64,000 bases of DNA, from positions 1,798,001 to 1,862,000 of the forward strand of contig NZ_CP072596.1 in NCBI RefSeq assembly GCF_017815535.1, written 5' to 3'. The position numbers were made by a program, and so were the translations under genes. The stretch comes from Tessaracoccus sp. MC1865. GTDB taxonomy: Bacteria; Actinomycetota; Actinomycetes; Propionibacteriales; Propionibacteriaceae. Positions 1 through 64,000 of this stretch are shown here, piece by piece (within the stretch, counting starts at the first letter, position 1; each line of letters opens with the position of its first letter). The notes under the pieces were generated by a model. That model was not told where the DNA came from and ran no database searches. It was given only the letters and a program-made list of their open reading frames with translations.

Positions 1-1274
1 TGATGCGCCGCATGGGCGGCGCATGGGTGGGCTGGCACGGCGCGTCGGGTGAGCGCGTCGCGCCCTTCGAACACGAGGGCTACTCCGTCGTGCCGGTACC
101 CCTGAGCGCAGAGGAGTACGAGGAGTACTACGAGGGCTTCTCCAACGCCACCCTGTGGCCGCTGTATCACGACACCGTCGCCTTTCCTGAGTACCACCGC
201 GAGTGGTGGGACGCCTACGTCACCGTCAACCGTCGATTCGCGGAGGCGACCGCGGAGGTGGCCGACGAGGGCGCCACCGTGTGGGTCCAGGATTACCAGC
301 TTCAACTGGTCCCCAAGATGCTGCGCGAGCTGCGTCCGGATCTGCGGATCGGCTTCTTCCTCCACATCCCGTTCCCTCCCACCGAACTGTTTCAGCAGCT
401 GCCGTGGCGCAGAGAGATCCTCGAGGGTCTCCTCGGTGCTGATCTGGTGGGCTTCCAGGTGCCGGGCGGCGCCCAGAATTTCCTGCGCCTCGTGCGTCAG
501 CGCACCACCCACCGTGTGGAGCGCGACCGGGTGCGCGTCTCGGGATCGCGCGTGTGCACCGCCCGCGCCTACCCGATCTCCATCGACACGGAGGGCTTCG
601 CGGCCCTGGCCCAGACGCCCGAGGTCATCGCCGAAGCCGAGGCCCTGCTGGAGGAACTGGGGCATCCCAAGCGGATCTTCCTGGGCGTGGACCGGCTGGA
701 CTACACGAAGGGCCTGCGGCAGCGCATCCGCGCCATGGGCGAACTCTTCGAGGAGGGCAGACTCGACCCGGCGGACACGGTCTTCCTGCAAGTGGCCACC
801 CCGTCGCGCGAGCGCGTCGACGAGTACAGGCGGCTGCGCGACGATATCGATCTCCTGGTGGGGCGGATCAACTCCGAGGTTGGCGGCGTCGGTCGCCCGG
901 CCATCTCCTATCTCCACGCCGGCTTCCCGCGCACGACGATGGCGGCCATGTACCGCATCGCCGACGTCATGGTCGTCACTCCGCTGCGCGACGGCATGAA
1001 CCTCGTGGCCAAGGAGTACGTGGCGTGCCGCCCCGACACCAATGGCGCGCTGGTCCTCAGCGAGTTCGCCGGCGCGGCGCAGGAACTCAAGCAGGCCTAC
1101 CTGGTCAATCCCTACGACCTCAACGGCATGAAAGAGGTCGTCATGCAGGCCGCGACGGACCCGGCCCGGGAACGCCAGCGGCGCATGCGGGCGTTGAAGA
1201 AGCAGGTGCACGGCAACACCATCGAGCACTGGGCCGACAATTTCCTGGGTGACCTCCAGAACACCGACGGCTGA
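1..1274 (+). CDS. otsA: Trehalose-6-phosphate synthase OtsA (5' end cut by window)
   Basis: GT20 glycosyltransferase that joins a nucleotide-activated glucose to glucose-6-phosphate, giving trehalose-6-phosphate in the cytoplasm. The reading frame is already open at the window edge. The 423 residues from position 3 match the family after its first few dozen residues: HIPFPP near residue 122, a [14 protein letters not shown] block near 230, and [15 protein letters not shown] near 330, which carry donor and phosphate contacts in known OtsA. The product is short only because the N-terminus lies outside the window. No otsB follows; the next gene is convergent and ends 6 bases away. It adds a third trehalose-related route to the treYZ and glgE genes 20-35 kb downstream. 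Confidence 0.95.
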
Positions 1275-1280
1275 AGCGGG

Positions 1281-3218
1281 TCAGTTCAGCGCCTCGAACT
1301 TGCGTGACCAGGCGGAGCGGATCGGGTTCGCGTCAGCCACGAGGGCATCGAAGCGGCGGTCAGCGATGTTGGCCACCTCCCCCACGGTCTTGTGCAGTTC
1401 GCGTTCCGGCGAGGCCTCCACGCGCACCCAACTCTGCTCCACGACGGAGTCGAGCGTGGTGGTTGCGTTGAGCGACACCACGAGCGGGAGGCCGAACTTG
1501 TCCTGGTACGCGTGCGACACGGCCATGAGACTCTGCCGGTCGTGGTCGTCCATCCTGTCGGCGGCCAGCGATCCGGTCTCGGTGAGCGCGGCGATGTCCG
1601 ACGGCGTGTGACCAGGGTCCTCGTCGAGGAGGAGGTCGGCGATGTCGCGGTACCTGAGGATCAGGCTCCGCTGTTGGTCGGGGGTGCCGCTCATCAGCGA
1701 GTTCTGGAAGGCTGCCCGCAGGTCGGCCGTCGAGTTGAACGGACGCGACTGGTACGCGGCACGGATGGGCCAGGTCTCTTCCGGATAGAGGCTGCGGAAG
1801 GTCTCGACGAAACGTTCCTCGTCCATGGCGTTGATCTGCTCCAGGTTGAGCGGGCTCCTGCCTGAGGTCGCGACGTCCGGGCCCCGGCGGCGGCCGATGT
1901 GGAAGAACAGCAGGTTGAGCACGATCGCGGTGATCGCGCCGATCGTGACGCCGGAACCGAAGAAGATGTGGAGCCACCCGGGCACAGCCTGGGCGACGGA
2001 GGGCTGCAGGGTGACCAGCATCGCCAACGCCAGCGAGGTCGAGACGATGACCTGGTTGCGGTTGTCGTGCAGGTCGGCCTTGCCCAGCGTCTGGATGCCG
2101 ACGAAGGCCACGTTGGCGAACATGGCCAGGGAGGCACCGCCCAGAACCGGTCCGGGGATGGCCGCGACGATGGCGCCGGCCTTCGGGAGGAGGCCCAGGA
2201 TGATCATGAACACGCCGGCCACGGCGACAACCCAGCGCGACTTCACGCGGGTGAGGCGCACGAGGCCGACGTTCTGCGCGAAGCAGGTGTAGGGGAACGA
2301 GTTGAGGACACCGCCCAGCGCGGTGGACAGGCCGTCGGCGCGCAACGCGGCGGCGATGTGCTTCGGGGTGATGCGCTTGCCGACGACCTCACCGGTGGCG
2401 AACACGTCACCGGTGGTCTCGACGGCCGTGATGGCCATCACGATCAGCATGGAGACGATCGCGGCGAAGGTGAACTTGGGCATCCCGAACCAGAACGGGG
2501 TGGTCACGCCCACCCAGGAGGCGTCGGCCACGTGGGTGAACGAGGTGTCGCCCAGGATGACGGCGACAACCGTACCCAGGACCAGACCCATGAGGACGGC
2601 GACGGTGGCCATGAAGCCCTTGAAGAAGCGCTGCATCAGCACGATCACGCCGAGCGTGGCCAGCGCGTAGGCCAGGTTGCGTGTCAATTCCGCCCCTGCG
2701 GCGTTCCCGCCGCCGGCACCGCGGACGATGTCGCTGGCCGCCACGCCGATCAGGGTGGTGCCCATCACGGTCAGGAGGGTGCCGGTGACCACCGGCGGGA
2801 AGAAGCGGATGAGCTTGGAGAAGTAGGGGGCGACGAAGAACGTGGCCAGACCGGCGACGATGATGGAGCCGTAGATCTCCGGCAGGCCCTCCCTGCCACC
2901 GCCGGCGGCCAGGCCGATGGCGATGATCGGCGACACGGCCGTGAACGTCACGCCTTGGATGAGCGGGAGCCGCACGCCCACCTTCCAGAAGCCGACGGAT
3001 TGGATGATCGTCGCGATGCCGCAGGTGAACAGATCGGCGTTGATCAGGTGGATGAGGTCCTGGGTGGACAGGTCCAGCGCGCCGGCGATCACGATGGGGA
3101 CGATCACCGCGCCGGCGTAGAACGCCAGGACGTGCTGCAGGCCGAGGACGGCCAGCTTGGGCCCCGGTGGAACCTGGTCAACGGGGTGGACGCGGCGCTC
3201 CAGCGTGGCGGCGGACAT
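1281..3218 (-). CDS. NCS2 nucleobase:cation symporter fused to a C-terminal UraD-like (OHCU decarboxylase) domain
   Basis: A 645-residue protein. Residues 1-445 are a uracil/xanthine/urate permease of the NCS2 family, with about 14 hydrophobic segments and the signature around VETTGDVFATGEVVG (266-280) and QNVGLVRLTRV (315-325). Residues about 457-640 resemble 2-oxo-4-hydroxy-4-carboxy-5-ureidoimidazoline decarboxylase, the last step from urate to S-allantoin: they keep the helical pattern and a YQDKFGLPLVV stretch (572-582). The family's catalytic His in AHPD is Tyr523 here (RYRD), while a Glu (547) aligns with the second catalytic position. The cytosolic domain may therefore bind rather than decarboxylate. 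The ATG start has a GGAG 6 bases upstream, and TAGCTT further up could be its -10. The fusion suggests urate or xanthine as substrate. Confidence 0.88.
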   Translation of the reverse strand: MSAATLERRVHPVDQVPPGPKLAVLGLQHVLAFYAGAVIVPIVIAGALDLSTQDLIHLINADLFTCGIATIIQSVGFWKVGVRLPLIQGVTFTAVSPIIAIGLAAGGGREGLPEIYGSIIVAGLATFFVAPYFSKLIRFFPPVVTGTLLTVMGTTLIGVAASDIVRGAGGGNAAGAELTRNLAYALATLGVIVLMQRFFKGFMATVAVLMGLVLGTVVAVILGDTSFTHVADASWVGVTTPFWFGMPKFTFAAIVSMLIVMAITAVETTGDVFATGEVVGKRITPKHIAAALRADGLSTALGGVLNSFPYTCFAQNVGLVRLTRVKSRWVVAVAGVFMIILGLLPKAGAIVAAIPGPVLGGASLAMFANVAFVGIQTLGKADLHDNRNQVIVSTSLALAMLVTLQPSVAQAVPGWLHIFFGSGVTIGAITAIVLNLLFFHIGRRRGPDVATSGRSPLNLEQINAMDEERFVETFRSLYPEETWPIRAAYQSRPFNSTADLRAAFQNSLMSGTPDQQRSLILRYRDIADLLLDEDPGHTPSDIAALTETGSLAADRMDDHDRQSLMAVSHAYQDKFGLPLVVSLNATTTLDSVVEQSWVRVEASPERELHKTVGEVANIADRRFDALVADANPIRSAWSRKFEALN

Positions 3219-3336
3219 GGGCTGCTCCTGTCACGAAAAATCGACTGGCTAAAGCTACCCCCAGCCCCTCCGATTCGCCATCCGGCAGAATCATCTGCTA
3301 ACGTTCTTCATCGCGTGGTCATCCACTGACCACCGG

Positions 3337-3409
3337 TCCCTGGTAGCTCAATTGGCAGAGCATCTGACTGTTAATCAGAGGGTTACTGGTTCGAGTCCAG
3401 TCCGGGGAG
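3337..3409 (+). tRNA. tRNA-Asn (anticodon GTT)
   Basis: A 73-base cloverleaf. The acceptor stem pairs 3337-3343 with 3402-3408 (one T-G pair), and G3409 is the discriminator. The anticodon stem TCTGA/TCAGA encloses the loop CTGTTAA with anticodon GTT at 3370-3372. The T stem ACTGG/CCAGT encloses TTCGAGT. CCA is not encoded. A strong rho-independent terminator follows 27 bases later, so this looks like a single-tRNA transcription unit. Confidence 0.97.
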
Positions 3410-3435
3410 CTAGAGCAAACACGCTCTGACAAGCT

Positions 3436-3477
3436 GAACGGCCCTTCCAAGCTCCATTGGAGGGGCCGTTCTTTTTT
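3436..3477 (+). terminator. Rho-independent terminator of tRNA-Asn
   Basis: The 15-base arms 3436-3450 and 3457-3471 pair fully apart from one G-T pair, enclose the 6-base loop GCTCCA, and are followed by six Ts on the + strand. This is the most canonical terminator in the window. Confidence 0.92.
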
Positions 3478-3496
3478 AGCCAACCTCGCGACTCCT

Positions 3497-4177
3497 CTAG
3501 GGGTTCTCGTGGTGCGGCATGCCCACCGGCTTGGATTCCGGGGAGTTCCGCTGCCGGAGGAACACCGCGAAGATCGCCATGGACCCCACTGCAAGGAACT
3601 CGGACTGCCAGTTCTGGAACGTCCTGCTCCAGAACTCCGGTTGGAGGAGGTAGTCACCCAGGCTGAGCGGATCGAGCAGGTCGCGCAGGCGTTCCTCGTT
3701 GTAGGCGACACGACCAGCCACCGCCTGAGCAGCCCAGGACAACACGAAGATGGCGAACATCACGATGGTCAGCGACATCGAGAACACGCTGGTACGCCAC
3801 CCGCCGACCCGGGCAAGCTGCGGCGAGTCAGGCCGGGCGAACTCCCCCACCATCTCCTCCGAGTCGTCGTGCGGCCCCATCTCCTGGGGCGGCTTGGACT
3901 CCGACGAACCCCGCTGGACCAACCAGACGGTGAGCAGGATGAAGAGCGTGAACTGGAGGTACTCGGACTGCCAGTTCTCCGCCACGTCGACGGCGAACGA
4001 AGAGGACGTCAGGTAGCGCCACATGTCGATCTCGGCCAGGCCCGCCGTGCGGGCCTCCAGGTTGTAGTGGGCCTGACCGGCGAAGGCCTGGCCGATCAGC
4101 GCGAGCAGCAGCAGGATGCCGAAGCCGATGGACAGGGAGTTGTCGCGCAGCGCGGACGGGACTCGTGGATCCTTCAC
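3497..4177 (-). CDS. DUF6766 family membrane protein, internally duplicated
   Basis: A 226-residue membrane protein of unknown function that fits the DUF6766 family. It has four hydrophobic segments (about 14-34, 74-88, 131-153, 196-208) arranged as a tandem duplication: each half has a first helix, a YNxE-type loop, then NWQSE (69-73 and 189-193), a second helix and an ESKP tail (93-96, 214-217). The GTG start overlaps the stop of the upstream 30-residue peptide (GTGA), so translation is probably coupled. It ends the lipoprotein/microprotein/DUF6766 operon and runs toward tRNA-Asn. No catalytic motif is visible; an envelope or stress role is only a guess. Confidence 0.85.
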   Translation of the reverse strand: MKDPRVPSALRDNSLSIGFGILLLLALIGQAFAGQAHYNLEARTAGLAEIDMWRYLTSSSFAVDVAENWQSEYLQFTLFILLTVWLVQRGSSESKPPQEMGPHDDSEEMVGEFARPDSPQLARVGGWRTSVFSMSLTIVMFAIFVLSWAAQAVAGRVAYNEERLRDLLDPLSLGDYLLQPEFWSRTFQNWQSEFLAVGSMAIFAVFLRQRNSPESKPVGMPHHENP

Positions 4178-4266
4178 CGCGCCACCGCCGCAATGATGAA
4201 GACGGCGAGCAGCCCCAGCAGGATGAACAGCAGGTACGTCCAGAACACAACCCTCGCGAGAATCAT
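4174..4266 (-). CDS. 30-residue single-pass membrane microprotein
   Basis: A short frame of 30 codons plus stop encodes almost only a hydrophobic helix (about residues 6-28, rich in Leu, Ile, Phe and Ala), with an Arg at position 5 and at the C-terminus. Its ATG overlaps the stop of the upstream lipoprotein (ATGA), and its stop overlaps the GTG start of the DUF6766 gene (GTGA). This double coupling and the clean transmembrane composition are the evidence that it is real. The function is unknown; it could be a small partner of the four-helix DUF6766 protein. Confidence 0.6.
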   Translation of the reverse strand: MILARVVFWTYLLFILLGLLAVFIIAAVAR

Positions 4267-4655
4267 GCCTTCACCTCACACTCGTACGGCCGGGCGGGAT
4301 CCGCCTCTTCACGGACGCATCCCGCTGCGGTCACCAGCCAGCCCTCAGGGAACCGCGCCAGGAACACGACGTCATCCGCGAGTCGCACCTGGGCGCTCTC
4401 ACCCGCGACCTCCCCGCCCTCCACGTCAGAGGCCGAGGGCAGCCCCAGTTCCTCAAGGACTGCGGCGCAATCGGTGCCCGAGTCCTTCTCCACGCTCTTG
4501 CGGGTCTCCGGCGCGAGCATCTCGCACGCCTCCGCCGGAGTGGCTCCCACGAAGGCGCGGGCGGCGTCTTCCACCTCGCCCTCGCGGGCGTCGGCCGAGC
4601 AGCCGGCCACTGCCAGACCGGCGATCACCACAGCGGCCATCCAGTTTCTTGCCAC
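4263..4655 (-). CDS. Small secreted lipoprotein
   Basis: A 130-residue protein with a lipoprotein signal peptide: a short basic start, a hydrophobic core, and the lipobox LAVAGC, whose Cys19 would be lipidated and anchored outside the membrane. The mature part is acidic and contains four further Cys, perhaps two disulfides. I recognise no enzymatic domain. The GTG start is supported by GAGGAGG 9 bases upstream. It is the first gene of the operon with the 30-residue membrane peptide and the DUF6766 protein, which points to a shared job at the cell surface. Confidence 0.8.
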   Translation of the reverse strand: MARNWMAAVVIAGLAVAGCSADAREGEVEDAARAFVGATPAEACEMLAPETRKSVEKDSGTDCAAVLEELGLPSASDVEGGEVAGESAQVRLADDVVFLARFPEGWLVTAAGCVREEADPARPYECEVKA

Positions 4656-4766
4656 GAGTTCAACCTCCTCGAGACAGCGGGGCCCATATCCGGGTGAACC
4701 CGTCCGAGAAAGCCGACAGTAGTCCCGGACAGGTGCTTCGAATCACACCCTTGTGGGCTACGACAG

Positions 4767-4772
4767 TAGGCT
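4767..4772 (+). promoter_or_regulatory. Predicted -10 box of a leaderless ybaK transcript
   Basis: TAGGCT ends 6 bases before the ATG at 4779. Transcription starting about 7 bases downstream of the box would begin at or next to the start codon, and no Shine-Dalgarno sequence is present. Confidence 0.6.
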
Positions 4773-4778
4773 TCGCCC

Positions 4779-5270
4779 ATGGCCAAGAAGCAGCACGGCG
4801 GCACGGGCACGCCCGCCACCAGCGCCCTGGACCAATCGAAAGTGCCCTACACCATCCACACCTACGACCACGATCCCGCCTCACCCTCCTACGGTCTCGA
4901 AGCAGCGGAGGCGCTGGGCAGGCCGGCCGAGGAAGTGTTCAAGACGCTGCTCGTCGATACCGGCGCGGGGCTCGCCGTCGGGGTGGTCCCGGTCCATCTG
5001 CAACTGGACCTGAAGGCGCTCGCGGGCGCCCTGGGGGTCAAGCGCCTCACCATGGCCGCTCCTCCCGCGGCCGAACGCTCCAGCGGGATGGTGGTCGGGG
5101 GCATCTCCCCCATCGGTCAGCGCAAGGCACTGCCCACGGTGCTCGACGCGTCGATGCAGGGCAGGGCCACAGTGCTGGTCAGCGGCGGACGACGCGGCCT
5201 GGACGTCGAACTCGCCCCTGCTGACCTGGCGCGCCTCACCGGGGCCACCTTCGCTGCCATCGCCAGGTGA
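4779..5270 (+). CDS. ybaK: Cys-tRNA(Pro) deacylase, YbaK/EbsC family
   Basis: Trans-editing enzyme that hydrolyses cysteine mischarged onto tRNA-Pro in the cytoplasm. Its 163 residues match the usual family length. Lys55 in the EEVFKTLLVD segment is the conserved functional lysine. GGISPIGQRK (107-116) and SGGRRGLDVELAP (135-147) are family blocks. The ATG is preceded by a TAGGCT box with a 6-base spacer rather than a ribosome site, suggesting a leaderless message. The lipoprotein operon is transcribed divergently from the 123-base gap upstream. Confidence 0.93.
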   Translation: MAKKQHGGTGTPATSALDQSKVPYTIHTYDHDPASPSYGLEAAEALGRPAEEVFKTLLVDTGAGLAVGVVPVHLQLDLKALAGALGVKRLTMAAPPAAERSSGMVVGGISPIGQRKALPTVLDASMQGRATVLVSGGRRGLDVELAPADLARLTGATFAAIAR

Positions 5271-5288
5271 GCCACCGGGCCCGGCCGC

Positions 5289-5294
5289 TAGCCT
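5289..5294 (+). promoter_or_regulatory. Predicted -10 box of a leaderless acetyltransferase transcript
   Basis: TAGCCT ends 7 bases before the ATG at 5302, with no ribosome-binding site between them. Confidence 0.55.
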
Positions 5295-5301
5295 GTCCAC
5301 C

Positions 5302-5964
5302 ATGGCCTGGTCAGACATCTTCCCCTTCATGGGCGTGTCCATCCGCTGCGGTGACCTCACGCTCAGCGCGATGACGCCCGACGACGTGCCGGCGCTGCTC
5401 GCCGTCGCGGGCCGCGGCATCGTGCCGGACGGTTCCGGCTACCCGTTCCTCACCGACTGGGCACTGCTCCCGAAGGACCAGCGGGAGCTGAGTTCCACGC
5501 AGTTCTACTTCTCGAGGTGGAGCACCGCCCACCCCGGACGGTTCGAACTCCTCATGGTGGCGCGTCAGGGAGACAGGGTGCTGGGCGCCCAGGACCTTCG
5601 GGCGGCCGACTTCGCGGTGCGCCGAACGGGCTTCACCGGGTCCTGGCTGGGCCGGGAGTTCCATGGCAGCGGCATCGGCACCCGCATGCGTCAGATGATC
5701 TGCGCCTTCGCCTTCGACGAACTGGGCGCCATCGAGATGCGCACCGAGGCCTATGCCGACAACCCGGCATCGAACAGGGTGAGCCAGAAGACCGGCTACC
5801 GGGAGTTCGACCGCGCCCGCGTCAACCGCCTGGGCGAGGCCGCGACCGAGGTGCGCCACAAGCTCACCCGGGAGCAGCTGACCAGGCCGGAGGAGCCGAT
5901 CAGCTACGACGGCGGCCAGGCCCTGCGCCGATTCCTCGGCATCTCCTGGGTCAGCCCGCGATGA
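5302..5964 (+). CDS. GNAT family N-acetyltransferase (RimJ/RimL type)
   Basis: A 220-residue acetyltransferase. The acetyl-CoA pyrophosphate loop is REFHGSGIGTRMR (118-130), and the following helix and ASNRVSQKTGYRE segment are typical of the RimJ/RimL branch that acetylates protein N-termini or small amines. The substrate cannot be told from sequence. Its 3' end overlaps the convergent SCO gene by 14 bases, so no terminator separates the two. Confidence 0.88.
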   Translation: MAWSDIFPFMGVSIRCGDLTLSAMTPDDVPALLAVAGRGIVPDGSGYPFLTDWALLPKDQRELSSTQFYFSRWSTAHPGRFELLMVARQGDRVLGAQDLRAADFAVRRTGFTGSWLGREFHGSGIGTRMRQMICAFAFDELGAIEMRTEAYADNPASNRVSQKTGYREFDRARVNRLGEAATEVRHKLTREQLTRPEEPISYDGGQALRRFLGISWVSPR

Positions 5965-6571
5965 GGCGTTCGTAGTCCTCGCGCATCTCGCCGGGCGGAA
6001 CCTCGTTCCACACGACGGCCAGCTTGCGGTCCTCGCCGAAGCCCAGGATGTAGCTGCCGTGGTCCACCTCATAGCCACCGGACGGCAACTGCTTGCCCTC
6101 GGCGATGTCGATGCCGAGGCTCAGCGCGGCGGGCTTGATCAGGTCGAGGCTGCCGGTGAGCCCGATGAAGGACTCGTCGACCCGACGCAGGTACTCCTTC
6201 AGCGCCTCGGGGGTGTCACGGGCCGGGTCCGTCGTGACGACGATGAGCGTGATGTCATCAACGATCTCAGGCGGGAGGCGGCGCTTGGCCGTGGCCATGT
6301 CCGCCATGATGCCGGGGCACACGTCTGGGCAGTTGGTGTACCCGAAGAAGAGGGCCAGGGCCTTGGTGGTGACGTCCGTGGCCAGGTTGAACGGGTTGCC
6401 GTCCTGGTCCGTCAGGGTCACGTCCGGAACGGGGTTGCCGCCGCCGGACAGGTGCGTGCCGTGCCACTCACCCGCGCCCTCGATGTCGGCAGGAGGCTCG
6501 TCGGCGGCGGGGCTGCAGGCAGCCAGCAGCGCGGTGGCACCGGCGCCGAGAAAGAGGCGTCGTCCTATCAC
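5951..6571 (-). CDS. SCO1/SenC family copper-binding lipoprotein
   Basis: Thioredoxin-fold protein that in this family delivers or reduces copper for the CuA site of cytochrome c oxidase. From the GTG at 6571 it has 206 residues: a signal with lipobox LLAAC (Cys19), the metal motif CPDVC (Cys81, Cys85) and the distal ligand His171 in VDHGSY. A longer frame upstream would read through trpA and lacks a signal, so I reject it. The GTG overlaps the trpA stop (GTGA), making this the last gene of the trp operon, an unusual place for a respiratory assembly factor. Confidence 0.9.
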   Translation of the reverse strand: MIGRRLFLGAGATALLAACSPAADEPPADIEGAGEWHGTHLSGGGNPVPDVTLTDQDGNPFNLATDVTTKALALFFGYTNCPDVCPGIMADMATAKRRLPPEIVDDITLIVVTTDPARDTPEALKEYLRRVDESFIGLTGSLDLIKPAALSLGIDIAEGKQLPSGGYEVDHGSYILGFGEDRKLAVVWNEVPPGEMREDYERLIAG

Positions 6572-7412
6572 CGGCGAGCCCGCTCGACGCCCGCCGCAAG
6601 GTCGTCGGCCAGCGCCCGGAGCTTCTGCAGGTCGCCGTGCATGTCCAGCCCGTCCGACGACATACACTTCACCAGCGCCGAGCCGACGATCACCAGATCC
6701 GCGAAGCTACCGATCTCGGCCGCCTGGTCCCCGTCGCTGACGCCCAGGCCGATGCCGATGGGCAGCGACGGATCAACGGCGCGGGCGCGCTCCACGATCA
6801 CGGGGGCCGCGTCGGAGGTCTGGCTCCGCACACCGGTCACGCCCATGACGGACGAGGCGTAGACCCAGCCGCGGCAGGACTCCATGGTGAGTGCGATCCG
6901 CTCGTCGGTGGATGACGGGGCGATCAGGAAGACCCGGTCCACATCGTGCGCGTCCGAGGCCTCGAACCACTCCGGGCAGTCGTCCGGCGGCAGGTCGGGC
7001 GTGATGACGCCCGCTCCCCCGGCCGCCGACAGGTCCCGGGCGAACGCGTCGACCCCGTAGGCCTCCACGAGGTTCCAGTAGGTCATGACCATCGGCGTGG
7101 CACCGGCCGATGCCACGGCCTCGACGGCGAGGAAGGCGTCCCTGGTGCGGACGCCGCGCGCGCGGGCCTTGGTGGTGGCGTGCTGGATGACCAGCCCATC
7201 CATCAACGGATCCGAGTACGGGATGCCGATCTCGACGATGTCGGCGCCACGGCCCTGCGTCCCCTCGACGAGGGCCTTCACCACGGACAGCGAATCCGGC
7301 ACCGTGGGGTAGCCCACCGGGTAGTAGCCCACCAGCGCAGGGCGCCCCTCGTCGAGGCAGCGGGCGACAGCGGCACCCGAGTTACCGAGGCGCTTGGGAT
7401 CTGTGAACTGGC

Positions 7413-7416
<4 letters not shown>
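6568..7416 (-). CDS. trpA: Tryptophan synthase alpha subunit
   Basis: Cleaves indole-3-glycerol phosphate to indole and glyceraldehyde-3-phosphate and passes indole to TrpB. It is a 282-residue TIM barrel. The catalytic Glu lies in [10 protein letters not shown] and the catalytic Asp in the ITPDLPPDD region; the phosphate loop appears around GIGLGVSDG. The ATG overlaps the trpB stop by 4 bases, and its own stop overlaps the SCO lipoprotein start. Confidence 0.97.
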
Positions 7417-8647
<1,231 letters not shown>

Positions 8648-8648
<1 letters not shown>

Positions 8649-9442
8649 CAGTGCTTTGCCCTTTCTGCGGCAGCCATGAAGCTGCCGATGGCGTGGGTGG
8701 GGTCGCCGTGTTTGACGAGCGCCTCCCCCACGAGGATGACGTCTGCCCCCTCGGCCGCGACACGCGCCACGTCGTCGGCGGACTGGATCCCCGACTCCGC
8801 CACCTTCACGGCGGCATCGCCGATGCGCTCAGCCAGGCGGCCGAAGGTGGCCAGGTCGACGTCGAGGGTCTTCAGGTTCCGGTTGTTGACGCCGATGAGG
8901 CCGGCCCCGGCGGCGAGCGCCCGGTCCACCTCCTCAGCGGTGTGGGTCTCGACCAGCGCGGTCATGCCGAGCTCTGCGGTCAGCCCCAGGAAGCGGGTGA
9001 GTTCGTCGTCGGTGAGCGACGCGACGATCAGCAGCACCAGGTCCGCACCGTGGGCGCGGGCCTCGTGGAACTGGTACTCCTCCACCATGAAGTCCTTGCG
9101 CAGCACCGGGATGCGGACGCGCTCACGTACGGCGTCGAGATCCGCCAGCGAACCGTTGAACCGGTGCTTCTCCGTGAGAACAGAGATGGCTGCGGCGCCG
9201 CCCGCCTCGTAGGAGGCGGCGAGCCCGGCAGGATCCGTGATCATGGCGAGGTCGCCCTTCGACGGCGACTTGCGCTTGACCTCCGAGATCACGGCGAGTT
9301 CGGGCGCGCGGAACCGGGGCATCGGGTCGAGTGCCGGCGTTGCCTGCTGGGCGGCGCGAATGACCTCGTTGATGGAGGTGCGGGCCTTGCGTTCCTCTAG
9401 GTCTCGCCGGACTCCGGCGATGATGTCGTCGAGGACGGTCAC
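8648..9442 (-). CDS. trpC: Indole-3-glycerol phosphate synthase
   Basis: Converts CdRP to indole-3-glycerol phosphate. It has 264 residues from the GTG at 9442; the longer open frame upstream is out-of-frame reading of the previous gene. Family blocks are [38 protein letters not shown] and SESGI, which carry the catalytic Lys and Glu residues. The GTG overlaps the stop of the HGxxPAAW gene (GTGA). No trpF or trpD is nearby; many actinobacteria supply TrpF activity with PriA. Confidence 0.97.
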
Positions 9443-9645
9443 GGCTGACCCAGACCCATGGCCTTCATGATCATGGTGGTCAGTGCCCCGACGAGAATCA
9501 CGGCTGCGCCGACGATGACCCAGAGCCACGCCGGGCCCAGCATGGCGGCCACGCAGGCGATGGTGAAACCGACAGCGGTCAGCACCGATCCGGTCCAGGC
9601 GGCAGGACTCCGGCCGTGGTGGTAGTACTTCGGGGTACGAGCCAT
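9439..9645 (-). CDS. HGxxPAAW family small membrane protein
   Basis: A 68-residue protein with an N-terminal HGRSPAAW motif (10-17), then two hydrophobic helices (about 19-37 and 40-60). The motif defines a small actinobacterial family known from trp operons just before trpC, exactly its place here. It is preceded by AGAAAGG 8 bases before the ATG and coupled to trpC by a GTGA overlap. Its function is unknown to me; the location suggests a role linked to tryptophan synthesis or simple co-expression. Confidence 0.88.
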   Translation of the reverse strand: MARTPKYYHHGRSPAAWTGSVLTAVGFTIACVAAMLGPAWLWVIVGAAVILVGALTTMIMKAMGLGQP

Positions 9646-9687
9646 GAGCGCGACCTTTCTCTGAACGAGGGGGTTCAGCCCCAGAGC

Positions 9688-9849
9688 CTACCCTCTATCA
9701 GTAGGGTCGGCACCGTCGTCCATCGCCTTCCAGAGGTCCTCCGGCTGCTCCGGCGACTGCACTTTCGGGCGGCGCCGGGGCTTCCAGAACCAGAAGAGCA
9801 ACGCGCCCGAGGCCAGCACCCCGAGGATGGGCCAGATGACCTCGGTCAT
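9688..9849 (-). CDS. 53-residue single-pass membrane protein between trpE and the HGxxPAAW gene
   Basis: Its ATG overlaps the trpE stop (ATGA). One hydrophobic helix (about residues 4-22) is followed by a basic KPRRRPK stretch and an acidic tail, predicting an N-out, C-in protein. Four of its 53 residues are Trp (6, 20, 22, 40). In other actinobacteria a larger trp-associated membrane protein often follows trpE; this may be a reduced or unrelated replacement. The operon continues after a 42-base gap holding a short GGGG/CCCC hairpin. The coding call rests on coupling and topology. Confidence 0.65.
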   Translation of the reverse strand: MTEVIWPILGVLASGALLFWFWKPRRRPKVQSPEQPEDLWKAMDDGADPTDRG

Positions 9850-11336
9850 GCCGTCGCCATGGCCTCTGCTCGCCCGATCGCCGCGATGACGGCGCGCGCC
9901 TTGTGGGAGCACTCGGCGTCCTCCGTCTCCGGTACCGAATCCGCCACGACGCCGGCGCCGGCCTGGACATAGGCGACACCGTCGGCCAGCACCGCGGTAC
10001 GGATGGCGATGGCCACGTCCGAGTTGCCGGCGAAGTCGAAGTAGCCCACCACTCCCCCGTACAGGCCCCGCCGCGAGACCTCCAGCCGGTCGATGATCTC
10101 CATGGCCCGCACCTTGGGCGCGCCCGACAACGTGCCGGCCGGGAAGCAGGCCAGCGTCGCGTCGAGGGCGGTGCGGCCCGCCTCCACCCGGCCGGAGACC
10201 GCGGCCTCCAGGTGCATGATGTGGCTGTAGCGGCGCACGTTCATGAACTCGTGGACGGTGACCGAACCGGCTTCGCAGATGCGGCCCAGGTCGTTGCGGC
10301 CCAGGTCCACGAGCATCAGGTGCTCCGCCTTCTCCTTGGGGTCTGCCAGCAGCTCCTCCGCCATCTGGCGGTCCTCCTCCGGCGTCCGGCCCCGGGGCCG
10401 CGAACCGGCGATGGGCCGCGTGGTGGCCACGCCGTCCTGCACCGTGACGAGCGCCTCCGGGCTGGAGCCGACGATGTCGAAGCCCGGCAGACGCATCAGG
10501 TACAGGTAGGGGCTGGGGTTGGTGAGGCGCAGGGCGCGGTACACCTCGAACGCGTCCGCGCTGGTGGGGATGTCGAAGCGCTGCGACACGACGATCTGGA
10601 AGGCCTCGCCCGCGCGGATCTCGTCCTTCACCTCGTCCACCATCGCGCGGAACTCCTCCGACGAGCGTTGCCGCTGGACCTCGGGTGTGCGCGGTTCGCC
10701 CTCCTGGCACACCAGCGCGACGCGGGGCTGGCGCACCTGCTCCGCCATGGTCTCGACGGCGGCCACCGCGTCGTAGTAGGCGCGCTCCGCACCCTCCGGG
10801 GTGCCGTCGTAGTTGATGGCGTTGGCAATGAGCCAGAGTTCGCCGCGGTGGTGGTCCAGCACGGCCAGTTCGGAGCTGAGCATCATGACCAGCTCCGGCA
10901 GTTCAAGCTCGTCGACGGTGGTCTCAGGCAGCTTCTCGAGCCGGCGCACCACGTCGTAGCCCAGGTAGCCCACCATGCCCGCGTGGAACGGCGGCAGGCC
11001 GGGGGTCGCCGGGGTGGCCAGCTCCGCCAGGGTTTCGCGGAGGACGACGAGCGGGTCGCCGTCGGCGGGGATGCCCACCAGCTCGCGGCCGATCCAGGCG
11101 GCCTGGCCGTCGCGTTCGGTGAGCATGGCGGCAGAGCGCACGCCCACGAAGGAGTAGCGCGACCAGACACCCGCGTCTGCGGATTCGAACAGGAACGTCC
11201 CCTCCCGGGCGCCGCACAGCGCCTGGTAGAGCGCGACGGGGGTGAGATCGTCCGCGAGCAGCTTGGCGTGCACGCTGATGACGCGACGATGGTTGGCGAG
11301 TTCGACGAACTCATCGAGCGTGGGAGAGACGATCAC
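9846..11336 (-). CDS. trpE: Anthranilate synthase component I
   Basis: Makes anthranilate from chorismate with ammonia from TrpG, which is not in this window. From the GTG at 11336 it has 496 residues. The N-terminal regulatory half and the chorismate-binding C-terminal half are intact, with [23 protein letters not shown] and [15 protein letters not shown]-type blocks near 380-420 and [13 protein letters not shown] near the end. The longer upstream frame is the hisI region in another frame and is rejected. The GTG overlaps the hisI stop (GTGA). Tryptophan feedback at the N-terminal domain is known for the family. Confidence 0.97.
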
Positions 11337-11671
11337 TGTGCGGTGTCCTGAGCGGTCAGAGGGGTGAAGAAGCAGGTGCGGTTGCCGGTGTGGCAGGCGG
11401 CGCCGGTCTGGCGCACGGTGAGCAGGACGGTGTCGCCATCGCAGTCGACGGCCACGCTCTCGACGGCCTGGTGGTGGCCGGAAGTCTCCCCCTTGACCCA
11501 GAATTCCTGCCTGGACCTCGACCAGTAGGTGGCCCTGCCGGTGGTGAGGGTGCGGCGCAGCGCCTCCTCGTTCATCCAGGCCATCATCAGGACCTCGCGG
11601 GTCTCTGCGTCCTGGGCGATGGCGGGCACCAGCCCGTCGGAGTTGTAGGTCACAGTCGGCATGAGCATCAT
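11333..11671 (-). CDS. hisI: Phosphoribosyl-AMP cyclohydrolase
   Basis: Third step of histidine synthesis: opens the purine ring of PR-AMP. It has 112 residues from the ATG at 11671. The core [39 protein letters not shown] and the metal-site Cys/His in CDGDTVLL and [13 protein letters not shown] are all present. ATGs at 11668 and 11662 are possible alternatives because no good ribosome site is seen. It opens the hisI-trpE operon, a his/trp linkage common in actinobacteria. Confidence 0.95.
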
Positions 11672-11698
11672 TGTGCCGCACGTGTCCGAACCCCCTCC

Positions 11699-11704
11699 TA
11701 GACT
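11699..11704 (+). promoter_or_regulatory. Predicted -10 box of a leaderless TIGR03085 gene
   Basis: TAGACT ends 6 bases before the ATG at 11711. The divergent hisI start lies only 39 bases away, so the two promoters must be packed together. Confidence 0.55.
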
Positions 11705-11710
11705 GCCCAC

Positions 11711-12319
11711 ATGAAGTTCGTCCACCGCCAGCGCGCCGCCCTTGCAGACCTGCTCGAAGAACTGGGGCCGTTCGCCCCCACCAAGTGTGAGGGTTGGCAG
11801 ACCCAGGACCTTGCCGCCCACCTGTACGTACGTGAACACCGCCTAGACGCCCTGCCCGGCATCGGCTCCGAGCGCTTCGCCGGACACACCGAGCGGGTCC
11901 AGAACCTCGAGCTGCACCGCCGCGGGTTCCTGCCGCTGGTGGAGGCCGTCCGCAGGCCCGGCTGGATCATGCGGCCGCTGGATCAGCTGGTGAACTCCTC
12001 GGAGCTCTTCATCCACCACGAGGACGTCCTGCGCGCCAACGGTCGCTCGCAGACGCTCACCGCGGAGGACCAGGAGCACCTGTGGCCGTTGGCGAAGGTC
12101 CTGGCCAGACGTGCCCAGATACGGTTCGGCGGCCGGCTGCTCATGACCCGCACGGACACCGGCCACGAACGCCAGATCGGTCAGGGAGACCGCACCGTGC
12201 ACCTCGCCGGGCTGCCGTCGGAACTGCTCCTGCACCTGAGCCAACGCGAGGGCGACGTCACGCTCACGGGCGAGACGGCCGCCATCGACGCGTGGCGTAC
12301 CGCGATCAGTCCGTTGTGA
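11711..12319 (+). CDS. TIGR03085 family DinB-like metal-binding protein
   Basis: A 202-residue protein of the actinobacterial TIGR03085 family, related to mycothiol-dependent maleylpyruvate isomerase and DinB four-helix proteins. The N-terminal block [16 protein letters not shown], followed by [17 protein letters not shown] (His37), is characteristic; His82 or other helix histidines would complete a metal site. The reaction is unknown, and mycothiol or bacillithiol dependence is only a family-level possibility. The last 14 bases overlap the convergent gatB end. Confidence 0.85.
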
Positions 12320-13799
12320 GCTTCGCGAGGATCAGTTCGCGCACCTTGGCCGCATCGGCCTGGCCGCGCATGGCCTTCATGATCTGACCGATCAGCGCAC
12401 CGGCCGCCTGGACCTTGCCGCCGCGGATACGCTCGGCGATGTCCGGGTTGGCGGCGATCGCCTCGTCGACGGCGGCACCCAGGGCGCCTTCATCGGAAAC
12501 GACGGCGAGGCCACGCTTCTCGAGGACCACGGCGGGTTCCCCTTCGCCGGCGAGCACGCCGTCGATGACCTGGCGGGCGAGCTGGTCGTTGACCTTGCCC
12601 TCGTCCACCAGCGCCTGCACCGCAGCCACCTGGACGGGGGTGATGGCGAGGTCCTCCAACTCGATGCCGGCCTCGTTGGCCCGGCGGGAGAGGTCTGAAA
12701 CCCACCACTTTCGGGCGGCCGCCGGGGAGGCGCCTGCGGTGACGGTGTCCTCCACCAGCCCCAGGGCACCGGCGTTGACGATGCCGCTGAAGTCGATGTC
12801 GTTGAAGCCCCACTCGCGCTGGAGGCGGCGCCGGTGCTCCGTCGGCGGCTCCGGCAGCGTGGCGCGCAGTTCCTCCACCCACTCGCGCGACGGCGCGATC
12901 GGCATCAGGTCCGGCTCCGCGAAGTAGCGGTAGTCCTCCGCGTCGGACTTCACGCGGCCGGCCGAGGTGGTGCCGTCTGCCTCATGCCAGTGGCGGGTCT
13001 CCTGCACGATGGAGCCGCCAGCGTCGAGGATGGCCGCCTGCCGCGTCATCTCGTAGCGGACGGCGCGCTCGATGGAGCGAAGGGAGTTGACGTTCTTGGT
13101 CTCTGTGCGGGTGCCGAGCTTGTCGCTCCCGATGGGTGCGATGGACACGTTCGCGTCGCAGCGCAGGGAGCCCTGCTCCATCCGTACGTCGGACACGCCG
13201 AGGGCCTTGAGCAGGTCGCGCAGCTGCGCCACGTAGGCGCGCGCCACCTGGGGCGCCTTGTCACCGGCGCCCAGGATGGGCCGGGTGACGATCTCGATGA
13301 GGGGCACGCCGGCACGGTTGTAGTCGATGAGCGAGTAGTCCGCCCCCTGGATCCGGCCGGAGCCGCCCACGTGGGTCGCCTTGCCCGCGTCCTCCTCCAT
13401 GTGCGCGCGCTCGATCTCGACGCGGAAGGTCTCGCCGTCGACCTCAACCTCGACCCAGCCGTCGAAGGCGATGGGTTCGTCGTACTGGGAGGTCTGGAAG
13501 TTCTTGGTCATGTCCGGGTAGAAGTAGTTCTTCCGGGCCATGCGGCACCACTCGGCGATCTGGCAGTTGAGGGCCAGACCGATGCGGATGGCGGACTCGA
13601 CGGCCTTGCCGTTGATCACCGGGAGCGAGCCGGGCAGGCCCAGGCACACAGGGCACACGTGCGTGTTCGGGTCGCCGCCGAATTCGTTGGCGCAACCGCA
13701 GAACATCTTGGTGTTGGTGTTGAGTTCGACGTGGGTCTCGAGACCCAGTGCAGGCTGATACCTCGTGAGGAGATCGTCGTAATCGACCAGTTCAGTCAT
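12306..13799 (-). CDS. gatB: Asp-tRNA(Asn)/Glu-tRNA(Gln) amidotransferase subunit B
   Basis: The tRNA-binding and kinase-like subunit that activates misacylated Glu- or Asp-tRNA. It has 497 residues from the ATG at 13799; a much longer open frame upstream is the gatA region in another frame. The Zn site appears as CGC...CPVC in the first 50 residues, and the C-terminal YqeY-like tRNA-binding domain runs from about 350 to the end. The ATG shares one base with the gatA stop (TGATG). The product makes Gln-tRNA-Gln and possibly Asn-tRNA-Asn. Confidence 0.98.
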
Positions 13800-15298
13800 C
13801 AGTAAACCGCCTTCGATCCCTCGAGCTGAGTCATTTCGCGCCACATCGGGCCGCCCCACTGCGCTTCCAGCGCCCGCTCCAGCACCGCGCCGACCCGGTA
13901 GACGCGGGCGTCCTCCATGGGCGGGGCCATGACCTGCAGGCCGGTGGGCAAACCGTCGCTGAGGCCCGACGGGAACGAGCCGGAGGCGTTGCCCGCCATG
14001 TTCGACGGGATTGTGCAGAGGTCTGCCATGTACATGCTCATGGGGTCTGTCATCCGCTCCCCCACCTTGAACGCCGTGGTGGGCGTGGTGGGCGAGACCA
14101 GCACGTCGACCACCTCGAAGGCGCGGTCGAAATCCGCCTGGATGAGCGAGCGGACCTTCTGCGCCGAGCCGTAGTAGGCGTCGTAGTAGCCCGCGGAGAG
14201 GGCGTAGGTGCCGATGATGATGCGGCGCTTGCCTTCGCGGCCGAAGCCGGCCTCGCGGGTGAGGTTCATGACCTCTTCCGCCGAGCGGGAGCCGTCGTCG
14301 CCGGCGCGCAGGCCGTAGCGCATGCCGTCGAAGCGGGCCAGGTTCGAGCTGAGCTCCGCAGGCTGGATCAGGTAGTACGCGGGCAGCGCGTAGGTGAATG
14401 CCGGGCAGGACACCTCGACGACCTCGGCCCCGGCCTGACGCAGCAGTTCCACCGCCTCGTGGAAGCGCTCGAGCACGCCCTCCTCGTAGCCGTCGCCCCT
14501 GAACTCGGTGACGATGCCGACCTTCATGCCTTTGAGGTCGGTGGCCTGCGCCGCCGCCACGAGTTGGGGTACGGGCTGGTCGAGCGACGCGGAGTCCTTC
14601 GGGTCGTGGCCGCTGATGATCTCCTGCAGCAGGGCCGCGTCCTCGGCGGTGCGGGCGCACGGGCCGGGCTGGTCCAGACTGGAGGCCATGGCCACCAGGC
14701 CGAAGCGCGACGAGCCGCCGTAGGTGGCCTTCACGCCGACGGTGCCGGTGACGGCACCCGGCTGGCGGATCGAGCCGCCGGTGTCGGACCCGATCGCCAA
14801 CGGCACCATGAACGCCGCAACGGCCGCTGCCGAACCGCCGCCGGAGCCGCCGGGCACCCTGTCGGTGTCCCACGGGTTGCGGCTGGGGCCGAACGCGGAG
14901 GTCTCAGTCGAGGAGCCCATCGCGAATTCGTCCATGTTGGTCTTGCCGATGATGACCAGGCCGGCATCGCGCAGGCGAGCCACGACGGTGGCGTCGTAGG
15001 GCGGCACCCAGCCTTCGAGCATGCGGGAACCGCACGTCGTCGGAAAGTCGGTGGTGCAGTAGTTGTCCTTGACGCCCACGGGCACGCCGGCCAGCGGACC
15101 CAGTTCCTCGCCGGCTGCGCGGCGCTGGTCCACGGCGCGTGCCTGCTCGAGCGCGTGCTCACCGTCGACGGCCAGGAACGCGTTCAGGGCGGGGTTCACG
15201 GCCTCGATCTGCTCGAGGCAGGCGCGGGTGAGTTCCTCGGAGGTGAGTTCCCGGGCGGCCATCAGCCGGCCCAGTTCGGCGGCGGACTTCGTGATCAT
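13799..15298 (-). CDS. gatA: Amidotransferase subunit A
   Basis: Amidase-signature subunit that releases ammonia from glutamine for the GatB reaction. It has 499 residues. The catalytic Lys is in VGVKDNYCT, and the Ser-cisSer-Lys triad continues in [10 protein letters not shown] and [11 protein letters not shown] (about residues 150-180). It starts at an ATG 5 bases after the gatC stop and overlaps gatB by one base. Confidence 0.98.
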
Positions 15299-15303
15299 CT
15301 GGC

Positions 15304-15597
15304 TCAGTCCTCACTCAGGATCTGGGGCACGCGGAAGCGGCCGTCCTCGTGGTCCGGCGCGCCGGAGAGTGCCTGCTCCTGCGTGAGGCCGGGGGTGACC
15401 ACGTCGTCGCGGAAGACGTTGCTGACAGGGAGGGCGTGGGTCGCCGTCGGCACATCGGGGCCTGCGACCTCCGACACGCTGCGGACGGATTCCAGGATGA
15501 CGTCCAGCTCGGGGGCAAGCTCCGCGCACTCCTGCTCGGTGAGCTGGATGCGGGCCAGAGCGCCCAGCCGGGCCACGTCGTCGGCGGTGAGACCCAC
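15304..15597 (-). CDS. gatC: Amidotransferase subunit C
   Basis: A 97-residue stabilising subunit that wraps the GatA-GatB interface. The N-terminal [16 protein letters not shown] segment and the C-terminal FRVPQIL tail are typical. GTG start with GAGGGAG 7 bases upstream. First gene of gatCAB; a TAAGAT box about 50 bases upstream is its likely promoter. Confidence 0.95.
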
Positions 15598-15645
15598 GTC
15601 GATACTCCCTCGGTTGGTGCGGTGCCGCAGAATGCGGCCTGCCCC

Positions 15646-15651
15646 ATCTTA
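15646..15651 (-). promoter_or_regulatory. Predicted -10 box of gatCAB
   Basis: TAAGAT on the minus strand, giving a leader of about 40 bases that contains a small GCCGCA...TGCGGC hairpin before the gatC ribosome site. Confidence 0.45.
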
Positions 15652-15668
15652 GGGGTAGACGGCGGGGG

Positions 15669-15872
15669 TCATCCCCCGGTGAGGATCAGGTAGAACATGC
15701 GCCCCAGGAAGAACAGCCCGGTGGCGATGGCCACGGTGATGATGGGCACGATGATGCGCTGGAACTTCTTCCACCGCGTGCCGGGGACGCCACGGGGGCC
15801 CCACGAGCCACGGGCCGGCTGCACCCGGGTGGGCGTCTGGCCGTCGAGGTTCAGGTTGGAGAACATGCGCAC
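15669..15872 (-). CDS. Small single-pass membrane protein, hypothetical
   Basis: A 67-residue protein: a basic, Pro/Gly-rich, Trp-containing N-terminal half (1-38) and one hydrophobic helix (about 39-63), so a cytoplasmic N-terminus is likely. The start is GTG at 15872, with an ATG two codons later as alternative. It sits between the MetE-like gene and gatC, where many actinobacteria carry the DNA ligase gene ligA. I do not recognise a family. Confidence 0.6.
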   Translation of the reverse strand: MRMFSNLNLDGQTPTRVQPARGSWGPRGVPGTRWKKFQRIIVPIITVAIATGLFFLGRMFYLILTGG

Positions 15873-15911
15873 GTGCCCAGCTTAGGCGCTGGCGGCGCAC
15901 TGCCCATCCCC

Positions 15912-16865
15912 TCAGCCCTGGCCGAGGAGTTCCTCGGTGAGGGAGGCAGCGCGGGCGAGGGCGTCGAACTGCGGCACGACGTCCTGCTGCCGCCACCCGG
16001 CCAGCCCGCAGGCCGTGCCGAGCAGCAGGTGGTCGCCGGCCTCTGCCTGGATCGCCCGGAGCACGCGCAGGGCCTCGTTCACCAGGGCATCCACCCCCTG
16101 CGGCCGGCCCGGACCCGTGTCGACGACGCCCAGCACCAGGGTGCGGCGTTCGTCGGCCCACTGCGCCAGCTCATCCAGATCCGCCAGGCGGGAATCGACG
16201 GCGGCCCCTGCGAACCCGGCGCGCCGGGCCAGTTCCAGCCAGCGGCCGGGGGCGCAGTTGTGCAGGAGGGCACCGTCGGCGAAGGGCTTCAGGGCCTCGA
16301 CGGCAGCGGCCTCCGAGACACTCCGGTGCCTGCTGAAACCGCTGGCGGTGGGGATGTCGCCCCCGACGACGGCGGCGAGCGCCGGTTCGTCCACCTGCAC
16401 CAGCACGGTGGAGTCGGGCAGGCGCCGGCTGAACTCACCGCGGAGCACGGCCACCGCCTCGACGAGGGCCTCAGCCAACTCCCGACGCGCCCCGTGATCT
16501 GCCAGCAGCCGGTCGCCGGTGGGACGCTCTACCGCCGAGGCCAACGTCCACGGCCCCGCAACGGCGACCTTGAGCGTGCCCGCGAACTCCTGCAGCAATT
16601 CTTCCGCGTCGTCCAGGTCGTGGCGCCACTGTGCCCTGGCGCGCCGGTGTTCGGCGTCCGGGTGGTGGGTGAGCCGCCACCCGGCGGGCTGCAGGTCGAA
16701 CGCGAGCCCATCGACGAGGCCCAGCGTGCGCCCGATCATCGCCGAGGCCACTCCCCTGGCGGGCAACTCCGGCAGCGGCAGCACGTCGGGCAGCGCCTCT
16801 GCCATCGCGGAGAGGGCGCCACGGAAATCCGTGCCGGGCAGCGACCCGGCAGCGGTGATCCGCAT
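15912..16865 (-). CDS. Stand-alone MetE C-terminal-like protein (cobalamin-independent methionine synthase family)
   Basis: A 317-residue protein corresponding to the C-terminal catalytic barrel of MetE, without the N-terminal half. Candidate zinc ligands are the His and Cys of LLHNCAP (about 203-209) and the Cys of GTACGL near 290; the Glu ligand position appears as Asp in AAVDSRL. A TGATG junction couples it to mnmA. Similar short proteins lie next to mnmA in many actinobacteria. Methyl transfer to a thiol from an unknown donor is plausible, but the true substrate is not known to me. Confidence 0.8.
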   Translation of the reverse strand: MRITAAGSLPGTDFRGALSAMAEALPDVLPLPELPARGVASAMIGRTLGLVDGLAFDLQPAGWRLTHHPDAEHRRARAQWRHDLDDAEELLQEFAGTLKVAVAGPWTLASAVERPTGDRLLADHGARRELAEALVEAVAVLRGEFSRRLPDSTVLVQVDEPALAAVVGGDIPTASGFSRHRSVSEAAAVEALKPFADGALLHNCAPGRWLELARRAGFAGAAVDSRLADLDELAQWADERRTLVLGVVDTGPGRPQGVDALVNEALRVLRAIQAEAGDHLLLGTACGLAGWRQQDVVPQFDALARAASLTEELLGQG

Positions 16866-17938
16866 CACCGCGCCTCGGCGATGACGGCCGAGCCCACCAC
16901 GCGGCTGCCGTCGTAGACGACGACGGTCTGGCCGGGGGCCACTCCGGAGGCGGGTTCGTCGAGCGCCACCACCAGGTCGCCGTCGAGAAGGGAGATCGTG
17001 GCGTCCTGTGGGATGCCGTGCGCCCGGTACTGGGCGTGCCCGCGCCAGGGGCCCTCGATGGGCGACTCCGTCCAGGTGGGACGGATGCCGCGCAGCGAAC
17101 GCACGGCGAGGTCCTCGCGGGCACCGACGACGACCGTGTTGCTCACCGGCTCGATGCTCAGCACGTAGCGGGGTTCGCCCGTGGGTGCGGGGACGCGCAG
17201 GTCGAGCCCCTTGCGCTGGCCGACGGTGAAGCGGTGGTGCCCCTGGTGCTCGCCGAGCACCTGCCCGTCGGCGTCGATGATGGGGCCCGGCTTGTCGTCG
17301 AGGTAGCACGACAGGAAGCCCTGGGTGTCGCCGTCTGCGATGAAACAGATGTCGTGGCTGTCGGGCTTCTTCGCCACGCCGAAACCGAGCGCGGCCGCCT
17401 CCTGCCGCACCACGGGCTTCTCCACGTCGTGCAGCGGGAACAGGCAGCGGCTCAGCTGCGCCTGGTTCAACATGCCCAGCACGTAGGACTGGTCCTTGGC
17501 GGCGTCCGCAGCGCGGTGAAGCGACACCGAGCCGTCGTCGTGGCGCTGCAGGTCTGCGTAGTGCCCGGTGGCGACGGCCTCGAAACCGAGCGCGACACCC
17601 CTGTCGAGCACGGCGGCGAACTTGATCTTCTCGTTGCACCGCAGACAGGGGTTGGGGGTGCGGCCGGCCTGGTACTCGGCGATGAAGTCCTCGACGACCG
17701 CCTCATGGAACTCCTCGGCGAAGTCCCACACGTAGAAGGGGATGTCCAGCTTGTCCGCCACGCGGCGGGCGTCGTGCGAGTCCTCCAGCGAGCAACAGCC
17801 GCGGGCTCCGGAGCGGTACGACGCTGGGTTCTTCGAGAGCGCCAGGTGCACGCCCGTCACATCGTGGCCCTCTGCCACGAGGCGCGCGGCGGCGACGGCG
17901 GAGTCCACTCCGCCTGACATGGCAACCAGAACCCGCAT
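16865..17938 (-). CDS. mnmA: tRNA 2-thiouridylase
   Basis: Installs sulfur on U34 of Lys, Glu and Gln tRNAs using persulfide from a cysteine desulfurase. It has 357 residues from the ATG at 17938, which has AAGGAGG 5 bases upstream. The PP-loop ATP site is SGGVDS (residues 8-13). The catalytic cysteines are in NPCLRCN and [10 protein letters not shown]. The C-terminal beta domains are complete. A probable sulfur donor is the cysteine desulfurase gene 2 kb upstream on the same strand, now separated by a LysR/YeiH pair. Confidence 0.97.
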
Positions 17939-17967
17939 GGCCCTCCTTGGATGATCGGCACCCAAGT

Positions 17968-18858
17968 CTAGGCGCCCATCGCCGTGGCCAGAAAAAGGGC
18001 GGCGGGGCCCGTGGGTTCGGACGGCCCCAGCCAGACGGCGTGCAGGTCACGCTCGATGCTGCCGCCGACGATCGGCACCGCCAACAGCCTGCCGGCGACC
18101 AACCCGCTGAGGACCGCGTGGATGGAGAGGACGGCGGGCCCCAGCCCCGCCGCCACGGCAGCGACCACCGCGCCGTTGCTCGAGAGCTCCACGAGGGGGG
18201 CGACCCGGCGGCCGGGCACCGCCTGGTCGAGGAATGACCTGGTGCCCGAGCCGCGTTCCCGTTCCACCAGTGCGGTGACGGCCAGCTCCTCGACGGTGAC
18301 GCCCCCACGCCTGTCCGCCCAGGGATGCTCCGGAGCGACCACCACGACGAGCCGGTCGGCGCCGACGCGGACCCGCTGCAGGTCGCCCGGCACTTCCGGG
18401 CCCTCCACGAACCCGAGGCCCACCCGCCCGCGGCGCACGTCCTCGATGACGTCGGCCGAGTTGTGGATCACCATGCTGGCCGCGACGCCGGGGTGGTCGC
18501 GCCGCATGGCGGCCAGCCAACTGGGCGCGAGGTATTCGGCGATCGTCATGCTGGCGGAGACCACCAGGTCGCGACCCTCGTGCTGCAGCGCGGCGACCCC
18601 CTGCAGCAGGCGGTCCATCGCCATCACCACGCTGCGCGCCCATTCGACGAGGAGCTCCCCGTCGGCGGTCAGAGTGGAGCCTGCGGCGCTCCGGGTGACC
18701 AGCGTGAGCCCGAGCCGCTGCTCCAGGCCGGCCAGGGTCCGGCTCGCGTTCGACTGGGCCATCCCGACAGCCCGGGCTCCGGCACCCAGGCCGCCTTCGT
18801 CGGCGACGGCAACCAACAGGCGCAGGGCCGCGACGCCGGGCTCGTGGGTCAGAGACAT
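17968..18858 (-). CDS. LysR family transcriptional regulator
   Basis: A 296-residue regulator: an N-terminal winged helix-turn-helix (about 8-65, with [21 protein letters not shown] as recognition region) and a LysR substrate domain (about 90-290). The ATG at 18858 is preferred over 18879 because a TATGCT box lies exactly 6 bases before it. It is divergent from a YeiH-type membrane protein, an arrangement like E. coli yeiE/yeiH, so it probably controls that gene. The inducer may be a sulfur compound by analogy; this is inference. Confidence 0.9.
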
Positions 18859-18864
18859 ATCGGG

Positions 18865-18870
18865 AGCATA
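18865..18870 (-). promoter_or_regulatory. Predicted -10 box of the LysR gene, within an inverted repeat
   Basis: TATGCT on the minus strand, 6 bases before the LysR ATG. It overlaps the palindrome GCATATGC (18866-18873), flanked by GGGA and CCCT, a possible autoregulatory LysR site. Confidence 0.5.
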
Positions 18871-18928
18871 TGCCCTCATGTCCGATGCGGGTTACCGCCT
18901 CCGGCCAGAGATTCTCCACACTCTTCCT

Positions 18929-19927
18929 GTGACCACAGCAACAGCCGCCAGAACGAGCACGTCCGTTCTCCCGGGGCTCGCCGCAGCCTTCGCCGCAGCC
19001 CTGCTCGCCGTCGCCATCGGCCAGGTGGTCCCCACCCTCAGCCCGCTGCTGGTGGCGATCATCCTCGGCGTCCTCTGGCGGAACCTCGCGGGGCAACCGG
19101 CCTCATGGGCACCGGGTGTCGCCGTCGCGGGCAAGCGCGTGCTGCGGATCGGCATCGTGCTGCTGGGCTTCCAGGTGTCGCTCGTCGAAGTGCTCGGGCT
19201 CGGCGCCGGCACGCTCCTGCTGGTGGTGGCCGCCGTCGGCGTCACCTTCTTCACGACGCGACTCCTGGGCAGGCGGCTCGGGTTGTCCATGGCGCAGAGC
19301 ACCCTGATCGCCGCCGGCTTCTCGATCTGCGGTGCCGCCGCCGTGGTGGGGGTCGAGCCGGTCACCGACGCCGACGAGAACGACACTGCCAGCGCCGTCG
19401 CCCTGGTGGTGGTGTTCGGCACCCTCCTGATCCCGCTGCTGCCCCTCGCGGTGGCTGCCCTGAACCTCGGCGCCCAGGCGGGCGGCATGTGGGTGGGCGC
19501 CTCGACGCACGAGGTGGCGCAGGTGGTGGCCGCCGCCGGCCTGATCGGCCCAGAGGCGCTGACGGTGGCGGTCACGGTGAAGCTGGCCCGCGTCCTGTGC
19601 CTCGCACCCATGGTCGCACTGCTGGCCCTGGGGCGCCGCCGCCGCGCGACCGCCGACACCTCCGCGCTGCCGCAGATCGTGCCGCTGTTCATCGCCGGCT
19701 TCGTGGTCGCCATGCTCGTGCGCACCGTCGGCATCCTGCCGGGGGACGCGCTGGGCGCGATCACGGTGGGGCAGAAGCTGCTCCTCGCCGCCGCGATGTT
19801 CGCGCTCGGGCTGGGGGTGCACGTGAAGTCCATGCTGACGGTGGGCGGCAAGCCGTTCATCCTTGCCACCATCGCCACCGGCATCATCACCTCGATCGGG
19901 CTCGCCGGCGCCCTGGTCCTGGCCTAG
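18929..19927 (+). CDS. YeiH/PSE family putative sulfate exporter
   Basis: A 332-residue membrane protein with about ten helices belonging to the YeiH (UPF0324) family, annotated as putative sulfate exporters. Family hallmarks are LRIGIVLLGFQVS, GFSICGAAAV and WVGASTHEVAQVVAA in the middle. I chose the GTG at 18929; an in-frame ATG at 18878 would add 17 non-hydrophobic residues. It is paired with a divergent LysR regulator and shares bases with the stop of the convergent cysteine desulfurase. The sulfur theme of the neighbourhood (desulfurase, mnmA, MetE-like) fits. Confidence 0.88.
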   Translation: MTTATAARTSTSVLPGLAAAFAAALLAVAIGQVVPTLSPLLVAIILGVLWRNLAGQPASWAPGVAVAGKRVLRIGIVLLGFQVSLVEVLGLGAGTLLLVVAAVGVTFFTTRLLGRRLGLSMAQSTLIAAGFSICGAAAVVGVEPVTDADENDTASAVALVVVFGTLLIPLLPLAVAALNLGAQAGGMWVGASTHEVAQVVAAAGLIGPEALTVAVTVKLARVLCLAPMVALLALGRRRRATADTSALPQIVPLFIAGFVVAMLVRTVGILPGDALGAITVGQKLLLAAAMFALGLGVHVKSMLTVGGKPFILATIATGIITSIGLAGALVLA

Positions 19928-21039
19928 AACGCCGCCCGCGCCTGCTGCAGCGCCTCGGGGAGCACCTGGCACAAGCCGTCGATGTCGGCATCCGTCGTCG
20001 ACCAGCCCACCGAGAACCGCAGCGACTGGGTCGCCTCGTCGGGGGTACGGCCCATCGCCAGCAACACGTCGCTGGGCTGATGCACCCCGGCCCTGCAGGC
20101 AGACCCGACGGACGCGTACACACCTCGCTGGTCCAGCAGGAACAGGAGGTCGTCGGCCCTGATGCCGTCGAAGGTCACGTTGACGATGTGCGGTGCGCCG
20201 TCGTCGCGGCTGTTGAGCCGGCCACCGGCGCCGACCGCCGCCGCTGCGATCCGTCGGCTGAGGCCGCGCAGCCGTCCAGCCTCCTCAGACAGCGACCCGA
20301 CGGCGGTGCTCGCGGCCCGCGCGAAGGCCGCCGCCAGGATCACCGGCACCGTCCCTGAGCGCACCTCCCGCTCCTGGCCGCCGCCCAGGCCGGTGGCCCG
20401 CGGCACCACCTCGCGCCTGGCGAGGAGCGCGCCGACGCCCACGGGGCCGCCGATCTTGTGCGCGGACAACGCCATCAGGTCCGCGCCGCTGGCCGCGAAG
20501 TCGACGGGCAGGTGCCCGAGCGCCTGCACCGCGTCCACGTGCAGCCACGCACCCGCCCGCGTGGCCAGGTCACGGATGTCGTCGACCGGCTGCACGATCC
20601 CCGTCTCGTTGTTGACCGCCATCACCGAGACGACGCCGACCCGCTCGTCGATCAACTGCGCAGCCTCCGCGACGTCCACCCATCCCTCCGCCGTGACCGG
20701 GATGGTTTCCGCGCCCCGGTGGACGGCGCCCAGGACGGCGGGATGCTCCACGGCGGACACGAGGCACCGGTCCCGGCCCTCGTCGCGTCGCTTCGCCCAG
20801 CCCCCCAGCACGGCGATGCTGTCCGCCTCGGATCCCCCTGACGTGAAGACGACCTCGGTCGGGTGCGCCCCCACCGCCGCGGCCAGTTCCTCCCGTGCCT
20901 CCTCCAGGACGGCGCGTGCACGCTGGCCGGGCCGGTGCAGCGAGGAGGGATTCCCCACGAGGGAAGCGAGCTCCGTGAACACCGTTATGCTGTCTCCGCG
21001 CATGGGGGACGACGCGGCGTGATCGAGGTAGACCGACAT
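19924..21039 (-). CDS. Cysteine desulfurase, NifS/IscS family
   Basis: PLP enzyme that takes sulfur from cysteine and passes a persulfide to acceptors such as MnmA. It has 371 residues. The PLP Lys is in SAHKIGGPVG (about 193-202), and the persulfide Cys is in GSACRAGVHQPSDVL (about 315). No isc or suf scaffold gene is near, and mnmA lies downstream on the same strand, so tRNA thiolation is the likely role. TAGGCT 6 bases before the ATG suggests a leaderless message. Its stop overlaps the convergent yeiH stop. Confidence 0.94.
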   Translation of the reverse strand: MSVYLDHAASSPMRGDSITVFTELASLVGNPSSLHRPGQRARAVLEEAREELAAAVGAHPTEVVFTSGGSEADSIAVLGGWAKRRDEGRDRCLVSAVEHPAVLGAVHRGAETIPVTAEGWVDVAEAAQLIDERVGVVSVMAVNNETGIVQPVDDIRDLATRAGAWLHVDAVQALGHLPVDFAASGADLMALSAHKIGGPVGVGALLARREVVPRATGLGGGQEREVRSGTVPVILAAAFARAASTAVGSLSEEAGRLRGLSRRIAAAAVGAGGRLNSRDDGAPHIVNVTFDGIRADDLLFLLDQRGVYASVGSACRAGVHQPSDVLLAMGRTPDEATQSLRFSVGWSTTDADIDGLCQVLPEALQQARAAF

Positions 21040-21045
21040 AACCTC

Positions 21046-21051
21046 AGCCTA
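21046..21051 (-). promoter_or_regulatory. Predicted -10 box of a leaderless cysteine desulfurase transcript
   Basis: TAGGCT on the minus strand, 6 bases before the ATG at 21039. The divergent glgX start is only 61 bases from it. Confidence 0.6.
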
Positions 21052-21100
21052 GAGGCGCGGCGCGCAGACCAATTAGTCCCAACGCAGCCCCAGTGGCAGA

Positions 21101-23305
21101 ATGAAGCGCCGTTCCACCCCTCTGATGAAAGACAGCATGATCCCCCAATCGGCCCCTGACAGCCGCTCCCTAGGCGCCCACATCACTGATGCCGGAGTCC
21201 GCTTCGGATTGTGGGCACCTCGCGCGACGGCAGTCGAGCTGGTGCTGGTGGACCAGACCAACCATCAGTTCAACCACCACATGACCGCCGACGACCGAGG
21301 GCTCTGGACGGTCGAGATCCCGGGCATCGGCGCCGGCCAGGCTTACGGCTACCGGGTGCACGGCCCGTGGGACCCGAGTGCGGGCAGCCGCTTCAATCCG
21401 GCCCGCCTCCTGCTGGACCCCTACGCCCGCGCCATCAGCGGCGGCGTCGACTTCCGTGGCCCCATCCTCGACCACGTGCCGGGCGACCCCTTCACCATCT
21501 CCACCTGGGATTCCTTCGGAGCCGTGCCGCTGTCGGTGGTGGTGCGCGACACCCCGCCGCCCAAGGCCATCGAGAAGCGCCGGCCGATGTCGGAGACGAT
21601 CATCTACGAGACGCACCTGCGCGGCTTCACCAAGATGCACCCGAGCGTGCCGGAGCACCTGCGCGGTTCCTACCTCGGCATGGCGGACCCGGCGGTCATC
21701 GCCTACCTCAAGGACCTGGGCGTCACGGCGGTCGAGTTCCTCCCACTGCACCACTTCGTCTCCGAGCCGTTCATCGTGGCCAAGGGCCTGCGCAACTACT
21801 GGGGCTACAACACGCTCGGCTTCTTCGCCCCGCACGCCTTCTACGCGCCCCGCGGCACCGTCGGTGACCAGGTGTCCCAGTTCAAGGCCATGGTCTCCGC
21901 CCTGCATGAGGCCGACATCGAGGTGCTGCTCGACGTGGTCTACAACCACACCGGCGAGGGTGGCCACCAGGGCCCCACCCTGTCCATGCGGGGCATCGAC
22001 CACGACGCGTACTACCGCCTCACCAACGACCGCCGCAACGACTACGACGTCACCGGCACCGGCAACTCCGTCAACACCGCCCACCCCATGGCCCTGCAAC
22101 TGGTGATGGATTCGCTGCGGTACTGGGTCACGGAGATGGGCGTCGACGGCTTCCGCTTCGACCTGGCCACCACCATGATCCGCGACGCCCAGCACCACGT
22201 CGACCAGAACCACGCCTTCAAGCAGCTCGTGGCGGCGGACCCCACCTTCGACGGCATCAAGATGATCGCCGAACCGTGGGACGTCGGCCCCTACGGCTAC
22301 CAGGTGGGCGCCTACGGGCCCGGCTGGTACGAGTGGAACGACCGGTTCCGCGACCACGTGCGCGACTACTGGCGCGGCGGCGTACACGGGGTCCAGGAGC
22401 TGGCCACCCGGCTGGCCGGTTCGCCTGACATCTTCGACCAGCCCGGCCGCAACCCCCAGGCGAGCATCAACTTCGTCACCGCGCACGACGGCTTCACGAT
22501 GCTGGATCTGGTCAGCTACGACGTCAAGCACAACTGGGACAACGGCGAGGCCAACCGCGACGGCAGTGACAACAACCGCTCCTGGAACCATGGCTGGGAG
22601 GGCGAGACGCCAGACCCCGAGATCAACGCGCTGCGTCGCCGCCAGGTGCTCAACATGATGGCCACCCAGCTGCTGGCCGCCGGCACGCCCATGCTGACGG
22701 CCGGAGACGAATTCGGCCGCACGCAGAAGGGCAACAACAACGCCTACTGCCAGGACTCGCCCACGTCCTGGGTGAACTGGGACATCGCCCCCGAATGGCA
22801 GGCCGTGCGCGACCGCATCCGTGACCTCATCGCCATCCGGCAGCGGCACTGCGCGTTCCGGCCGGTTGACTACGCCTACCACACCGAGATCATCAACCAG
22901 CACGGCGAGAACCTGCAGCGCGTCGACCTCACCTGGATGGACGGCCGCTACGGCGAGATGAGCCAGGACGCCTGGCACGACGGCGCCCGCCGCCTACTGG
23001 GGATGTACGTCTCCAACGACCACGAGGGCTTCCTCACCTGGTTCAACTCGGACCCGGAACCGCAGCGCATCGTGTTGCCCACCATGCCCTGGGGGCAGGC
23101 CTACGAGGTCATCTGGCATTCCGGCGACGAGGGCGAACTGCCGGAGGGCGAGCTGCCCGCGCTCGGCGAATTCGACATCCCCGGCCGCACCGTCGCGCTC
23201 ATGCGGGTCAGCGTGCCGCTCAACTCCAAGGAGCTGCTCGCGCTCCAGGCCGAGTCGGAGCCCTCGTCGTACGACCTCGTTCCGGGCGGCACGTCCAACA
23301 GCTAG
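21101..23305 (+). CDS. glgX: Glycogen debranching enzyme GlgX
   Basis: GH13 isoamylase-type enzyme that cuts alpha-1,6 branches left after phosphorylase action. It has 734 residues: a CBM48-like N-terminal domain (about 20-115), then the catalytic barrel with nucleophile Asp in DGFRFDLATTM, acid Glu in MIAEPWDVG and the third Asp in TAHDGFT. Start choice is open: ATGs at 21101, 21125 and 21137 are in frame and none has a clear ribosome site. First gene of the rightward glucan cluster; its TAG stop lies inside the -10 box of glgE. Confidence 0.95.
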   Translation: MKRRSTPLMKDSMIPQSAPDSRSLGAHITDAGVRFGLWAPRATAVELVLVDQTNHQFNHHMTADDRGLWTVEIPGIGAGQAYGYRVHGPWDPSAGSRFNPARLLLDPYARAISGGVDFRGPILDHVPGDPFTISTWDSFGAVPLSVVVRDTPPPKAIEKRRPMSETIIYETHLRGFTKMHPSVPEHLRGSYLGMADPAVIAYLKDLGVTAVEFLPLHHFVSEPFIVAKGLRNYWGYNTLGFFAPHAFYAPRGTVGDQVSQFKAMVSALHEADIEVLLDVVYNHTGEGGHQGPTLSMRGIDHDAYYRLTNDRRNDYDVTGTGNSVNTAHPMALQLVMDSLRYWVTEMGVDGFRFDLATTMIRDAQHHVDQNHAFKQLVAADPTFDGIKMIAEPWDVGPYGYQVGAYGPGWYEWNDRFRDHVRDYWRGGVHGVQELATRLAGSPDIFDQPGRNPQASINFVTAHDGFTMLDLVSYDVKHNWDNGEANRDGSDNNRSWNHGWEGETPDPEINALRRRQVLNMMATQLLAAGTPMLTAGDEFGRTQKGNNNAYCQDSPTSWVNWDIAPEWQAVRDRIRDLIAIRQRHCAFRPVDYAYHTEIINQHGENLQRVDLTWMDGRYGEMSQDAWHDGARRLLGMYVSNDHEGFLTWFNSDPEPQRIVLPTMPWGQAYEVIWHSGDEGELPEGELPALGEFDIPGRTVALMRVSVPLNSKELLALQAESEPSSYDLVPGGTSNS

Positions 23306-23308
23306 GCT
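23303..23308 (+). promoter_or_regulatory. Predicted -10 box of a leaderless glgE transcript
   Basis: TAGGCT begins with the glgX stop codon TAG and ends 6 bases before the glgE GTG at 23315. Confidence 0.55.
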
Positions 23309-23314
23309 GGCGGC

Positions 23315-25321
23315 GTGACTGAGGACATCTCGCCCCGTATCAGCAAGCGCATCGTCCGGACAGACGGAGGCTTCGGCCGCATCCCCGTCACCGGCGTCAC
23401 TCCCGTCATCGAGGGAGGGGCCTACCCCGTCAAGGCCGTGGTCCATGAACGCATCCTGATCCAGGCCTGCGTCTTCCGGGAGGGCCATGACGCGGTCAAC
23501 GCATCGGTCATCCTCACCTCCCCCGGCGGCACCCAGCGCCGCGTCGACATGAAACAGGTCGAGCCGATGGGCCTCGACATCTGGCAGGCGCACGTGCGCA
23601 TGGCCGCAGAGGGCGACTGGACCTACCGCATCGAGGGCTGGTCAGATCCCTGGGGCACCTGGCGCCACGCCGCGGAGAAGAAGCTCCCGGTCGGGGTCGA
23701 CGTCGAACTGGTCTGCATGGAGGGCCGTGACCTCCTGGAGCGGGCCGCCCAGCACGCGGACCAGCTGCGGGTAGCCGGCGCCGCCCACCTCCTGCGCGGC
23801 GCGTCCGAGACGATCACGCCGGAGACGGACATCGAGGAGATCCTCGAGCTGGTCACCTCCGGCCCCATCCACCGGGCCATGGCCCGCTTCGGCCCGCGCG
23901 AAATGGTCTCCCCCACCCCCGACTACCCCATCAGGGTCGAGCGTCGGCGCGCGCTGTACTCCTCCTGGTACGAGTTCTTCCCCCGTTCCCAGGGCGCCCA
24001 TGTGGACGAGCACGGCACCTGGCACTCGGGCACGTTCGATTCTTCGCACGAGCGTCTGGAGGCTGCCGCCGCCATGGGCTTCCACGTGGTCTACCTACCG
24101 CCCATCCACCCCATCGGCACCGCCTTCCGCAAGGGGAAGAACAACTCCCTGGACCCCAGTCCGCAGGATCCCGGTTCCCCGTGGGCGATCGGCTCCCCGG
24201 ACGGCGGGCACGACGCGATCCACCCGGATCTCGGCAACTTCGAGGACTTCGACAGGTTCGTCGCGAAGGCCCGTTCGCTGGGCCTGGAGGTGGCGCTCGA
24301 TCTGGCGCTGCAGGCCTCGCCGGACCACCCCTGGGTACAGGACCACCCTGAATGGTTCACCACCCGGATGGACGGCACCATCGCCTACGCCGAGAACCCC
24401 CCGAAGAAGTACCAGGACATCTACCCCGTCAACTTCGACCTCGACCCGGTGGGCATCTACCACGAGGTGCTGCGCATCGTGCGGTTCTGGATCGACCGCG
24501 GCGTGAGCATCTTCCGCGTCGACAACCCCCACACCAAGCCCGTCGAGTTCTGGGACTGGCTCATGAGCCGGGTCTACGAGACAAACCCAGAGGTGATCTT
24601 CCTCGCGGAGGCGTTCACGAAGCCGCAGATGATGGCCGCGCTCGGCAAGGTGGGCTTCCACCAGAGCTACACCTACTTCACCTGGCGCAACGCGAAGTGG
24701 GAACTCGAGGAGTACCTCACCGAGCTGTCCTCGGAGATGGCCTCCTTCTACCGGCCCAACTTCTTCGTCAACACCCCGGACATCAACCCGCTCTACCTGC
24801 AGTCGGGCAACCCGGCCGCCTTCTCGATCCGGGCTATCCTGGCCGCCACCATGTCCCCCACCTGGGGCGTCTACTCCGGCTTCGAACTCTTCGAGCACGA
24901 ACCGCTGGCCGAAGGCGGTGAGGAATACCTCAACTCGGAGAAGTACGAGTACCGGCCGCGTGACTACAACGCGCAGCCCAACCTCAACCTCCTGTTGGGG
25001 AGGCTCAACGAGATCCGCGAGCAGCACCCGTCGCTGCAGCAGCTGCGCGACATCCACCTCCACCATGCAGCGCACGACCAGGTCATCGTCTACTCCAAGC
25101 GCGACGCCGACGACCTGGTCGTCGTCGTGTGTTCCCTGGACCAGGACGCCACCGTGGAGTCGCCCGTCATGCTCGACTTCGACGCGCTCGGTTTCCCGAA
25201 CCGCGCCACGGTCAAGGTGCACGACCTGCTGACCGGCGAGGAATACCAGTGGGGCCGCGAGTCCTTCGTCCGGCTCTACCCCGGCAAGCCCGCCCACATC
25301 TTCCACGTGACGGCCGAATGA
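23315..25321 (+). CDS. glgE: Alpha-1,4-glucan:maltose-1-phosphate maltosyltransferase
   Basis: GH13_3 enzyme that extends alpha-1,4-glucans by two glucose units from maltose-1-phosphate. It has 668 residues, near the usual 660-700. The nucleophile Asp is in FRVDNPHTKP (about 405) and the acid/base Glu in FLAEAFTKP (about 434). An N-terminal domain and a long helical insert precede the barrel. GTG start behind a TAGGCT box without a ribosome site. Its stop overlaps the maltokinase start (ATGA), coupling donor synthesis to use. Confidence 0.97.
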   Translation: MTEDISPRISKRIVRTDGGFGRIPVTGVTPVIEGGAYPVKAVVHERILIQACVFREGHDAVNASVILTSPGGTQRRVDMKQVEPMGLDIWQAHVRMAAEGDWTYRIEGWSDPWGTWRHAAEKKLPVGVDVELVCMEGRDLLERAAQHADQLRVAGAAHLLRGASETITPETDIEEILELVTSGPIHRAMARFGPREMVSPTPDYPIRVERRRALYSSWYEFFPRSQGAHVDEHGTWHSGTFDSSHERLEAAAAMGFHVVYLPPIHPIGTAFRKGKNNSLDPSPQDPGSPWAIGSPDGGHDAIHPDLGNFEDFDRFVAKARSLGLEVALDLALQASPDHPWVQDHPEWFTTRMDGTIAYAENPPKKYQDIYPVNFDLDPVGIYHEVLRIVRFWIDRGVSIFRVDNPHTKPVEFWDWLMSRVYETNPEVIFLAEAFTKPQMMAALGKVGFHQSYTYFTWRNAKWELEEYLTELSSEMASFYRPNFFVNTPDINPLYLQSGNPAAFSIRAILAATMSPTWGVYSGFELFEHEPLAEGGEEYLNSEKYEYRPRDYNAQPNLNLLLGRLNEIREQHPSLQQLRDIHLHHAAHDQVIVYSKRDADDLVVVVCSLDQDATVESPVMLDFDALGFPNRATVKVHDLLTGEEYQWGRESFVRLYPGKPAHIFHVTAE

Positions 25322-26469
25322 CCGGCACCGATGATCTCTGGAACCTCGCGCTCACGCAGCGGTGGTTCTCCGGGCGCGAGGGGCGCCCCGTCGACGTCGA
25401 GTACGGCGATTGGCTCCCCTCGGAAGACGCCGAGGTCCGTCTCCGGCCGGCGGTGCTCGTCGTCGAGTTCGCCGGCGGACGCCGGGAGCGCTTCCTCATT
25501 CCGCTGCTGTACCGCGGCAGGGAGGACCCCGTTGACGCCTGCGACGACGGCGCGGTCCTGCTGGACCTGCTCCGCGCCGAGGCCCCTGGCTTTGAACGGT
25601 TGCGCGACGTGCCGGAGGGCCTACCCGCCCGCCGCTACACGGGCGAGCAGTCCAATACGAGCATCTTCTACGGCACGCAGCTGCTGGCGAAGGTGTTCCG
25701 CCGCCTCGAGCCTGGCGTCAACGCGGATGTGGAGGTGCACAGGGCGCTGGCCGGCAGCGGCGTGGTGGCCGAGCTCTATGGCGCGTGGCGGGTCGACGGC
25801 ACTGACTACGCCGTTTTCCTGGAGGCGCTGAAGGCCCCGCAGGACGGCTACCTGCTCGCCTGCGAATTCGCTTCCGAGGGCCGCAGTTTCGCAGACCATG
25901 CGCAGGCGCTGGGCGTCGCGCTCGCCACGGTGCACCACCGCCTCGCGGCCCATTTCCCGATGTCGACCACCGACGGCACCCGGCTGGCGGACGACTTCAG
26001 GCGGCGTTTCCGCACCGTCGTGGCAGAGGTGGGCGCCGTCGAGCCGTATCAGCCCGCCGCCGAGGCCGTGTTCGCCCAGGTCGCGGACCACCAGGTGCCC
26101 ACGCAACGCGTGCACGGCGACTGCCACCTCGGCCAGGTCCTCCTCAGCGAGGGCCGGTGGATCTACGTCGACTTCGAGGGCGAGCCCCTGAAGTCGATCG
26201 AGGAGCGCAGCCTGCCGGATTCACCGTTGCGCGATGTCGCCGGCATGCTGCGTTCCTTCGCCTACGCCGCAGCGGCCGGCGAAGCCGACGATGCCTGGCT
26301 CACCGAGGCCCGCGATGCCTTCCTGCGCGGCTACGGGCAGGACCACATCGACGCGCCGCTGCTGGCGGCCTACGAGATCGACAAGGCGGGGTACGAGGCG
26401 ACCTACGAGTCGCGCTACCGCCCCCACCTGCTCGGCGTCCCCCTGGGCTACCTCGACACGCTCGGCTGA
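25318..26469 (+). CDS. mak: Maltokinase (Mak/Pep2)
   Basis: Phosphorylates maltose with ATP to maltose-1-phosphate, the GlgE donor. It has 383 residues, shorter than the roughly 450 of mycobacterial Mak, with a compact N-terminal cap starting LTQRWFSGREGR. The kinase core is complete: HGDCHLGQVL (about 264-273, catalytic Asp) and IYVDFEGEP (metal Asp), followed by SPLRDVAGMLRSFAYAA. A longer frame begins inside glgE but only the ATG at 25318 gives the family start. The 3' end overlaps the convergent sigma-like gene by 22 bases. No trehalose synthase is adjacent or fused. Confidence 0.94.
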   Translation: MTGTDDLWNLALTQRWFSGREGRPVDVEYGDWLPSEDAEVRLRPAVLVVEFAGGRRERFLIPLLYRGREDPVDACDDGAVLLDLLRAEAPGFERLRDVPEGLPARRYTGEQSNTSIFYGTQLLAKVFRRLEPGVNADVEVHRALAGSGVVAELYGAWRVDGTDYAVFLEALKAPQDGYLLACEFASEGRSFADHAQALGVALATVHHRLAAHFPMSTTDGTRLADDFRRRFRTVVAEVGAVEPYQPAAEAVFAQVADHQVPTQRVHGDCHLGQVLLSEGRWIYVDFEGEPLKSIEERSLPDSPLRDVAGMLRSFAYAAAAGEADDAWLTEARDAFLRGYGQDHIDAPLLAAYEIDKAGYEATYESRYRPHLLGVPLGYLDTLG

Positions 26470-27074
26470 AGCGCCCCGGCCACTGCCAGCCGGTGCCTCA
26501 CCAGCACTGCTCGCAGCAACTGGTCGAAGCGCGTCCGGTCCAGAGCCGGCGCCCCCTGGAGCGGGCGAATCCCGCCGCCCCTACTCAGCCGAGCCTTGAC
26601 CGTGTGGATGCCCACCACCTGATGCACCGCGATCTGCTCGTAGGTCAATCCACACATGTCGCGCAGCACCAACGCCTCCCTGATGACCACCGGCAGAGAC
26701 TCCACCACCCCCCGCAGCCGCAGTTCGACCGGATCCGTGCACACGGGCACGGGAAGCGCCGCCTGCCTGAGCGGCTCAGGGCTCCGTTGCCGATGCCAGG
26801 CGACCGCCCGGGACGTCCCCGCCGCCACCAAGCTCAGCCACTGGCCGAACGCCACCGCCCCGCTGTAATCAGTGATCGCCCTCCTCGCGTTGCCGAACGT
26901 GTGCGCCAGAGCATCCATCGCGTCGCGCGGGTCGTTGGTGATCCTCAGACAGACGGACCACAGCGTGTGACGGTGGGGCTCGAGCAGCGCCCCGAACGCA
27001 CGCTCATCCCCCGCGCGTGCCGCGTCGATGGCAAAGGTCCTTGCCGCTATGTCGCCCACCGACGTGATCGTCAT
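26448..27074 (-). CDS. ECF-like RNA polymerase sigma factor
   Basis: A 208-residue protein with sigma region 2 (about 12-85, including FGALLEPHRHTLWSVCLRI and DAMDALAHTFGNARRAI) and region 4 (about 125-170, ending in a helix-turn-helix GLTYEQIAVHQVVGIHTVKARLS). The ATG at 27074 has AGGGGGG 5 bases upstream; a start at 27110 has none. No anti-sigma gene follows. It is divergent from an AfsR-like regulator and sits between maltokinase and glgB, so control of glucan or trehalose genes is a natural but untested guess. Confidence 0.82.
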   Translation of the reverse strand: MTITSVGDIAARTFAIDAARAGDERAFGALLEPHRHTLWSVCLRITNDPRDAMDALAHTFGNARRAITDYSGAVAFGQWLSLVAAGTSRAVAWHRQRSPEPLRQAALPVPVCTDPVELRLRGVVESLPVVIREALVLRDMCGLTYEQIAVHQVVGIHTVKARLSRGGGIRPLQGAPALDRTRFDQLLRAVLVRHRLAVAGALQPSVSR

Positions 27075-27194
27075 GTTGTCCCCCCTGAAATCAACGGTGA
27101 CCTGAGCCATATCCTCGTCCGGCGGCTTAAGGGATTCTTAAACTTCCTTACCGGATGGACTTTGGGAACGCGTCCGTCGTGAAATCATGTGTCG

Positions 27195-30014
27195 ATGGAG
27201 AAGGCTTGCCGGATTCGCCTTCTCGGCCCCGCCCGGGTGCTGGGGGCCGACGGCGCCGGCCCTGTGATGATGAGCGGAACGCGGCAGCGGGTCCTGCTGG
27301 CTGCGCTCGCCCTGAGGCCCGGCCGCCCCGTCCCCGTGCCGGACCTCGTTTCCGCGCTCTGGGGGGACGAACCGCCGGACAGCGTGCACAACGCCCTCCA
27401 GGTTCACGTCTCAGGGCTACGCAAGGTTGTCGAACCGCTCGGTTTCCCCATCGTCCGCGACGGCGCCACCTACACCCTGTCCTGCGGGATCTCCGACGTC
27501 GACGTGGCCATGTTCGAGGCTCTCGTCACCCGCGCGCAGTCCCTCCTCCGTAGCGCCGCCCCGGATCAGGCGCTGGAGGTGTTGGAACGGGCCTTCACGC
27601 TCGCCTCGGGCCCGCTGCTGGCGGGGCTGGACCTGACGGCCTGGTTGGAGCAGGCCCGCCGGGCGATCGCCGAGCGGCACGCCGCCGCTCGCCGCGACCA
27701 CATCATCGCCCTCTTCCGCAGCGGCCGTGCGGAGCGCGCGGTGGAGGAAGCGCGGTCGCTGGTGGCCGACGATCCCCTCGACGAGGCGTCCTGGTCGCGA
27801 CTGATGGCCGCCCAGTACCACGCGGGCCAGCCCGGTGCCGCCCTGGAGACGTTCCACCAGGCCCGCCGCACGCTGCTCGACGAGCTCGGCGTGGAGCCGT
27901 CGCCCGAGCTCACGGCGCTGCAGCGCGACATCCTCAACCACAAGCTGCCGTCCCCGGTCACTCCGCCGACGTTGCAGGGAGCCTCGCTGCCGACGGCGGA
28001 CCTCATCGGGCGCGACGACCTCGTCGAGCGAGTGCTTTCGGCGGTGGGCTCGCACCGGCTCGTGACGCTCCACGGCCTCGGAGGGGTGGGCAAGTCCGCC
28101 CTCTGCATCGCCGTGGTGGACAGGCTGAAGGCGGCGGGCCGCCGGGTGGCCACGACGGAGTTCATGCAGGTGTCCACGCCCAGGGACGCGCTGGAATCCT
28201 GGTGCCGAGCCCTCCAGTTGCCGGTCGGGGACGGGGATCCGACGCAGACGATCGCGAGGGCCGGGCCGTGCGTCCTCGTTGCCGACAACGCGGAGCAGTT
28301 CGACGGTTTCGCGGACCTCGCGCTCGCCCTGCTGTCTGCCGCGCCTGAGGCCACGGTGCTCGTGACCGCCCGTCAGCCGGTCGGCATCGGCCCGGAGGCG
28401 GCGATCGTCGTGCCCCCGCTCCCGTCGGATCCCAGCGGCCCGTCGGCCGCCGAGGAGTTGTTCGTCCGGCATTGCCGCCGCGCCAGGCCCGGCATCGATC
28501 TGGAGGATTCCGCGGCCGACATCCGAGAATTGTGCCGGCTGAGCGGTGGCCTGCCGCTGGCGATCGAGCTCCTCGCCGCGCGGATCAGGGTGTCGTCCCC
28601 CGCGCGGCTGGTCGAGCAGTTGCACCGGTCCCCTGAGGCGCTCGCAGCCCTGACGACGGACCGCGATCCCCGGCGCAGCATCCCCGCCGTCGTCGAGTGG
28701 GCGGCCAACGGTTGCTCGCCGGAGGCGCGGATGCTGCTGCGCGCCATGGCCGAGGCGGCAGGACTCGTCAGTGGGCACCTCGTCGACTCGCTGAGTCGCA
28801 GCCCCCAGGCGCTGATGGAACTCGTGGACGCCGGCCTCGTCACCGGACCCACGGACTCTGACCACTTCCTCGTCCTGCCCCCGGTGGCGCAGGCCCTCGG
28901 CGACTCCGACGGCCCCACCCGGGACGCGCTGCTCGACGCCGTGACGGACCTGGTGCGGCCCCCGGACGGGTCACAGCCCTCGGTCCGGGCGCTCCTGGAC
29001 GACCAGTCCGCCGTGTTGCGGGCCGTGACGCTCTCCTGCGAGGCGGGCCACCCGGGGGTCCTGTTGCCGTGGCTCGAACCGTTCTGGCTCGCCACCGCCC
29101 GCGTGCGCGAGGGCATCCGCGTCCTGAACGGTGCGCTGGAGAACGCGCATCCCGACGACAGGGTGGCCCTGCAGGTCGCGCTGGGGCTGTTGGTGGTCCT
29201 GACCGGTGAAGGCGACCCCGACGCCCTGGAGGCGTCCCTCCGTGCGGCGGAAACCACGCCCTGGCACCACAGCCGGCTCGTCGTCGAGGGCTGGTGCAGC
29301 GTCGGGGGCCTCCACGCAGCCGCCCTCCGGCCGGAGGAGGTGACGCGGTGCGCGCAGGAGGCGACCACGGCGGCCGGCCACGACCCGGTGCTGCGCGCCC
29401 TGGCGCTGGGCTGCTCCGCGGCCGCCGCGGACGCCGCAGGTGACACTGAGCACGCCGTGGACCTCGGCTTCCGGAGCGTCGCCGAGCTCCGACGCCACGG
29501 GGACCCCCAGGATCTGGTCGCGGCGCTGGGGCGGCTGGTGGAGCCCCTCGTCCGCCTGGGCCGGGTGGCACAGGCGCGGGTCAACGTCGACGAGATGTTG
29601 GAGCTGTCGGCCCGGCACCCCATGGGGATGGGAGCTGTGGCGGTCTCGGCCGAGGCGGCCGTCGTCGAGCTCGCGGAGGGCGGGGCCGCCGCCTCGATCG
29701 GAATGGCCACCACGGTGTTGGCCAAACTCGACGAAGTGGGGTGCCGCACGCGCCACGAGGTGGTGGCGCTGCGCTGCATCGCCCTCGCCCACACGCAACT
29801 CGGCCGGCCCGGCCTCGGGGCCCGCTTCCTGGGCGCCGCCGACGAGGTGGCCCACCGCGCCGGCCGGCATCCCGAGGAACCGTGGGCGCTGTTGTTCGAA
29901 CCGACGCTGGCCGCGCTGCGGGCGGCCCCCGAATTCGCGGAGAACCGTCTCATCGGCCGATCCGATCCCGACGGTGTGGTCCAGCGCTGGCTGGCAGCCG
30001 TCGCCAACGCCTGA
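27195..30014 (+). CDS. AfsR/SARP-like regulator with BTAD and NB-ARC domains
   Basis: A protein of about 939 residues. An OmpR-type DNA-binding domain (about 1-95) and a bacterial transcriptional activation domain (about 100-250, ending in LLDELGVEPSPELTALQRDIL) are followed by an NTPase: Walker A GLGGVGKS near 293-300, Walker B VLVADNAEQF near 358, and a GLPLA motif near 452. The rest is helical, TPR-like repeats. Such proteins sense a ligand or protein and activate in an NTP-dependent way. ATG at 27195 chosen; GTG at 27189 is possible. Divergent from the ECF-like gene; glgB follows 87 bases on. Confidence 0.88.
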   Translation: MEKACRIRLLGPARVLGADGAGPVMMSGTRQRVLLAALALRPGRPVPVPDLVSALWGDEPPDSVHNALQVHVSGLRKVVEPLGFPIVRDGATYTLSCGISDVDVAMFEALVTRAQSLLRSAAPDQALEVLERAFTLASGPLLAGLDLTAWLEQARRAIAERHAAARRDHIIALFRSGRAERAVEEARSLVADDPLDEASWSRLMAAQYHAGQPGAALETFHQARRTLLDELGVEPSPELTALQRDILNHKLPSPVTPPTLQGASLPTADLIGRDDLVERVLSAVGSHRLVTLHGLGGVGKSALCIAVVDRLKAAGRRVATTEFMQVSTPRDALESWCRALQLPVGDGDPTQTIARAGPCVLVADNAEQFDGFADLALALLSAAPEATVLVTARQPVGIGPEAAIVVPPLPSDPSGPSAAEELFVRHCRRARPGIDLEDSAADIRELCRLSGGLPLAIELLAARIRVSSPARLVEQLHRSPEALAALTTDRDPRRSIPAVVEWAANGCSPEARMLLRAMAEAAGLVSGHLVDSLSRSPQALMELVDAGLVTGPTDSDHFLVLPPVAQALGDSDGPTRDALLDAVTDLVRPPDGSQPSVRALLDDQSAVLRAVTLSCEAGHPGVLLPWLEPFWLATARVREGIRVLNGALENAHPDDRVALQVALGLLVVLTGEGDPDALEASLRAAETTPWHHSRLVVEGWCSVGGLHAAALRPEEVTRCAQEATTAAGHDPVLRALALGCSAAAADAAGDTEHAVDLGFRSVAELRRHGDPQDLVAALGRLVEPLVRLGRVAQARVNVDEMLELSARHPMGMGAVAVSAEAAVVELAEGGAAASIGMATTVLAKLDEVGCRTRHEVVALRCIALAHTQLGRPGLGARFLGAADEVAHRAGRHPEEPWALLFEPTLAALRAAPEFAENRLIGRSDPDGVVQRWLAAVANA

Positions 30015-30064
30015 AACCAGGCACGTAGCCACGGGGTCCGCCAGCGGCGCACCCCTGGGCACGC

Positions 30065-30070
30065 TAGATT
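30065..30070 (+). promoter_or_regulatory. Predicted -10 box of glgB
   Basis: TAGATT lies 31 bases before the glgB ATG, leaving a short leader with a GGGAG ribosome site, unlike the leaderless genes around it. Confidence 0.5.
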
Positions 30071-30101
30071 GGCGCGCAGACCTGCACGATGGGAGCAAGA
30101 C

Positions 30102-31997
30102 ATGGCGCATGACCAGTTCGGCGGACTGACCGGGTGGGACTTCGAGGGTTTCCACAGCGGCGGCGACACAGAACTGTGGCGGCGCCTCGGTAGCAAGGTG
30201 GTCAGCGTCAACGACGACGGCCGGGAGGTCACCGGCGTCCGCTTCGCCGTCTGGGCGCCCAACGCGCGCTCGGTCCAGGTGATCGGCGACTTCAACTGGT
30301 GGACCGGCGACCAACTCCACCTCGTCCCCGGCACCGGCGTGTGGGCCACCTTCATCCCCGGCCTCGACGAGGGCACGCTCTACAAGTTCCGGATCGAGAC
30401 GGCCGACGGCCAGTGGCTCGAGAAGGTCGACCCCATGGCCCGGTTCTCCGAGCAGGCACCGGCCAACGCGTCGATCGTCTACGAGTCGAAGTACCTCTGG
30501 TCCGACGACGAGTGGATCGCCAAGCGGCGCGCCGCGCAGGCCCACGCGGAGCCGATGAGCATCTACGAGGTGCACCTCGGCGGCTGGCGCAAGGGCAAGA
30601 GCTACCTGGATCTGGCCGAGGAACTGGTCAGCTACGTCAAGTGGCAGGGCTACACGCACGTCGAGCTGATGCCCGTGGCGGAGCACCCCTTCGAGCCCAG
30701 CTGGGGATACCAGGTCACCGGCTACTTCTCCCCCACGTCACGCTTCGGTAAGCCGGATGACCTGCGTCACCTCATCGACCGCCTGCACCAGGCGGGCATC
30801 GGCGTGATCCTGGACTGGGTGCCCGGCCACTTCCCGAAGGACGCCTGGGCGCTGGGCCGCTTCGACGGCACCGCCCTCTACGAGCACGCTGATCCCCGGC
30901 AGGGCGAGCACCAGGACTGGGGCACCTACATCTTCAACTACGGCCGCAACGAGGTGAAGAGCTTCCTCGTGTCCAACGCGCTGTACTGGATCCAGGAGTT
31001 CCACGTCGACGGGCTCCGCGTCGACGCGGTGGCATCGATGCTCTACCTGGACTACTCGCGCGAGGAGGGCCAGTGGGTACCGAACCAGCACGGCGGCCGC
31101 GAGAACCTCGAGGCGATCGACTTCCTGCGTTACGTCAACCGGCACCTCTACGAGCGCGAACCCGGCGTCCTGATGATCGCTGAGGAGTCGACGAGCTTCG
31201 CCGGCGTCACCAAGCCGGTGCACGAGGGCGGTCTGGGCTTCGGCTTCAAGTGGAACATGGGCTGGATGAACGACACGCTGCGCTACCTGCAGCTCGACCC
31301 GGTCTACCGCCAGCACGAGCACAACCTGCTCACCTTCGCGATGGTCTACCAGTACTCGGAGAACTTCATCCTGCCGATCAGCCACGACGAGGTCGTGCAC
31401 GGCAAGGGCTCCATGATCAACAAGGTCCCGCAGGACGACTGGCGCCAGTTCGCGACGCTGCGGGCCTACTACTCCTTCATGTGGAGCTTCCCCGGCAAAC
31501 AGCTGGTCTTCATGGGTTGCGAGTTCGGCCAGCGCCCGGAGTTCAACGAGTCCGTCTCGCTCGAGTGGTGGGTCAGCGAGCTGTGGGGCCACGGCGGCCT
31601 GCAGCGCCTCTTCCGCGACCTGAACCTCATCTATCGCGCCAACCCCGCGCTCTACGAGCTGGACAGTTCGCCTGAGGGCTTCAGCTGGATCAACGCGGAC
31701 GACCCCGGGCACAACGCGCTGTCCTGGGTCCGCCACGACTCGCAGGGCAACCATGTCGCCTGCATCGTCAACTTCTCCCCCGTCCCACTCCAGGACTACG
31801 AGATCGGCCTGCCCGTCGACGGCCCCTGGGAGGAGATCCTCAACACCGACGCGCCCATCTACGACGGTTCCGGCGAGTTCGGCAACCTCGGCGAGGTGCA
31901 CGCGATCGACGAGCCGTGGGGCCACTGGCCGGCGCGCGCCAACGTCACGGTGCCCCCGCTCGGATCGGTCTGGTTGCGCAGGGCAGCAGGTCAGTGA
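30102..31997 (+). CDS. glgB: 1,4-alpha-glucan branching enzyme GlgB
   Basis: Moves oligoglucan segments to make alpha-1,6 branches. It has 631 residues from the ATG at 30102 (GGGAG upstream). It opens directly with the CBM48 domain (about 25-130), lacking the extra N1 domain of the roughly 730-residue actinobacterial form. Catalytic residues appear in GLRVDAVASMLYLDY (Asp), MIAEESTSF (Glu) and ISHDEVVHGKGS (Asp). Its stop overlaps the NUDIX gene start (GTGA). It branches the chains made by GlgE. Confidence 0.96.
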   Translation: MAHDQFGGLTGWDFEGFHSGGDTELWRRLGSKVVSVNDDGREVTGVRFAVWAPNARSVQVIGDFNWWTGDQLHLVPGTGVWATFIPGLDEGTLYKFRIETADGQWLEKVDPMARFSEQAPANASIVYESKYLWSDDEWIAKRRAAQAHAEPMSIYEVHLGGWRKGKSYLDLAEELVSYVKWQGYTHVELMPVAEHPFEPSWGYQVTGYFSPTSRFGKPDDLRHLIDRLHQAGIGVILDWVPGHFPKDAWALGRFDGTALYEHADPRQGEHQDWGTYIFNYGRNEVKSFLVSNALYWIQEFHVDGLRVDAVASMLYLDYSREEGQWVPNQHGGRENLEAIDFLRYVNRHLYEREPGVLMIAEESTSFAGVTKPVHEGGLGFGFKWNMGWMNDTLRYLQLDPVYRQHEHNLLTFAMVYQYSENFILPISHDEVVHGKGSMINKVPQDDWRQFATLRAYYSFMWSFPGKQLVFMGCEFGQRPEFNESVSLEWWVSELWGHGGLQRLFRDLNLIYRANPALYELDSSPEGFSWINADDPGHNALSWVRHDSQGNHVACIVNFSPVPLQDYEIGLPVDGPWEEILNTDAPIYDGSGEFGNLGEVHAIDEPWGHWPARANVTVPPLGSVWLRRAAGQ

Positions 31998-32779
31998 GCG
32001 AGTTCCACGTCTCCGTCGACATCACCGGCGGCGTCGGCACGCTCCGGTGGGAGGAGCAACAGGTCGACGTCGACACGCTGAAGCGGGCCATCTCGCTCGC
32101 CGCTGACGACGCCATCCTCGCCCACAACCTGCGCAGGCTCCAGGTGGAGCTGCCGGAGTGGGACAAGGCGGCCCGGGTCTCCCTGCACCGCGCCGGCTTC
32201 CGGCTCGAGGGGCGCCTGCGCTCCGTGCTGGAGCCCCAACCGGGCGTCTTCCGCGACATCCTCGTGTACTCGCGCCTCGCCGTCGATCCCGTCTACGGCG
32301 AGGTGGGGTTCTCGGGCGTGCTGGATTCGATCCTGCCCACCAAGCGCCTGATCGCCCATGCGCTCTTCCGCGACGCGGAGGGCCGGGTGCTGCTGCTGGA
32401 GACGTCCTACAAGGACGACTGGGAGCTGCCCGGCGGTGTCGTCGAGCCCGGGGAGTCACCTCGCGTGGGGGGCGAACGCGAGTGCCTGGAGGAGCTCGGC
32501 ATCGAGGTCCGGTTCGGCCAGCCACTGCTCGTCGACTGGATGCCGCCGTACCTCGGCTGGTCGGATGCGCTGGAGCTCATCTTCGACGGCGGGGTGCTGG
32601 ACGACGACACCATCTCGCGGCTCGGCACCGACGACCCCGAGATCGTCGCCATCCACTGGGTGGCCCCGGAGGACGTCGAACCCCACGTCATGGACCTGTC
32701 CGCCCGCCGCATCCGTCTGATGCTCGACGGCTACACCGGGCTCACCGAGAACGGCTACCCGGTCCCCGACGCCGGTTGA
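31994..32779 (+). CDS. GNAT-like/NUDIX fusion hydrolase
   Basis: A 261-residue protein. Residues about 30-100 resemble the C-terminal half of a GNAT acetyltransferase (a LHRAGFRLEGRLR segment and an LVYSRLAVD ending). Residues about 115-245 are a NUDIX domain with a canonical box GGVVEPGESPRVGGERECLEELGI split as GVVEPGE and REXXEELGI elements. NUDIX enzymes hydrolyse nucleoside diphosphate-linked compounds; here the substrate is unknown, though an ADP- or GDP-glucose type would fit the glucan cluster. GTG start overlaps the glgB stop. Confidence 0.85.
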   Translation: MSEFHVSVDITGGVGTLRWEEQQVDVDTLKRAISLAADDAILAHNLRRLQVELPEWDKAARVSLHRAGFRLEGRLRSVLEPQPGVFRDILVYSRLAVDPVYGEVGFSGVLDSILPTKRLIAHALFRDAEGRVLLLETSYKDDWELPGGVVEPGESPRVGGERECLEELGIEVRFGQPLLVDWMPPYLGWSDALELIFDGGVLDDDTISRLGTDDPEIVAIHWVAPEDVEPHVMDLSARRIRLMLDGYTGLTENGYPVPDAG

Positions 32780-32800
32780 GCCCGCTTTCCACGCGAGGCG

Positions 32801-33172
32801 TCAGAGGGTGAGGCCGAACATCTGTGCGGTGGCGCGCGCTGAGGGCTGACCCGCATCGGGATCTGCCCCCGCCTCCAGCAGCGCCGCTATCACGGCCTGT
32901 TCCTGTTTGAACACGGCCCCGGCCAATGGGGACTGGCCCCGGTTGTTCAGGGCGTCCGGATCGGCGCCCAGCGCCGCCAGCGCGCGCACGGTTCCGGCAT
33001 GGCCGTGGTAGGCGGCCAACATGAGCAGTGTGTTGCCGTCGGCATCCGTGAGGTCGACCGGTGCGCCCGCCTCGATGTAGGCGCTCAACCGCTGGGTCTC
33101 GCCCCGCCGTGCACGATCGCAGAGCCAGTCGGCCAGCGCCGCAGGGTCCGAACCGTCAGGAATCACACTCAT
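32801..33172 (-). CDS. Ankyrin-repeat protein
   Basis: A 123-residue protein with two clear ankyrin repeats (about 46-78, DADGNTLLMLAAYHGHAGTV; and 79-111, LNNRGQSPLAGAVFKQEQAV) after a helical N-terminus, so a cytoplasmic protein-binding scaffold. A much longer open frame on this strand overlaps treY and is rejected. The ATG at 33172 has TAGGGT 7 bases before it, back to back with the treY promoter in a 33-base gap. The partner is unknown. Confidence 0.85.
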   Translation of the reverse strand: MSVIPDGSDPAALADWLCDRARRGETQRLSAYIEAGAPVDLTDADGNTLLMLAAYHGHAGTVRALAALGADPDALNNRGQSPLAGAVFKQEQAVIAALLEAGADPDAGQPSARATAQMFGLTL

Positions 33173-33179
33173 GGATGGA

Positions 33180-33185
33180 ACCCTA
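33180..33185 (-). promoter_or_regulatory. Predicted -10 box of the ankyrin gene
   Basis: TAGGGT on the minus strand with a 7-base spacer to the ATG at 33172. It lies 7 bases from the oppositely oriented treY -10 box. Confidence 0.55.
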
Positions 33186-33192
33186 GCCCGCC

Positions 33193-33198
33193 TATGCT
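33193..33198 (+). promoter_or_regulatory. Predicted -10 box of a leaderless treY transcript
   Basis: TATGCT with a 7-base spacer to the ATG at 33206. Any -35 contacts must fall on or beyond the ankyrin start codon. Confidence 0.55.
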
Positions 33199-33205
33199 GG
33201 AACGT

Positions 33206-35734
33206 ATGGCACGGTCCGCTTCCGCCCTTCCCACGTCCACTTACCGCCTTCAGCTGAACGCCGAATTCACCTTCGAGGACGCCACCAGGCAGCTGCCCTA
33301 TCTGGCCTCCCTGGGCGTCACCCACATCTTCTGCTCCCCCATCCTCCAGGCCGCCCCGGGCTCCATGCACGGCTACGACGTGGTGGACCACTCGCGGGTC
33401 TCCGTGGAGTGCGGCGGCGAGGACGGGTTCCGCAGAATGGTGGCGGCCGCCCGGGAACTGGAGCTCGGCATCGTCGTCGACGTCGTACCCAACCACATGG
33501 CGGTTCCCACCCCACTGTGGCTCAACCACGCGCTGTGGGACGTGCTGCGCTCGGGCGCTGACTCGGAGTTCGCCGGCTGGTTCGACATCGACCTCACCCG
33601 TTCCCGCGCCATCCTCATGCCGGTGCTCGGCAGGCGCATCGGAGACGAACTGGCAGACAACACGATCCGGCTGGAGAACCGGATGTTCCCCGGCGGCGGC
33701 GAGCCGGTCATCGTCTACCACGACCATGTCTTCCCGGTCCGCCCGGGCACTGAGCACCTGCCGCTCATCGAACTCCTCGAGCAGCAGTGGTACCGCCTGG
33801 CCTACTGGAAGGTCGGCAACGAGGAACTCAACTACCGGCGCTTCTTCGACGTCGACACGCTCGCGGCCATCCGCGTGGAGGACCCGGAGGTCTTCGAGAC
33901 GAGCCACGCCAAGCTCATCGAACTGTTCGACGAGGGGCTGATCGACGGCTTCCGCATCGACCACCCCGACGGCCTGGCCACCCCGCGCGGCTACCTCCAG
34001 ATGCTGCAGCGCGCCACCGGGGGCTGCTGGGTGGTGGTGGAGAAGATCCTCGAGCCGCACGAGCAGTTGCCGGAGGGCTCCCGGTGCGCGGGCACCACGG
34101 GCTACGACGCCCTGCTGCGCGTCAACGGCCTCTTCCACGATCCCAGCCAGTTGGCCAGGCTGAACGACCTCTGGGAGCGCACCGCGGACACCTCCGAGGG
34201 TTGGTTCGGCCAGGTGCTGCAGCAGGCCAAGGAGGAACTGGTCAGGACGATGCTGTTCACGGAGGTCAATCGGCTCACCTCCATCGCCGTGGCCGTCTGC
34301 GGCTCAGACCTGAGACTGCGCGACCACACCCGTCGCGACCTCGAGCGGGCGATCCGGAGCCTGCTCGTCCAGATGGACCGCTACAGGGCCTACCTCGAAC
34401 CCGGGCTGCCCGCCAACGACGCCGAGCTCGCCGTCGTTCGGGAGGCGGCAGACCGCGCGCGCCCGGAGCTCGACGACGACGAGCAGGCCACGCTCGACTT
34501 CATAGCGGCCCTCGTCTCGGGCGAAGACCCCACTGGTGAGGATGGCGGCCCCGAGACCCTGCCCTCGGTGACGGCGCACCCCGTCACCACCGAACTGCCG
34601 GACTCACCGCCTGATGTGGGTGCCCTCCGCGCGGAGTTCATGATCCGATTCGCCCAGACCTGCGGGCCGGTGATGGCCAAGGCCAAGGAGGACACCGCCT
34701 TCTACCGCTGGAACCGCTTCGTCGGCGTCAACGAGGTGGGCAGCGAACCCACCATCGTCGGGATCTCGCCGGATGCCTTCCATGACTTCTGCGAGCAGCT
34801 CAATCAGCAGTGGCCGGCCACCATGACCACCCTGTCCACGCACGACACCAAGCGCTCCGAGGACGTCCGGGCCCGGCTGTCCGCGCTGCTGGAGCACGCC
34901 AAGGCCTGGGAGGCGTGCCTGGCCGAACTGCGCGCCGCCACAGAGGAGATCCGCTCGCCGCTGGTCGACGGCGCCACCGAACTGCTCGTGTGGCAGACCC
35001 TGGCGGCCGTGCGTCCCATCACCGAGGAACGGCTCGACAGGTACCTCACCAAGGCGATGCGCGAGGCGAAGCGGCACACCACCTGGACCGCCCCGGAAGC
35101 CGCCTACGAGTCGGCGGTGCTGGACCTCGCGCACGCGGGGCTGAGGAACGACCGGTGCGCCGCGGCACTGGCGGAGTTCGACGATGTGACCGCGGACACC
35201 GTCCGCTGCAACGTGCTGGGCGCGAAGCTGATCCAACTGACCATGCCCGGGGTGCCGGACGTGTACCAGGGCTGCGAGATCGTCAACGTCTCGCTCGTCG
35301 ACCCCGACAACCGCCGGCCGGTGGATTTCGTCAGGCGCGCCAAGCTGCTCGCCGAGCTCGACGCCATCACCGCACCGGGCTCCCTGGACGCCGAGAAGCT
35401 CCTGGTCACCAGCCGCGCCCTGCGGCTGCGGCGCCAGAACGCCGACGCCTTCCGCGGCCCGGGGGCCACCTACGCGCCGGTCCCCACCACCTCCGGTCAC
35501 GCAGTGGCCTTCGCACGGGGCACCGAAGGCGGCGGCGTAACCGCCGTCGCCGTCGCCACCCGGCTGCCCTCTGCACTGGCTGAGCGTGGCGGCTGGGGCG
35601 AGCACCTGATCATCCTCCCCGAGGGCCGGTACCGCTGCATGTTCACCGGTCTGGAGATCGAGGGCGGCGCGCAACCACTGGCGAGCCTCCTGACAGACCT
35701 CCCCGTCTCGCTGCTGATGGCGGTGGACGCCTGA
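33206..35734 (+). CDS. treY: Maltooligosyltrehalose synthase
   Basis: GH13 transglycosidase that turns the reducing end of a maltooligosaccharide into a trehalose unit. It has 842 residues, longer than the usual 720-780. Catalytic Asp is in FRIDHPDGL (about 253), Glu in VVEKILEP (about 283) and the third Asp in TLSTHDTKRSEDVR. An acidic, proline-rich insert (about residues 436-470) precedes FAQTCGPVMAKAKEDTAFYR and explains part of the extra length. Its stop shares one base with the treZ start (TGATG). Confidence 0.96.
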   Translation: MARSASALPTSTYRLQLNAEFTFEDATRQLPYLASLGVTHIFCSPILQAAPGSMHGYDVVDHSRVSVECGGEDGFRRMVAAARELELGIVVDVVPNHMAVPTPLWLNHALWDVLRSGADSEFAGWFDIDLTRSRAILMPVLGRRIGDELADNTIRLENRMFPGGGEPVIVYHDHVFPVRPGTEHLPLIELLEQQWYRLAYWKVGNEELNYRRFFDVDTLAAIRVEDPEVFETSHAKLIELFDEGLIDGFRIDHPDGLATPRGYLQMLQRATGGCWVVVEKILEPHEQLPEGSRCAGTTGYDALLRVNGLFHDPSQLARLNDLWERTADTSEGWFGQVLQQAKEELVRTMLFTEVNRLTSIAVAVCGSDLRLRDHTRRDLERAIRSLLVQMDRYRAYLEPGLPANDAELAVVREAADRARPELDDDEQATLDFIAALVSGEDPTGEDGGPETLPSVTAHPVTTELPDSPPDVGALRAEFMIRFAQTCGPVMAKAKEDTAFYRWNRFVGVNEVGSEPTIVGISPDAFHDFCEQLNQQWPATMTTLSTHDTKRSEDVRARLSALLEHAKAWEACLAELRAATEEIRSPLVDGATELLVWQTLAAVRPITEERLDRYLTKAMREAKRHTTWTAPEAAYESAVLDLAHAGLRNDRCAAALAEFDDVTADTVRCNVLGAKLIQLTMPGVPDVYQGCEIVNVSLVDPDNRRPVDFVRRAKLLAELDAITAPGSLDAEKLLVTSRALRLRRQNADAFRGPGATYAPVPTTSGHAVAFARGTEGGGVTAVAVATRLPSALAERGGWGEHLIILPEGRYRCMFTGLEIEGGAQPLASLLTDLPVSLLMAVDA

Positions 35735-37413
35735 TGCGCCCAGAGGTCTGGGCGCCCCTGCCCACCGTCGTCGAACTGCAGGTGGCCACCAGCCGCCACC
35801 CCATGCGGCCGGACCCCCACAGGTCAGGCTGGTGGGTCTCGGACCGTGAGCTCGAACCCGGAAGCCGCTATGGCTTCGTCCTGGACGGCGAGGGCCCCTT
35901 CCCGGACCCGCGTTCTCTCAGCCTCCCGGACGGGGTACACGGCCTCAGCCGCGCTGTGGCTCTGACTGGGCAACGCCCAACGCGATATGGCGGGACGCCC
36001 CTCCGCGGCAAGGTCCTCTACGAACTGCACGTCGGCACGTTCACGGACGAGGGCACCCTCGATGCCGCCGCCGGTCGTCTCGCCGACCTCCTCGAGCTCG
36101 GGGTCGAGGCCGTCGAACTGATGCCGCTGAGCGCTTTCGCCGGCGTCCGGGGGTGGGGCTACGACGGCGTCGCGCCCTGGTCCGTGCACGCGCCCTACGG
36201 CGATCAGGAGGCCCTCGTGCGCTTCGTCGACGCGGCCCATGACCACGGGTTGGCCGTGCTCCTCGACGTGGTGCACAACCACCTCGGCCCCGAGGGGAAC
36301 TACCTGTCGAAGTTCGGCCCGTACTTCACCGAGCGCCACACCACGCCCTGGGGACCGGCCGTCAACCTGGACGATGCGGGGGCCGCGGAGGTGCGCCGCT
36401 ATCTGATCGGGTCGGCCCGCCATTTCCTCGTCGACATCGGGATGGACGGGCTGCGCCTCGACGCCGTGCACGCTCTCCGGGACGACTCGCCGCGGCATTT
36501 CGTCGCGGAACTCTCCGACGAGGTGGCCGGCTGGGAGGCCGAGACCGGCCGACCGCTCACCCTGTTCGCGGAGTCAGACCTGAACCGAGCCGAGATGGTC
36601 TCCCCCGTCGGCACGTCCCCCGGAGCCAGGGGCATGGACGGGCAGTGGGCCGACGACATCCACCACGCGCTGCACTCATTCTTCGGCAGAGAGACGCAGG
36701 GCTACTACGTCGACTACGGCACCCCCGAGATCCTCGTCAAGGCCCTCACCAGGGTGTTCGTGCGTGACGGGGGCATCTCCGCCTTCCGGGGCACGCCGTG
36801 GGGGGCGCCAGTGGACCCGACGAGCCCCCACTACGACGGGCACTCGTTCGTGGCCTCGCTGCAGAACCACGACCAGGTGGGCAACCGGGCCGTGGGCGAC
36901 CGCTTCCACATGCATGCCGGTCACGCCGCTCAGTCGGCCGCCGCGGCGCTGTACCTCCTGGGGCCCTTCACGCCGATGCTCTTCATGGGAGAGGAGTGGG
37001 CCGCCTCCAGCCCATTCCCCTACTTCAGCCAGCTCGGCCCGGAGCTCGGGCCGTTGGTGACCGAGGGCCGGGCCCGGGAATTCGCCGCCATGGGATGGCA
37101 GCAACAGACCCCTGACCCCCAGGCTGAGGAAACCTTCCTCAGCGCGAAGCTGCACTGGGAGGAGCGTTCCGAGGGGAACCACGCCGAGATGCTCGAGTGG
37201 TACCGCACCCTGCTCCGCCTGCGCCGCGAACACCCCGAGTTCCGCAGCCCGGACCTCGCCGCCGTCGGTGCCGAGGTGCTCGACGCAGACACCGTGGCGC
37301 TGCACCGGGGACCGTTCACGATCCTCGCCTCCCGCGTGCCGGACCGGGTGAGGGCCCCCCGCGGCGAGGTGCTCGCATCGACCGGCGGCTGCATCGTCGT
37401 GCGGCGCGGGTGA
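35734..37413 (+). CDS. treZ: Maltooligosyltrehalose trehalohydrolase
   Basis: Releases trehalose from the TreY product. It has 559 residues: an N-terminal CBM48-like domain (about 1-90), then the GH13 barrel with GLRLDAVHAL (Asp), LFAESDLNR (Glu) and NHDQVGNRAVGDR (Asp). Directly coupled to treY. The treY-treZ order is usual; treX is absent, but GlgX upstream can supply debranched chains. Confidence 0.96.
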   Translation: MRPEVWAPLPTVVELQVATSRHPMRPDPHRSGWWVSDRELEPGSRYGFVLDGEGPFPDPRSLSLPDGVHGLSRAVALTGQRPTRYGGTPLRGKVLYELHVGTFTDEGTLDAAAGRLADLLELGVEAVELMPLSAFAGVRGWGYDGVAPWSVHAPYGDQEALVRFVDAAHDHGLAVLLDVVHNHLGPEGNYLSKFGPYFTERHTTPWGPAVNLDDAGAAEVRRYLIGSARHFLVDIGMDGLRLDAVHALRDDSPRHFVAELSDEVAGWEAETGRPLTLFAESDLNRAEMVSPVGTSPGARGMDGQWADDIHHALHSFFGRETQGYYVDYGTPEILVKALTRVFVRDGGISAFRGTPWGAPVDPTSPHYDGHSFVASLQNHDQVGNRAVGDRFHMHAGHAAQSAAAALYLLGPFTPMLFMGEEWAASSPFPYFSQLGPELGPLVTEGRAREFAAMGWQQQTPDPQAEETFLSAKLHWEERSEGNHAEMLEWYRTLLRLRREHPEFRSPDLAAVGAEVLDADTVALHRGPFTILASRVPDRVRAPRGEVLASTGGCIVVRRG

Positions 37414-37419
37414 GCCTGG

Positions 37420-37425
37420 CAAGAT
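37420..37425 (+). promoter_or_regulatory. Predicted -10 box of the thioredoxin/TPR gene
   Basis: CAAGAT ends 7 bases before the ATG at 37433. It fits the A2/T6 pattern and spacing of the other leaderless genes, though the first base differs. Confidence 0.4.
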
Positions 37426-37432
37426 GGAACCC

Positions 37433-38332
37433 ATGACTGATGCGAACTTCACGCGCCCGGGCGCCGTTGACCTGTCCTCACTGACGGATGCCGCGCCGAC
37501 GGGTGGCAGCTACGTCACCTCGGTGACCGAGGCCAGCTTCAACGACCTCGCCGGCACATCGATGCAGCACCCGGTGGTCGTCGAGTTCTTCTCCCCCCGG
37601 GACCCCAACGGCCAGCAGGTCTCCGCAGCGCTGGCCGAGCTGATCAACGCCGCCCAGGGTCGCTTCCTGCTGGGGCGCGTCGACGTCGATGCCGAACCGC
37701 GGCTGGCCCAGGCGCTGGGCGTTCAGGCCGTGCCCACAGTCGTCGCCCTCATCGGGGGCCAGATGGCCCCCCTGTTCCAGGGCACCAAGTCCCGCGAGGA
37801 GATCTCGGCAGTACTCGACCAGATCGCGCAGCTCGCCGTCGGCAACGGCATGACCGGCCGGGCCCAGCCCGTGGGCGGGGCCCCCGCCGGCAACGGCGAC
37901 GCCGAGCAGCAGCCCGTTGCCAACCCGCGCTTCGCGAAGGCCGACGCCGCCCTGCAGGCGGGCGACTTCGCACAGGCCGTCCGGGAATTCGACGAACTGC
38001 TCAAGGAGACCCCGCACGACGCCGAGGTCGTCGCCGGCCGCGCCCAGAGCGCTCTGCTGGAGCGCTCCGCCACCTTCAACCCCGCGGAGATCGTGGCGCG
38101 GGCCGCCGCCCAGCCCGACGATGTCGCCGCCCAGCTCGACGCGGCAGACCTCGAGATCATCAACGGCCGCTACGAGGAGGCGTTCGACAGGCTGCTCGGC
38201 CTCGCCGCCGAGAGCGACGAGGAGCAGCGCGACGCCATCCGCGTGCGCCTGCTGGAGCTCTTCGAGGTCGTCGGCCGCACTGAGAAGGTCGTCCTCAAGG
38301 CACGCCGCCGGCTCGCGTCCGTCCTGTTCTGA
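37433..38332 (+). CDS. Thioredoxin-fold/TPR protein lacking the CxxC (CnoX/YbbN-like)
   Basis: A 299-residue protein. Residues about 25-130 are a thioredoxin fold whose active site reads FFSPRDPNGQQ, with no cysteine. Residues about 160-295 are tetratricopeptide-like helices. This is the layout of CnoX/YbbN-type co-chaperones, which hold proteins rather than exchange disulfides. Start chosen at 37433 by the CAAGAT box spacing; an ATG at 37424 is in frame. It sits between treZ and pgm; the family's usual link is to protein quality control, so the position may be incidental. Confidence 0.87.
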   Translation: MTDANFTRPGAVDLSSLTDAAPTGGSYVTSVTEASFNDLAGTSMQHPVVVEFFSPRDPNGQQVSAALAELINAAQGRFLLGRVDVDAEPRLAQALGVQAVPTVVALIGGQMAPLFQGTKSREEISAVLDQIAQLAVGNGMTGRAQPVGGAPAGNGDAEQQPVANPRFAKADAALQAGDFAQAVREFDELLKETPHDAEVVAGRAQSALLERSATFNPAEIVARAAAQPDDVAAQLDAADLEIINGRYEEAFDRLLGLAAESDEEQRDAIRVRLLELFEVVGRTEKVVLKARRRLASVLF

Positions 38333-38333
38333 A

Positions 38334-38339
38334 TAGGAT
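38334..38339 (+). promoter_or_regulatory. Predicted -10 box of a leaderless pgm transcript
   Basis: TAGGAT with a 7-base spacer to the ATG at 38347, one base after the upstream stop codon. Confidence 0.55.
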
Positions 38340-38346
38340 GACTGGC

Positions 38347-39975
38347 ATGGCACATGAGCGCGCCGGCCTGCCGGCCCAGGAATCAGATCTCATCAACGTC
38401 GACGAACTCCTCGCCGCCTACTACGACCGCACGCCGGATCCGTCCAACCCGGACGAGATGGTCGTCTTCGGCACGTCGGGGCACCGTGGTTCCTCCCTCG
38501 ACACCGCCTTCAATGAGGCGCACATCGCCGCCACCACCCAGGCGATCGTCGAGTACCGCGCCGCGCAGGGCACCACCGGGCCGCTGTTCATCGGCAAGGA
38601 CACCCACGCCCTGTCGCTGCCCGCCTGGAAGACGGCGCTCGAGGTGCTGCACGCCAACGGCGTGAAGGTGCTGGCCGAGCGCGAGGACGAGTACACCCCC
38701 ACGCCCGCCGTCTCGCGCGCCATCATCCGGTACAACAACACCGGCGGCGCGGCGCAGGCGGACGGCATCGTCGTGACCCCGTCGCACAACCCGCCGCGCG
38801 ACGGCGGCTTCAAGTACAACCCCCCGACGGGGGGTCCTGCAGACAGCGACGCCACCGAGGTGATCGCCGCCCGCGCCAACGAACTGCTCTCGGACATGGG
38901 CGCCGTCAGGCGCACACCCTACGAGAGGATCGCCACGGACATCGAGCGCTACGACTACCGCTCCCCCTACTGCGCGGAGCTGGCCCAGGCGCTCAACTTC
39001 CCCGCCATCATGTCGGCCGGCCTCACGCACGGTGCTGATCCCATGGGCGGCGCGTCCGTCCAGTACTGGCAGTACCTCGCCGAGCAGGGCCTCCCCATCG
39101 AGGTCGTCAACCCTGAGGTGGACCCCACCTGGCGGTTCATGACGCTCGACACCGACGGCAAGATCCGCATGGACTGCTCCTCCCCCAACGCCATGGCCTC
39201 GCTCGTCGCCCAGCGCGACAGGTACACCGTCGCCACCGGCAACGATGCGGATTCGGACCGCCACGGCATCGTCACGCCGGACGCCGGCCTGATGAACCCC
39301 AACGCCTACCTGGCGGTGGCTATCAACTACCTGTTCGCCCACCGTTCCCGCTGGTCGTCCGCCGCCGGCATCGGCAAGACGCTGGTGTCGAGTTCGCTGA
39401 TCGACAAGGTGGCCACCAAGCTCGGCCGGCGCCTCGTGGAGGTCCCGGTCGGCTTCAAGTGGTTCGTGCCGGGCCTGATGGACGGCTCCATCGGCTTCGG
39501 CGGTGAGGAATCAGCGGGCGCGTCCTTCCTGACGCTGGACGGCCGTACGTGGACCACGGACAAGGACGGCATCCTCCTGGCGCTGCTGGCGTCCGAGATC
39601 ATCGCCGTCACCGGCAAGACCCCCAGCGAGCACTACGCGGAACTCGAGGCCGAATTCGGCAGGTCCTACTACGCACGCGTGGACGCCGACGCCAACCGCG
39701 AGCAGAAGGCGCGCCTCGGCAGCCTCGGCCGCGCCGACGTGACCGTCGACGAGTTGGCCGGGGAGCCCATCCGCACGGTGCTGTCGCACGCCCCCGGCAA
39801 CGACGCGCCCATCGGCGGCATCAAGGTGACCACGGACAGCGCCTGGTTCGCGGCGCGCCCGTCCGGTACCGAGGACAAGTACAAGATCTATGCCGAATCG
39901 CTGCGCTCCGAGGAGCATCTCGCGGAGGTGCAGGTGGCCGCCAAGGCGCTCGTCGACGCCGCCCTCGAGAACTGA
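38347..39975 (+). CDS. pgm: Alpha-D-glucose phosphomutase
   Basis: Interconverts glucose-1-phosphate and glucose-6-phosphate, linking glycogen and trehalose synthesis to glycolysis. It has 542 residues in four domains. The phosphoserine loop is TPSHNPPRDGG (about 140-150), the Mg loop DADSDRHG (about 302-309), the sugar loop GGEESAGAS (about 385-393) and the phosphate loop RPSGTEDKYK near the C-terminus. Start 38347 chosen by promoter spacing over 38338, which would place the start codon inside the -10 box. Confidence 0.96.
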   Translation: MAHERAGLPAQESDLINVDELLAAYYDRTPDPSNPDEMVVFGTSGHRGSSLDTAFNEAHIAATTQAIVEYRAAQGTTGPLFIGKDTHALSLPAWKTALEVLHANGVKVLAEREDEYTPTPAVSRAIIRYNNTGGAAQADGIVVTPSHNPPRDGGFKYNPPTGGPADSDATEVIAARANELLSDMGAVRRTPYERIATDIERYDYRSPYCAELAQALNFPAIMSAGLTHGADPMGGASVQYWQYLAEQGLPIEVVNPEVDPTWRFMTLDTDGKIRMDCSSPNAMASLVAQRDRYTVATGNDADSDRHGIVTPDAGLMNPNAYLAVAINYLFAHRSRWSSAAGIGKTLVSSSLIDKVATKLGRRLVEVPVGFKWFVPGLMDGSIGFGGEESAGASFLTLDGRTWTTDKDGILLALLASEIIAVTGKTPSEHYAELEAEFGRSYYARVDADANREQKARLGSLGRADVTVDELAGEPIRTVLSHAPGNDAPIGGIKVTTDSAWFAARPSGTEDKYKIYAESLRSEEHLAEVQVAAKALVDAALEN

Positions 39976-40030
39976 GTCCGAGGGCCACCCCGCCGCCGGC
40001 GGCCGAACCCCCTATGGAAAACTAGGACCC

Positions 40031-40480
40031 ATGGAAAACTCTGATCTGTTCATCTGCATCGATCACGTCGGCCTGGCCGTCCCGGACCTCGATGAGGCCG
40101 TCAAGTTCCACACGGAGGTCTTCGGCTGGCGCGAACTGCACCGCGAGGTCAACGAGGAGCAGGGCGTCGCCGAGGCCATGATGGGCACCGGCGAGCAGGG
40201 CGAGGAGAACGCCAAGATCCAGCTCCTGGCCCCGCTGAACGAGAACTCGACCATCGCCAAGTTCATCGACCGCAACGGTGCCGGCATGCAACAGCTCGCC
40301 TACCGCGTGGCGGACCTCGACAAGGTCAGCGAAACCCTCAAGGAGCGCGGCATGCGCCTCCTGTTCCCGGAGGCCAAGCGCGGCACCGGCGGCTCCCGCA
40401 TCAACTTCGTGCACCCCAAGGACGCACGTGGTGTGCTCCTCGAGCTCGTTGAACTCCCCAAGGAGCCCGCAGCGCACTGA
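40031..40480 (+). CDS. mce: Methylmalonyl-CoA epimerase (metal site altered)
   Basis: Interconverts (R)- and (S)-methylmalonyl-CoA between the B12 mutase and transcarboxylase in the propionate pathway. It is a 149-residue pair of VOC-fold modules. Three expected metal ligands are present: His12 in IDHVGLAV, Gln64 and Glu139. The fourth lies in a His-His motif in the Propionibacterium shermanii enzyme as I recall it, and both are Gln here (87-88, GAGMQQLAYRV). Overall similarity to that enzyme is otherwise high (DLFICIDHV start, GTGG-RINF-HPK end). A GC-rich hairpin follows the stop. Confidence 0.9.
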   Translation: MENSDLFICIDHVGLAVPDLDEAVKFHTEVFGWRELHREVNEEQGVAEAMMGTGEQGEENAKIQLLAPLNENSTIAKFIDRNGAGMQQLAYRVADLDKVSETLKERGMRLLFPEAKRGTGGSRINFVHPKDARGVLLELVELPKEPAAH

Positions 40481-40504
40481 CGCTGCATGCTTTCCCGGCG
40501 CAGA

Positions 40505-40534
40505 GGGGGCGGGGCGGTCATCCGCCCCGCCCCC
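40505..40534 (+). terminator. GC-rich hairpin after mce
   Basis: A perfect 13-bp stem (40505-40517 with 40522-40534) with a TCAT loop, only GC pairs, and no T-run beyond two Ts. A probable terminator of the actinobacterial I-shaped kind. Confidence 0.7.
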
Positions 40535-40571
40535 TTCGTGTCGGTTCCGGTGATCTGGCGCGGGCACCGAC

Positions 40572-40577
40572 TAGGCT
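40572..40577 (+). promoter_or_regulatory. Predicted -10 box of the DivIVA-type gene
   Basis: TAGGCT, 29 bases before the GTG at 40607. The short leader carries a GGAAGGA ribosome site, so this transcript would not be leaderless. Confidence 0.5.
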
Positions 40578-40606
40578 CTGGAAGAGCGAGATGGAAGGAC
40601 TGCACG

Positions 40607-41710
40607 GTGACTGAACCCCAGGACCTCGAAACCGAGGAGACCGGACTCAACCTGTTCGACGACAGGGCCTCGGCTGTGGGCAGCTTCCCCAATTCGATGC
40701 TCGGCTATGACAAGCATTCCGTCGACAGTTACGTGCGGGAACTGGAGAACCGCGTCGCCGAACTCAAGATGCAGGTGCGTGAGCAGGCCCGCGAAACCCG
40801 CTACGTCCGCGACACCGTCGGCGACACGGATTTCAGCCGGCTGGGCGCCCACGCCGCCGGCCTTCTCCGGTCTGCCGAGGCGCAGGCGGGCGACCTCATC
40901 GACCGCGCCCAGCATGAAGCGGAACGGATCAAGACGGAAGCGCGGCGCACCGCGGCAGCGCTGCGCGAGTCCGCGCAGCAGGAAGCAGACGACGTGCGCC
41001 TCACCGGCCTCGCGGGGCTGCGCCAACTCCGCCAGGAGCAGGCACAGGCGGGCAAGGCCACGCTCGAAACCGCGCGCCGCGACGCGGACCTCATCCTCGA
41101 AGACGCCCGCATCCGGGCCAAGGCAGTGCTCGACGGCGCCACCGCGCGCTCCGAGAGCCTCCTCGAAGCCGGCCGGGCAGAAGCGAACCGGGTGCTGAAG
41201 GAGGCGGAGCGCCGGGCCATCGAGCTCAAACTTGAAACCGAGCGCGCCGCGGAGAAGTCGGCCACGGAACTCGCGGCCCATGCGAAGGCCACGGACGACG
41301 CCATCGCTGAGCGCCTCGCCCAGGCGGACAAGGACGCTGCTGCCGCGACGGACCGGGCCAGGAAGGCCCGCGACGAGGCCCAGGCCATCCGCGCCGAGGC
41401 TGTCAAGGCTGCTGAGGACATTCGGCTGACCGCCACCCGCCAGAGCGAGGAGACGCTCACCGTCCTCCGCGAGCGCGTTTCCCGCGCGGAGGCGGAACTT
41501 GAGGAGAAGGTCGCCTGGCGCAAGGAACAGTTGGAGCGCGAGATCGCCTCGCTGGAAGCCCGCCGCGCCAACGCGCTCGGGCAACTGAGCAACCTGCGTG
41601 CCCTGGCAGAGGAATCCGGCGAGCAGTACGCGGAGACCACCGCGGTCATCCCGACCGCAGATCCGGACAGTGAGACCACCATCATCCGAAACAGCAACGA
41701 GCAGCCGTGA
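40607..41710 (+). CDS. DivIVA-domain coiled-coil protein
   Basis: A 367-residue protein. After an acidic N-terminus, residues about 26-60 (FPNSMLGYDKHSVDSYVRELENRVAEL in part) match a DivIVA/Wag31-type start, and nearly all of the rest (60-340) is Ala/Glu/Arg-rich continuous coiled coil. Such proteins mark curved membrane, poles or septa. GTG start with GGAAGGA 8 bases upstream. It is coupled by GTGA to an AI-2E family permease, hinting at a cell-envelope role. It is probably not the main DivIVA, which normally follows the ftsZ cluster. Confidence 0.85.
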   Translation: MTEPQDLETEETGLNLFDDRASAVGSFPNSMLGYDKHSVDSYVRELENRVAELKMQVREQARETRYVRDTVGDTDFSRLGAHAAGLLRSAEAQAGDLIDRAQHEAERIKTEARRTAAALRESAQQEADDVRLTGLAGLRQLRQEQAQAGKATLETARRDADLILEDARIRAKAVLDGATARSESLLEAGRAEANRVLKEAERRAIELKLETERAAEKSATELAAHAKATDDAIAERLAQADKDAAAATDRARKARDEAQAIRAEAVKAAEDIRLTATRQSEETLTVLRERVSRAEAELEEKVAWRKEQLEREIASLEARRANALGQLSNLRALAEESGEQYAETTAVIPTADPDSETTIIRNSNEQP

Positions 41711-42978
41711 GCCACCCCGACGAGGCGTCGCCGGAGACCGGTGTCCCTGGGGCCATCCCCGCTTCCGAGGCACCCGGTCCCACCCCCGGCATGGCAGCCA
41801 CGCCCAGGCACGTCGGGGCCGGCCACGCACGGCTGCCCCGCGTCGTCGGCCGCTTCTTCGGCACGACGGCGCGTGGGGCCCGCAAGATGCTCACGCCGCT
41901 GCCCGAGGCAGTCATCGAGCCGGTGCCCCCCACTCCGCACGCCGTCGAGGAGCGCCGCTACTCGGCCTTCGGCATGGGCTTCATGGGCGCCATCGGCGTC
42001 CTCGTAGCCCTTGCGCTGGCCCAGGCCGTCCTCACCGTGCAGAGCGTGCTCATCCTCGCCGTCCTCGCGCTCTTCCTGGCGCTGGGGCTCAACCCGGCCG
42101 TCGAATTCCTGACCCGACTGCGCGTACCCCGCGGCATCGGGGTGGCGCTGGTGACCCTCCTGCTTCTCGGCGTGCTGGCCCTGGGCGTGGTCGCACTGGT
42201 GCCCATCTTCACCGAGCAGACCACCGCGCTCACCACGCAGTTGCCGGAGATGCTGCAGACCCTCCTCAACCATCCGCTCCTGGCGCAGTGGGAACAACGC
42301 GACGAAGTACTGGCGCGGGTGCAGGAGTTCATCACCTCCGGCGCGCTGCTCCAGAACCTCTTCGGTGGGCTGATGGGCGCGGGCCGGCTGGTGGCCAACC
42401 TCGTCTTCTCCGTGATCGTCACGTTGGTGCTCACGGTGTACTTCCTGGCCTCACTCCCCACCATCAAGGAGACCATCTACGCCCTCGCCCCGGCCAGCCG
42501 GCGCCCCCGTGCGCGCTACCTGGCCGACGGCATCTTCGGCGGCGTCTCCGGCTACATCACCGGCATGTTCGTGATCGTCAGCATCGCGTCGGTGTCTGCG
42601 TTGATCTTCATGAACATCGCCGGGCTGGGCGACTACTCGCTGGCGCTGGCCTTCGTCGTCGCGATCTTCTGCTTCATCCCGTTGGTCGGCTCCAGCTTGG
42701 CCATGATCACGGTCGCCATCGTCGGTTTCGCGGTGGACCCGGCCATCGGCATCGCCACCATCATCTACTTCGTGATCTACCAGCAGTTCGACGCCTACAT
42801 CCTCTACCCGAACGTGATGAAGCGCACCGTGAAGGTGCCGGGCGCATTGGTGGTGCTCTCGGCGATCATCGGCGGCATGCTGTTCGGTGTGATCGGGGCC
42901 GTCATCGCCATTCCCACCACCGCCGCGGTGCTGCTGCTGTACCGCGAGATCGTCCAGCCCGCGCTCGACGCCTCCTGA
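41707..42978 (+). CDS. AI-2E family (PerM/TqsA) membrane protein
   Basis: A 423-residue membrane protein: a long Pro/Ala-rich cytoplasmic N-terminus (1-90), then seven to eight helices with the family's central soluble stretch (about 165-225) and the conserved ALGLNPAVEFL and FIPLVGSSLAMI segments. The family includes TqsA, an AI-2 exporter, and many members of unknown substrate, some Na+/H+ antiporters. GTG start overlaps the DivIVA-type stop. No quorum-sensing gene is near. Confidence 0.88.
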   Translation: MSHPDEASPETGVPGAIPASEAPGPTPGMAATPRHVGAGHARLPRVVGRFFGTTARGARKMLTPLPEAVIEPVPPTPHAVEERRYSAFGMGFMGAIGVLVALALAQAVLTVQSVLILAVLALFLALGLNPAVEFLTRLRVPRGIGVALVTLLLLGVLALGVVALVPIFTEQTTALTTQLPEMLQTLLNHPLLAQWEQRDEVLARVQEFITSGALLQNLFGGLMGAGRLVANLVFSVIVTLVLTVYFLASLPTIKETIYALAPASRRPRARYLADGIFGGVSGYITGMFVIVSIASVSALIFMNIAGLGDYSLALAFVVAIFCFIPLVGSSLAMITVAIVGFAVDPAIGIATIIYFVIYQQFDAYILYPNVMKRTVKVPGALVVLSAIIGGMLFGVIGAVIAIPTTAAVLLLYREIVQPALDAS

Positions 42979-42996
42979 TCCACGGAGCAAGCCTGC

Positions 42997-43002
42997 TAGG
43001 TT
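42997..43002 (+). promoter_or_regulatory. Predicted -10 box of a leaderless nucS transcript
   Basis: TAGGTT with a 6-base spacer to the GTG at 43009; no ribosome-binding site. Confidence 0.55.
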
Positions 43003-43008
43003 GGACGG

Positions 43009-43701
43009 GTGCGTTTGGTCATTGCGAGGTGCCAGGTTGATTACGTGGGCAGGCTGACCGCCCACCTCCCCCTGGCCACCCGGCTCATCCTGGTCAAGGC
43101 TGACGGGTCGGTCTCGATCCACGCGGACGACCGCGCCTACAAGCCGCTCAATTGGATGAGCCCGCCGTGCACCATGCAGATCACGCAGCCGGATCCGGAG
43201 GCCTCCGAACGGCTCGGGATCACGGAAGTGTGGCAGGTGCGCGCCAAGGACGGCGACACCCTGCACATCTCCATCGCGGACGTCCTGCACGATTCGGCGC
43301 ACGAACTCGGAATCGACCCCGGCCTGCAGAAGGACGGTGTGGAGGAGAACCTCCAGGCCCTACTCGCTGAGCACCCCGGCACGCTGGGCGAAGGCCTCAA
43401 GCTCGTGCAGCGCGAATACCTCACGCCCATCGGCCCGGTGGACCTCCTCCTGCGGGAAGGCACCGGCTACGTCGCCGTCGAGGTGAAGCGCCGCGGCGAG
43501 ATCGACGGCGTGGAACAGCTCACCCGCTACCTCGAACTGATGAACCGCGACCCCCAACTCTCCCCCGTGCGCGGCATCTTCGCCGCCCAGCAGATCAAGC
43601 CGCAGGCCCGGACGCTCGCCACCGACAGGGGCATCGAGTGCCGCCTGATCGACTACGACGCACTGCGGGGTCTCGACAACGTCGACGAGCGGCTCTTCTG
43701 A
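43009..43701 (+). CDS. nucS: Mismatch-specific endonuclease NucS
   Basis: Also called EndoMS; cuts both strands at G-T, G-G and T-T mismatches and stands in for MutS/MutL in actinobacteria. It has 230 residues: an N-terminal DNA-binding and dimer domain, then the RecB-like nuclease with [11 protein letters not shown], the catalytic Asp in PVDLLLRE and Glu/Lys in [17 protein letters not shown]. The stop shares one base with the next gene (TGATG). Its presence supports an actinobacterial origin. Confidence 0.96.
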
Positions 43702-43973
43702 TGGGTCGGCGCCCCTCCAAGCACCTGCGGGCGCCGCGCCCGCTGCTCTCCGGCGGCTCGCAGCGCAGGGTGAGGAAGGGGGGCGTCAGCTACATCGTGC
43801 GCGACGTCCCCGCACAGCGGGCGGAGAAGGAGTACCGCTGTCCCGGCTGCCAGCAGACGGTCGCCTCCGGCACCGCGCACGTCGTCGCCTGGCCTGAGAA
43901 CGGCGCCTACGGCCTCGACACGGGCATCGAGGCCCGACGACATTGGCACACACACTGCTGGGGACAGGCATGA
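43701..43973 (+). CDS. Small zinc-ribbon-like protein downstream of nucS
   Basis: A 90-residue protein with a very basic N-terminal third (residues 1-27), then CPGC (47-50), His60 and a C-terminal HWHTHC (81-86). These could form a CC-HC zinc site. Similar proteins follow nucS in other actinobacteria under vague names. The basic tail and zinc site would suit nucleic-acid binding. Coupled to nucS by TGATG and to the hydrolase by ATGA; a repair link is possible but unproven. Confidence 0.8.
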   Translation: MGRRPSKHLRAPRPLLSGGSQRRVRKGGVSYIVRDVPAQRAEKEYRCPGCQQTVASGTAHVVAWPENGAYGLDTGIEARRHWHTHCWGQA

Positions 43974-44749
43974 CGAACCAACTGCACCACCTCACCATCG
44001 GTTCCGGGGAACACACAGCAGTGTTCCTGCACGGGCTCTTCGGTCAAGGCAAGAACTTCGGCTCCATCGCCACCGGGCTGACGGGTGTCGCCACCAGCTA
44101 CCTGGTGGATCTCCCCAACCACGGCCGCTCGCCGTGGACGGAGACGTTCTCGCTGGACAACCAGGCCGCAGAGGTCGCCGAATGGCTCCACCAGTCGTTC
44201 GACGAGCCCGTCGCACTCATCGGACACTCGCTGGGCGGCAAGATCGCCATGCGCGTCGCCCTCCAGGCGCCGGAACTGGTCGAGAAGCTGATGGTGGTGG
44301 ACATCTCGCCCGCCCGCAACGTGGAGGCGGCCCAGTTCGTCAACCTGGTGGCGGCGCTACGCTCACTCGACCTGGCTGAGGTGCACAGCCGGACCCAGGC
44401 CGAGGAGGCCCTCGAGGAACTCATCCCGGACCGGACGGTGCGCCGCTTCCTGCTGCAGAACCTGCACCACAAGGACCACGTGTGGTTCTGGCTGGCGAAC
44501 CTGGACCTGCTGGCAGATTCACTCCACGCGGTGGGCGGCTGGCCCCACATCGAGGGCGAGTTCGACGGGCCGGTGTTGTGGGTGACCGGAGGCCGCTCCC
44601 CCTACTGCCTGCCTGAGCATGAGGCGCCCATGCAGGCGCTCTTCCCGAGGGTGCGTCAGGTGACGGTGAGGAACGCCGGGCATTGGGTGCACGCCGATGA
44701 CCCGGAGACCTTCACCAGCATCACCCGGATGTTCCTGACCCAGAACTGA
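43970..44749 (+). CDS. Alpha/beta-fold hydrolase (YbfF-like esterase)
   Basis: A 259-residue hydrolase from the ATG at 43970. Oxyanion HG in LHGLFGQGKNF (about 20), nucleophile Ser in GHSLGGK (about 86-92) and catalytic His in NAGHWVHADDP (about 238). It resembles esterase YbfF. The true ester is unknown. Its ATG overlaps the zinc-ribbon gene stop. The 3' end overlaps the convergent tauE gene by 29 bases, the longest convergent overlap in the window. Confidence 0.9.
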   Translation: MTNQLHHLTIGSGEHTAVFLHGLFGQGKNFGSIATGLTGVATSYLVDLPNHGRSPWTETFSLDNQAAEVAEWLHQSFDEPVALIGHSLGGKIAMRVALQAPELVEKLMVVDISPARNVEAAQFVNLVAALRSLDLAEVHSRTQAEEALEELIPDRTVRRFLLQNLHHKDHVWFWLANLDLLADSLHAVGGWPHIEGEFDGPVLWVTGGRSPYCLPEHEAPMQALFPRVRQVTVRNAGHWVHADDPETFTSITRMFLTQN

Positions 44750-45503
44750 GGAGCGGCGGCACTTCCTGGCTGAGCACGAAGATGCCCATCGCCAACACGA
44801 AGATGCCGAACCCCTTGCGCAGCGCCTTCTCCGGAACCATCCGGGTCAGGCGGGCACCGATGAGCGCCCCGACCATGGCCGTGGCGGTCACTCCCAGCAC
44901 GAGCGGCCAGTCGATGCTCACCGTCGTCAGGTAGCCGGCGAGGCCCGCGAACGACTTCATCGAAATCACCAGCAGCGACGTGCCCACGGCCACGGACATG
45001 CGCAGGCCCCCGAGCAGCGCCAGCGCAGGAACGACCAGGAACCCGCCCCCGGCGCCCACCAGACCGGTCACGGCGCCGACGACGAGGCCCTCGAGCACGA
45101 TCTTCGCCACCGGGAGATGGTCGCGCTTCTTCGTCGTCCCTGCTTTTCGGCCGCGGATCATGGCCACCGAGGTGGCGATCATCATCAACGCGAAGAGCAG
45201 CATCAGCACGAAGCCCGGGATGCGGCCCCCGGCCAGACCACCGGCGAACGCACCGGCCATGCTGGCCGCGCCGAAGACCAGGCCGGTGCGCCACTGCACG
45301 TTGCCGGCGCGCGCGTGCGCGAAGAGGCTCAGCATCGAGGTGGCACCCACGATGAACAGCGAGGAGGCGATCGCCTCCTTGGGCCCCATGCCGGCGACAT
45401 AGGTCAGCAGGGGCACGGTGAGGATGGACCCGCCGCCGCCGAGGAGGCCCAATGAGAGCCCGACGGCGACGGCGAGGACCAGTACCAGGACTGTGGTGAC
45501 CAC
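44721..45503 (-). CDS. tauE: TauE/SafE family sulfite/organosulfur exporter
   Basis: A 260-residue membrane protein with about eight helices and the family's duplicated glycine loops, LLGGGGS (about 20-26) and VGAGGGF (about 143-149). The GTG start follows the persulfide dioxygenase stop with no gap, so the two are cotranscribed. In the Staphylococcus aureus cst operon a TauE exporter likewise accompanies CstB; it probably exports sulfite or thiosulfate made by that enzyme. Confidence 0.92.
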   Translation of the reverse strand: MVTTVLVLVLAVAVGLSLGLLGGGGSILTVPLLTYVAGMGPKEAIASSLFIVGATSMLSLFAHARAGNVQWRTGLVFGAASMAGAFAGGLAGGRIPGFVLMLLFALMMIATSVAMIRGRKAGTTKKRDHLPVAKIVLEGLVVGAVTGLVGAGGGFLVVPALALLGGLRMSVAVGTSLLVISMKSFAGLAGYLTTVSIDWPLVLGVTATAMVGALIGARLTRMVPEKALRKGFGIFVLAMGIFVLSQEVPPLLSSGSGTSG

Positions 45504-46901
45504 CTACTTGGCGGCTTCCTGGTAGGCCACCCACCCCAGCCAACTACCGTCCAACTCGGCCACGTCATAGCCCTTCCGACGCAGGGCCGAGGCGGCCACG
45601 GAGTTGCGGACCCCGCTGCGGCAGTAGGAGACGATCCTGCCGTCGCGGGGCAGCTCGTCCAGATGCCACAGGACGCGGCCGCCGCTCAGCTGGTACGAAC
45701 CGTCGATGGCGCCCTCGGCGTGCTCGGTCTTGTTGCGGACATCCAGCAGCATGTCGCGCTCGTAGGACGCGAGCTCGGCCGGCTGGACCACCGTCGGGGT
45801 GTACATGGGCAGCCCATCGAGGCTCGTGGTGTAGCCAGCGACCTGGTCGATCCCGACGCGCATGAGGTGCTGCCGGTAGGCGTTGGCCTCGTCGCGGTCC
45901 GACGCAAGGAGGACCAGGGACGCTGTGTCGGTCTCGGGATCGTAGACCCAGGAGCCGTAGGTGGCGGACTTGTCCAGGCCGGGCACGTTCACGGAGCCCT
46001 TCACCGTCCCGCCATGGACCTCGTCGTGCGGACGCGTGTCGACGAGGATGACCTCGCCGTCGCCGATCTGCGCCGCCAGGGACGCTTTGTCCAGTTCGGG
46101 GAGTTCGGCGAGCGGGTGGCCCAGCACGGCCGGTCCGCTCCGGTTCTGACGCTTCATCCGCCCGAAGTAGGCGTGCGCGTCGGGCTGGCCGTCGAGGAGC
46201 TCATAGACGAAGCCCTGCTCGTCGTCGGAGGCCAGGAAGGGTGCCCACCAGGCGTAGGTGCGCTCGTAGCCCACCGTGGTGGACGGCAGCGCGCCGAGCG
46301 CCTTGCCGCAGGCGCTGCCCGCGCCGTGGGCCGGGTAGACCTGCACGTGGTCGGGGAGCTGGAGGAAGACGTTCTTGAGGCTGGCGAAGAGCTGCCTGGC
46401 GCCACCGAAGCGGGTGTCGACTCCGCCGGCGGCCTCGTCGAGCAGGTCGGGGCGGCCGAGGTCGCCGGAGAAGACGAAGTCCCCTGACAGCAGGTAGCCG
46501 GGGTCGCTGGCGAAGGCGCCGTCTGTGACGAGGAATGACAGGTGTTCGGGGGTGTGGCCCGGGGTGTGACGGGCCTCGATGGTGATGTTGCCGATGGTGA
46601 TGGTGTTGCGGTCGTAGAGGCGCTCACCCTCGAAGTCGTATTGCCAGTCCTCGCCGCCCTCACCTGAGACGTAGATCGTGGCGCCCGTGGCGGCGGCAAG
46701 TTCGCGGGTGCCGGACAGGTAGTCGGCGTGGATGTGGGTCTCGGTGACGGCCACGATCTTCATGTCGTGCCGGGCGGCCAGCTCGAGGTACTCGTCGATG
46801 TCGCGTCGGGGGTCGACGACGACGGCGGTGTTCTCCGCCTGGCATCCGATCAGGTAGCTGGCCTGAGCGAGATCTTCGTCGTAGAAGCGATGCAGCAGCA
46901 T
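45504..46901 (-). CDS. Persulfide dioxygenase-rhodanese, CstB-like
   Basis: A 465-residue, three-domain enzyme. The metallo-beta-lactamase domain (about 1-245) has THIHADYLSG, HTPGHTPEHLS and GDLGRPDL metal ligands and the family stretch HGAGSACGKALG. The first rhodanese (about 265-360) has no catalytic Cys (LLASDRDEA), while the second (about 365-465) has CRSGVRNS. This pseudo-rhodanese plus active rhodanese order is that of S. aureus CstB, which oxidises persulfide and makes thiosulfate. ATG at 46901 chosen for its GGAGAAGA site. An 18-bp palindrome just upstream is a likely CsoR-family operator. Confidence 0.92.
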   Translation of the reverse strand: MLLHRFYDEDLAQASYLIGCQAENTAVVVDPRRDIDEYLELAARHDMKIVAVTETHIHADYLSGTRELAAATGATIYVSGEGGEDWQYDFEGERLYDRNTITIGNITIEARHTPGHTPEHLSFLVTDGAFASDPGYLLSGDFVFSGDLGRPDLLDEAAGGVDTRFGGARQLFASLKNVFLQLPDHVQVYPAHGAGSACGKALGALPSTTVGYERTYAWWAPFLASDDEQGFVYELLDGQPDAHAYFGRMKRQNRSGPAVLGHPLAELPELDKASLAAQIGDGEVILVDTRPHDEVHGGTVKGSVNVPGLDKSATYGSWVYDPETDTASLVLLASDRDEANAYRQHLMRVGIDQVAGYTTSLDGLPMYTPTVVQPAELASYERDMLLDVRNKTEHAEGAIDGSYQLSGGRVLWHLDELPRDGRIVSYCRSGVRNSVAASALRRKGYDVAELDGSWLGWVAYQEAAK

Positions 46902-46935
46902 GGTGATCTTCTCCTCGTGGGTCTGTAATGACACC

Positions 46936-46941
46936 ACCCTA
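46936..46941 (-). promoter_or_regulatory. Predicted -10 box of the cstB-like/tauE operon
   Basis: TAGGGT on the minus strand, 34 bases before the ATG and 3 bases downstream of the palindromic operator, which therefore occupies the promoter spacer. Confidence 0.5.
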
Positions 46942-46944
46942 ACA

Positions 46945-46962
46945 GATACCCCCGGGGGTATC
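46945..46962. promoter_or_regulatory. 18-bp perfect palindrome, putative CsoR/CstR-family operator
   Basis: GATACCCCCGGGGGTATC is a perfect inverted repeat. ATACC with a C run, then a G run with GGTAT, is the known form of CsoR-family operators, including the persulfide sensor CstR. It sits between the predicted -35 region and -10 of a CstB-like/TauE operon. The regulator gene is not in the window. Confidence 0.75.
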
Positions 46963-47005
46963 CATAACACCGACGAAGTCCGTTGTCAGGTCACTGAACA
47001 GTGAA

Positions 47006-47677
47006 TCAGCCGAGCGTGACGGCGGTGATCTTCGCCTCCGCGATGGGCGAGGTCTGGTCCCCCGCGTCCACGCCCTGGGCCGCGATGCCGCCCACCACAT
47101 CGATGCCGGCCTGGTCCATGGTGCCGAAGACCGTGTAATCCGGCGCCAGCTGCGAATCCGCATAGACCAGGAAGAACTGCGAGCCGTTGGTGTCCGGGCC
47201 CGCATTGGCCATAGCGACGGTCCCCGTCGGGTAGGCCGCCTGCCCCAGGTCCTTGATGGGCTCGAGCTCGTCGGCGTAGCTGTAGCCCGGCCCACCCATG
47301 CCCGTGGCCGATGGGTCGCCGCACTGCAGCACGAAGATGCCGTAGTCCGTGAGGCGGTGGCACACGGTGTCGTCGAAGTATCCCTGCTCCGCGAGCGAGA
47401 CGAACGAGTTGACGGTGCACGGGGCCTTGGCCCGGTCCATCGTGATGGTGACGTCACCTGCCGTCAGCTCGAGTGTGGCGGTCACCTCGCCCTGCGTCGG
47501 CACCCCTGTGGTGGCTGGCGCATCGACGGCCTTCGCGGGCTCCCCCGCGCTGGGGTACTCGCAGGTGGTGGTGTTCTCGCCCGAGACCGGACCTGTGTTG
47601 GTCTGGTTCGCGTCGGTACAGGCGGAGAAGGAAACGAGCGCGGCCGCGCTCAACATGGCAAGGGCTCGAATACGCAC
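47006..47677 (-). CDS. Cyclophilin-type peptidyl-prolyl isomerase lipoprotein
   Basis: A 223-residue exported foldase. The signal peptide ends with a lipobox LVSFSAC (Cys20), then a flexible linker (21-65), then a cyclophilin domain (about 66-223) with the divergent core CHRLTDYGIFVLQCGDP, GTVAMANAGPDTNGSQFFL and TVFGTMDQAG. It isomerises prolyl bonds outside the membrane. GTG start; the next gene is divergent only 27 bases away. Confidence 0.92.
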   Translation of the reverse strand: MRIRALAMLSAAALVSFSACTDANQTNTGPVSGENTTTCEYPSAGEPAKAVDAPATTGVPTQGEVTATLELTAGDVTITMDRAKAPCTVNSFVSLAEQGYFDDTVCHRLTDYGIFVLQCGDPSATGMGGPGYSYADELEPIKDLGQAAYPTGTVAMANAGPDTNGSQFFLVYADSQLAPDYTVFGTMDQAGIDVVGGIAAQGVDAGDQTSPIAEAKITAVTLG

Positions 47678-47692
47678 GGCTTCACTCTGGCA

Positions 47693-47698
47693 TAGATT
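47693..47698 (+). promoter_or_regulatory. Predicted -10 box of the adenosyltransferase gene, overlapped by an opposite TATGCC
   Basis: TAGATT with a 6-base spacer to the ATG at 47705. On the other strand TATGCC overlaps it and could serve the divergent isomerase gene. Confidence 0.5.
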
Positions 47699-47704
47699 GG
47701 GACC

Positions 47705-48307
47705 ATGGTCACACTCTCGAAGATCTATACCCGCACCGGCGACGCGGGCACCACCCGCCTGTCAGACAACTCCGAAGTCCGCAAGACCGATCTGCGCGTC
47801 GAGGCCTACGGGCACACCGACGAGGCGAACTCCGTCATCGGTGTGGCCGTCGCCCTCGGAGGGTTGCCGGATCGGGTGGTCGAGATGCTGGCCCTCGTCC
47901 GCAACGAGCTGTTCGACGTGGGCGCGGACATCTCCAACCCGCTGGACCCGGACCCCAAGTGGCCCCCGCTGCGCATCGAGCAGCCCTCGATCGACCGTCT
48001 CGAGGCGTACTGCGACGAGCTCCAAGAGGACCTGCCGGTCCTGCGCAGCTTCATCCTCCCCGGTGGGAGCCCCTCGGGCGCGCAGCTCCATGTGGCCCGC
48101 ACGGTGGCCCGCCGCGCAGAGCGGGCGGCGTGGGCCTGCGCCGAGGAACACGGCCTGGACGTCGACGGCGGGGTGAACTCGCTGGCGATCAAGTACCTCA
48201 ACCGCCTCTCGGATCTGCTGTTCATCATGAGCCGCGCCGCCAACGGCACGGAGCATGAAGTCCTCTGGGTACCGGGAACTGACCGCGAGAAGCCGGCGCG
48301 AGCCTGA
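47705..48307 (+). CDS. Cob(I)alamin adenosyltransferase, PduO type
   Basis: Transfers adenosyl from ATP to cob(I)alamin, giving coenzyme B12 for methylmalonyl-CoA mutase. It has 200 residues. The ATP site TRTGDAGTTRL (9-19), VEAYGHTDEANS and GGSPSGAQLHVARTVARRAER-type helix with its Arg residues are conserved in PduO/MMAB proteins. The start is probably leaderless, and the 27-base gap excludes an upstream B12 riboswitch. It pairs in function with the mce gene 7.7 kb away. Confidence 0.95.
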   Translation: MVTLSKIYTRTGDAGTTRLSDNSEVRKTDLRVEAYGHTDEANSVIGVAVALGGLPDRVVEMLALVRNELFDVGADISNPLDPDPKWPPLRIEQPSIDRLEAYCDELQEDLPVLRSFILPGGSPSGAQLHVARTVARRAERAAWACAEEHGLDVDGGVNSLAIKYLNRLSDLLFIMSRAANGTEHEVLWVPGTDREKPARA

Positions 48308-48337
48308 CTGCGCCCGGTTTTGGCGAGCCCCGGAAGA

Positions 48338-48796
48338 TCAGGGGGGCGAATCCGCCGAGGTCGGCAGGTAGTTGGAGCCGGGCGGGGCTGACTCGAGCCA
48401 GCTCATCAGTGCCAGCACCTCATCGCGTGCCATGGAGAGCGACGACGTCGACCCGGTGAAACGGTCGCGCACCGTGACGATCATGGAGTCCTCGAACAGC
48501 GCGATGGCCTCCAGGCCCGCCGGCTGACGCTGGTGCACGTACGCGGTGGCGACGCGGGGGAAGACCCGCTTGGGGCGCAGGTTCAGTGAGAAGGCCCGGA
48601 ACCATTCAAGGTTCTCGCCCCGGTACCTGCCCATGCCGAGCACCCACCCGGAGCCGGGGGTCTTCTCGTTGATCTGATACGCGCAATCAAAAAGACCGCC
48701 CTGGCCAGTGAGCCAGCGGCGGCGGAGGTACAGCAGCGCGAAAGGGAGCAGGACAATGGCAATCACCATCAACGTTGTCCAGACGATCTCCCACAT
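48338..48796 (-). CDS. DUF2550 family membrane protein
   Basis: A 152-residue protein with one N-terminal helix (about 4-24) and a cytoplasmic domain (CAYQINEKTPGSGWVLGMGRY, then FSLNLRPKRVFPR). This is the DUF2550 family, found after atpC in actinobacteria, including mycobacteria. Function unknown. ATG at 48796 has AAAGGAG 8 bases upstream. It lies 87 bases after atpC, beyond a hairpin, so it may be separately or weakly expressed. Confidence 0.9.
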   Translation of the reverse strand: MWEIVWTTLMVIAIVLLPFALLYLRRRWLTGQGGLFDCAYQINEKTPGSGWVLGMGRYRGENLEWFRAFSLNLRPKRVFPRVATAYVHQRQPAGLEAIALFEDSMIVTVRDRFTGSTSSLSMARDEVLALMSWLESAPPGSNYLPTSADSPP

Positions 48797-48834
48797 CTGC
48801 CGGTCTCCTTTCGCTGCGGGACTTCCCAAGTATG

Positions 48835-48873
48835 CACTCAGGGCAGCCCCCCGATGGAGGACCGCCCTGAGTG
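48835..48873 (-). terminator. Hairpin after the ATP synthase operon
   Basis: A 10-bp perfect stem (48835-48844 with 48864-48873) with a 19-base loop, 10 bases after atpC. There is no T-run, so it may terminate partially or stabilise the atp mRNA end. Confidence 0.6.
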
Positions 48874-48883
48874 GTGGGTGCTT

Positions 48884-49294
48884 CTAGTTGCTGGCCGCTC
48901 GTTCGCCTGCGCGAACCTGGGCCTTGAGCATCTTGAGCCGGTGGATCTCGGCGTCGTCGGCCTGACCCTGCTGGGCCTTCAGGACGAGCGGCGCGAGTTC
49001 CTTACGGGCCTCCTCCAGACTCACCTCGTGACCGAGCGTGGCGAACTGCGCCAGCACCGACACGTGGCCGTGGGCCACCGAGATGAACCCGCCGTCGACC
49101 ATGAGCGACTCGCTGGCGCCCTCAGCGGTCACGATCTCGACCATGGACGGCTCGAGGACCGCCAGCAGCGGTTCGTGACCGGGCAGGATGCCGATATCGC
49201 CCTCGACCGTGCGCGCGATGATGTTGACGGCGTCGCCGGACCAGACCACGCGGTCGGCCGAGACAACCTCGACATGCAGCGGTGCGTGCTCCAT
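48884..49294 (-). CDS. atpC: ATP synthase epsilon subunit
   Basis: Rotor subunit that couples F1 to the c ring and can inhibit ATP hydrolysis. It has 136 residues: a beta-barrel domain (1-85, with GDIGILPGHEPLLAVL) and a C-terminal helical hairpin (90-130). The ATG at 49294 lies 4 bases after the atpD stop; a longer frame upstream overlaps atpD and is rejected. Confidence 0.97.
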   Translation of the reverse strand: MEHAPLHVEVVSADRVVWSGDAVNIIARTVEGDIGILPGHEPLLAVLEPSMVEIVTAEGASESLMVDGGFISVAHGHVSVLAQFATLGHEVSLEEARKELAPLVLKAQQGQADDAEIHRLKMLKAQVRAGERAASN

Positions 49295-49298
49295 GGAC

Positions 49299-50753
<1,455 letters not shown>

Positions 50754-50758
50754 TTACC

Positions 50759-51673
50759 TCATTCGTTTCCGGCTGATTCCGCCAGCGCCGAAGCGCCGCC
50801 GACGATCTCAGTGATTTCCTGTGTGATGCCCGCCTGGCGAGCCTGGTTCTCGGCGCGGGTCAGCTTCTCGATGAGCTCCTGCGCATTGTCGGTGGCCGAC
50901 TTCATGGCGCGCTGGCGGTTCGCCAGCTCGGATGCGGCCGACTGTAGGAGCGCCGTGTGGATACGGTTCGCGACGAACAGCGGCAGGAGCCTGTCGAGCA
51001 CTGTGCGTGCATCGGGCTCGAACTCGTAGAACGGGTGGGTCTCCTCCGCGCTGTCGACGTAGCCGCTCGGGGCGTCCTCGACGACCAACGGAAGCAGTCG
51101 AACCGCAACGGCGGTCTGCGTCATCATCGAGACGAAGCGCGTACCGACGATGTGCAGTTGGTCGACGCCGCCCTCCTCGTAGGGGCGCAGGAAACGCTCG
51201 ATGAGGACATCGGCGATCTCCTTGGCGTTGGCATACGTGGGACGATCCGAGAAGCCCGTCCACGACTGCTCGATGTGACGGTTGCGGAAATCGAAGTACG
51301 CCACGCCCTTGCTGCCCGTGATGTACTGGACGTTCTCCTGCCCCTCCTGGATGATCTTCGCGTGCAACTGCTCGGCCGCCTTGATGGCATTGGTCGAGTA
51401 GGCGCCTGCGAGACCACGGTCAGAGGTGATCAGCAGCATCGCCGAACGACGCGGCTTCTCCACATCGCGCAGCAGCGGGTGATCGAGATCCTCCACGCTG
51501 GCCAGGGCCGAGACGGCCTGGGTCAGTTCGCGGGTGTACGGGGCCGCGGCTCTCGCCGCCTGCTGCGCCTTGACGACGCGGGAGGCGGCGATGAGCTCCA
51601 TGGCTCGGGTGATCTTCTTGGTCGTCGATACGGATCGACGACGCTGGCGAAGCTCACGCAGACTGGATGCCAT
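50759..51673 (-). CDS. atpG: ATP synthase gamma subunit
   Basis: Central stalk that rotates inside the alpha-beta ring. It has 304 residues: long N- and C-terminal helices (about 1-55 and 235-300) form the coiled-coil shaft (RRRSVSTTKKITRAMELIA at the start; EIVGGASAL at the end). It lies 6 bases after atpA. Confidence 0.98.
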   Translation of the reverse strand: MASSLRELRQRRRSVSTTKKITRAMELIAASRVVKAQQAARAAAPYTRELTQAVSALASVEDLDHPLLRDVEKPRRSAMLLITSDRGLAGAYSTNAIKAAEQLHAKIIQEGQENVQYITGSKGVAYFDFRNRHIEQSWTGFSDRPTYANAKEIADVLIERFLRPYEEGGVDQLHIVGTRFVSMMTQTAVAVRLLPLVVEDAPSGYVDSAEETHPFYEFEPDARTVLDRLLPLFVANRIHTALLQSAASELANRQRAMKSATDNAQELIEKLTRAENQARQAGITQEITEIVGGASALAESAGNE

Positions 51674-51679
51674 GCTCTA

Positions 51680-53317
<1,638 letters not shown>

Positions 53318-53340
53318 GTCGTCCTACTCTTTCTTAGGAT

Positions 53341-54138
53341 TCAGAAGGTGGTGAGCTGCCTGCGGGCATCTTCGAGCCGTGCAGCAACGGTTGATTCGAT
53401 TACGTCATCGCCGATGACCACGCTCATGCCGCCGAGCACAGCGGGGTCGACCTCGATCTGCAGGTTGACGGGACCGCCCACCTGCCTCTCCAGAGCTGAC
53501 TTCAGGCGGGCGACACGTTGGGGGTCGAGCGGCCGTGCGACCGTGACCAGGGCCATCTCTTCGCCTGCGATGTCCGCACCCATCTCCACGTACGACTTCG
53601 CCGTGAGGGCGAAGGTGCGCTTGCGGGCCTTCGCCGCGCGCGATGCGAGCATCGCGGTTGCGGGGTGGACCTTGCCGGAGACGAGCCGGTTGATGAGGTG
53701 GCGTTTGCCTTCCAGTGGATACTGCGCGTTGCGCAGCGCTCCGGCCAGTTCGCGGTTCGCGTCCACGGTCACGGACAACTGGTAGAGATCACCCGTGACC
53801 TCGTCGATGCGACCCTCGCGGTGCGCACTGCGCAGCACCAGGCGAATGCCCTGCCGCTCGAGAGCGCCGACCAGCCTGTTACCGCTGTTCCACGAGTGCT
53901 TGACGATCGCCACGACGACGTCGAGCGCCGCCTGCGAGATCTTCCCGCCGAGCAACCGCTCGGCGAGGTGCGCACGGTTGGCCTCGGAGGCCGAAGGATC
54001 CGAAAGGCTTCGACGCAGCGTCGGCTGACCGTCGAGCAGATCGACGACGGCGAACAACTCTTCCGCGGTGCCGGCATCAGTGCTGATGCCGGCCACCTCG
54101 GAGTCGAGCGCAGCGTAAGCAACGTCGCGGACCGTCAT
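53341..54138 (-). CDS. atpH: ATP synthase delta subunit
   Basis: Peripheral-stalk cap that ties subunit b to the top of F1. It has 265 residues, longer than the roughly 180 of E. coli because of an N-terminal extension; unlike mycobacteria, it is not fused to a b subunit. The conserved C-terminal LGGMSVVIGDDVIESTVAARLEDA-type ending is present. The ATG overlaps the atpF stop (ATGA). Confidence 0.95.
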   Translation of the reverse strand: MTVRDVAYAALDSEVAGISTDAGTAEELFAVVDLLDGQPTLRRSLSDPSASEANRAHLAERLLGGKISQAALDVVVAIVKHSWNSGNRLVGALERQGIRLVLRSAHREGRIDEVTGDLYQLSVTVDANRELAGALRNAQYPLEGKRHLINRLVSGKVHPATAMLASRAAKARKRTFALTAKSYVEMGADIAGEEMALVTVARPLDPQRVARLKSALERQVGGPVNLQIEVDPAVLGGMSVVIGDDVIESTVAARLEDARRQLTTF

Positions 54139-54674
54139 CGATCCGATCCTGCCGTCTCGAGCTCAGCCAGGAAACGATCGATGGTGCGCATGGCACGCTC
54201 GTCGTCCGTGAGGGACTCACCGACGATCTTGCCGGCGAGAACGGTGGCCAGGCCGCCGACCTCACCGCGAAGATCCTGAACCAGCTGCGAACGCTCCGCC
54301 TCGAGCTGCGCACGGCCCGACTGCAGAATCCGCTGGGATTCCTTGCCGGCCTTGTCGCGAGCCTCGGCGAGGATCGTGGCGGACTGGTTCTTCGCATCCT
54401 CACGGATACGGGCGGCTTCCTCACGGGCAGCATTGAGCTGATCGTTGTACTCAGCGAGCGCAGCTTCGGCCTTCGCCTCAGCCGCTGCAGCGCGTTGCAT
54501 GCCACCTTCGATCTTGTTCGAGCGCTCTTCGTACATCTTCTCGAATGCCGGAACGACGACCTTCCACATGATGAGGAAGATGATCAGCATCAAGCCGATG
54601 CCCGCGAACACCTCCGACCAGTGGTGGGGTGCAAGGGGCCCAAGGATGTCTTGCGCCCCTTCCAAGGGGACCAC
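54135..54674 (-). CDS. atpF: ATP synthase subunit b
   Basis: Membrane-anchored stator. It has 179 residues: one helix (about 22-42), then an Ala/Glu-rich coiled coil to about residue 150. GTG start with GAGG 7 bases upstream, 8 bases after the atpE stop. Overlaps atpH. Confidence 0.96.
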   Translation of the reverse strand: MVPLEGAQDILGPLAPHHWSEVFAGIGLMLIIFLIMWKVVVPAFEKMYEERSNKIEGGMQRAAAAEAKAEAALAEYNDQLNAAREEAARIREDAKNQSATILAEARDKAGKESQRILQSGRAQLEAERSQLVQDLRGEVGGLATVLAGKIVGESLTDDERAMRTIDRFLAELETAGSDR

Positions 54675-54682
54675 AGGATGCC

Positions 54683-54901
54683 TCAGAGAACGAACGCGAG
54701 AGCGATGGCGATGATGGCGAGAGCCTCAACAACGGCGAAGCCGATGAAGGCGGTGCTCATCATGGCCCCACGGGCCTCCGGCTGACGGGCAGTGCCGTTG
54801 ATGACCGACGCGAAGATCCAGGCAACGCCGAGGGCGGGAGCGATCGTGGCGATCGCGTAACCGATCATGTTCAGGTTGCCGGTGATTTCGAGGAGGGACA
54901 T
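54683..54901 (-). CDS. atpE: ATP synthase subunit c
   Basis: Proton-carrying ring subunit. It has 72 residues in two helices joined by the polar loop RQPEARG (about 40-46). The ion-binding carboxylate is the Glu in IGFAVVEALAII (about 59). I see no clear sodium-type ligand set, so proton coupling is expected. Confidence 0.97.
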   Translation of the reverse strand: MSLLEITGNLNMIGYAIATIAPALGVAWIFASVINGTARQPEARGAMMSTAFIGFAVVEALAIIAIALAFVL

Positions 54902-54957
54902 GTGTTTCCTTTCGGATGACTACCCAGGCGGTCGACCTGGGGAGGGTTTTCGGTGCT

Positions 54958-55758
54958 TTAGTGCGCCTCGGCGATCGAGGTCGACACGTACTGGGCGGTG
55001 AGGACGGTGAAGATGTAGGCCTGCAGGGCGCCGATGAACAGTTCCAGCAGCATGATGATGAGGCTGAAGAGGATCGAGACGCCGCCGGAGATGTTGTAGA
55101 ACAGGTTGTCCTGCTGCGTGAGGAGCCAGCCGCCGCCGACCACGAACACCATGACCACGAGGTGGCCGGCGAACAGGTTGGCGAAGAGACGCAGGGCCAG
55201 CGTGATGGGGCGCGTGATGAACGTGGCCAGGAACTCCAGCGGAATGACCAGCGGCAACAGGTACACCGGCACGCCGTCGGGGACGAGCGCCTTCTTGAGG
55301 AAGCCGCCGAAGCCCCACTTGGCGAAGCCTGCGCCGACGTAGACCAGCCAGGAGAGGATGGCCAGGCCATAGGCGTAGCCGACGTTGGAGAACGCCGGGT
55401 ACATGAAGAAGAAGAACTGGCCGAACCAGTTGTTCACCAGCAGGAAGGTGAAGAGGCCGAGCAGGTACGGCAGGAACCTGCGGAAGTCAGAGTGCAGGAT
55501 GTCGCGCGCGATGCCGTTGCGGACGAACTCGTAGAGGTACTCCGCGAAGAACTGACCCTTCGTGGGCCGCACCTTCAGCTTGCGGGACGCAATCACCCAC
55601 AGAGTGATGACCAGGAGGGCGCCGATGACCGCCTGGATGAGGGGCTTGTTGACCCAGTCGGGGAGGACGCCCGGCATGATGGATCCCCAGAGGAAGTCCC
55701 CGGTGCCAGGTGGCTCGTAGTCGCCGCCGGTCTCCAGCGGAAGAAGGCCCAGAGTCAC
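54958..55758 (-). CDS. atpB: ATP synthase subunit a
   Basis: Fo stator channel. It has 266 residues with five to six helices. The essential Arg lies in LALRLFANLFAGH (about 183). GTG start overlaps the upstream AtpZ-like stop (GTGA). A 56-base gap separates it from atpE. Confidence 0.97.
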   Translation of the reverse strand: MTLGLLPLETGGDYEPPGTGDFLWGSIMPGVLPDWVNKPLIQAVIGALLVITLWVIASRKLKVRPTKGQFFAEYLYEFVRNGIARDILHSDFRRFLPYLLGLFTFLLVNNWFGQFFFFMYPAFSNVGYAYGLAILSWLVYVGAGFAKWGFGGFLKKALVPDGVPVYLLPLVIPLEFLATFITRPITLALRLFANLFAGHLVVMVFVVGGGWLLTQQDNLFYNISGGVSILFSLIIMLLELFIGALQAYIFTVLTAQYVSTSIAEAH

Positions 55759-55985
55759 GTACCACTCCCATATCGTTTGATGATCAGATACAAGCTACTG
55801 ACAAGTCCTACGATGAGTCCGAGTGGCAGTAACCATGTTGTCTCGAGGAAATGATCACCGACCCACCCGAGGCCCCCGTAGAAGATCAACCCTGCGAGGA
55901 TGTAGGCGAGAACGGCCATGCCGTCCTCATGCCCGGTGGGGCCAGAACGCTCTGACCCGTCGCCTGGCGTAGGTGAAGTGCCCAT
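55755..55985 (-). CDS. AtpZ/AtpI-like small membrane protein
   Basis: A 76-residue protein with a polar N-terminus and two helices (about 24-41 and 49-69), matching the AtpZ/AtpI group that helps c-ring assembly or carries Mg/Ca in some bacteria. It opens the ATP synthase operon; a TAGGCT box lies 10 bases before its ATG. Confidence 0.8.
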   Translation of the reverse strand: MGTSPTPGDGSERSGPTGHEDGMAVLAYILAGLIFYGGLGWVGDHFLETTWLLPLGLIVGLVSSLYLIIKRYGSGT

Positions 55986-55995
55986 AACGTGGTTG

Positions 55996-56001
55996 AGCCT
56001 A
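55996..56001 (-). promoter_or_regulatory. Predicted -10 box of the ATP synthase operon
   Basis: TAGGCT on the minus strand, 10 bases before the ATG at 55985, implying a leader of only a few bases. Confidence 0.5.
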
Positions 56002-56056
56002 GCGGAAAGAGCAGGTTGTTACACATCGGCAACTCCCTGTCCCAAAAACCTGCGCC

Positions 56057-56515
56057 TCAGCCGGAGGACGGCGGCTCGTACTCGTGGTCGTAGACCGGCA
56101 CACGCTGCCGCGAGGCCACGAACACGACGCCGAACACCCAGGCCAGCACTGTGCCCGCCACGCTCAGGAGCAGCCATCCCTTGGAGACGTGCGGCGCGAC
56201 GGTGGGCAGGCTCAGCAGGGCCCACAGGCCGGCCGCGATGCCCACGACCCGGACGCCGTAACTCACCAGCACCAGGCTGAGCCCCTGGAAGGGTTCGAGT
56301 TCTGAGGCGACCACCTCGAGCGCCTGCCCGATCGAATAGAAGATGACGACGGCGGCGAAACCGAGGGCGGCCGTCAGTGCGGCGCTCGGGCCGTCGACGG
56401 CCAGGGCGAGGCCGAGGATGGTGAGACCCACGACGTGACCTGCGATCACGCCGCCGATCATCATCTCCTTGGCCCGTCGGGTGGCTCCGGTCACCCGACG
56501 GCGTGGTTCAGTCAT
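56057..56515 (-). CDS. AtpI-like membrane protein upstream of the atp operon
   Basis: A 152-residue, four-helix membrane protein with a basic N-terminus and an acidic tail. Its place between wecA and atpB is that of mycobacterial AtpI (the gene after rfe), a putative Fo assembly factor. Sequence features alone are weak, so the call rests on topology and position. It overlaps the wecA end by 8 bases. Confidence 0.75.
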   Translation of the reverse strand: MTEPRRRVTGATRRAKEMMIGGVIAGHVVGLTILGLALAVDGPSAALTAALGFAAVVIFYSIGQALEVVASELEPFQGLSLVLVSYGVRVVGIAAGLWALLSLPTVAPHVSKGWLLLSVAGTVLAWVFGVVFVASRQRVPVYDHEYEPPSSG

Positions 56516-57653
56516 CGACGCTCTTCGTGTCGACGACCTCGGCCTCGCGGCCGCCGATGAAGCTCGGGGCTGTGCGCACCGGCCAGAGGGTGAGCACCAG
56601 CACGGTCACCAGGCTGCCCGCCACCAGCCACACCGCGGTCGAGCGGTTCGTGAGGGCGATCAGCACCAGCCCCACCGAGACGACAGCGGACCAGCCGTAC
56701 ATGAGCAGCACGGCCCCCCAATGGGAGTGTCCCCGGGCCAGCAGTCGGTGATGCAGGTGCTGCTTGTCCGCTTGGAACGGGTGTTGGCCGTTCCAGGCCC
56801 GCCGCACCCAGGCGAGCATCAGGTCGAGGAGCGGCAGCGCAAGCGCCGCCACGGGCAGCAGGATGGGCAGGATGGCGGGCAACACATCGCTGCCCTGCGC
56901 GAGCGCGCTGGGGTCCAGCTGGCCCGTGAAGGAGATGGCGCTCATGGCCATCAGCAGCCCGAGCAGCATCGCGCCCGAGTCGCCCATGAACATCTTCGCG
57001 GGGTGCCAGTTGTGGAACAGGAACCCCACGGCGATGCCACAGGTGGCCACCGTGATGAGGCTCGCCGTCGTGGCGCGGGCGAGTTCCTGTTCGTAGGCCA
57101 ACACGTAGGTGTAGCTGAAGAAGGCGCCGGACCCGATCGCGACCACCCCGGCGGCCAGGCCGTCGAGGCCGTCGACGAAGTTCACGGCGTTGACACAGAT
57201 GGCGATGATCAGGACGGTCACCATGATGCTGGTGGTGTCGTCGAGCCCGACGATCCGGTCCGGCAGCGGGATCCAGTAGATGCGCACGCCCTGCATGACG
57301 GCGACGCCGGCGGCCAGCACCTGGCCGCCCAGCTTCACCAACGCCGGCATGTCGTACTTGTCGTCGAGCACGCCGACGATGCAGATGACCAGGCCCGCCC
57401 ACAGCACGGCGGAGGCATCGTGCTCCACGGTGGTGTACCGGCCGAGGAACGGCATCTGGACGGCGAGCAGCATGGCGATGACCAGGCCACCGAACATCGC
57501 CATGCCGCCGAAGTACGGGATGGGATGGGTGTGGACGTCCCGGTTGCGGACCGTGGCGAGGGCTCCCGTGCGCACCGCGATGGTCCGGGCCAACCCCGAC
57601 AGGAGGTAGGTGGCACCGGCTGCGACGAACAGCACCAGGAGGTATTCGCGCAC
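56508..57653 (-). CDS. wecA: Undecaprenyl-phosphate GlcNAc-1-phosphate transferase (WecA/MraY family)
   Basis: Integral membrane enzyme that loads a sugar-1-phosphate onto a polyprenyl phosphate, starting arabinogalactan, teichoic or other glycan synthesis. It has 381 residues and about 11 helices. The catalytic Asp/Asn loop NFVDGLDGLAAG, the FMGDSGAMLLG loop and the C-terminal HLHHRLLARGHS motif typical of WecA/TagO are present. GTG start shares one base with the tsaC stop (TAGTG). Confidence 0.94.
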   Translation of the reverse strand: MREYLLVLFVAAGATYLLSGLARTIAVRTGALATVRNRDVHTHPIPYFGGMAMFGGLVIAMLLAVQMPFLGRYTTVEHDASAVLWAGLVICIVGVLDDKYDMPALVKLGGQVLAAGVAVMQGVRIYWIPLPDRIVGLDDTTSIMVTVLIIAICVNAVNFVDGLDGLAAGVVAIGSGAFFSYTYVLAYEQELARATTASLITVATCGIAVGFLFHNWHPAKMFMGDSGAMLLGLLMAMSAISFTGQLDPSALAQGSDVLPAILPILLPVAALALPLLDLMLAWVRRAWNGQHPFQADKQHLHHRLLARGHSHWGAVLLMYGWSAVVSVGLVLIALTNRSTAVWLVAGSLVTVLVLTLWPVRTAPSFIGGREAEVVDTKSVDD

Positions 57654-58420
57654 TAGTGACCCGGTTCCTCGGGTTCACCCTCGGCCGAGACGTCGGACTG
57701 CGGCTCGGGCTCCGGCGCAGACTCGGGTTCGAGTTCGGGCTCCGGATCAGGTTCCGGTTCGGGCTCCGTCGGTAGGCCGACGACCTGGGGTGCGAACTCG
57801 TGCAGCTGCGCCAGGCTCAGCGCGCCTTCCCTGAGGACACGACCCTCGGGCGAGGAGGCGAAGTCGACGATGGTGGACGCCACTCCCTCGGCGGCGGGCC
57901 CCGCGTCGAGGTAGACGGCGACGCGGTCGCCCAGCTGGTCGACCGCCTCCTGGGCCGTCACCGCGGCGGGCCGGCCGTGGACGTTGGCGGAGCTCACAGC
58001 GAGCGGGCCGGTGTGGCGCAGCAGGGCTCGCGCGCCCTCATGGTCCGGGACCCGCACGGCGACCGTGCCGCCGGTGTCCCCCAGTTGCATGCCGGAGCGG
58101 GGCTGGGCGCGCAGGATCAGGGTGAGCGCACCGGGCCAGAAGGCCTTCGCCAGCGCAGCCGCACCCTCGGGCACCTCGTCGGCGACCGCGCGCAGCATGG
58201 ACGGCTCCGCCACCAGCACGGGCGGGGGCATGTCGCGGCCGCGCTCCTTGGCGTTGAGCAGCCGCTGTACGGCGTCCGCGTCGAAGGCGTCTGCCCCGAT
58301 GCCGTAGACGGTGTCTGTGGGCAGCACGATGCACTGGCCCTCGCGGACGGCTGCGGCGGCCTCGCGGAGGCCGGTGTCGCCGTCGGCGTCGAGGTCGAAG
58401 ACGCGTGGGGATTGAGTCAC
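57653..58420 (-). CDS. tsaC: L-threonylcarbamoyladenylate synthase with an acidic Glu-Pro tail
   Basis: Makes threonylcarbamoyl-AMP from threonine, bicarbonate and ATP for t6A37 in ANN-decoding tRNAs. It has 255 residues. The SUA5/YrdC fold covers about 8-212 (VLPTDTVYGIGADAF, WPGALTLIL, SSANVHGRPA). Residues 218-255 are a low-complexity run of EP/DP repeats outside the fold. GTG start overlaps prmC (GTGA). Confidence 0.95.
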   Translation of the reverse strand: MTQSPRVFDLDADGDTGLREAAAAVREGQCIVLPTDTVYGIGADAFDADAVQRLLNAKERGRDMPPPVLVAEPSMLRAVADEVPEGAAALAKAFWPGALTLILRAQPRSGMQLGDTGGTVAVRVPDHEGARALLRHTGPLAVSSANVHGRPAAVTAQEAVDQLGDRVAVYLDAGPAAEGVASTIVDFASSPEGRVLREGALSLAQLHEFAPQVVGLPTEPEPEPDPEPELEPESAPEPEPQSDVSAEGEPEEPGH

Positions 58421-59274
58421 AGCCCAATCCTGCCATCATCCGCCGGTGCGGCGGCAGTGACGAACCGTGGGCGGCCCGTCAGATCGTTGTGTGAGACCAC
58501 GTCGGCGAACCCGGCCTCCTCACACAGGCGCACGACGGCGGGAGCATGGGAGTCGTCATGCTCCGTCGCGAGCAGCCCGCCGGGGCGCAACAGCCGGGTG
58601 GCGACCTCTGAAACCACCCGCAGCGCGTCGAGGCCGTCCTGGCCTGAGAACAGCGCCATCTCGGGGTCCTGCAGCACGTCAGCGGGCAGCAGTTGCCTGT
58701 GCGGCTCCGGGATGTACGGGGGGTTGACGATCACGAGGTCAACGGTGCCGTCGAGTTCGTGGAACGCCTCCGCCATGTCGCCGAGCACGACGTCGACGGC
58801 CAGCCCTTGGAGGTTGCGCACGAGATACGCGTGCGCCTCGGGCGAGAGTTCGACGGCGTGGAGCTCCACCTGCCCCAACTCGTGGCCGATGGCCGCTGTG
58901 ATGGCACCCGAGCCGGCGCACAGCTCCACGACACGGCGCCGACCGACGGGCCGCACGGCCAGTCGCTGCAGGGCCCAGGTGACCATCTCCTCGGTCTCCG
59001 GACGCGGGACGAACACGCCGGGGCCGACCTCGAGGGTCTCGTACCGGAAGTGGGCCACTCCGGTCAGGTGCTGCAGCGGCGCACCCCCGGCGCGGAGGTC
59101 GACGAGCTGGTCGACGACGGCGCGCTGCCCGGGCGAGACTGTCGCCACCAGCAACTGTGCCGGCTCGATGCCGAGCACATGCGCCACCAGGGTGCGCGCC
59201 TCAGGGCCGGGGCTGGGCGAGCCGCAGCGGGTCAGGCGTTCGGCGACCTCGTGGGCGACGTCGCTGGCCCTCAC
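58417..59274 (-). CDS. prmC: Release factor glutamine methyltransferase
   Basis: Methylates the Gln of the GGQ motif in PrfA using SAM. It has 285 residues: an N-terminal helical domain (1-75) and a Rossmann methyltransferase domain with [16 protein letters not shown] and the substrate motif NPPYIPEP (about 187-194). The substrate gene prfA lies directly upstream with a GTGA overlap. Confidence 0.96.
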
Positions 59275-60338
59275 CCGCCCACTCCGGCGAGGCGCTCGGC
59301 CAGATCCTGCTCCGCCAGCGCGTCGAGCAGCGGGGCGAGCGCCCCCTCGAGCACGGCATCGAGGTTGTGGGCCTTGAACCCGATCCGGTGGTCAGTGATC
59401 CGGTTCTCCGGGAAGTTGTAGGTGCGGATGCGCTCCGAACGGTCCACGGTGCGCACCTGCGACTTGCGGGCGTCGGAGGCCGCCGCGGCGGCCTCCGCCT
59501 CCGCGCGTTGGGTGAGGCGGGCGCGCAGCATCCGCATGGCGGATTCGCGGTTCTGCAGCTGGGAGCGTTCGTTCTGGCAGCTCACCACCACGCCCGTCGG
59601 GAGGTGCGTGATGCGCACGGCGGAGTCTGTGGTGTTGACGCCCTGGCCGCCGGGGCCGGATGAGCGGTACACGTCGATGCGGAGGTCGTCGTCGTTGATC
59701 TCCACCTCATCGGCCTCCACGTCCGGCATCACCAGGACGCCTGCGGCCGAGGTGTGGATGCGCCCCTGCGATTCCGTGACCGGCACCCGCTGGACGCGGT
59801 GCACGCCACCCTCGAACTTGAGCCGGCCGTAGGGCCCGAACCCCAGGCTGCTGCCGCCCTTGACCGCGACGGTGACCGACTTGTACCCGCCCAGGTCTGT
59901 GTCCTGCGCATCGAGGATCTCGATCTTCCAACCGAGGTCTTCGGCGTAGCGGGTGTACATGCGCAACAGGTCGCCCGCGAACAGGGCGGACTCGTCGCCG
60001 CCTTCGCCGGATTTGATCTCGACGAGGGCGTCGGCGTCGTCGTTGGGGTCGCGCGGGGCGAGCAGCCGGGTGAGCTTGGCCGTGGCCGTCTCGATCTCGG
60101 CGTCCAGTTCCGCGACCTCGTCTGCGAACGCCGGATCGTCGGCCGCCAACTCAGCAGCCGCCCCGCGGTCACCGGTCAGCCGGCGGTACTCCTCGATGCC
60201 CTCGACGACGGGACGCAGCGCGGCGTAGCGGCGCCCGACCCTGCGGGAGCGGGCCATGTCGGAGTGCAGTTCGGGGTCTGATAGCTGCTTCTCCAGATCG
60301 CGGAACTCGTCGATCAGAGGCTGTGCGTTGTCGAACAT
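59271..60338 (-). CDS. prfA: Peptide chain release factor 1
   Basis: Reads UAA and UAG and triggers peptide release. It has 355 residues from the ATG at 60338. The GGQ loop is [10 protein letters not shown] (about 228-237), and the PVT stop-codon tripeptide lies near 186. A longer frame upstream reaches toward rpmE but lacks family sequence. Confidence 0.98.
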
Positions 60339-60369
60339 GGCTGGCTCCTGGGCGCGGTGGATCGAGGGC

Positions 60370-60417
60370 AAAAAGAAACGAACGCCGGTCCGGGCACTGC
60401 CCGGATCACGGCGTTCG
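60370..60417 (-). terminator. Rho-independent terminator after rpmE
   Basis: The arms 60409-60417 and 60379-60387 form a 9-bp outer stem. An inner CCGGGC/GCCCGG stem follows, and a TTTCTTTTT run comes next on the minus strand. It lies 10 bases after rpmE and 32 bases before prfA, so it probably separates or attenuates the two. Confidence 0.85.
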
Positions 60418-60426
60418 TCTGCTTGG

Positions 60427-60627
60427 CTACTTCTTGGCGTAACGCTTCGCGAAGCGCGCCACGCGGCCACCGGTGTCAAGAATCTTCTGCTTGCCGGTGT
60501 AGAACGGGTGGCATTCGGCGCACACGTCGGCGTTCAGCGTTGCCTTGGTGCTGTGGGTGGTGTACGTGTTGCCGCAGGTGCAGGTGACCTGGGCCTCGAC
60601 GTAATCAGGGTGAATTCCCTGCTTCAT
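60427..60627 (-). CDS. rpmE: 50S ribosomal protein L31, zinc-binding form
   Basis: A 66-residue large-subunit protein at the intersubunit bridge. The zinc ligands CTC (16-18) and CAEC (36-39) are intact, so this is the C+ form that is replaced by a C- paralog under zinc starvation in many bacteria. ATG start with AGGAGT upstream; CATAAT about 75 bases upstream could be its -10. Confidence 0.98.
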
Positions 60628-60721
60628 GATGGACTCCTAGGGGTGTGGGTTTCGGCCGGGTCGCCTGGAGGCGGCGTGAACCGGCACATCTACGTATTAT
60701 GCCACGCGTGAGCGTTGCGGC

Positions 60722-62584
60722 CTAACCGTCCTGGGCCGGGGTGGTCTTGAGCACGCTGAGCAGGAAGTCGTGGTTGCTGGGGGTCTTCGTCATCCGCGAC
60801 TTCAGCGTCTCCAGCGCGGCCTGGTTGTCCAGACCGGAGAGCGCACGACGCAGCTTCCAGATGATCTGCAGTTCGTCGCGGTTGAGGAGGAGATCTTCGC
60901 GACGGGTACCCGAGGCGTCGACGTCGATGGCCGGGAAGATGCGCTTGTCCGCGAGCTCGCGACGCAGGCGCAGTTCCATGTTGCCCGTGCCCTTGAACTC
61001 CTCGAAGATGACCTCGTCCATCTTGGAACCGGTCTCGATGAGAGCGGTGGCCAGGATGGTCAGCGAGCCACCGTTCTCGATGTTGCGGGCGGCGCCGAAG
61101 AACTTCTTCGGCGGGTACAGCGCCGCCGAGTCCACGCCACCGGACAGGATGCGGCCCGACGCGGGGGCGGCCAGGTTGTAGGCACGACCCAGGCGGGTGA
61201 TGCCGTCCAGCAGCACGACGACGTCGTGGCCCAACTCCACGAGACGCTTGGCGCGCTCGATGGCCAGCTCCGAGATCATGGTGTGGTCCTCGGCGGGGCG
61301 GTCGAACGTCGAGGCGATGACCTCGCCGGACACCGTGCGCTGGAAGTCGGTGACCTCTTCGGGACGCTCGTCGACCAGGACGACCATGAGGTGCACCTCA
61401 GGGTTGTTCGCGGCGATCGCGTTGGCGATGGACTGCATGATCATCGTCTTGCCGGCCTTCGGCGGCGACACGATGAGGCCGCGCTGCCCCTTTCCGATGG
61501 GCGAGACCAGGTCGATGATGCGGCCGGTGAGGTTGTTCTGCACCGTCTCGAGGCGCAGGCGCTCCTGCGGGTACAGCGGGGTGAGCTTCTGGAACTCGGG
61601 ACGGCCCTTGGCCTTCTCCGGGTCGTCGCCGTTCACGGAGTCGATGCGCACGAGCGGCTGGAACTTGTCCTTGCGCTCCCCCTCGCGGGCGACGCGCACG
61701 GCGCCGCTGATCACGTCGCCGCGACGCAGGCCGTAGCGGCGGACGGTGGCCATGGACAGGTAGGCGTCCGCCGGGCCGGGCAGGTAGCCCGTCGTCCGGA
61801 CGAAGGCGTAGTTGTCGTTGATGTCGACGATGCCGGAGATGTTGGCCAGCTCGTCGTCGTCTGCGACGGTGACCTCGGCGTCCATGCGGTCCATGCCCTG
61901 GCCGCCACGGGTTGGGCGGCGCTGGTTGCGGTCACGGTCGCGGCTGCGGCGGCGGCGGCCACGGCGGGAACCACCCTGGTCGTCGTCGTAGCTGGCCGGC
62001 TCGACGTTCACGGAGCGGGACTGCGCCGGCTGCTGCTCGCGCTGCTGTTGCTGCGGCTGCTGCTGCGGCTGCTGCTGGCCGCCGGCTGCCGGCTGCGCGC
62101 CGCCCATGGCGGCCTCCAGGAGTTCGCCCACCACTTCGATGGTCTCCGGGTTGGGCTGACGCTCGCGGTCACGGCCGCGGCGACGCCGGGTGCGGGTGCC
62201 GTCGCCCTGCTGCTGGTCGCCACGCTGCTGGTCGCCACGCGACTGCTGATCGCGCTGCTGGCGCTGTTCGCGGGGCTGCTGGTCACGCTGTTCGCGGGGC
62301 TGCTGGTCACGCTGTTCGCGGGGCTGCTGGTCGCGGGACGACTCGCCATCGCGCGGCTGCTCCGGGGCGGAGGATCCGTTCTTCGGCTGCGCCTCGGTGA
62401 GGAGCTCCGCCTGCGCGGGGCGCTCGGCGCTGCGCTGGCGCGCCGGCCTGCCGCCCCCCTGGTTCTGGATGGCGGAGACCAGATCGGCCTTCCGCATGGC
62501 GGAGATGCCCTTGATGCCCAGCCCTGTGGCCACCTGCTTCAGGTCGACCAGTTTCATGCTGGACAGGTCAGCGGATTCGCTCAA
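60722..62584 (-). CDS. rho: Transcription termination factor Rho with a long disordered insert
   Basis: Hexameric RNA helicase that ends transcription. It has 620 residues: an N-terminal Rho-N helical domain (about 8-42), a disordered Arg/Gln/Asp-rich insert (about 45-240), the RNA-binding cold-shock domain (about 245-320) and the ATPase with Walker A PPKAGKT and the DERPEEVTD stretch. The TTG start at 62584 is supported by GGAAGGA 8 bases upstream. The insert contains three 8-residue QRDQQPRE repeats and Gln runs. Such inserts occur in high-GC actinobacterial Rho and widen RNA binding. Confidence 0.97.
   Translation of the reverse strand: MSESADLSSMKLVDLKQVATGLGIKGISAMRKADLVSAIQNQGGGRPARQRSAERPAQAELLTEAQPKNGSSAPEQPRDGESSRDQQPREQRDQQPREQRDQQPREQRQQRDQQSRGDQQRGDQQQGDGTRTRRRRGRDRERQPNPETIEVVGELLEAAMGGAQPAAGGQQQPQQQPQQQQREQQPAQSRSVNVEPASYDDDQGGSRRGRRRRSRDRDRNQRRPTRGGQGMDRMDAEVTVADDDELANISGIVDINDNYAFVRTTGYLPGPADAYLSMATVRRYGLRRGDVISGAVRVAREGERKDKFQPLVRIDSVNGDDPEKAKGRPEFQKLTPLYPQERLRLETVQNNLTGRIIDLVSPIGKGQRGLIVSPPKAGKTMIMQSIANAIAANNPEVHLMVVLVDERPEEVTDFQRTVSGEVIASTFDRPAEDHTMISELAIERAKRLVELGHDVVVLLDGITRLGRAYNLAAPASGRILSGGVDSAALYPPKKFFGAARNIENGGSLTILATALIETGSKMDEVIFEEFKGTGNMELRLRRELADKRIFPAIDVDASGTRREDLLLNRDELQIIWKLRRALSGLDNQAALETLKSRMTKTPSNHDFLLSVLKTTPAQDG
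62264..62335 (-). repeat. 24-bp tandem repeat within rho, three copies
   Basis: A 24-base unit beginning CTGTTCGCGGGG (+ strand) occurs at 62264, 62288 and 62312; the first two copies are identical and the third differs near its end. It encodes the QRDQQPRE octapeptide. The unit length is a multiple of three, so copy-number change would keep the frame. Confidence 0.9.
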
Positions 62585-62602
62585 CGAGATTCCTTCCCAA
62601 GA

Positions 62603-62641
62603 GCCGACGCGCCGAAAATGGATTCAGGAGGCGCCGTCGGC
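62603..62641 (-). promoter_or_regulatory. Hairpin in the rho leader
   Basis: GCCGACGCGCC (62603-62613) pairs with GGCGCCGTCGGC (62630-62641) with one bulged C, giving an 11-bp stem and 16-base loop that ends a few bases before the rho ribosome site. It could take part in rho autoregulation. Confidence 0.45.
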
Positions 62642-62725
62642 GTCAGAATGATGGGACCCACTCAGCAGCTGAAGAACTGCGGCAGACTCGCCGCGAACAG
62701 CGCCTTCTTCGGTGGGCCACTCATC

Positions 62726-62731
62726 AGGTTA
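62726..62731 (-). promoter_or_regulatory. Candidate -10 box of rho
   Basis: TAACCT on the minus strand in the 180-base gap between thrB and rho. It would give a leader of about 135 bases containing the hairpin. The rest of the gap shows no open frame worth calling. Confidence 0.35.
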
Positions 62732-62764
62732 GCAATGACCCGGCCCAGATACCAAAGTTTCGGG

Positions 62765-63649
62765 CTAAAACAGTTCCACGCCCCCGGCGGGACGAAGGTG
62801 GCGCACGGTGAAACCCGTGACATCGACGGCGTCGACACCCGCCAGTTGCTCGTCGAGGCCGACGGCGATCACCGTGGGCCCGGCACCGGAGATCGCGGCC
62901 GGCGCCCCTGCCTCACGAAGGCGCAGCATCAGGTCGTGGCTCGAGGGCATCATCGGCGCGCGGTACTGCTGGTGCAGCCGGTCCGACGTCGCGTCGAAGA
63001 GGAGATCGGGTCGTTTCGTGAGAGCCAGCGGCAGGGCGGCCGCGGCGATGGCCTGCGCGACGGCGTCGGCACGCGTCACGGTGTCCGGCAGCACGGCGCG
63101 CGCGTCGTCGGTCTTCGACTCGAAATCCGGCACGAACGCCACCGCGCGGAAATCCTCCGGCAGCGGCAACTGCACCAGCGAAACCCTCTCATCGCGGGCC
63201 CACGCAAGGATCGCGCCTCCCCAGACCGCGGCACCGGCGTTGTCGGGATGGCCCTCGGCTTCGTGGGCCAGCCGCGTGATGGCGGAACGGTCGATGGGTT
63301 CGCCGGGGCGGGCGATGCCCCACGCCAGCGTCAGGCCGGCCACGATGGCAGCCGCCGAGGAGCCGAGTCCCCGCGAGTGCGGAATGGTGTTGTGCGCCGT
63401 GAGGCGGAACCCGGGCGCCTCAGCGCCCCAGGCGGCCAGGCCACTGTGGATGGACCGCACCACGAGATGGCTCTCGTCCGTCGGCACCTGGTGGGCGCCC
63501 TCCCCCGTCACCGCAACCTCGAGGCCGGGCTCCTCCCACAAGTCCAGCGTCAGTTCGTCGTACCAGTCGAAGGCCATGCCGACGCAGTCGAACCCGGAAC
63601 CCAGGTTCGCCGTCGTGGCCGGCACCCGCACAGTCAGGCGTCGGGCCAC
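62765..63649 (-). CDS. thrB: Homoserine kinase
   Basis: GHMP kinase that phosphorylates homoserine on the way to threonine. It has 294 residues. The N-terminal VPATTANLGSGFD and ATP loop IPHSRGLGSSAAAI (about 88-101) are conserved, with the C-terminal AAISGAGPTVIAV. GTG start one base after the hom stop. Confidence 0.97.
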   Translation of the reverse strand: MARRLTVRVPATTANLGSGFDCVGMAFDWYDELTLDLWEEPGLEVAVTGEGAHQVPTDESHLVVRSIHSGLAAWGAEAPGFRLTAHNTIPHSRGLGSSAAAIVAGLTLAWGIARPGEPIDRSAITRLAHEAEGHPDNAGAAVWGGAILAWARDERVSLVQLPLPEDFRAVAFVPDFESKTDDARAVLPDTVTRADAVAQAIAAAALPLALTKRPDLLFDATSDRLHQQYRAPMMPSSHDLMLRLREAGAPAAISGAGPTVIAVGLDEQLAGVDAVDVTGFTVRHLRPAGGVELF

Positions 63650-63650
63650 C

Positions 63651-64000
63651 TCAGAAGCCTACGACGCGCATGACGCGCACCTGGGAGCCCACGAAATCAG
63701 ATTCGCACAGTTGCTTGACGACGGCCGCCAGCGACGACTCCTGCGTGATGTGCGTCATGACGCCGAGGCGTGCGGGGAAGCCCTCCACGTGCGCCTCGTC
63801 CTCGAGATAGGACTGCTGCACCACGCGCAGCGACACGTTATGGTCGCCGAACACCGCGGCACACCTGGCGAGCACGCCCGGGCGGTCCTCCACCTCGAAG
63901 CTGACGTAGAACTGCGTCCAGGACTCTCCGACGGGCGCCACCTGGCGGCGGGTGTAGCCCGAGCCGATGTGGGCGGCGGTGCCGCGGTGGCGGTTGCGGC
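63651..64000 (-). CDS. hom: Homoserine dehydrogenase, C-terminal ACT domain (cut by window)
   Basis: Only the last 116 codons are in view. The ACT domain (YVSFEVEDRPGVLARCAAVF, then GVMTHITQE) is the threonine-sensing regulatory part of actinobacterial homoserine dehydrogenase. The frame stays open to the window end, and the position directly before thrB agrees. The catalytic domain lies outside the window. Confidence 0.9.
   Translation of the reverse strand, partial: RNRHRGTAAHIGSGYTRRQVAPVGESWTQFYVSFEVEDRPGVLARCAAVFGDHNVSLRVVQQSYLEDEAHVEGFPARLGVMTHITQESSLAAVVKQLCESDFVGSQVRVMRVVGF

What the first reader, a model, noticed from the sequence alone, without database searches (positions are those of the whole stretch)
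3497..4655. Coupled lipoprotein, 30-residue membrane peptide and DUF6766 protein
Three envelope proteins are linked by ATGA and GTGA overlaps, and the middle one is a 30-residue membrane helix that gene finders would miss. The DUF6766 protein is an internal duplication with NWQSE in both halves. The trio has no known function and could be an undescribed membrane complex.
Basis: partly seen in the sequence, partly recalled or inferred. Interest (0 to 1): 0.55.

Follow-up and report, generated by a model that had tools for sequence, protein, structure and literature searches.

The report
Hidden 27-residue membrane protein with DUF6766
A tiny, unannotated membrane protein sits between a lipoprotein gene and the uncharacterised DUF6766 membrane-protein gene in many actinobacteria, and the three probably form one small cell-envelope complex whose job is still unknown.

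Summary
Lipoprotein (4655-4263), 30-aa membrane ORF (4266-4174) and DUF6766 (4177-3497) are joined by ATGA and GTGA overlaps; the DUF6766 halves are homologous. The short ORF is a real gene: all 80 loci kept as nearest to the window's DUF6766 carry it just upstream, mostly as exactly 27 codons (MR..F..YL..I..GLAY....GL..R). A held-out profile recovers 93 of 93, each the best hit of its locus. In 335 class genomes 38 of 39 hits (E<=1e-3) adjoin DUF6766; the exception keeps lipoprotein plus peptide together, with DUF6766 elsewhere in that genome. On a 146-row tree, 126 peptide-associated DUF6766 rows and 20 without lie on two sides of one branch (100/100). No Pfam or NCBIfam model fits the peptide. 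The lipoprotein is predicted NTF2-like; some related operons have a SigB-type GGGTA element at their start (exploratory; not in the window). Best reading: a three-part envelope complex, DUF6766 core, single-helix subunit, outer lipoprotein, perhaps stress-related. Assembly and function are inferred; the lipoprotein is dispensable (absent beside 8 of 126). A new small-protein family of a known kind (like CydX).

The parts
4263..4655 (-). NTF2-like lipoprotein, 130 aa, GTG start, lipobox LAVAGC; four conserved Cys after the lipid Cys (44, 63, 113, 126)
   Evidence: conserved columns C19 C44 C63 C113 C126; model pLDDT 90.9; NTF2-like proteins lead the fold comparison, 3cnx Z 9.1
4174..4266 (-). 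30-aa single-helix membrane protein, ATG start, overlapping both neighbours by 4 nt; member of a conserved 27-32 aa family for which no Pfam or NCBIfam model was found
3497..4177 (-). DUF6766 (PF20554), 226 aa, four long predicted helices as two repeats, NWQSE in both loops inferred to be extracytoplasmic; peptide-associated subfamily (ENWQSEYLQF)
3436..3471 (+). intrinsic terminator-like hairpin downstream of tRNA-Asn, between it and the 3' end of the DUF6766 gene (boundary feature only)

Best explanation
The three genes encode one small envelope complex. DUF6766 is the core: a tandem of two 2-helix repeats, N and C termini and the middle loop inside, both NWQSE motifs outside. The 27-30 aa protein is a genuine single-helix accessory subunit that lies along the core through one conserved face (F5, Y8, I12, G15, L16, F19, G23 in the 27-aa numbering). 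The NTF2-like lipoprotein is anchored to the outer leaflet and works on the outward side, where the NWQSE motifs are. Start-stop overlaps, most conserved between peptide and DUF6766, make the products together by translational coupling. Some operons of the family seem to be driven from SigB-type stress promoters, so the most likely role is adapting or protecting the membrane under stress. Shown: gene reality, protein-level conservation, operon linkage, duplication. Predicted: lipoprotein fold, helices. Inferred: topology, physical assembly, coupling, stress role; no biochemical activity is assigned.
For: Peptide in 80 of 80 kept loci, 93 of 93 with the whole-genome loci, 74 of them exactly 27 aa. 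Hold-out profile 93 of 93, best in locus each time (random halves, so near relatives can lie in both). Codons: over 74 peptides, at eight codons picked for conserved residues, nucleotide entropy is 0.56/0.45/1.16 bits at positions 1/2/3 (all codons 1.21/0.91/1.16): the residue is kept while the third base varies freely; mean BLOSUM62 1.94 per residue in frame against 0.50-1.15 in the other five. Genome-wide: 10 hits at E<=1.5e-5 in 396 phylum genomes, all 10 beside DUF6766, next best 0.004 (those ten are in the model); 38 of 39 hits at E<=1e-3, 39 of 42 at 0.01, in 335 class genomes beside DUF6766; 31 of 34 in genomes whose handles did not feed the model. The exception below 1e-3 (G620) keeps lipoprotein+peptide together with a peptide-type DUF6766 in the same genome. 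ENWQSE..QF type: peptide adjacent in 124 of 125 (one, L004), split in 1; ENWESE..QM type: 0 of 19. Tree: 126 against 20, branch 100/100. Peptide stop and a DUF6766-frame start overlap by 4 nt in 69 of 93. Conservation follows a helix, power at 100 degrees p=0.013. Loop charges: NWQSE loop 1 mean K+R 0.8, D+E 5.4; NWQSE loop 3 K+R 2.2, D+E 4.0; middle loop K+R 7.1, D+E 7.2. GGGTA: 34 of 82 operons against 15.3 +- 3.1 in shuffles and 16 on the other strand; at -18 to -12 of the lipoprotein start 18 of 81 against 2 of 223 other genes of the same loci. Published SigB-homologue promoters have GGGTA-like -10 boxes with a loose GNNT -35 (PMC8346170, passages).
Against: No contact between the three proteins was shown; no complex was modelled. 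The lipoprotein is not beside 8 of 126 peptide-associated rows, and the 20 other DUF6766 rows have neither partner beside them, so a DUF6766 core can work without them. Pairwise dN/dS of the peptide is unconvincing (median 0.78; 0.86 and 1.33 in shifted frames; several close pairs show more amino-acid than silent changes). The comparison of GGGTA with control genes followed its discovery and the position was chosen after looking; related genomes are not independent; lipoprotein starts were picked by script and some are doubtful; classical two-box patterns did not differ significantly from control genes (5 of 81 against 7 of 223, p=0.31; looser boxes drawn up after looking did); the window's own upstream stretch has no GGGTA. 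Immediate neighbours are mixed. The last Arg codon is tied to the CGATGA/CGGTGA junction, so its conservation may partly be a junction effect.
Confidence: 0.67

Rival explanations
1. The short protein belongs to the lipoprotein (helps its export, lipidation or retention) and DUF6766 is merely a co-transcribed neighbour.
For: In G620 the peptide stays with the lipoprotein while DUF6766 lies elsewhere.
Against: Eight rows keep peptide plus DUF6766 without a lipoprotein beside them; a 4-nt overlap is at the peptide/DUF6766 junction (69 of 93) more often than at the lipoprotein/peptide junction (12 of 82 by 4 nt, 18 by 1 nt).
Confidence: 0.13
2. The short frame is only a coupling leader: ribosomes translate it to reach the DUF6766 start and the product itself does nothing.
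For: Start-stop overlap in 69 of 93; by eye no clear ribosome-binding site precedes the window's DUF6766 start.
Against: Residue-level conservation with free third positions, constant length (74 of 93 at 27 aa), one conserved helical face, and survival as a gene in G620 where no DUF6766 follows it.
Confidence: 0.08
3. The short protein is a small hydrophobic toxin or modulator and the neighbours neutralise it.
For: Size and hydrophobicity resemble known small membrane toxins (recalled, no call).
Against: Found beside DUF6766 in 38 of 39 hits at E<=1e-3, without a sign of free movement; at the window locus (3000-5500) Rfam lists only the tRNA at gathering scores.
Confidence: 0.05

Closest known systems
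CydX and other small subunits of cytochrome bd oxidase
   Same: Short protein of a membrane complex, encoded in its operon, in part unannotated, few highly conserved residues, its presence coupled to one allele of the large partner (abstract and section headings of PMC4325964).
   Different: Partner is DUF6766, not a bd oxidase; no bd-oxidase family is among the Pfam or NCBIfam matches at E<=0.1; middle gene of three, with a lipoprotein.
MetS-type small subunits of NSS amino-acid importers (NF033493, NF033494, PF16951)
   Same: About 30 aa and membrane-borne (NF033493 has 30 positions); they match more members of the peptide family than any other model, though weakly.
   Different: 4 of 73 members reach E<=0.1 for NF033493 (best 0.0011) and 3 of 73 for PF16951 (best 0.023; a single DUF1270 match reaches 0.0084); the one score seen, 15.8 bits for one 27-mer, is below the cut-off of 25; the partner here is DUF6766, not an NSS transporter.
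DUF6766 (PF20554)
   Same: The window protein is a full-length member.
   Different: Pfam's line calls it only a domain of unknown function; the peptide/lipoprotein association and the two-sided tree come from this work; no paper in the held open-access library contains the word DUF6766.
NTF2-like superfamily proteins (e.g. 3cnx; N-terminal part of PBP5fm)
   Same: Predicted fold of the lipoprotein (Z 9.1, rmsd 3.2 over 92 residues for 3cnx; about Z 8 for PBP5fm).
   Different: A lipid-anchored version with four conserved extra Cys; no sequence match to a solved chain at E<=1; Foldseek itself gave no match at E<=0.001.

Membership tests
DUF6766 (PF20554) | Profile match over the curated cut-off, full length | tested here: met
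   306.4 bits against 27, profile positions 3-218 of 221
DUF6766 (PF20554) | Tandem repeat with NWQSE in both halves (feature of the full-length proteins seen here) | tested here: met
   half-to-half score 115 against shuffled maximum 48
MetS-type NSS small subunit | Score over the curated NCBIfam cut-off | tested here: not met
   NF033493 not reported for the window peptide at E<=10; a relative scores 15.8 bits against a cut-off of 25; 4 of 73 members at E<=0.1
MetS-type NSS small subunit | Encoded beside an NSS-family transporter | tested here: not met
   In the window the adjacent genes are the lipoprotein and DUF6766; elsewhere DUF6766 adjoins 38 of 39 hits at E<=1e-3
Bacterial lipoprotein | Signal peptide with lipobox and invariant Cys | tested here: met
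   LAVAGC in the window; C19 invariant in the 66-row alignment A6
NTF2-like superfamily | Cone-shaped alpha+beta fold | tested here: inconclusive
   Predicted model only; best Z 9.1, NTF2-like entries lead the list; DUF4878 (an NTF2-like family, recalled) matched weakly by 4 of 66 members, best E 0.005
SigB-type promoter control | GGGTA-like -10 with a G-rich -35 at the operon start | tested here: inconclusive
   GGGTA in 34 of 81 operons against 45 of 223 control genes (p=0.0002); classical two-box patterns not significantly different; absent upstream of the window's operon

The most novel reading that the evidence does not exclude
An undescribed family of 27-30 residue membrane proteins is an obligate subunit of a widespread actinobacterial envelope complex (DUF6766 core, NTF2-like lipoprotein) that belongs to the SigB-type general stress response and senses or seals the membrane; genome annotation has commonly missed one of its three parts.
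Probability: 0.35. Interest if true: 0.72.

Novelty: new variant of a known kind. Interest (0 to 1): 0.62.

Why it matters
It turns a domain of unknown function into a testable three-gene unit, adds a small-protein family that the protein-family libraries searched here do not hold, and gives a sharp natural contrast: among 146 DUF6766 proteins examined, one side of the tree goes with the peptide and the other never has it alongside. Anyone deleting DUF6766 or expressing it alone for structure work would miss a likely subunit.

Tried and rejected
Fold of DUF6766: model pLDDT 78.8; no Foldseek match at E<=0.001; second look best Z 7.4, to helical proteins, which for helical bundles means little. 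No sequence match to a solved chain at E<=1 for DUF6766 or lipoprotein.

Fusion idea: single-repeat DUF6766 proteins (L031-L034) carry an extra N-terminal hydrophobic stretch that might be a fused peptide; the peptide profile gives at most 0.1 bits on nine such proteins, so this is not supported.

Conserved wider operon: among the immediate neighbours of 73 loci upstream and 71 downstream (of 80), no Pfam family is found in more than 4 and 5 members; some stress-type families occur (CBS, ANTAR, hemerythrin, sigma-70), but without a control set, so they are not used as evidence. Genes were called by my own base-composition script.

Recent insertion at tRNA-Asn: of 10 same-genus genomes searched, 6 have a close homologue of the upstream tRNA-editing-domain gene (E<=4e-50) and none of these six loci has a tRNA-Asn within about 1.5 kb, so no clean empty site was available. 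0 of 35 same-genus genomes have DUF6766 or the lipoprotein (a few are incomplete); gain or loss not decided.

RNA element: Rfam gives only the tRNA in window 3000-5500. Phage cargo: 0 of 50,697 phage records match DUF6766; three IMG/VR contigs carry the ENWESE type.

Rows dropped or faulty: peptide alignment A3 uses 73 of 93 peptides (20 left out by hand, mostly near-copies); A6 uses 66 lipoproteins (window plus 65 of 68 candidates from 80 loci), one of which (L075) was read in a wrong frame; the two structure models used 17 and 66 rows. Lipoproteins with a lipobox were called in 82 of 93 loci and some starts are doubtful. One search read some loci on the wrong strand and was redone. Partial and single-repeat DUF6766 hits (20 of 68 genomes with a match have no full-length one, or only pieces) were left out of the adjacency count; 48 full-length places were used.

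Full report
What is there. On the - strand of the window lie a lipoprotein gene (4655-4263), a 30-codon frame (4266-4174) and a DUF6766 gene (4177-3497), joined by ATGA and GTGA overlaps. DUF6766 matches PF20554 with 306 bits. Its halves are homologous: score 115 against a shuffled maximum of 48, and NWQSE falls at the same place in each. Downstream come a terminator-like hairpin and tRNA-Asn; upstream, on the other strand, a gene with an aminoacyl-tRNA editing domain ('YbaK-type' is my recalled label).

The short frame is a gene. All 80 have a hydrophobic frame of the same kind just upstream of DUF6766. With 13 loci from whole-genome searches this is 93; six further loci read by the same rule had none, five of the ENWESE type and one partial protein that also reads NWESE. 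Of the 93, 74 are exactly 27 aa and the rest 28-32. Because those frames were picked by hydrophobicity and length, I tested them without that rule: a profile built from a random half of the peptides, run over all six frames of the other loci, found 93 of 93 over the two halves, each the best hit in its locus, at 9.8-55.3 bits (median 35.8), while the best hit elsewhere in 719,673 bp was 4.7 bits. Near relatives can lie in both halves.

It is selected as a protein. Over 74 peptides of 27 aa, at eight codons picked for their conserved residues, the nucleotide entropy is 0.56, 0.45 and 1.16 bits at positions 1, 2 and 3; over all codons it is 1.21, 0.91 and 1.16. So the third base varies as freely at the conserved residues as elsewhere. 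The reading frame has mean BLOSUM62 1.94 per residue; the other five frames of the same DNA have 0.50-1.15, and four of them contain stops. Among the 56 peptides of 27 aa in A3, R2 (51), F5 (49), I12 (42), G15 (55), L16 (52) and G23 (48) stand out; conservation follows helix periodicity (p=0.013). A plain dN/dS count was weak (median 0.78 against 0.86 and 1.33 in shifted frames); I do not rely on it.

Linkage. In 396 genomes of the phylum 12 have a full-length DUF6766. The lipoprotein profile has 29 hits in 24 genomes; the 7 below E=1e-20 all adjoin DUF6766, the others are at 5e-11 or worse (at most 10 candidates per genome scored). In the same genomes the peptide profile has 10 hits at E<=1.5e-5, all beside DUF6766, then nothing better than 0.004; these ten are in the model, so the result speaks for specificity. 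The two full-length DUF6766 without peptide, G356 and G101, are of the ENWESE type (L021, L025). In 335 genomes of the class 39 hits reach 1e-3 and 38 adjoin one of 48 full-length DUF6766 genes; at 0.01 it is 39 of 42, the two extra misses being partial matches. Counting only genomes whose handles did not feed the model, 31 of 34 are adjacent; the same species may still be in both collections. Nine of the 48 lack an adjacent peptide hit: eight are of the ENWESE type and one is G620. G620 holds lipoprotein and peptide together at one place and a peptide-type DUF6766 2.58 Mb away on the same 4.41 Mb contig. All three genes are thus kept after being split. The DUF6766 family was found in 0 of 14 well-known control genomes.

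Two kinds of DUF6766. Among 146 distinct full-length proteins in the fetched loci, 125 read ENWQSE..QF and 19 ENWESE..QM in the first repeat; two fit neither pattern, one with and one without the peptide. The peptide adjoins 124 of the 125 (L004 fell below the profile threshold but is visible; L220 is G620) and 0 of the 19. The pattern was chosen after seeing the alignment. The tree puts 126 peptide-associated rows (G620 included) and 20 rows without it on two sides of a branch with support 100/100; the root is not known. The lipoprotein is not beside 8 of the 126, several of them Microbacteriaceae; three of these 8 are in the phylum set, where two genomes have no lipoprotein hit at all and one a weak hit elsewhere. 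So peptide plus DUF6766 is the core and the lipoprotein an addition. A like pattern is described for CydX, whose presence is coupled to one allele of CydA (abstract and section headings of PMC4325964).

Structure. DUF6766 is predicted as four long helices in two repeats (pLDDT 78.8) without a recognisable relative among solved structures. Loop charges favour N terminus, middle loop and C terminus inside and both NWQSE loops outside; the bias is strong for loop 1 (K+R 0.8, D+E 5.4) and mild for loop 3 (2.2, 4.0). The lipoprotein model (pLDDT 90.9) is most like NTF2-like proteins (3cnx, Z 9.1 over 92 residues), a moderate score; Foldseek alone had nothing at E<=0.001. Four Cys besides the lipid Cys are conserved and could form two disulfides (inference).

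Regulation. GGGTA was one of seven patterns listed before looking at the 220 bases before the lipoprotein start: 34 of 82 operons, against 15.3 +- 3.1 in shuffles and 16 on the other strand. Comparisons made afterwards: 34 of 81 against 45 of 223 other genes in the same loci (p=0.0002), and at -18 to -12 18 of 81 against 2 of 223 (p=1e-9). Classical GTTT..GGGTA boxes occur in 5 of 81 against 7 of 223 (p=0.31); a looser box drawn up after looking reaches 14 of 81 against 7 of 223 (p=8e-5). Related genomes are not independent, so these p-values flatter. SigB-homologue promoters of Streptomyces coelicolor and SigF promoters of Mycobacterium smegmatis have such -10 elements (passages of PMC8346170 and PMC4694148). 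The window's own operon has no GGGTA in the 220 bases examined. I therefore give the stress role modest weight.

Annotation and literature. No Pfam or NCBIfam model reaches a convincing score on 73 of the 93 peptides: the MetS-type small subunit comes closest, E=0.0011, 4 of 73 members at E<=0.1. In four annotated Streptomyces plasmid records no CDS is listed on the peptide that the profile finds there; in L155 the lipoprotein is not listed either. That table is incomplete by its own description. The word DUF6766 is in no paper of the held open-access library; searches for small membrane proteins with lipoproteins or in actinobacteria brought no description of this operon in the titles and abstract starts listed. 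Most subscription journals are not in that library.

Verdict. Physical assembly and function stay open. It is a new small-protein family attached to a domain of unknown function, a new variant of a known kind.

Noticed in passing
   Followed up: partly
plasmid collection (106 records): DUF6766 is found on plasmids of Agrobacterium, Sinorhizobium, Ensifer, Rhizobium, Streptomyces, Azospirillum and Deinococcus among others, in some of the regions read near catalase, ferritin-like, Hsp20 or trehalose genes.
   Followed up: partly
window 3337-3410 and 3436-3471: tRNA-Asn and its terminator-like hairpin directly abut the 3' end of the trio; 0 of 35 same-genus genomes searched have DUF6766 or the lipoprotein.
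   Followed up: partly
L154 3000-3476, L156 2886-3362: A hemerythrin-domain gene lies directly upstream of the lipoprotein in two Streptomyces plasmids, perhaps a fourth operon member there.
   Followed up: no
L240 (G620 C1:668700-675700): Lipoprotein and peptide detached from DUF6766, which is elsewhere in the same genome: a natural experiment for which pair belongs together.
   Followed up: yes
junctions of 93 loci: The last peptide codon is often CGA or CGG so that CGATGA or CGGTGA gives the overlap with the DUF6766 start; the junction seems selected.
   Followed up: partly
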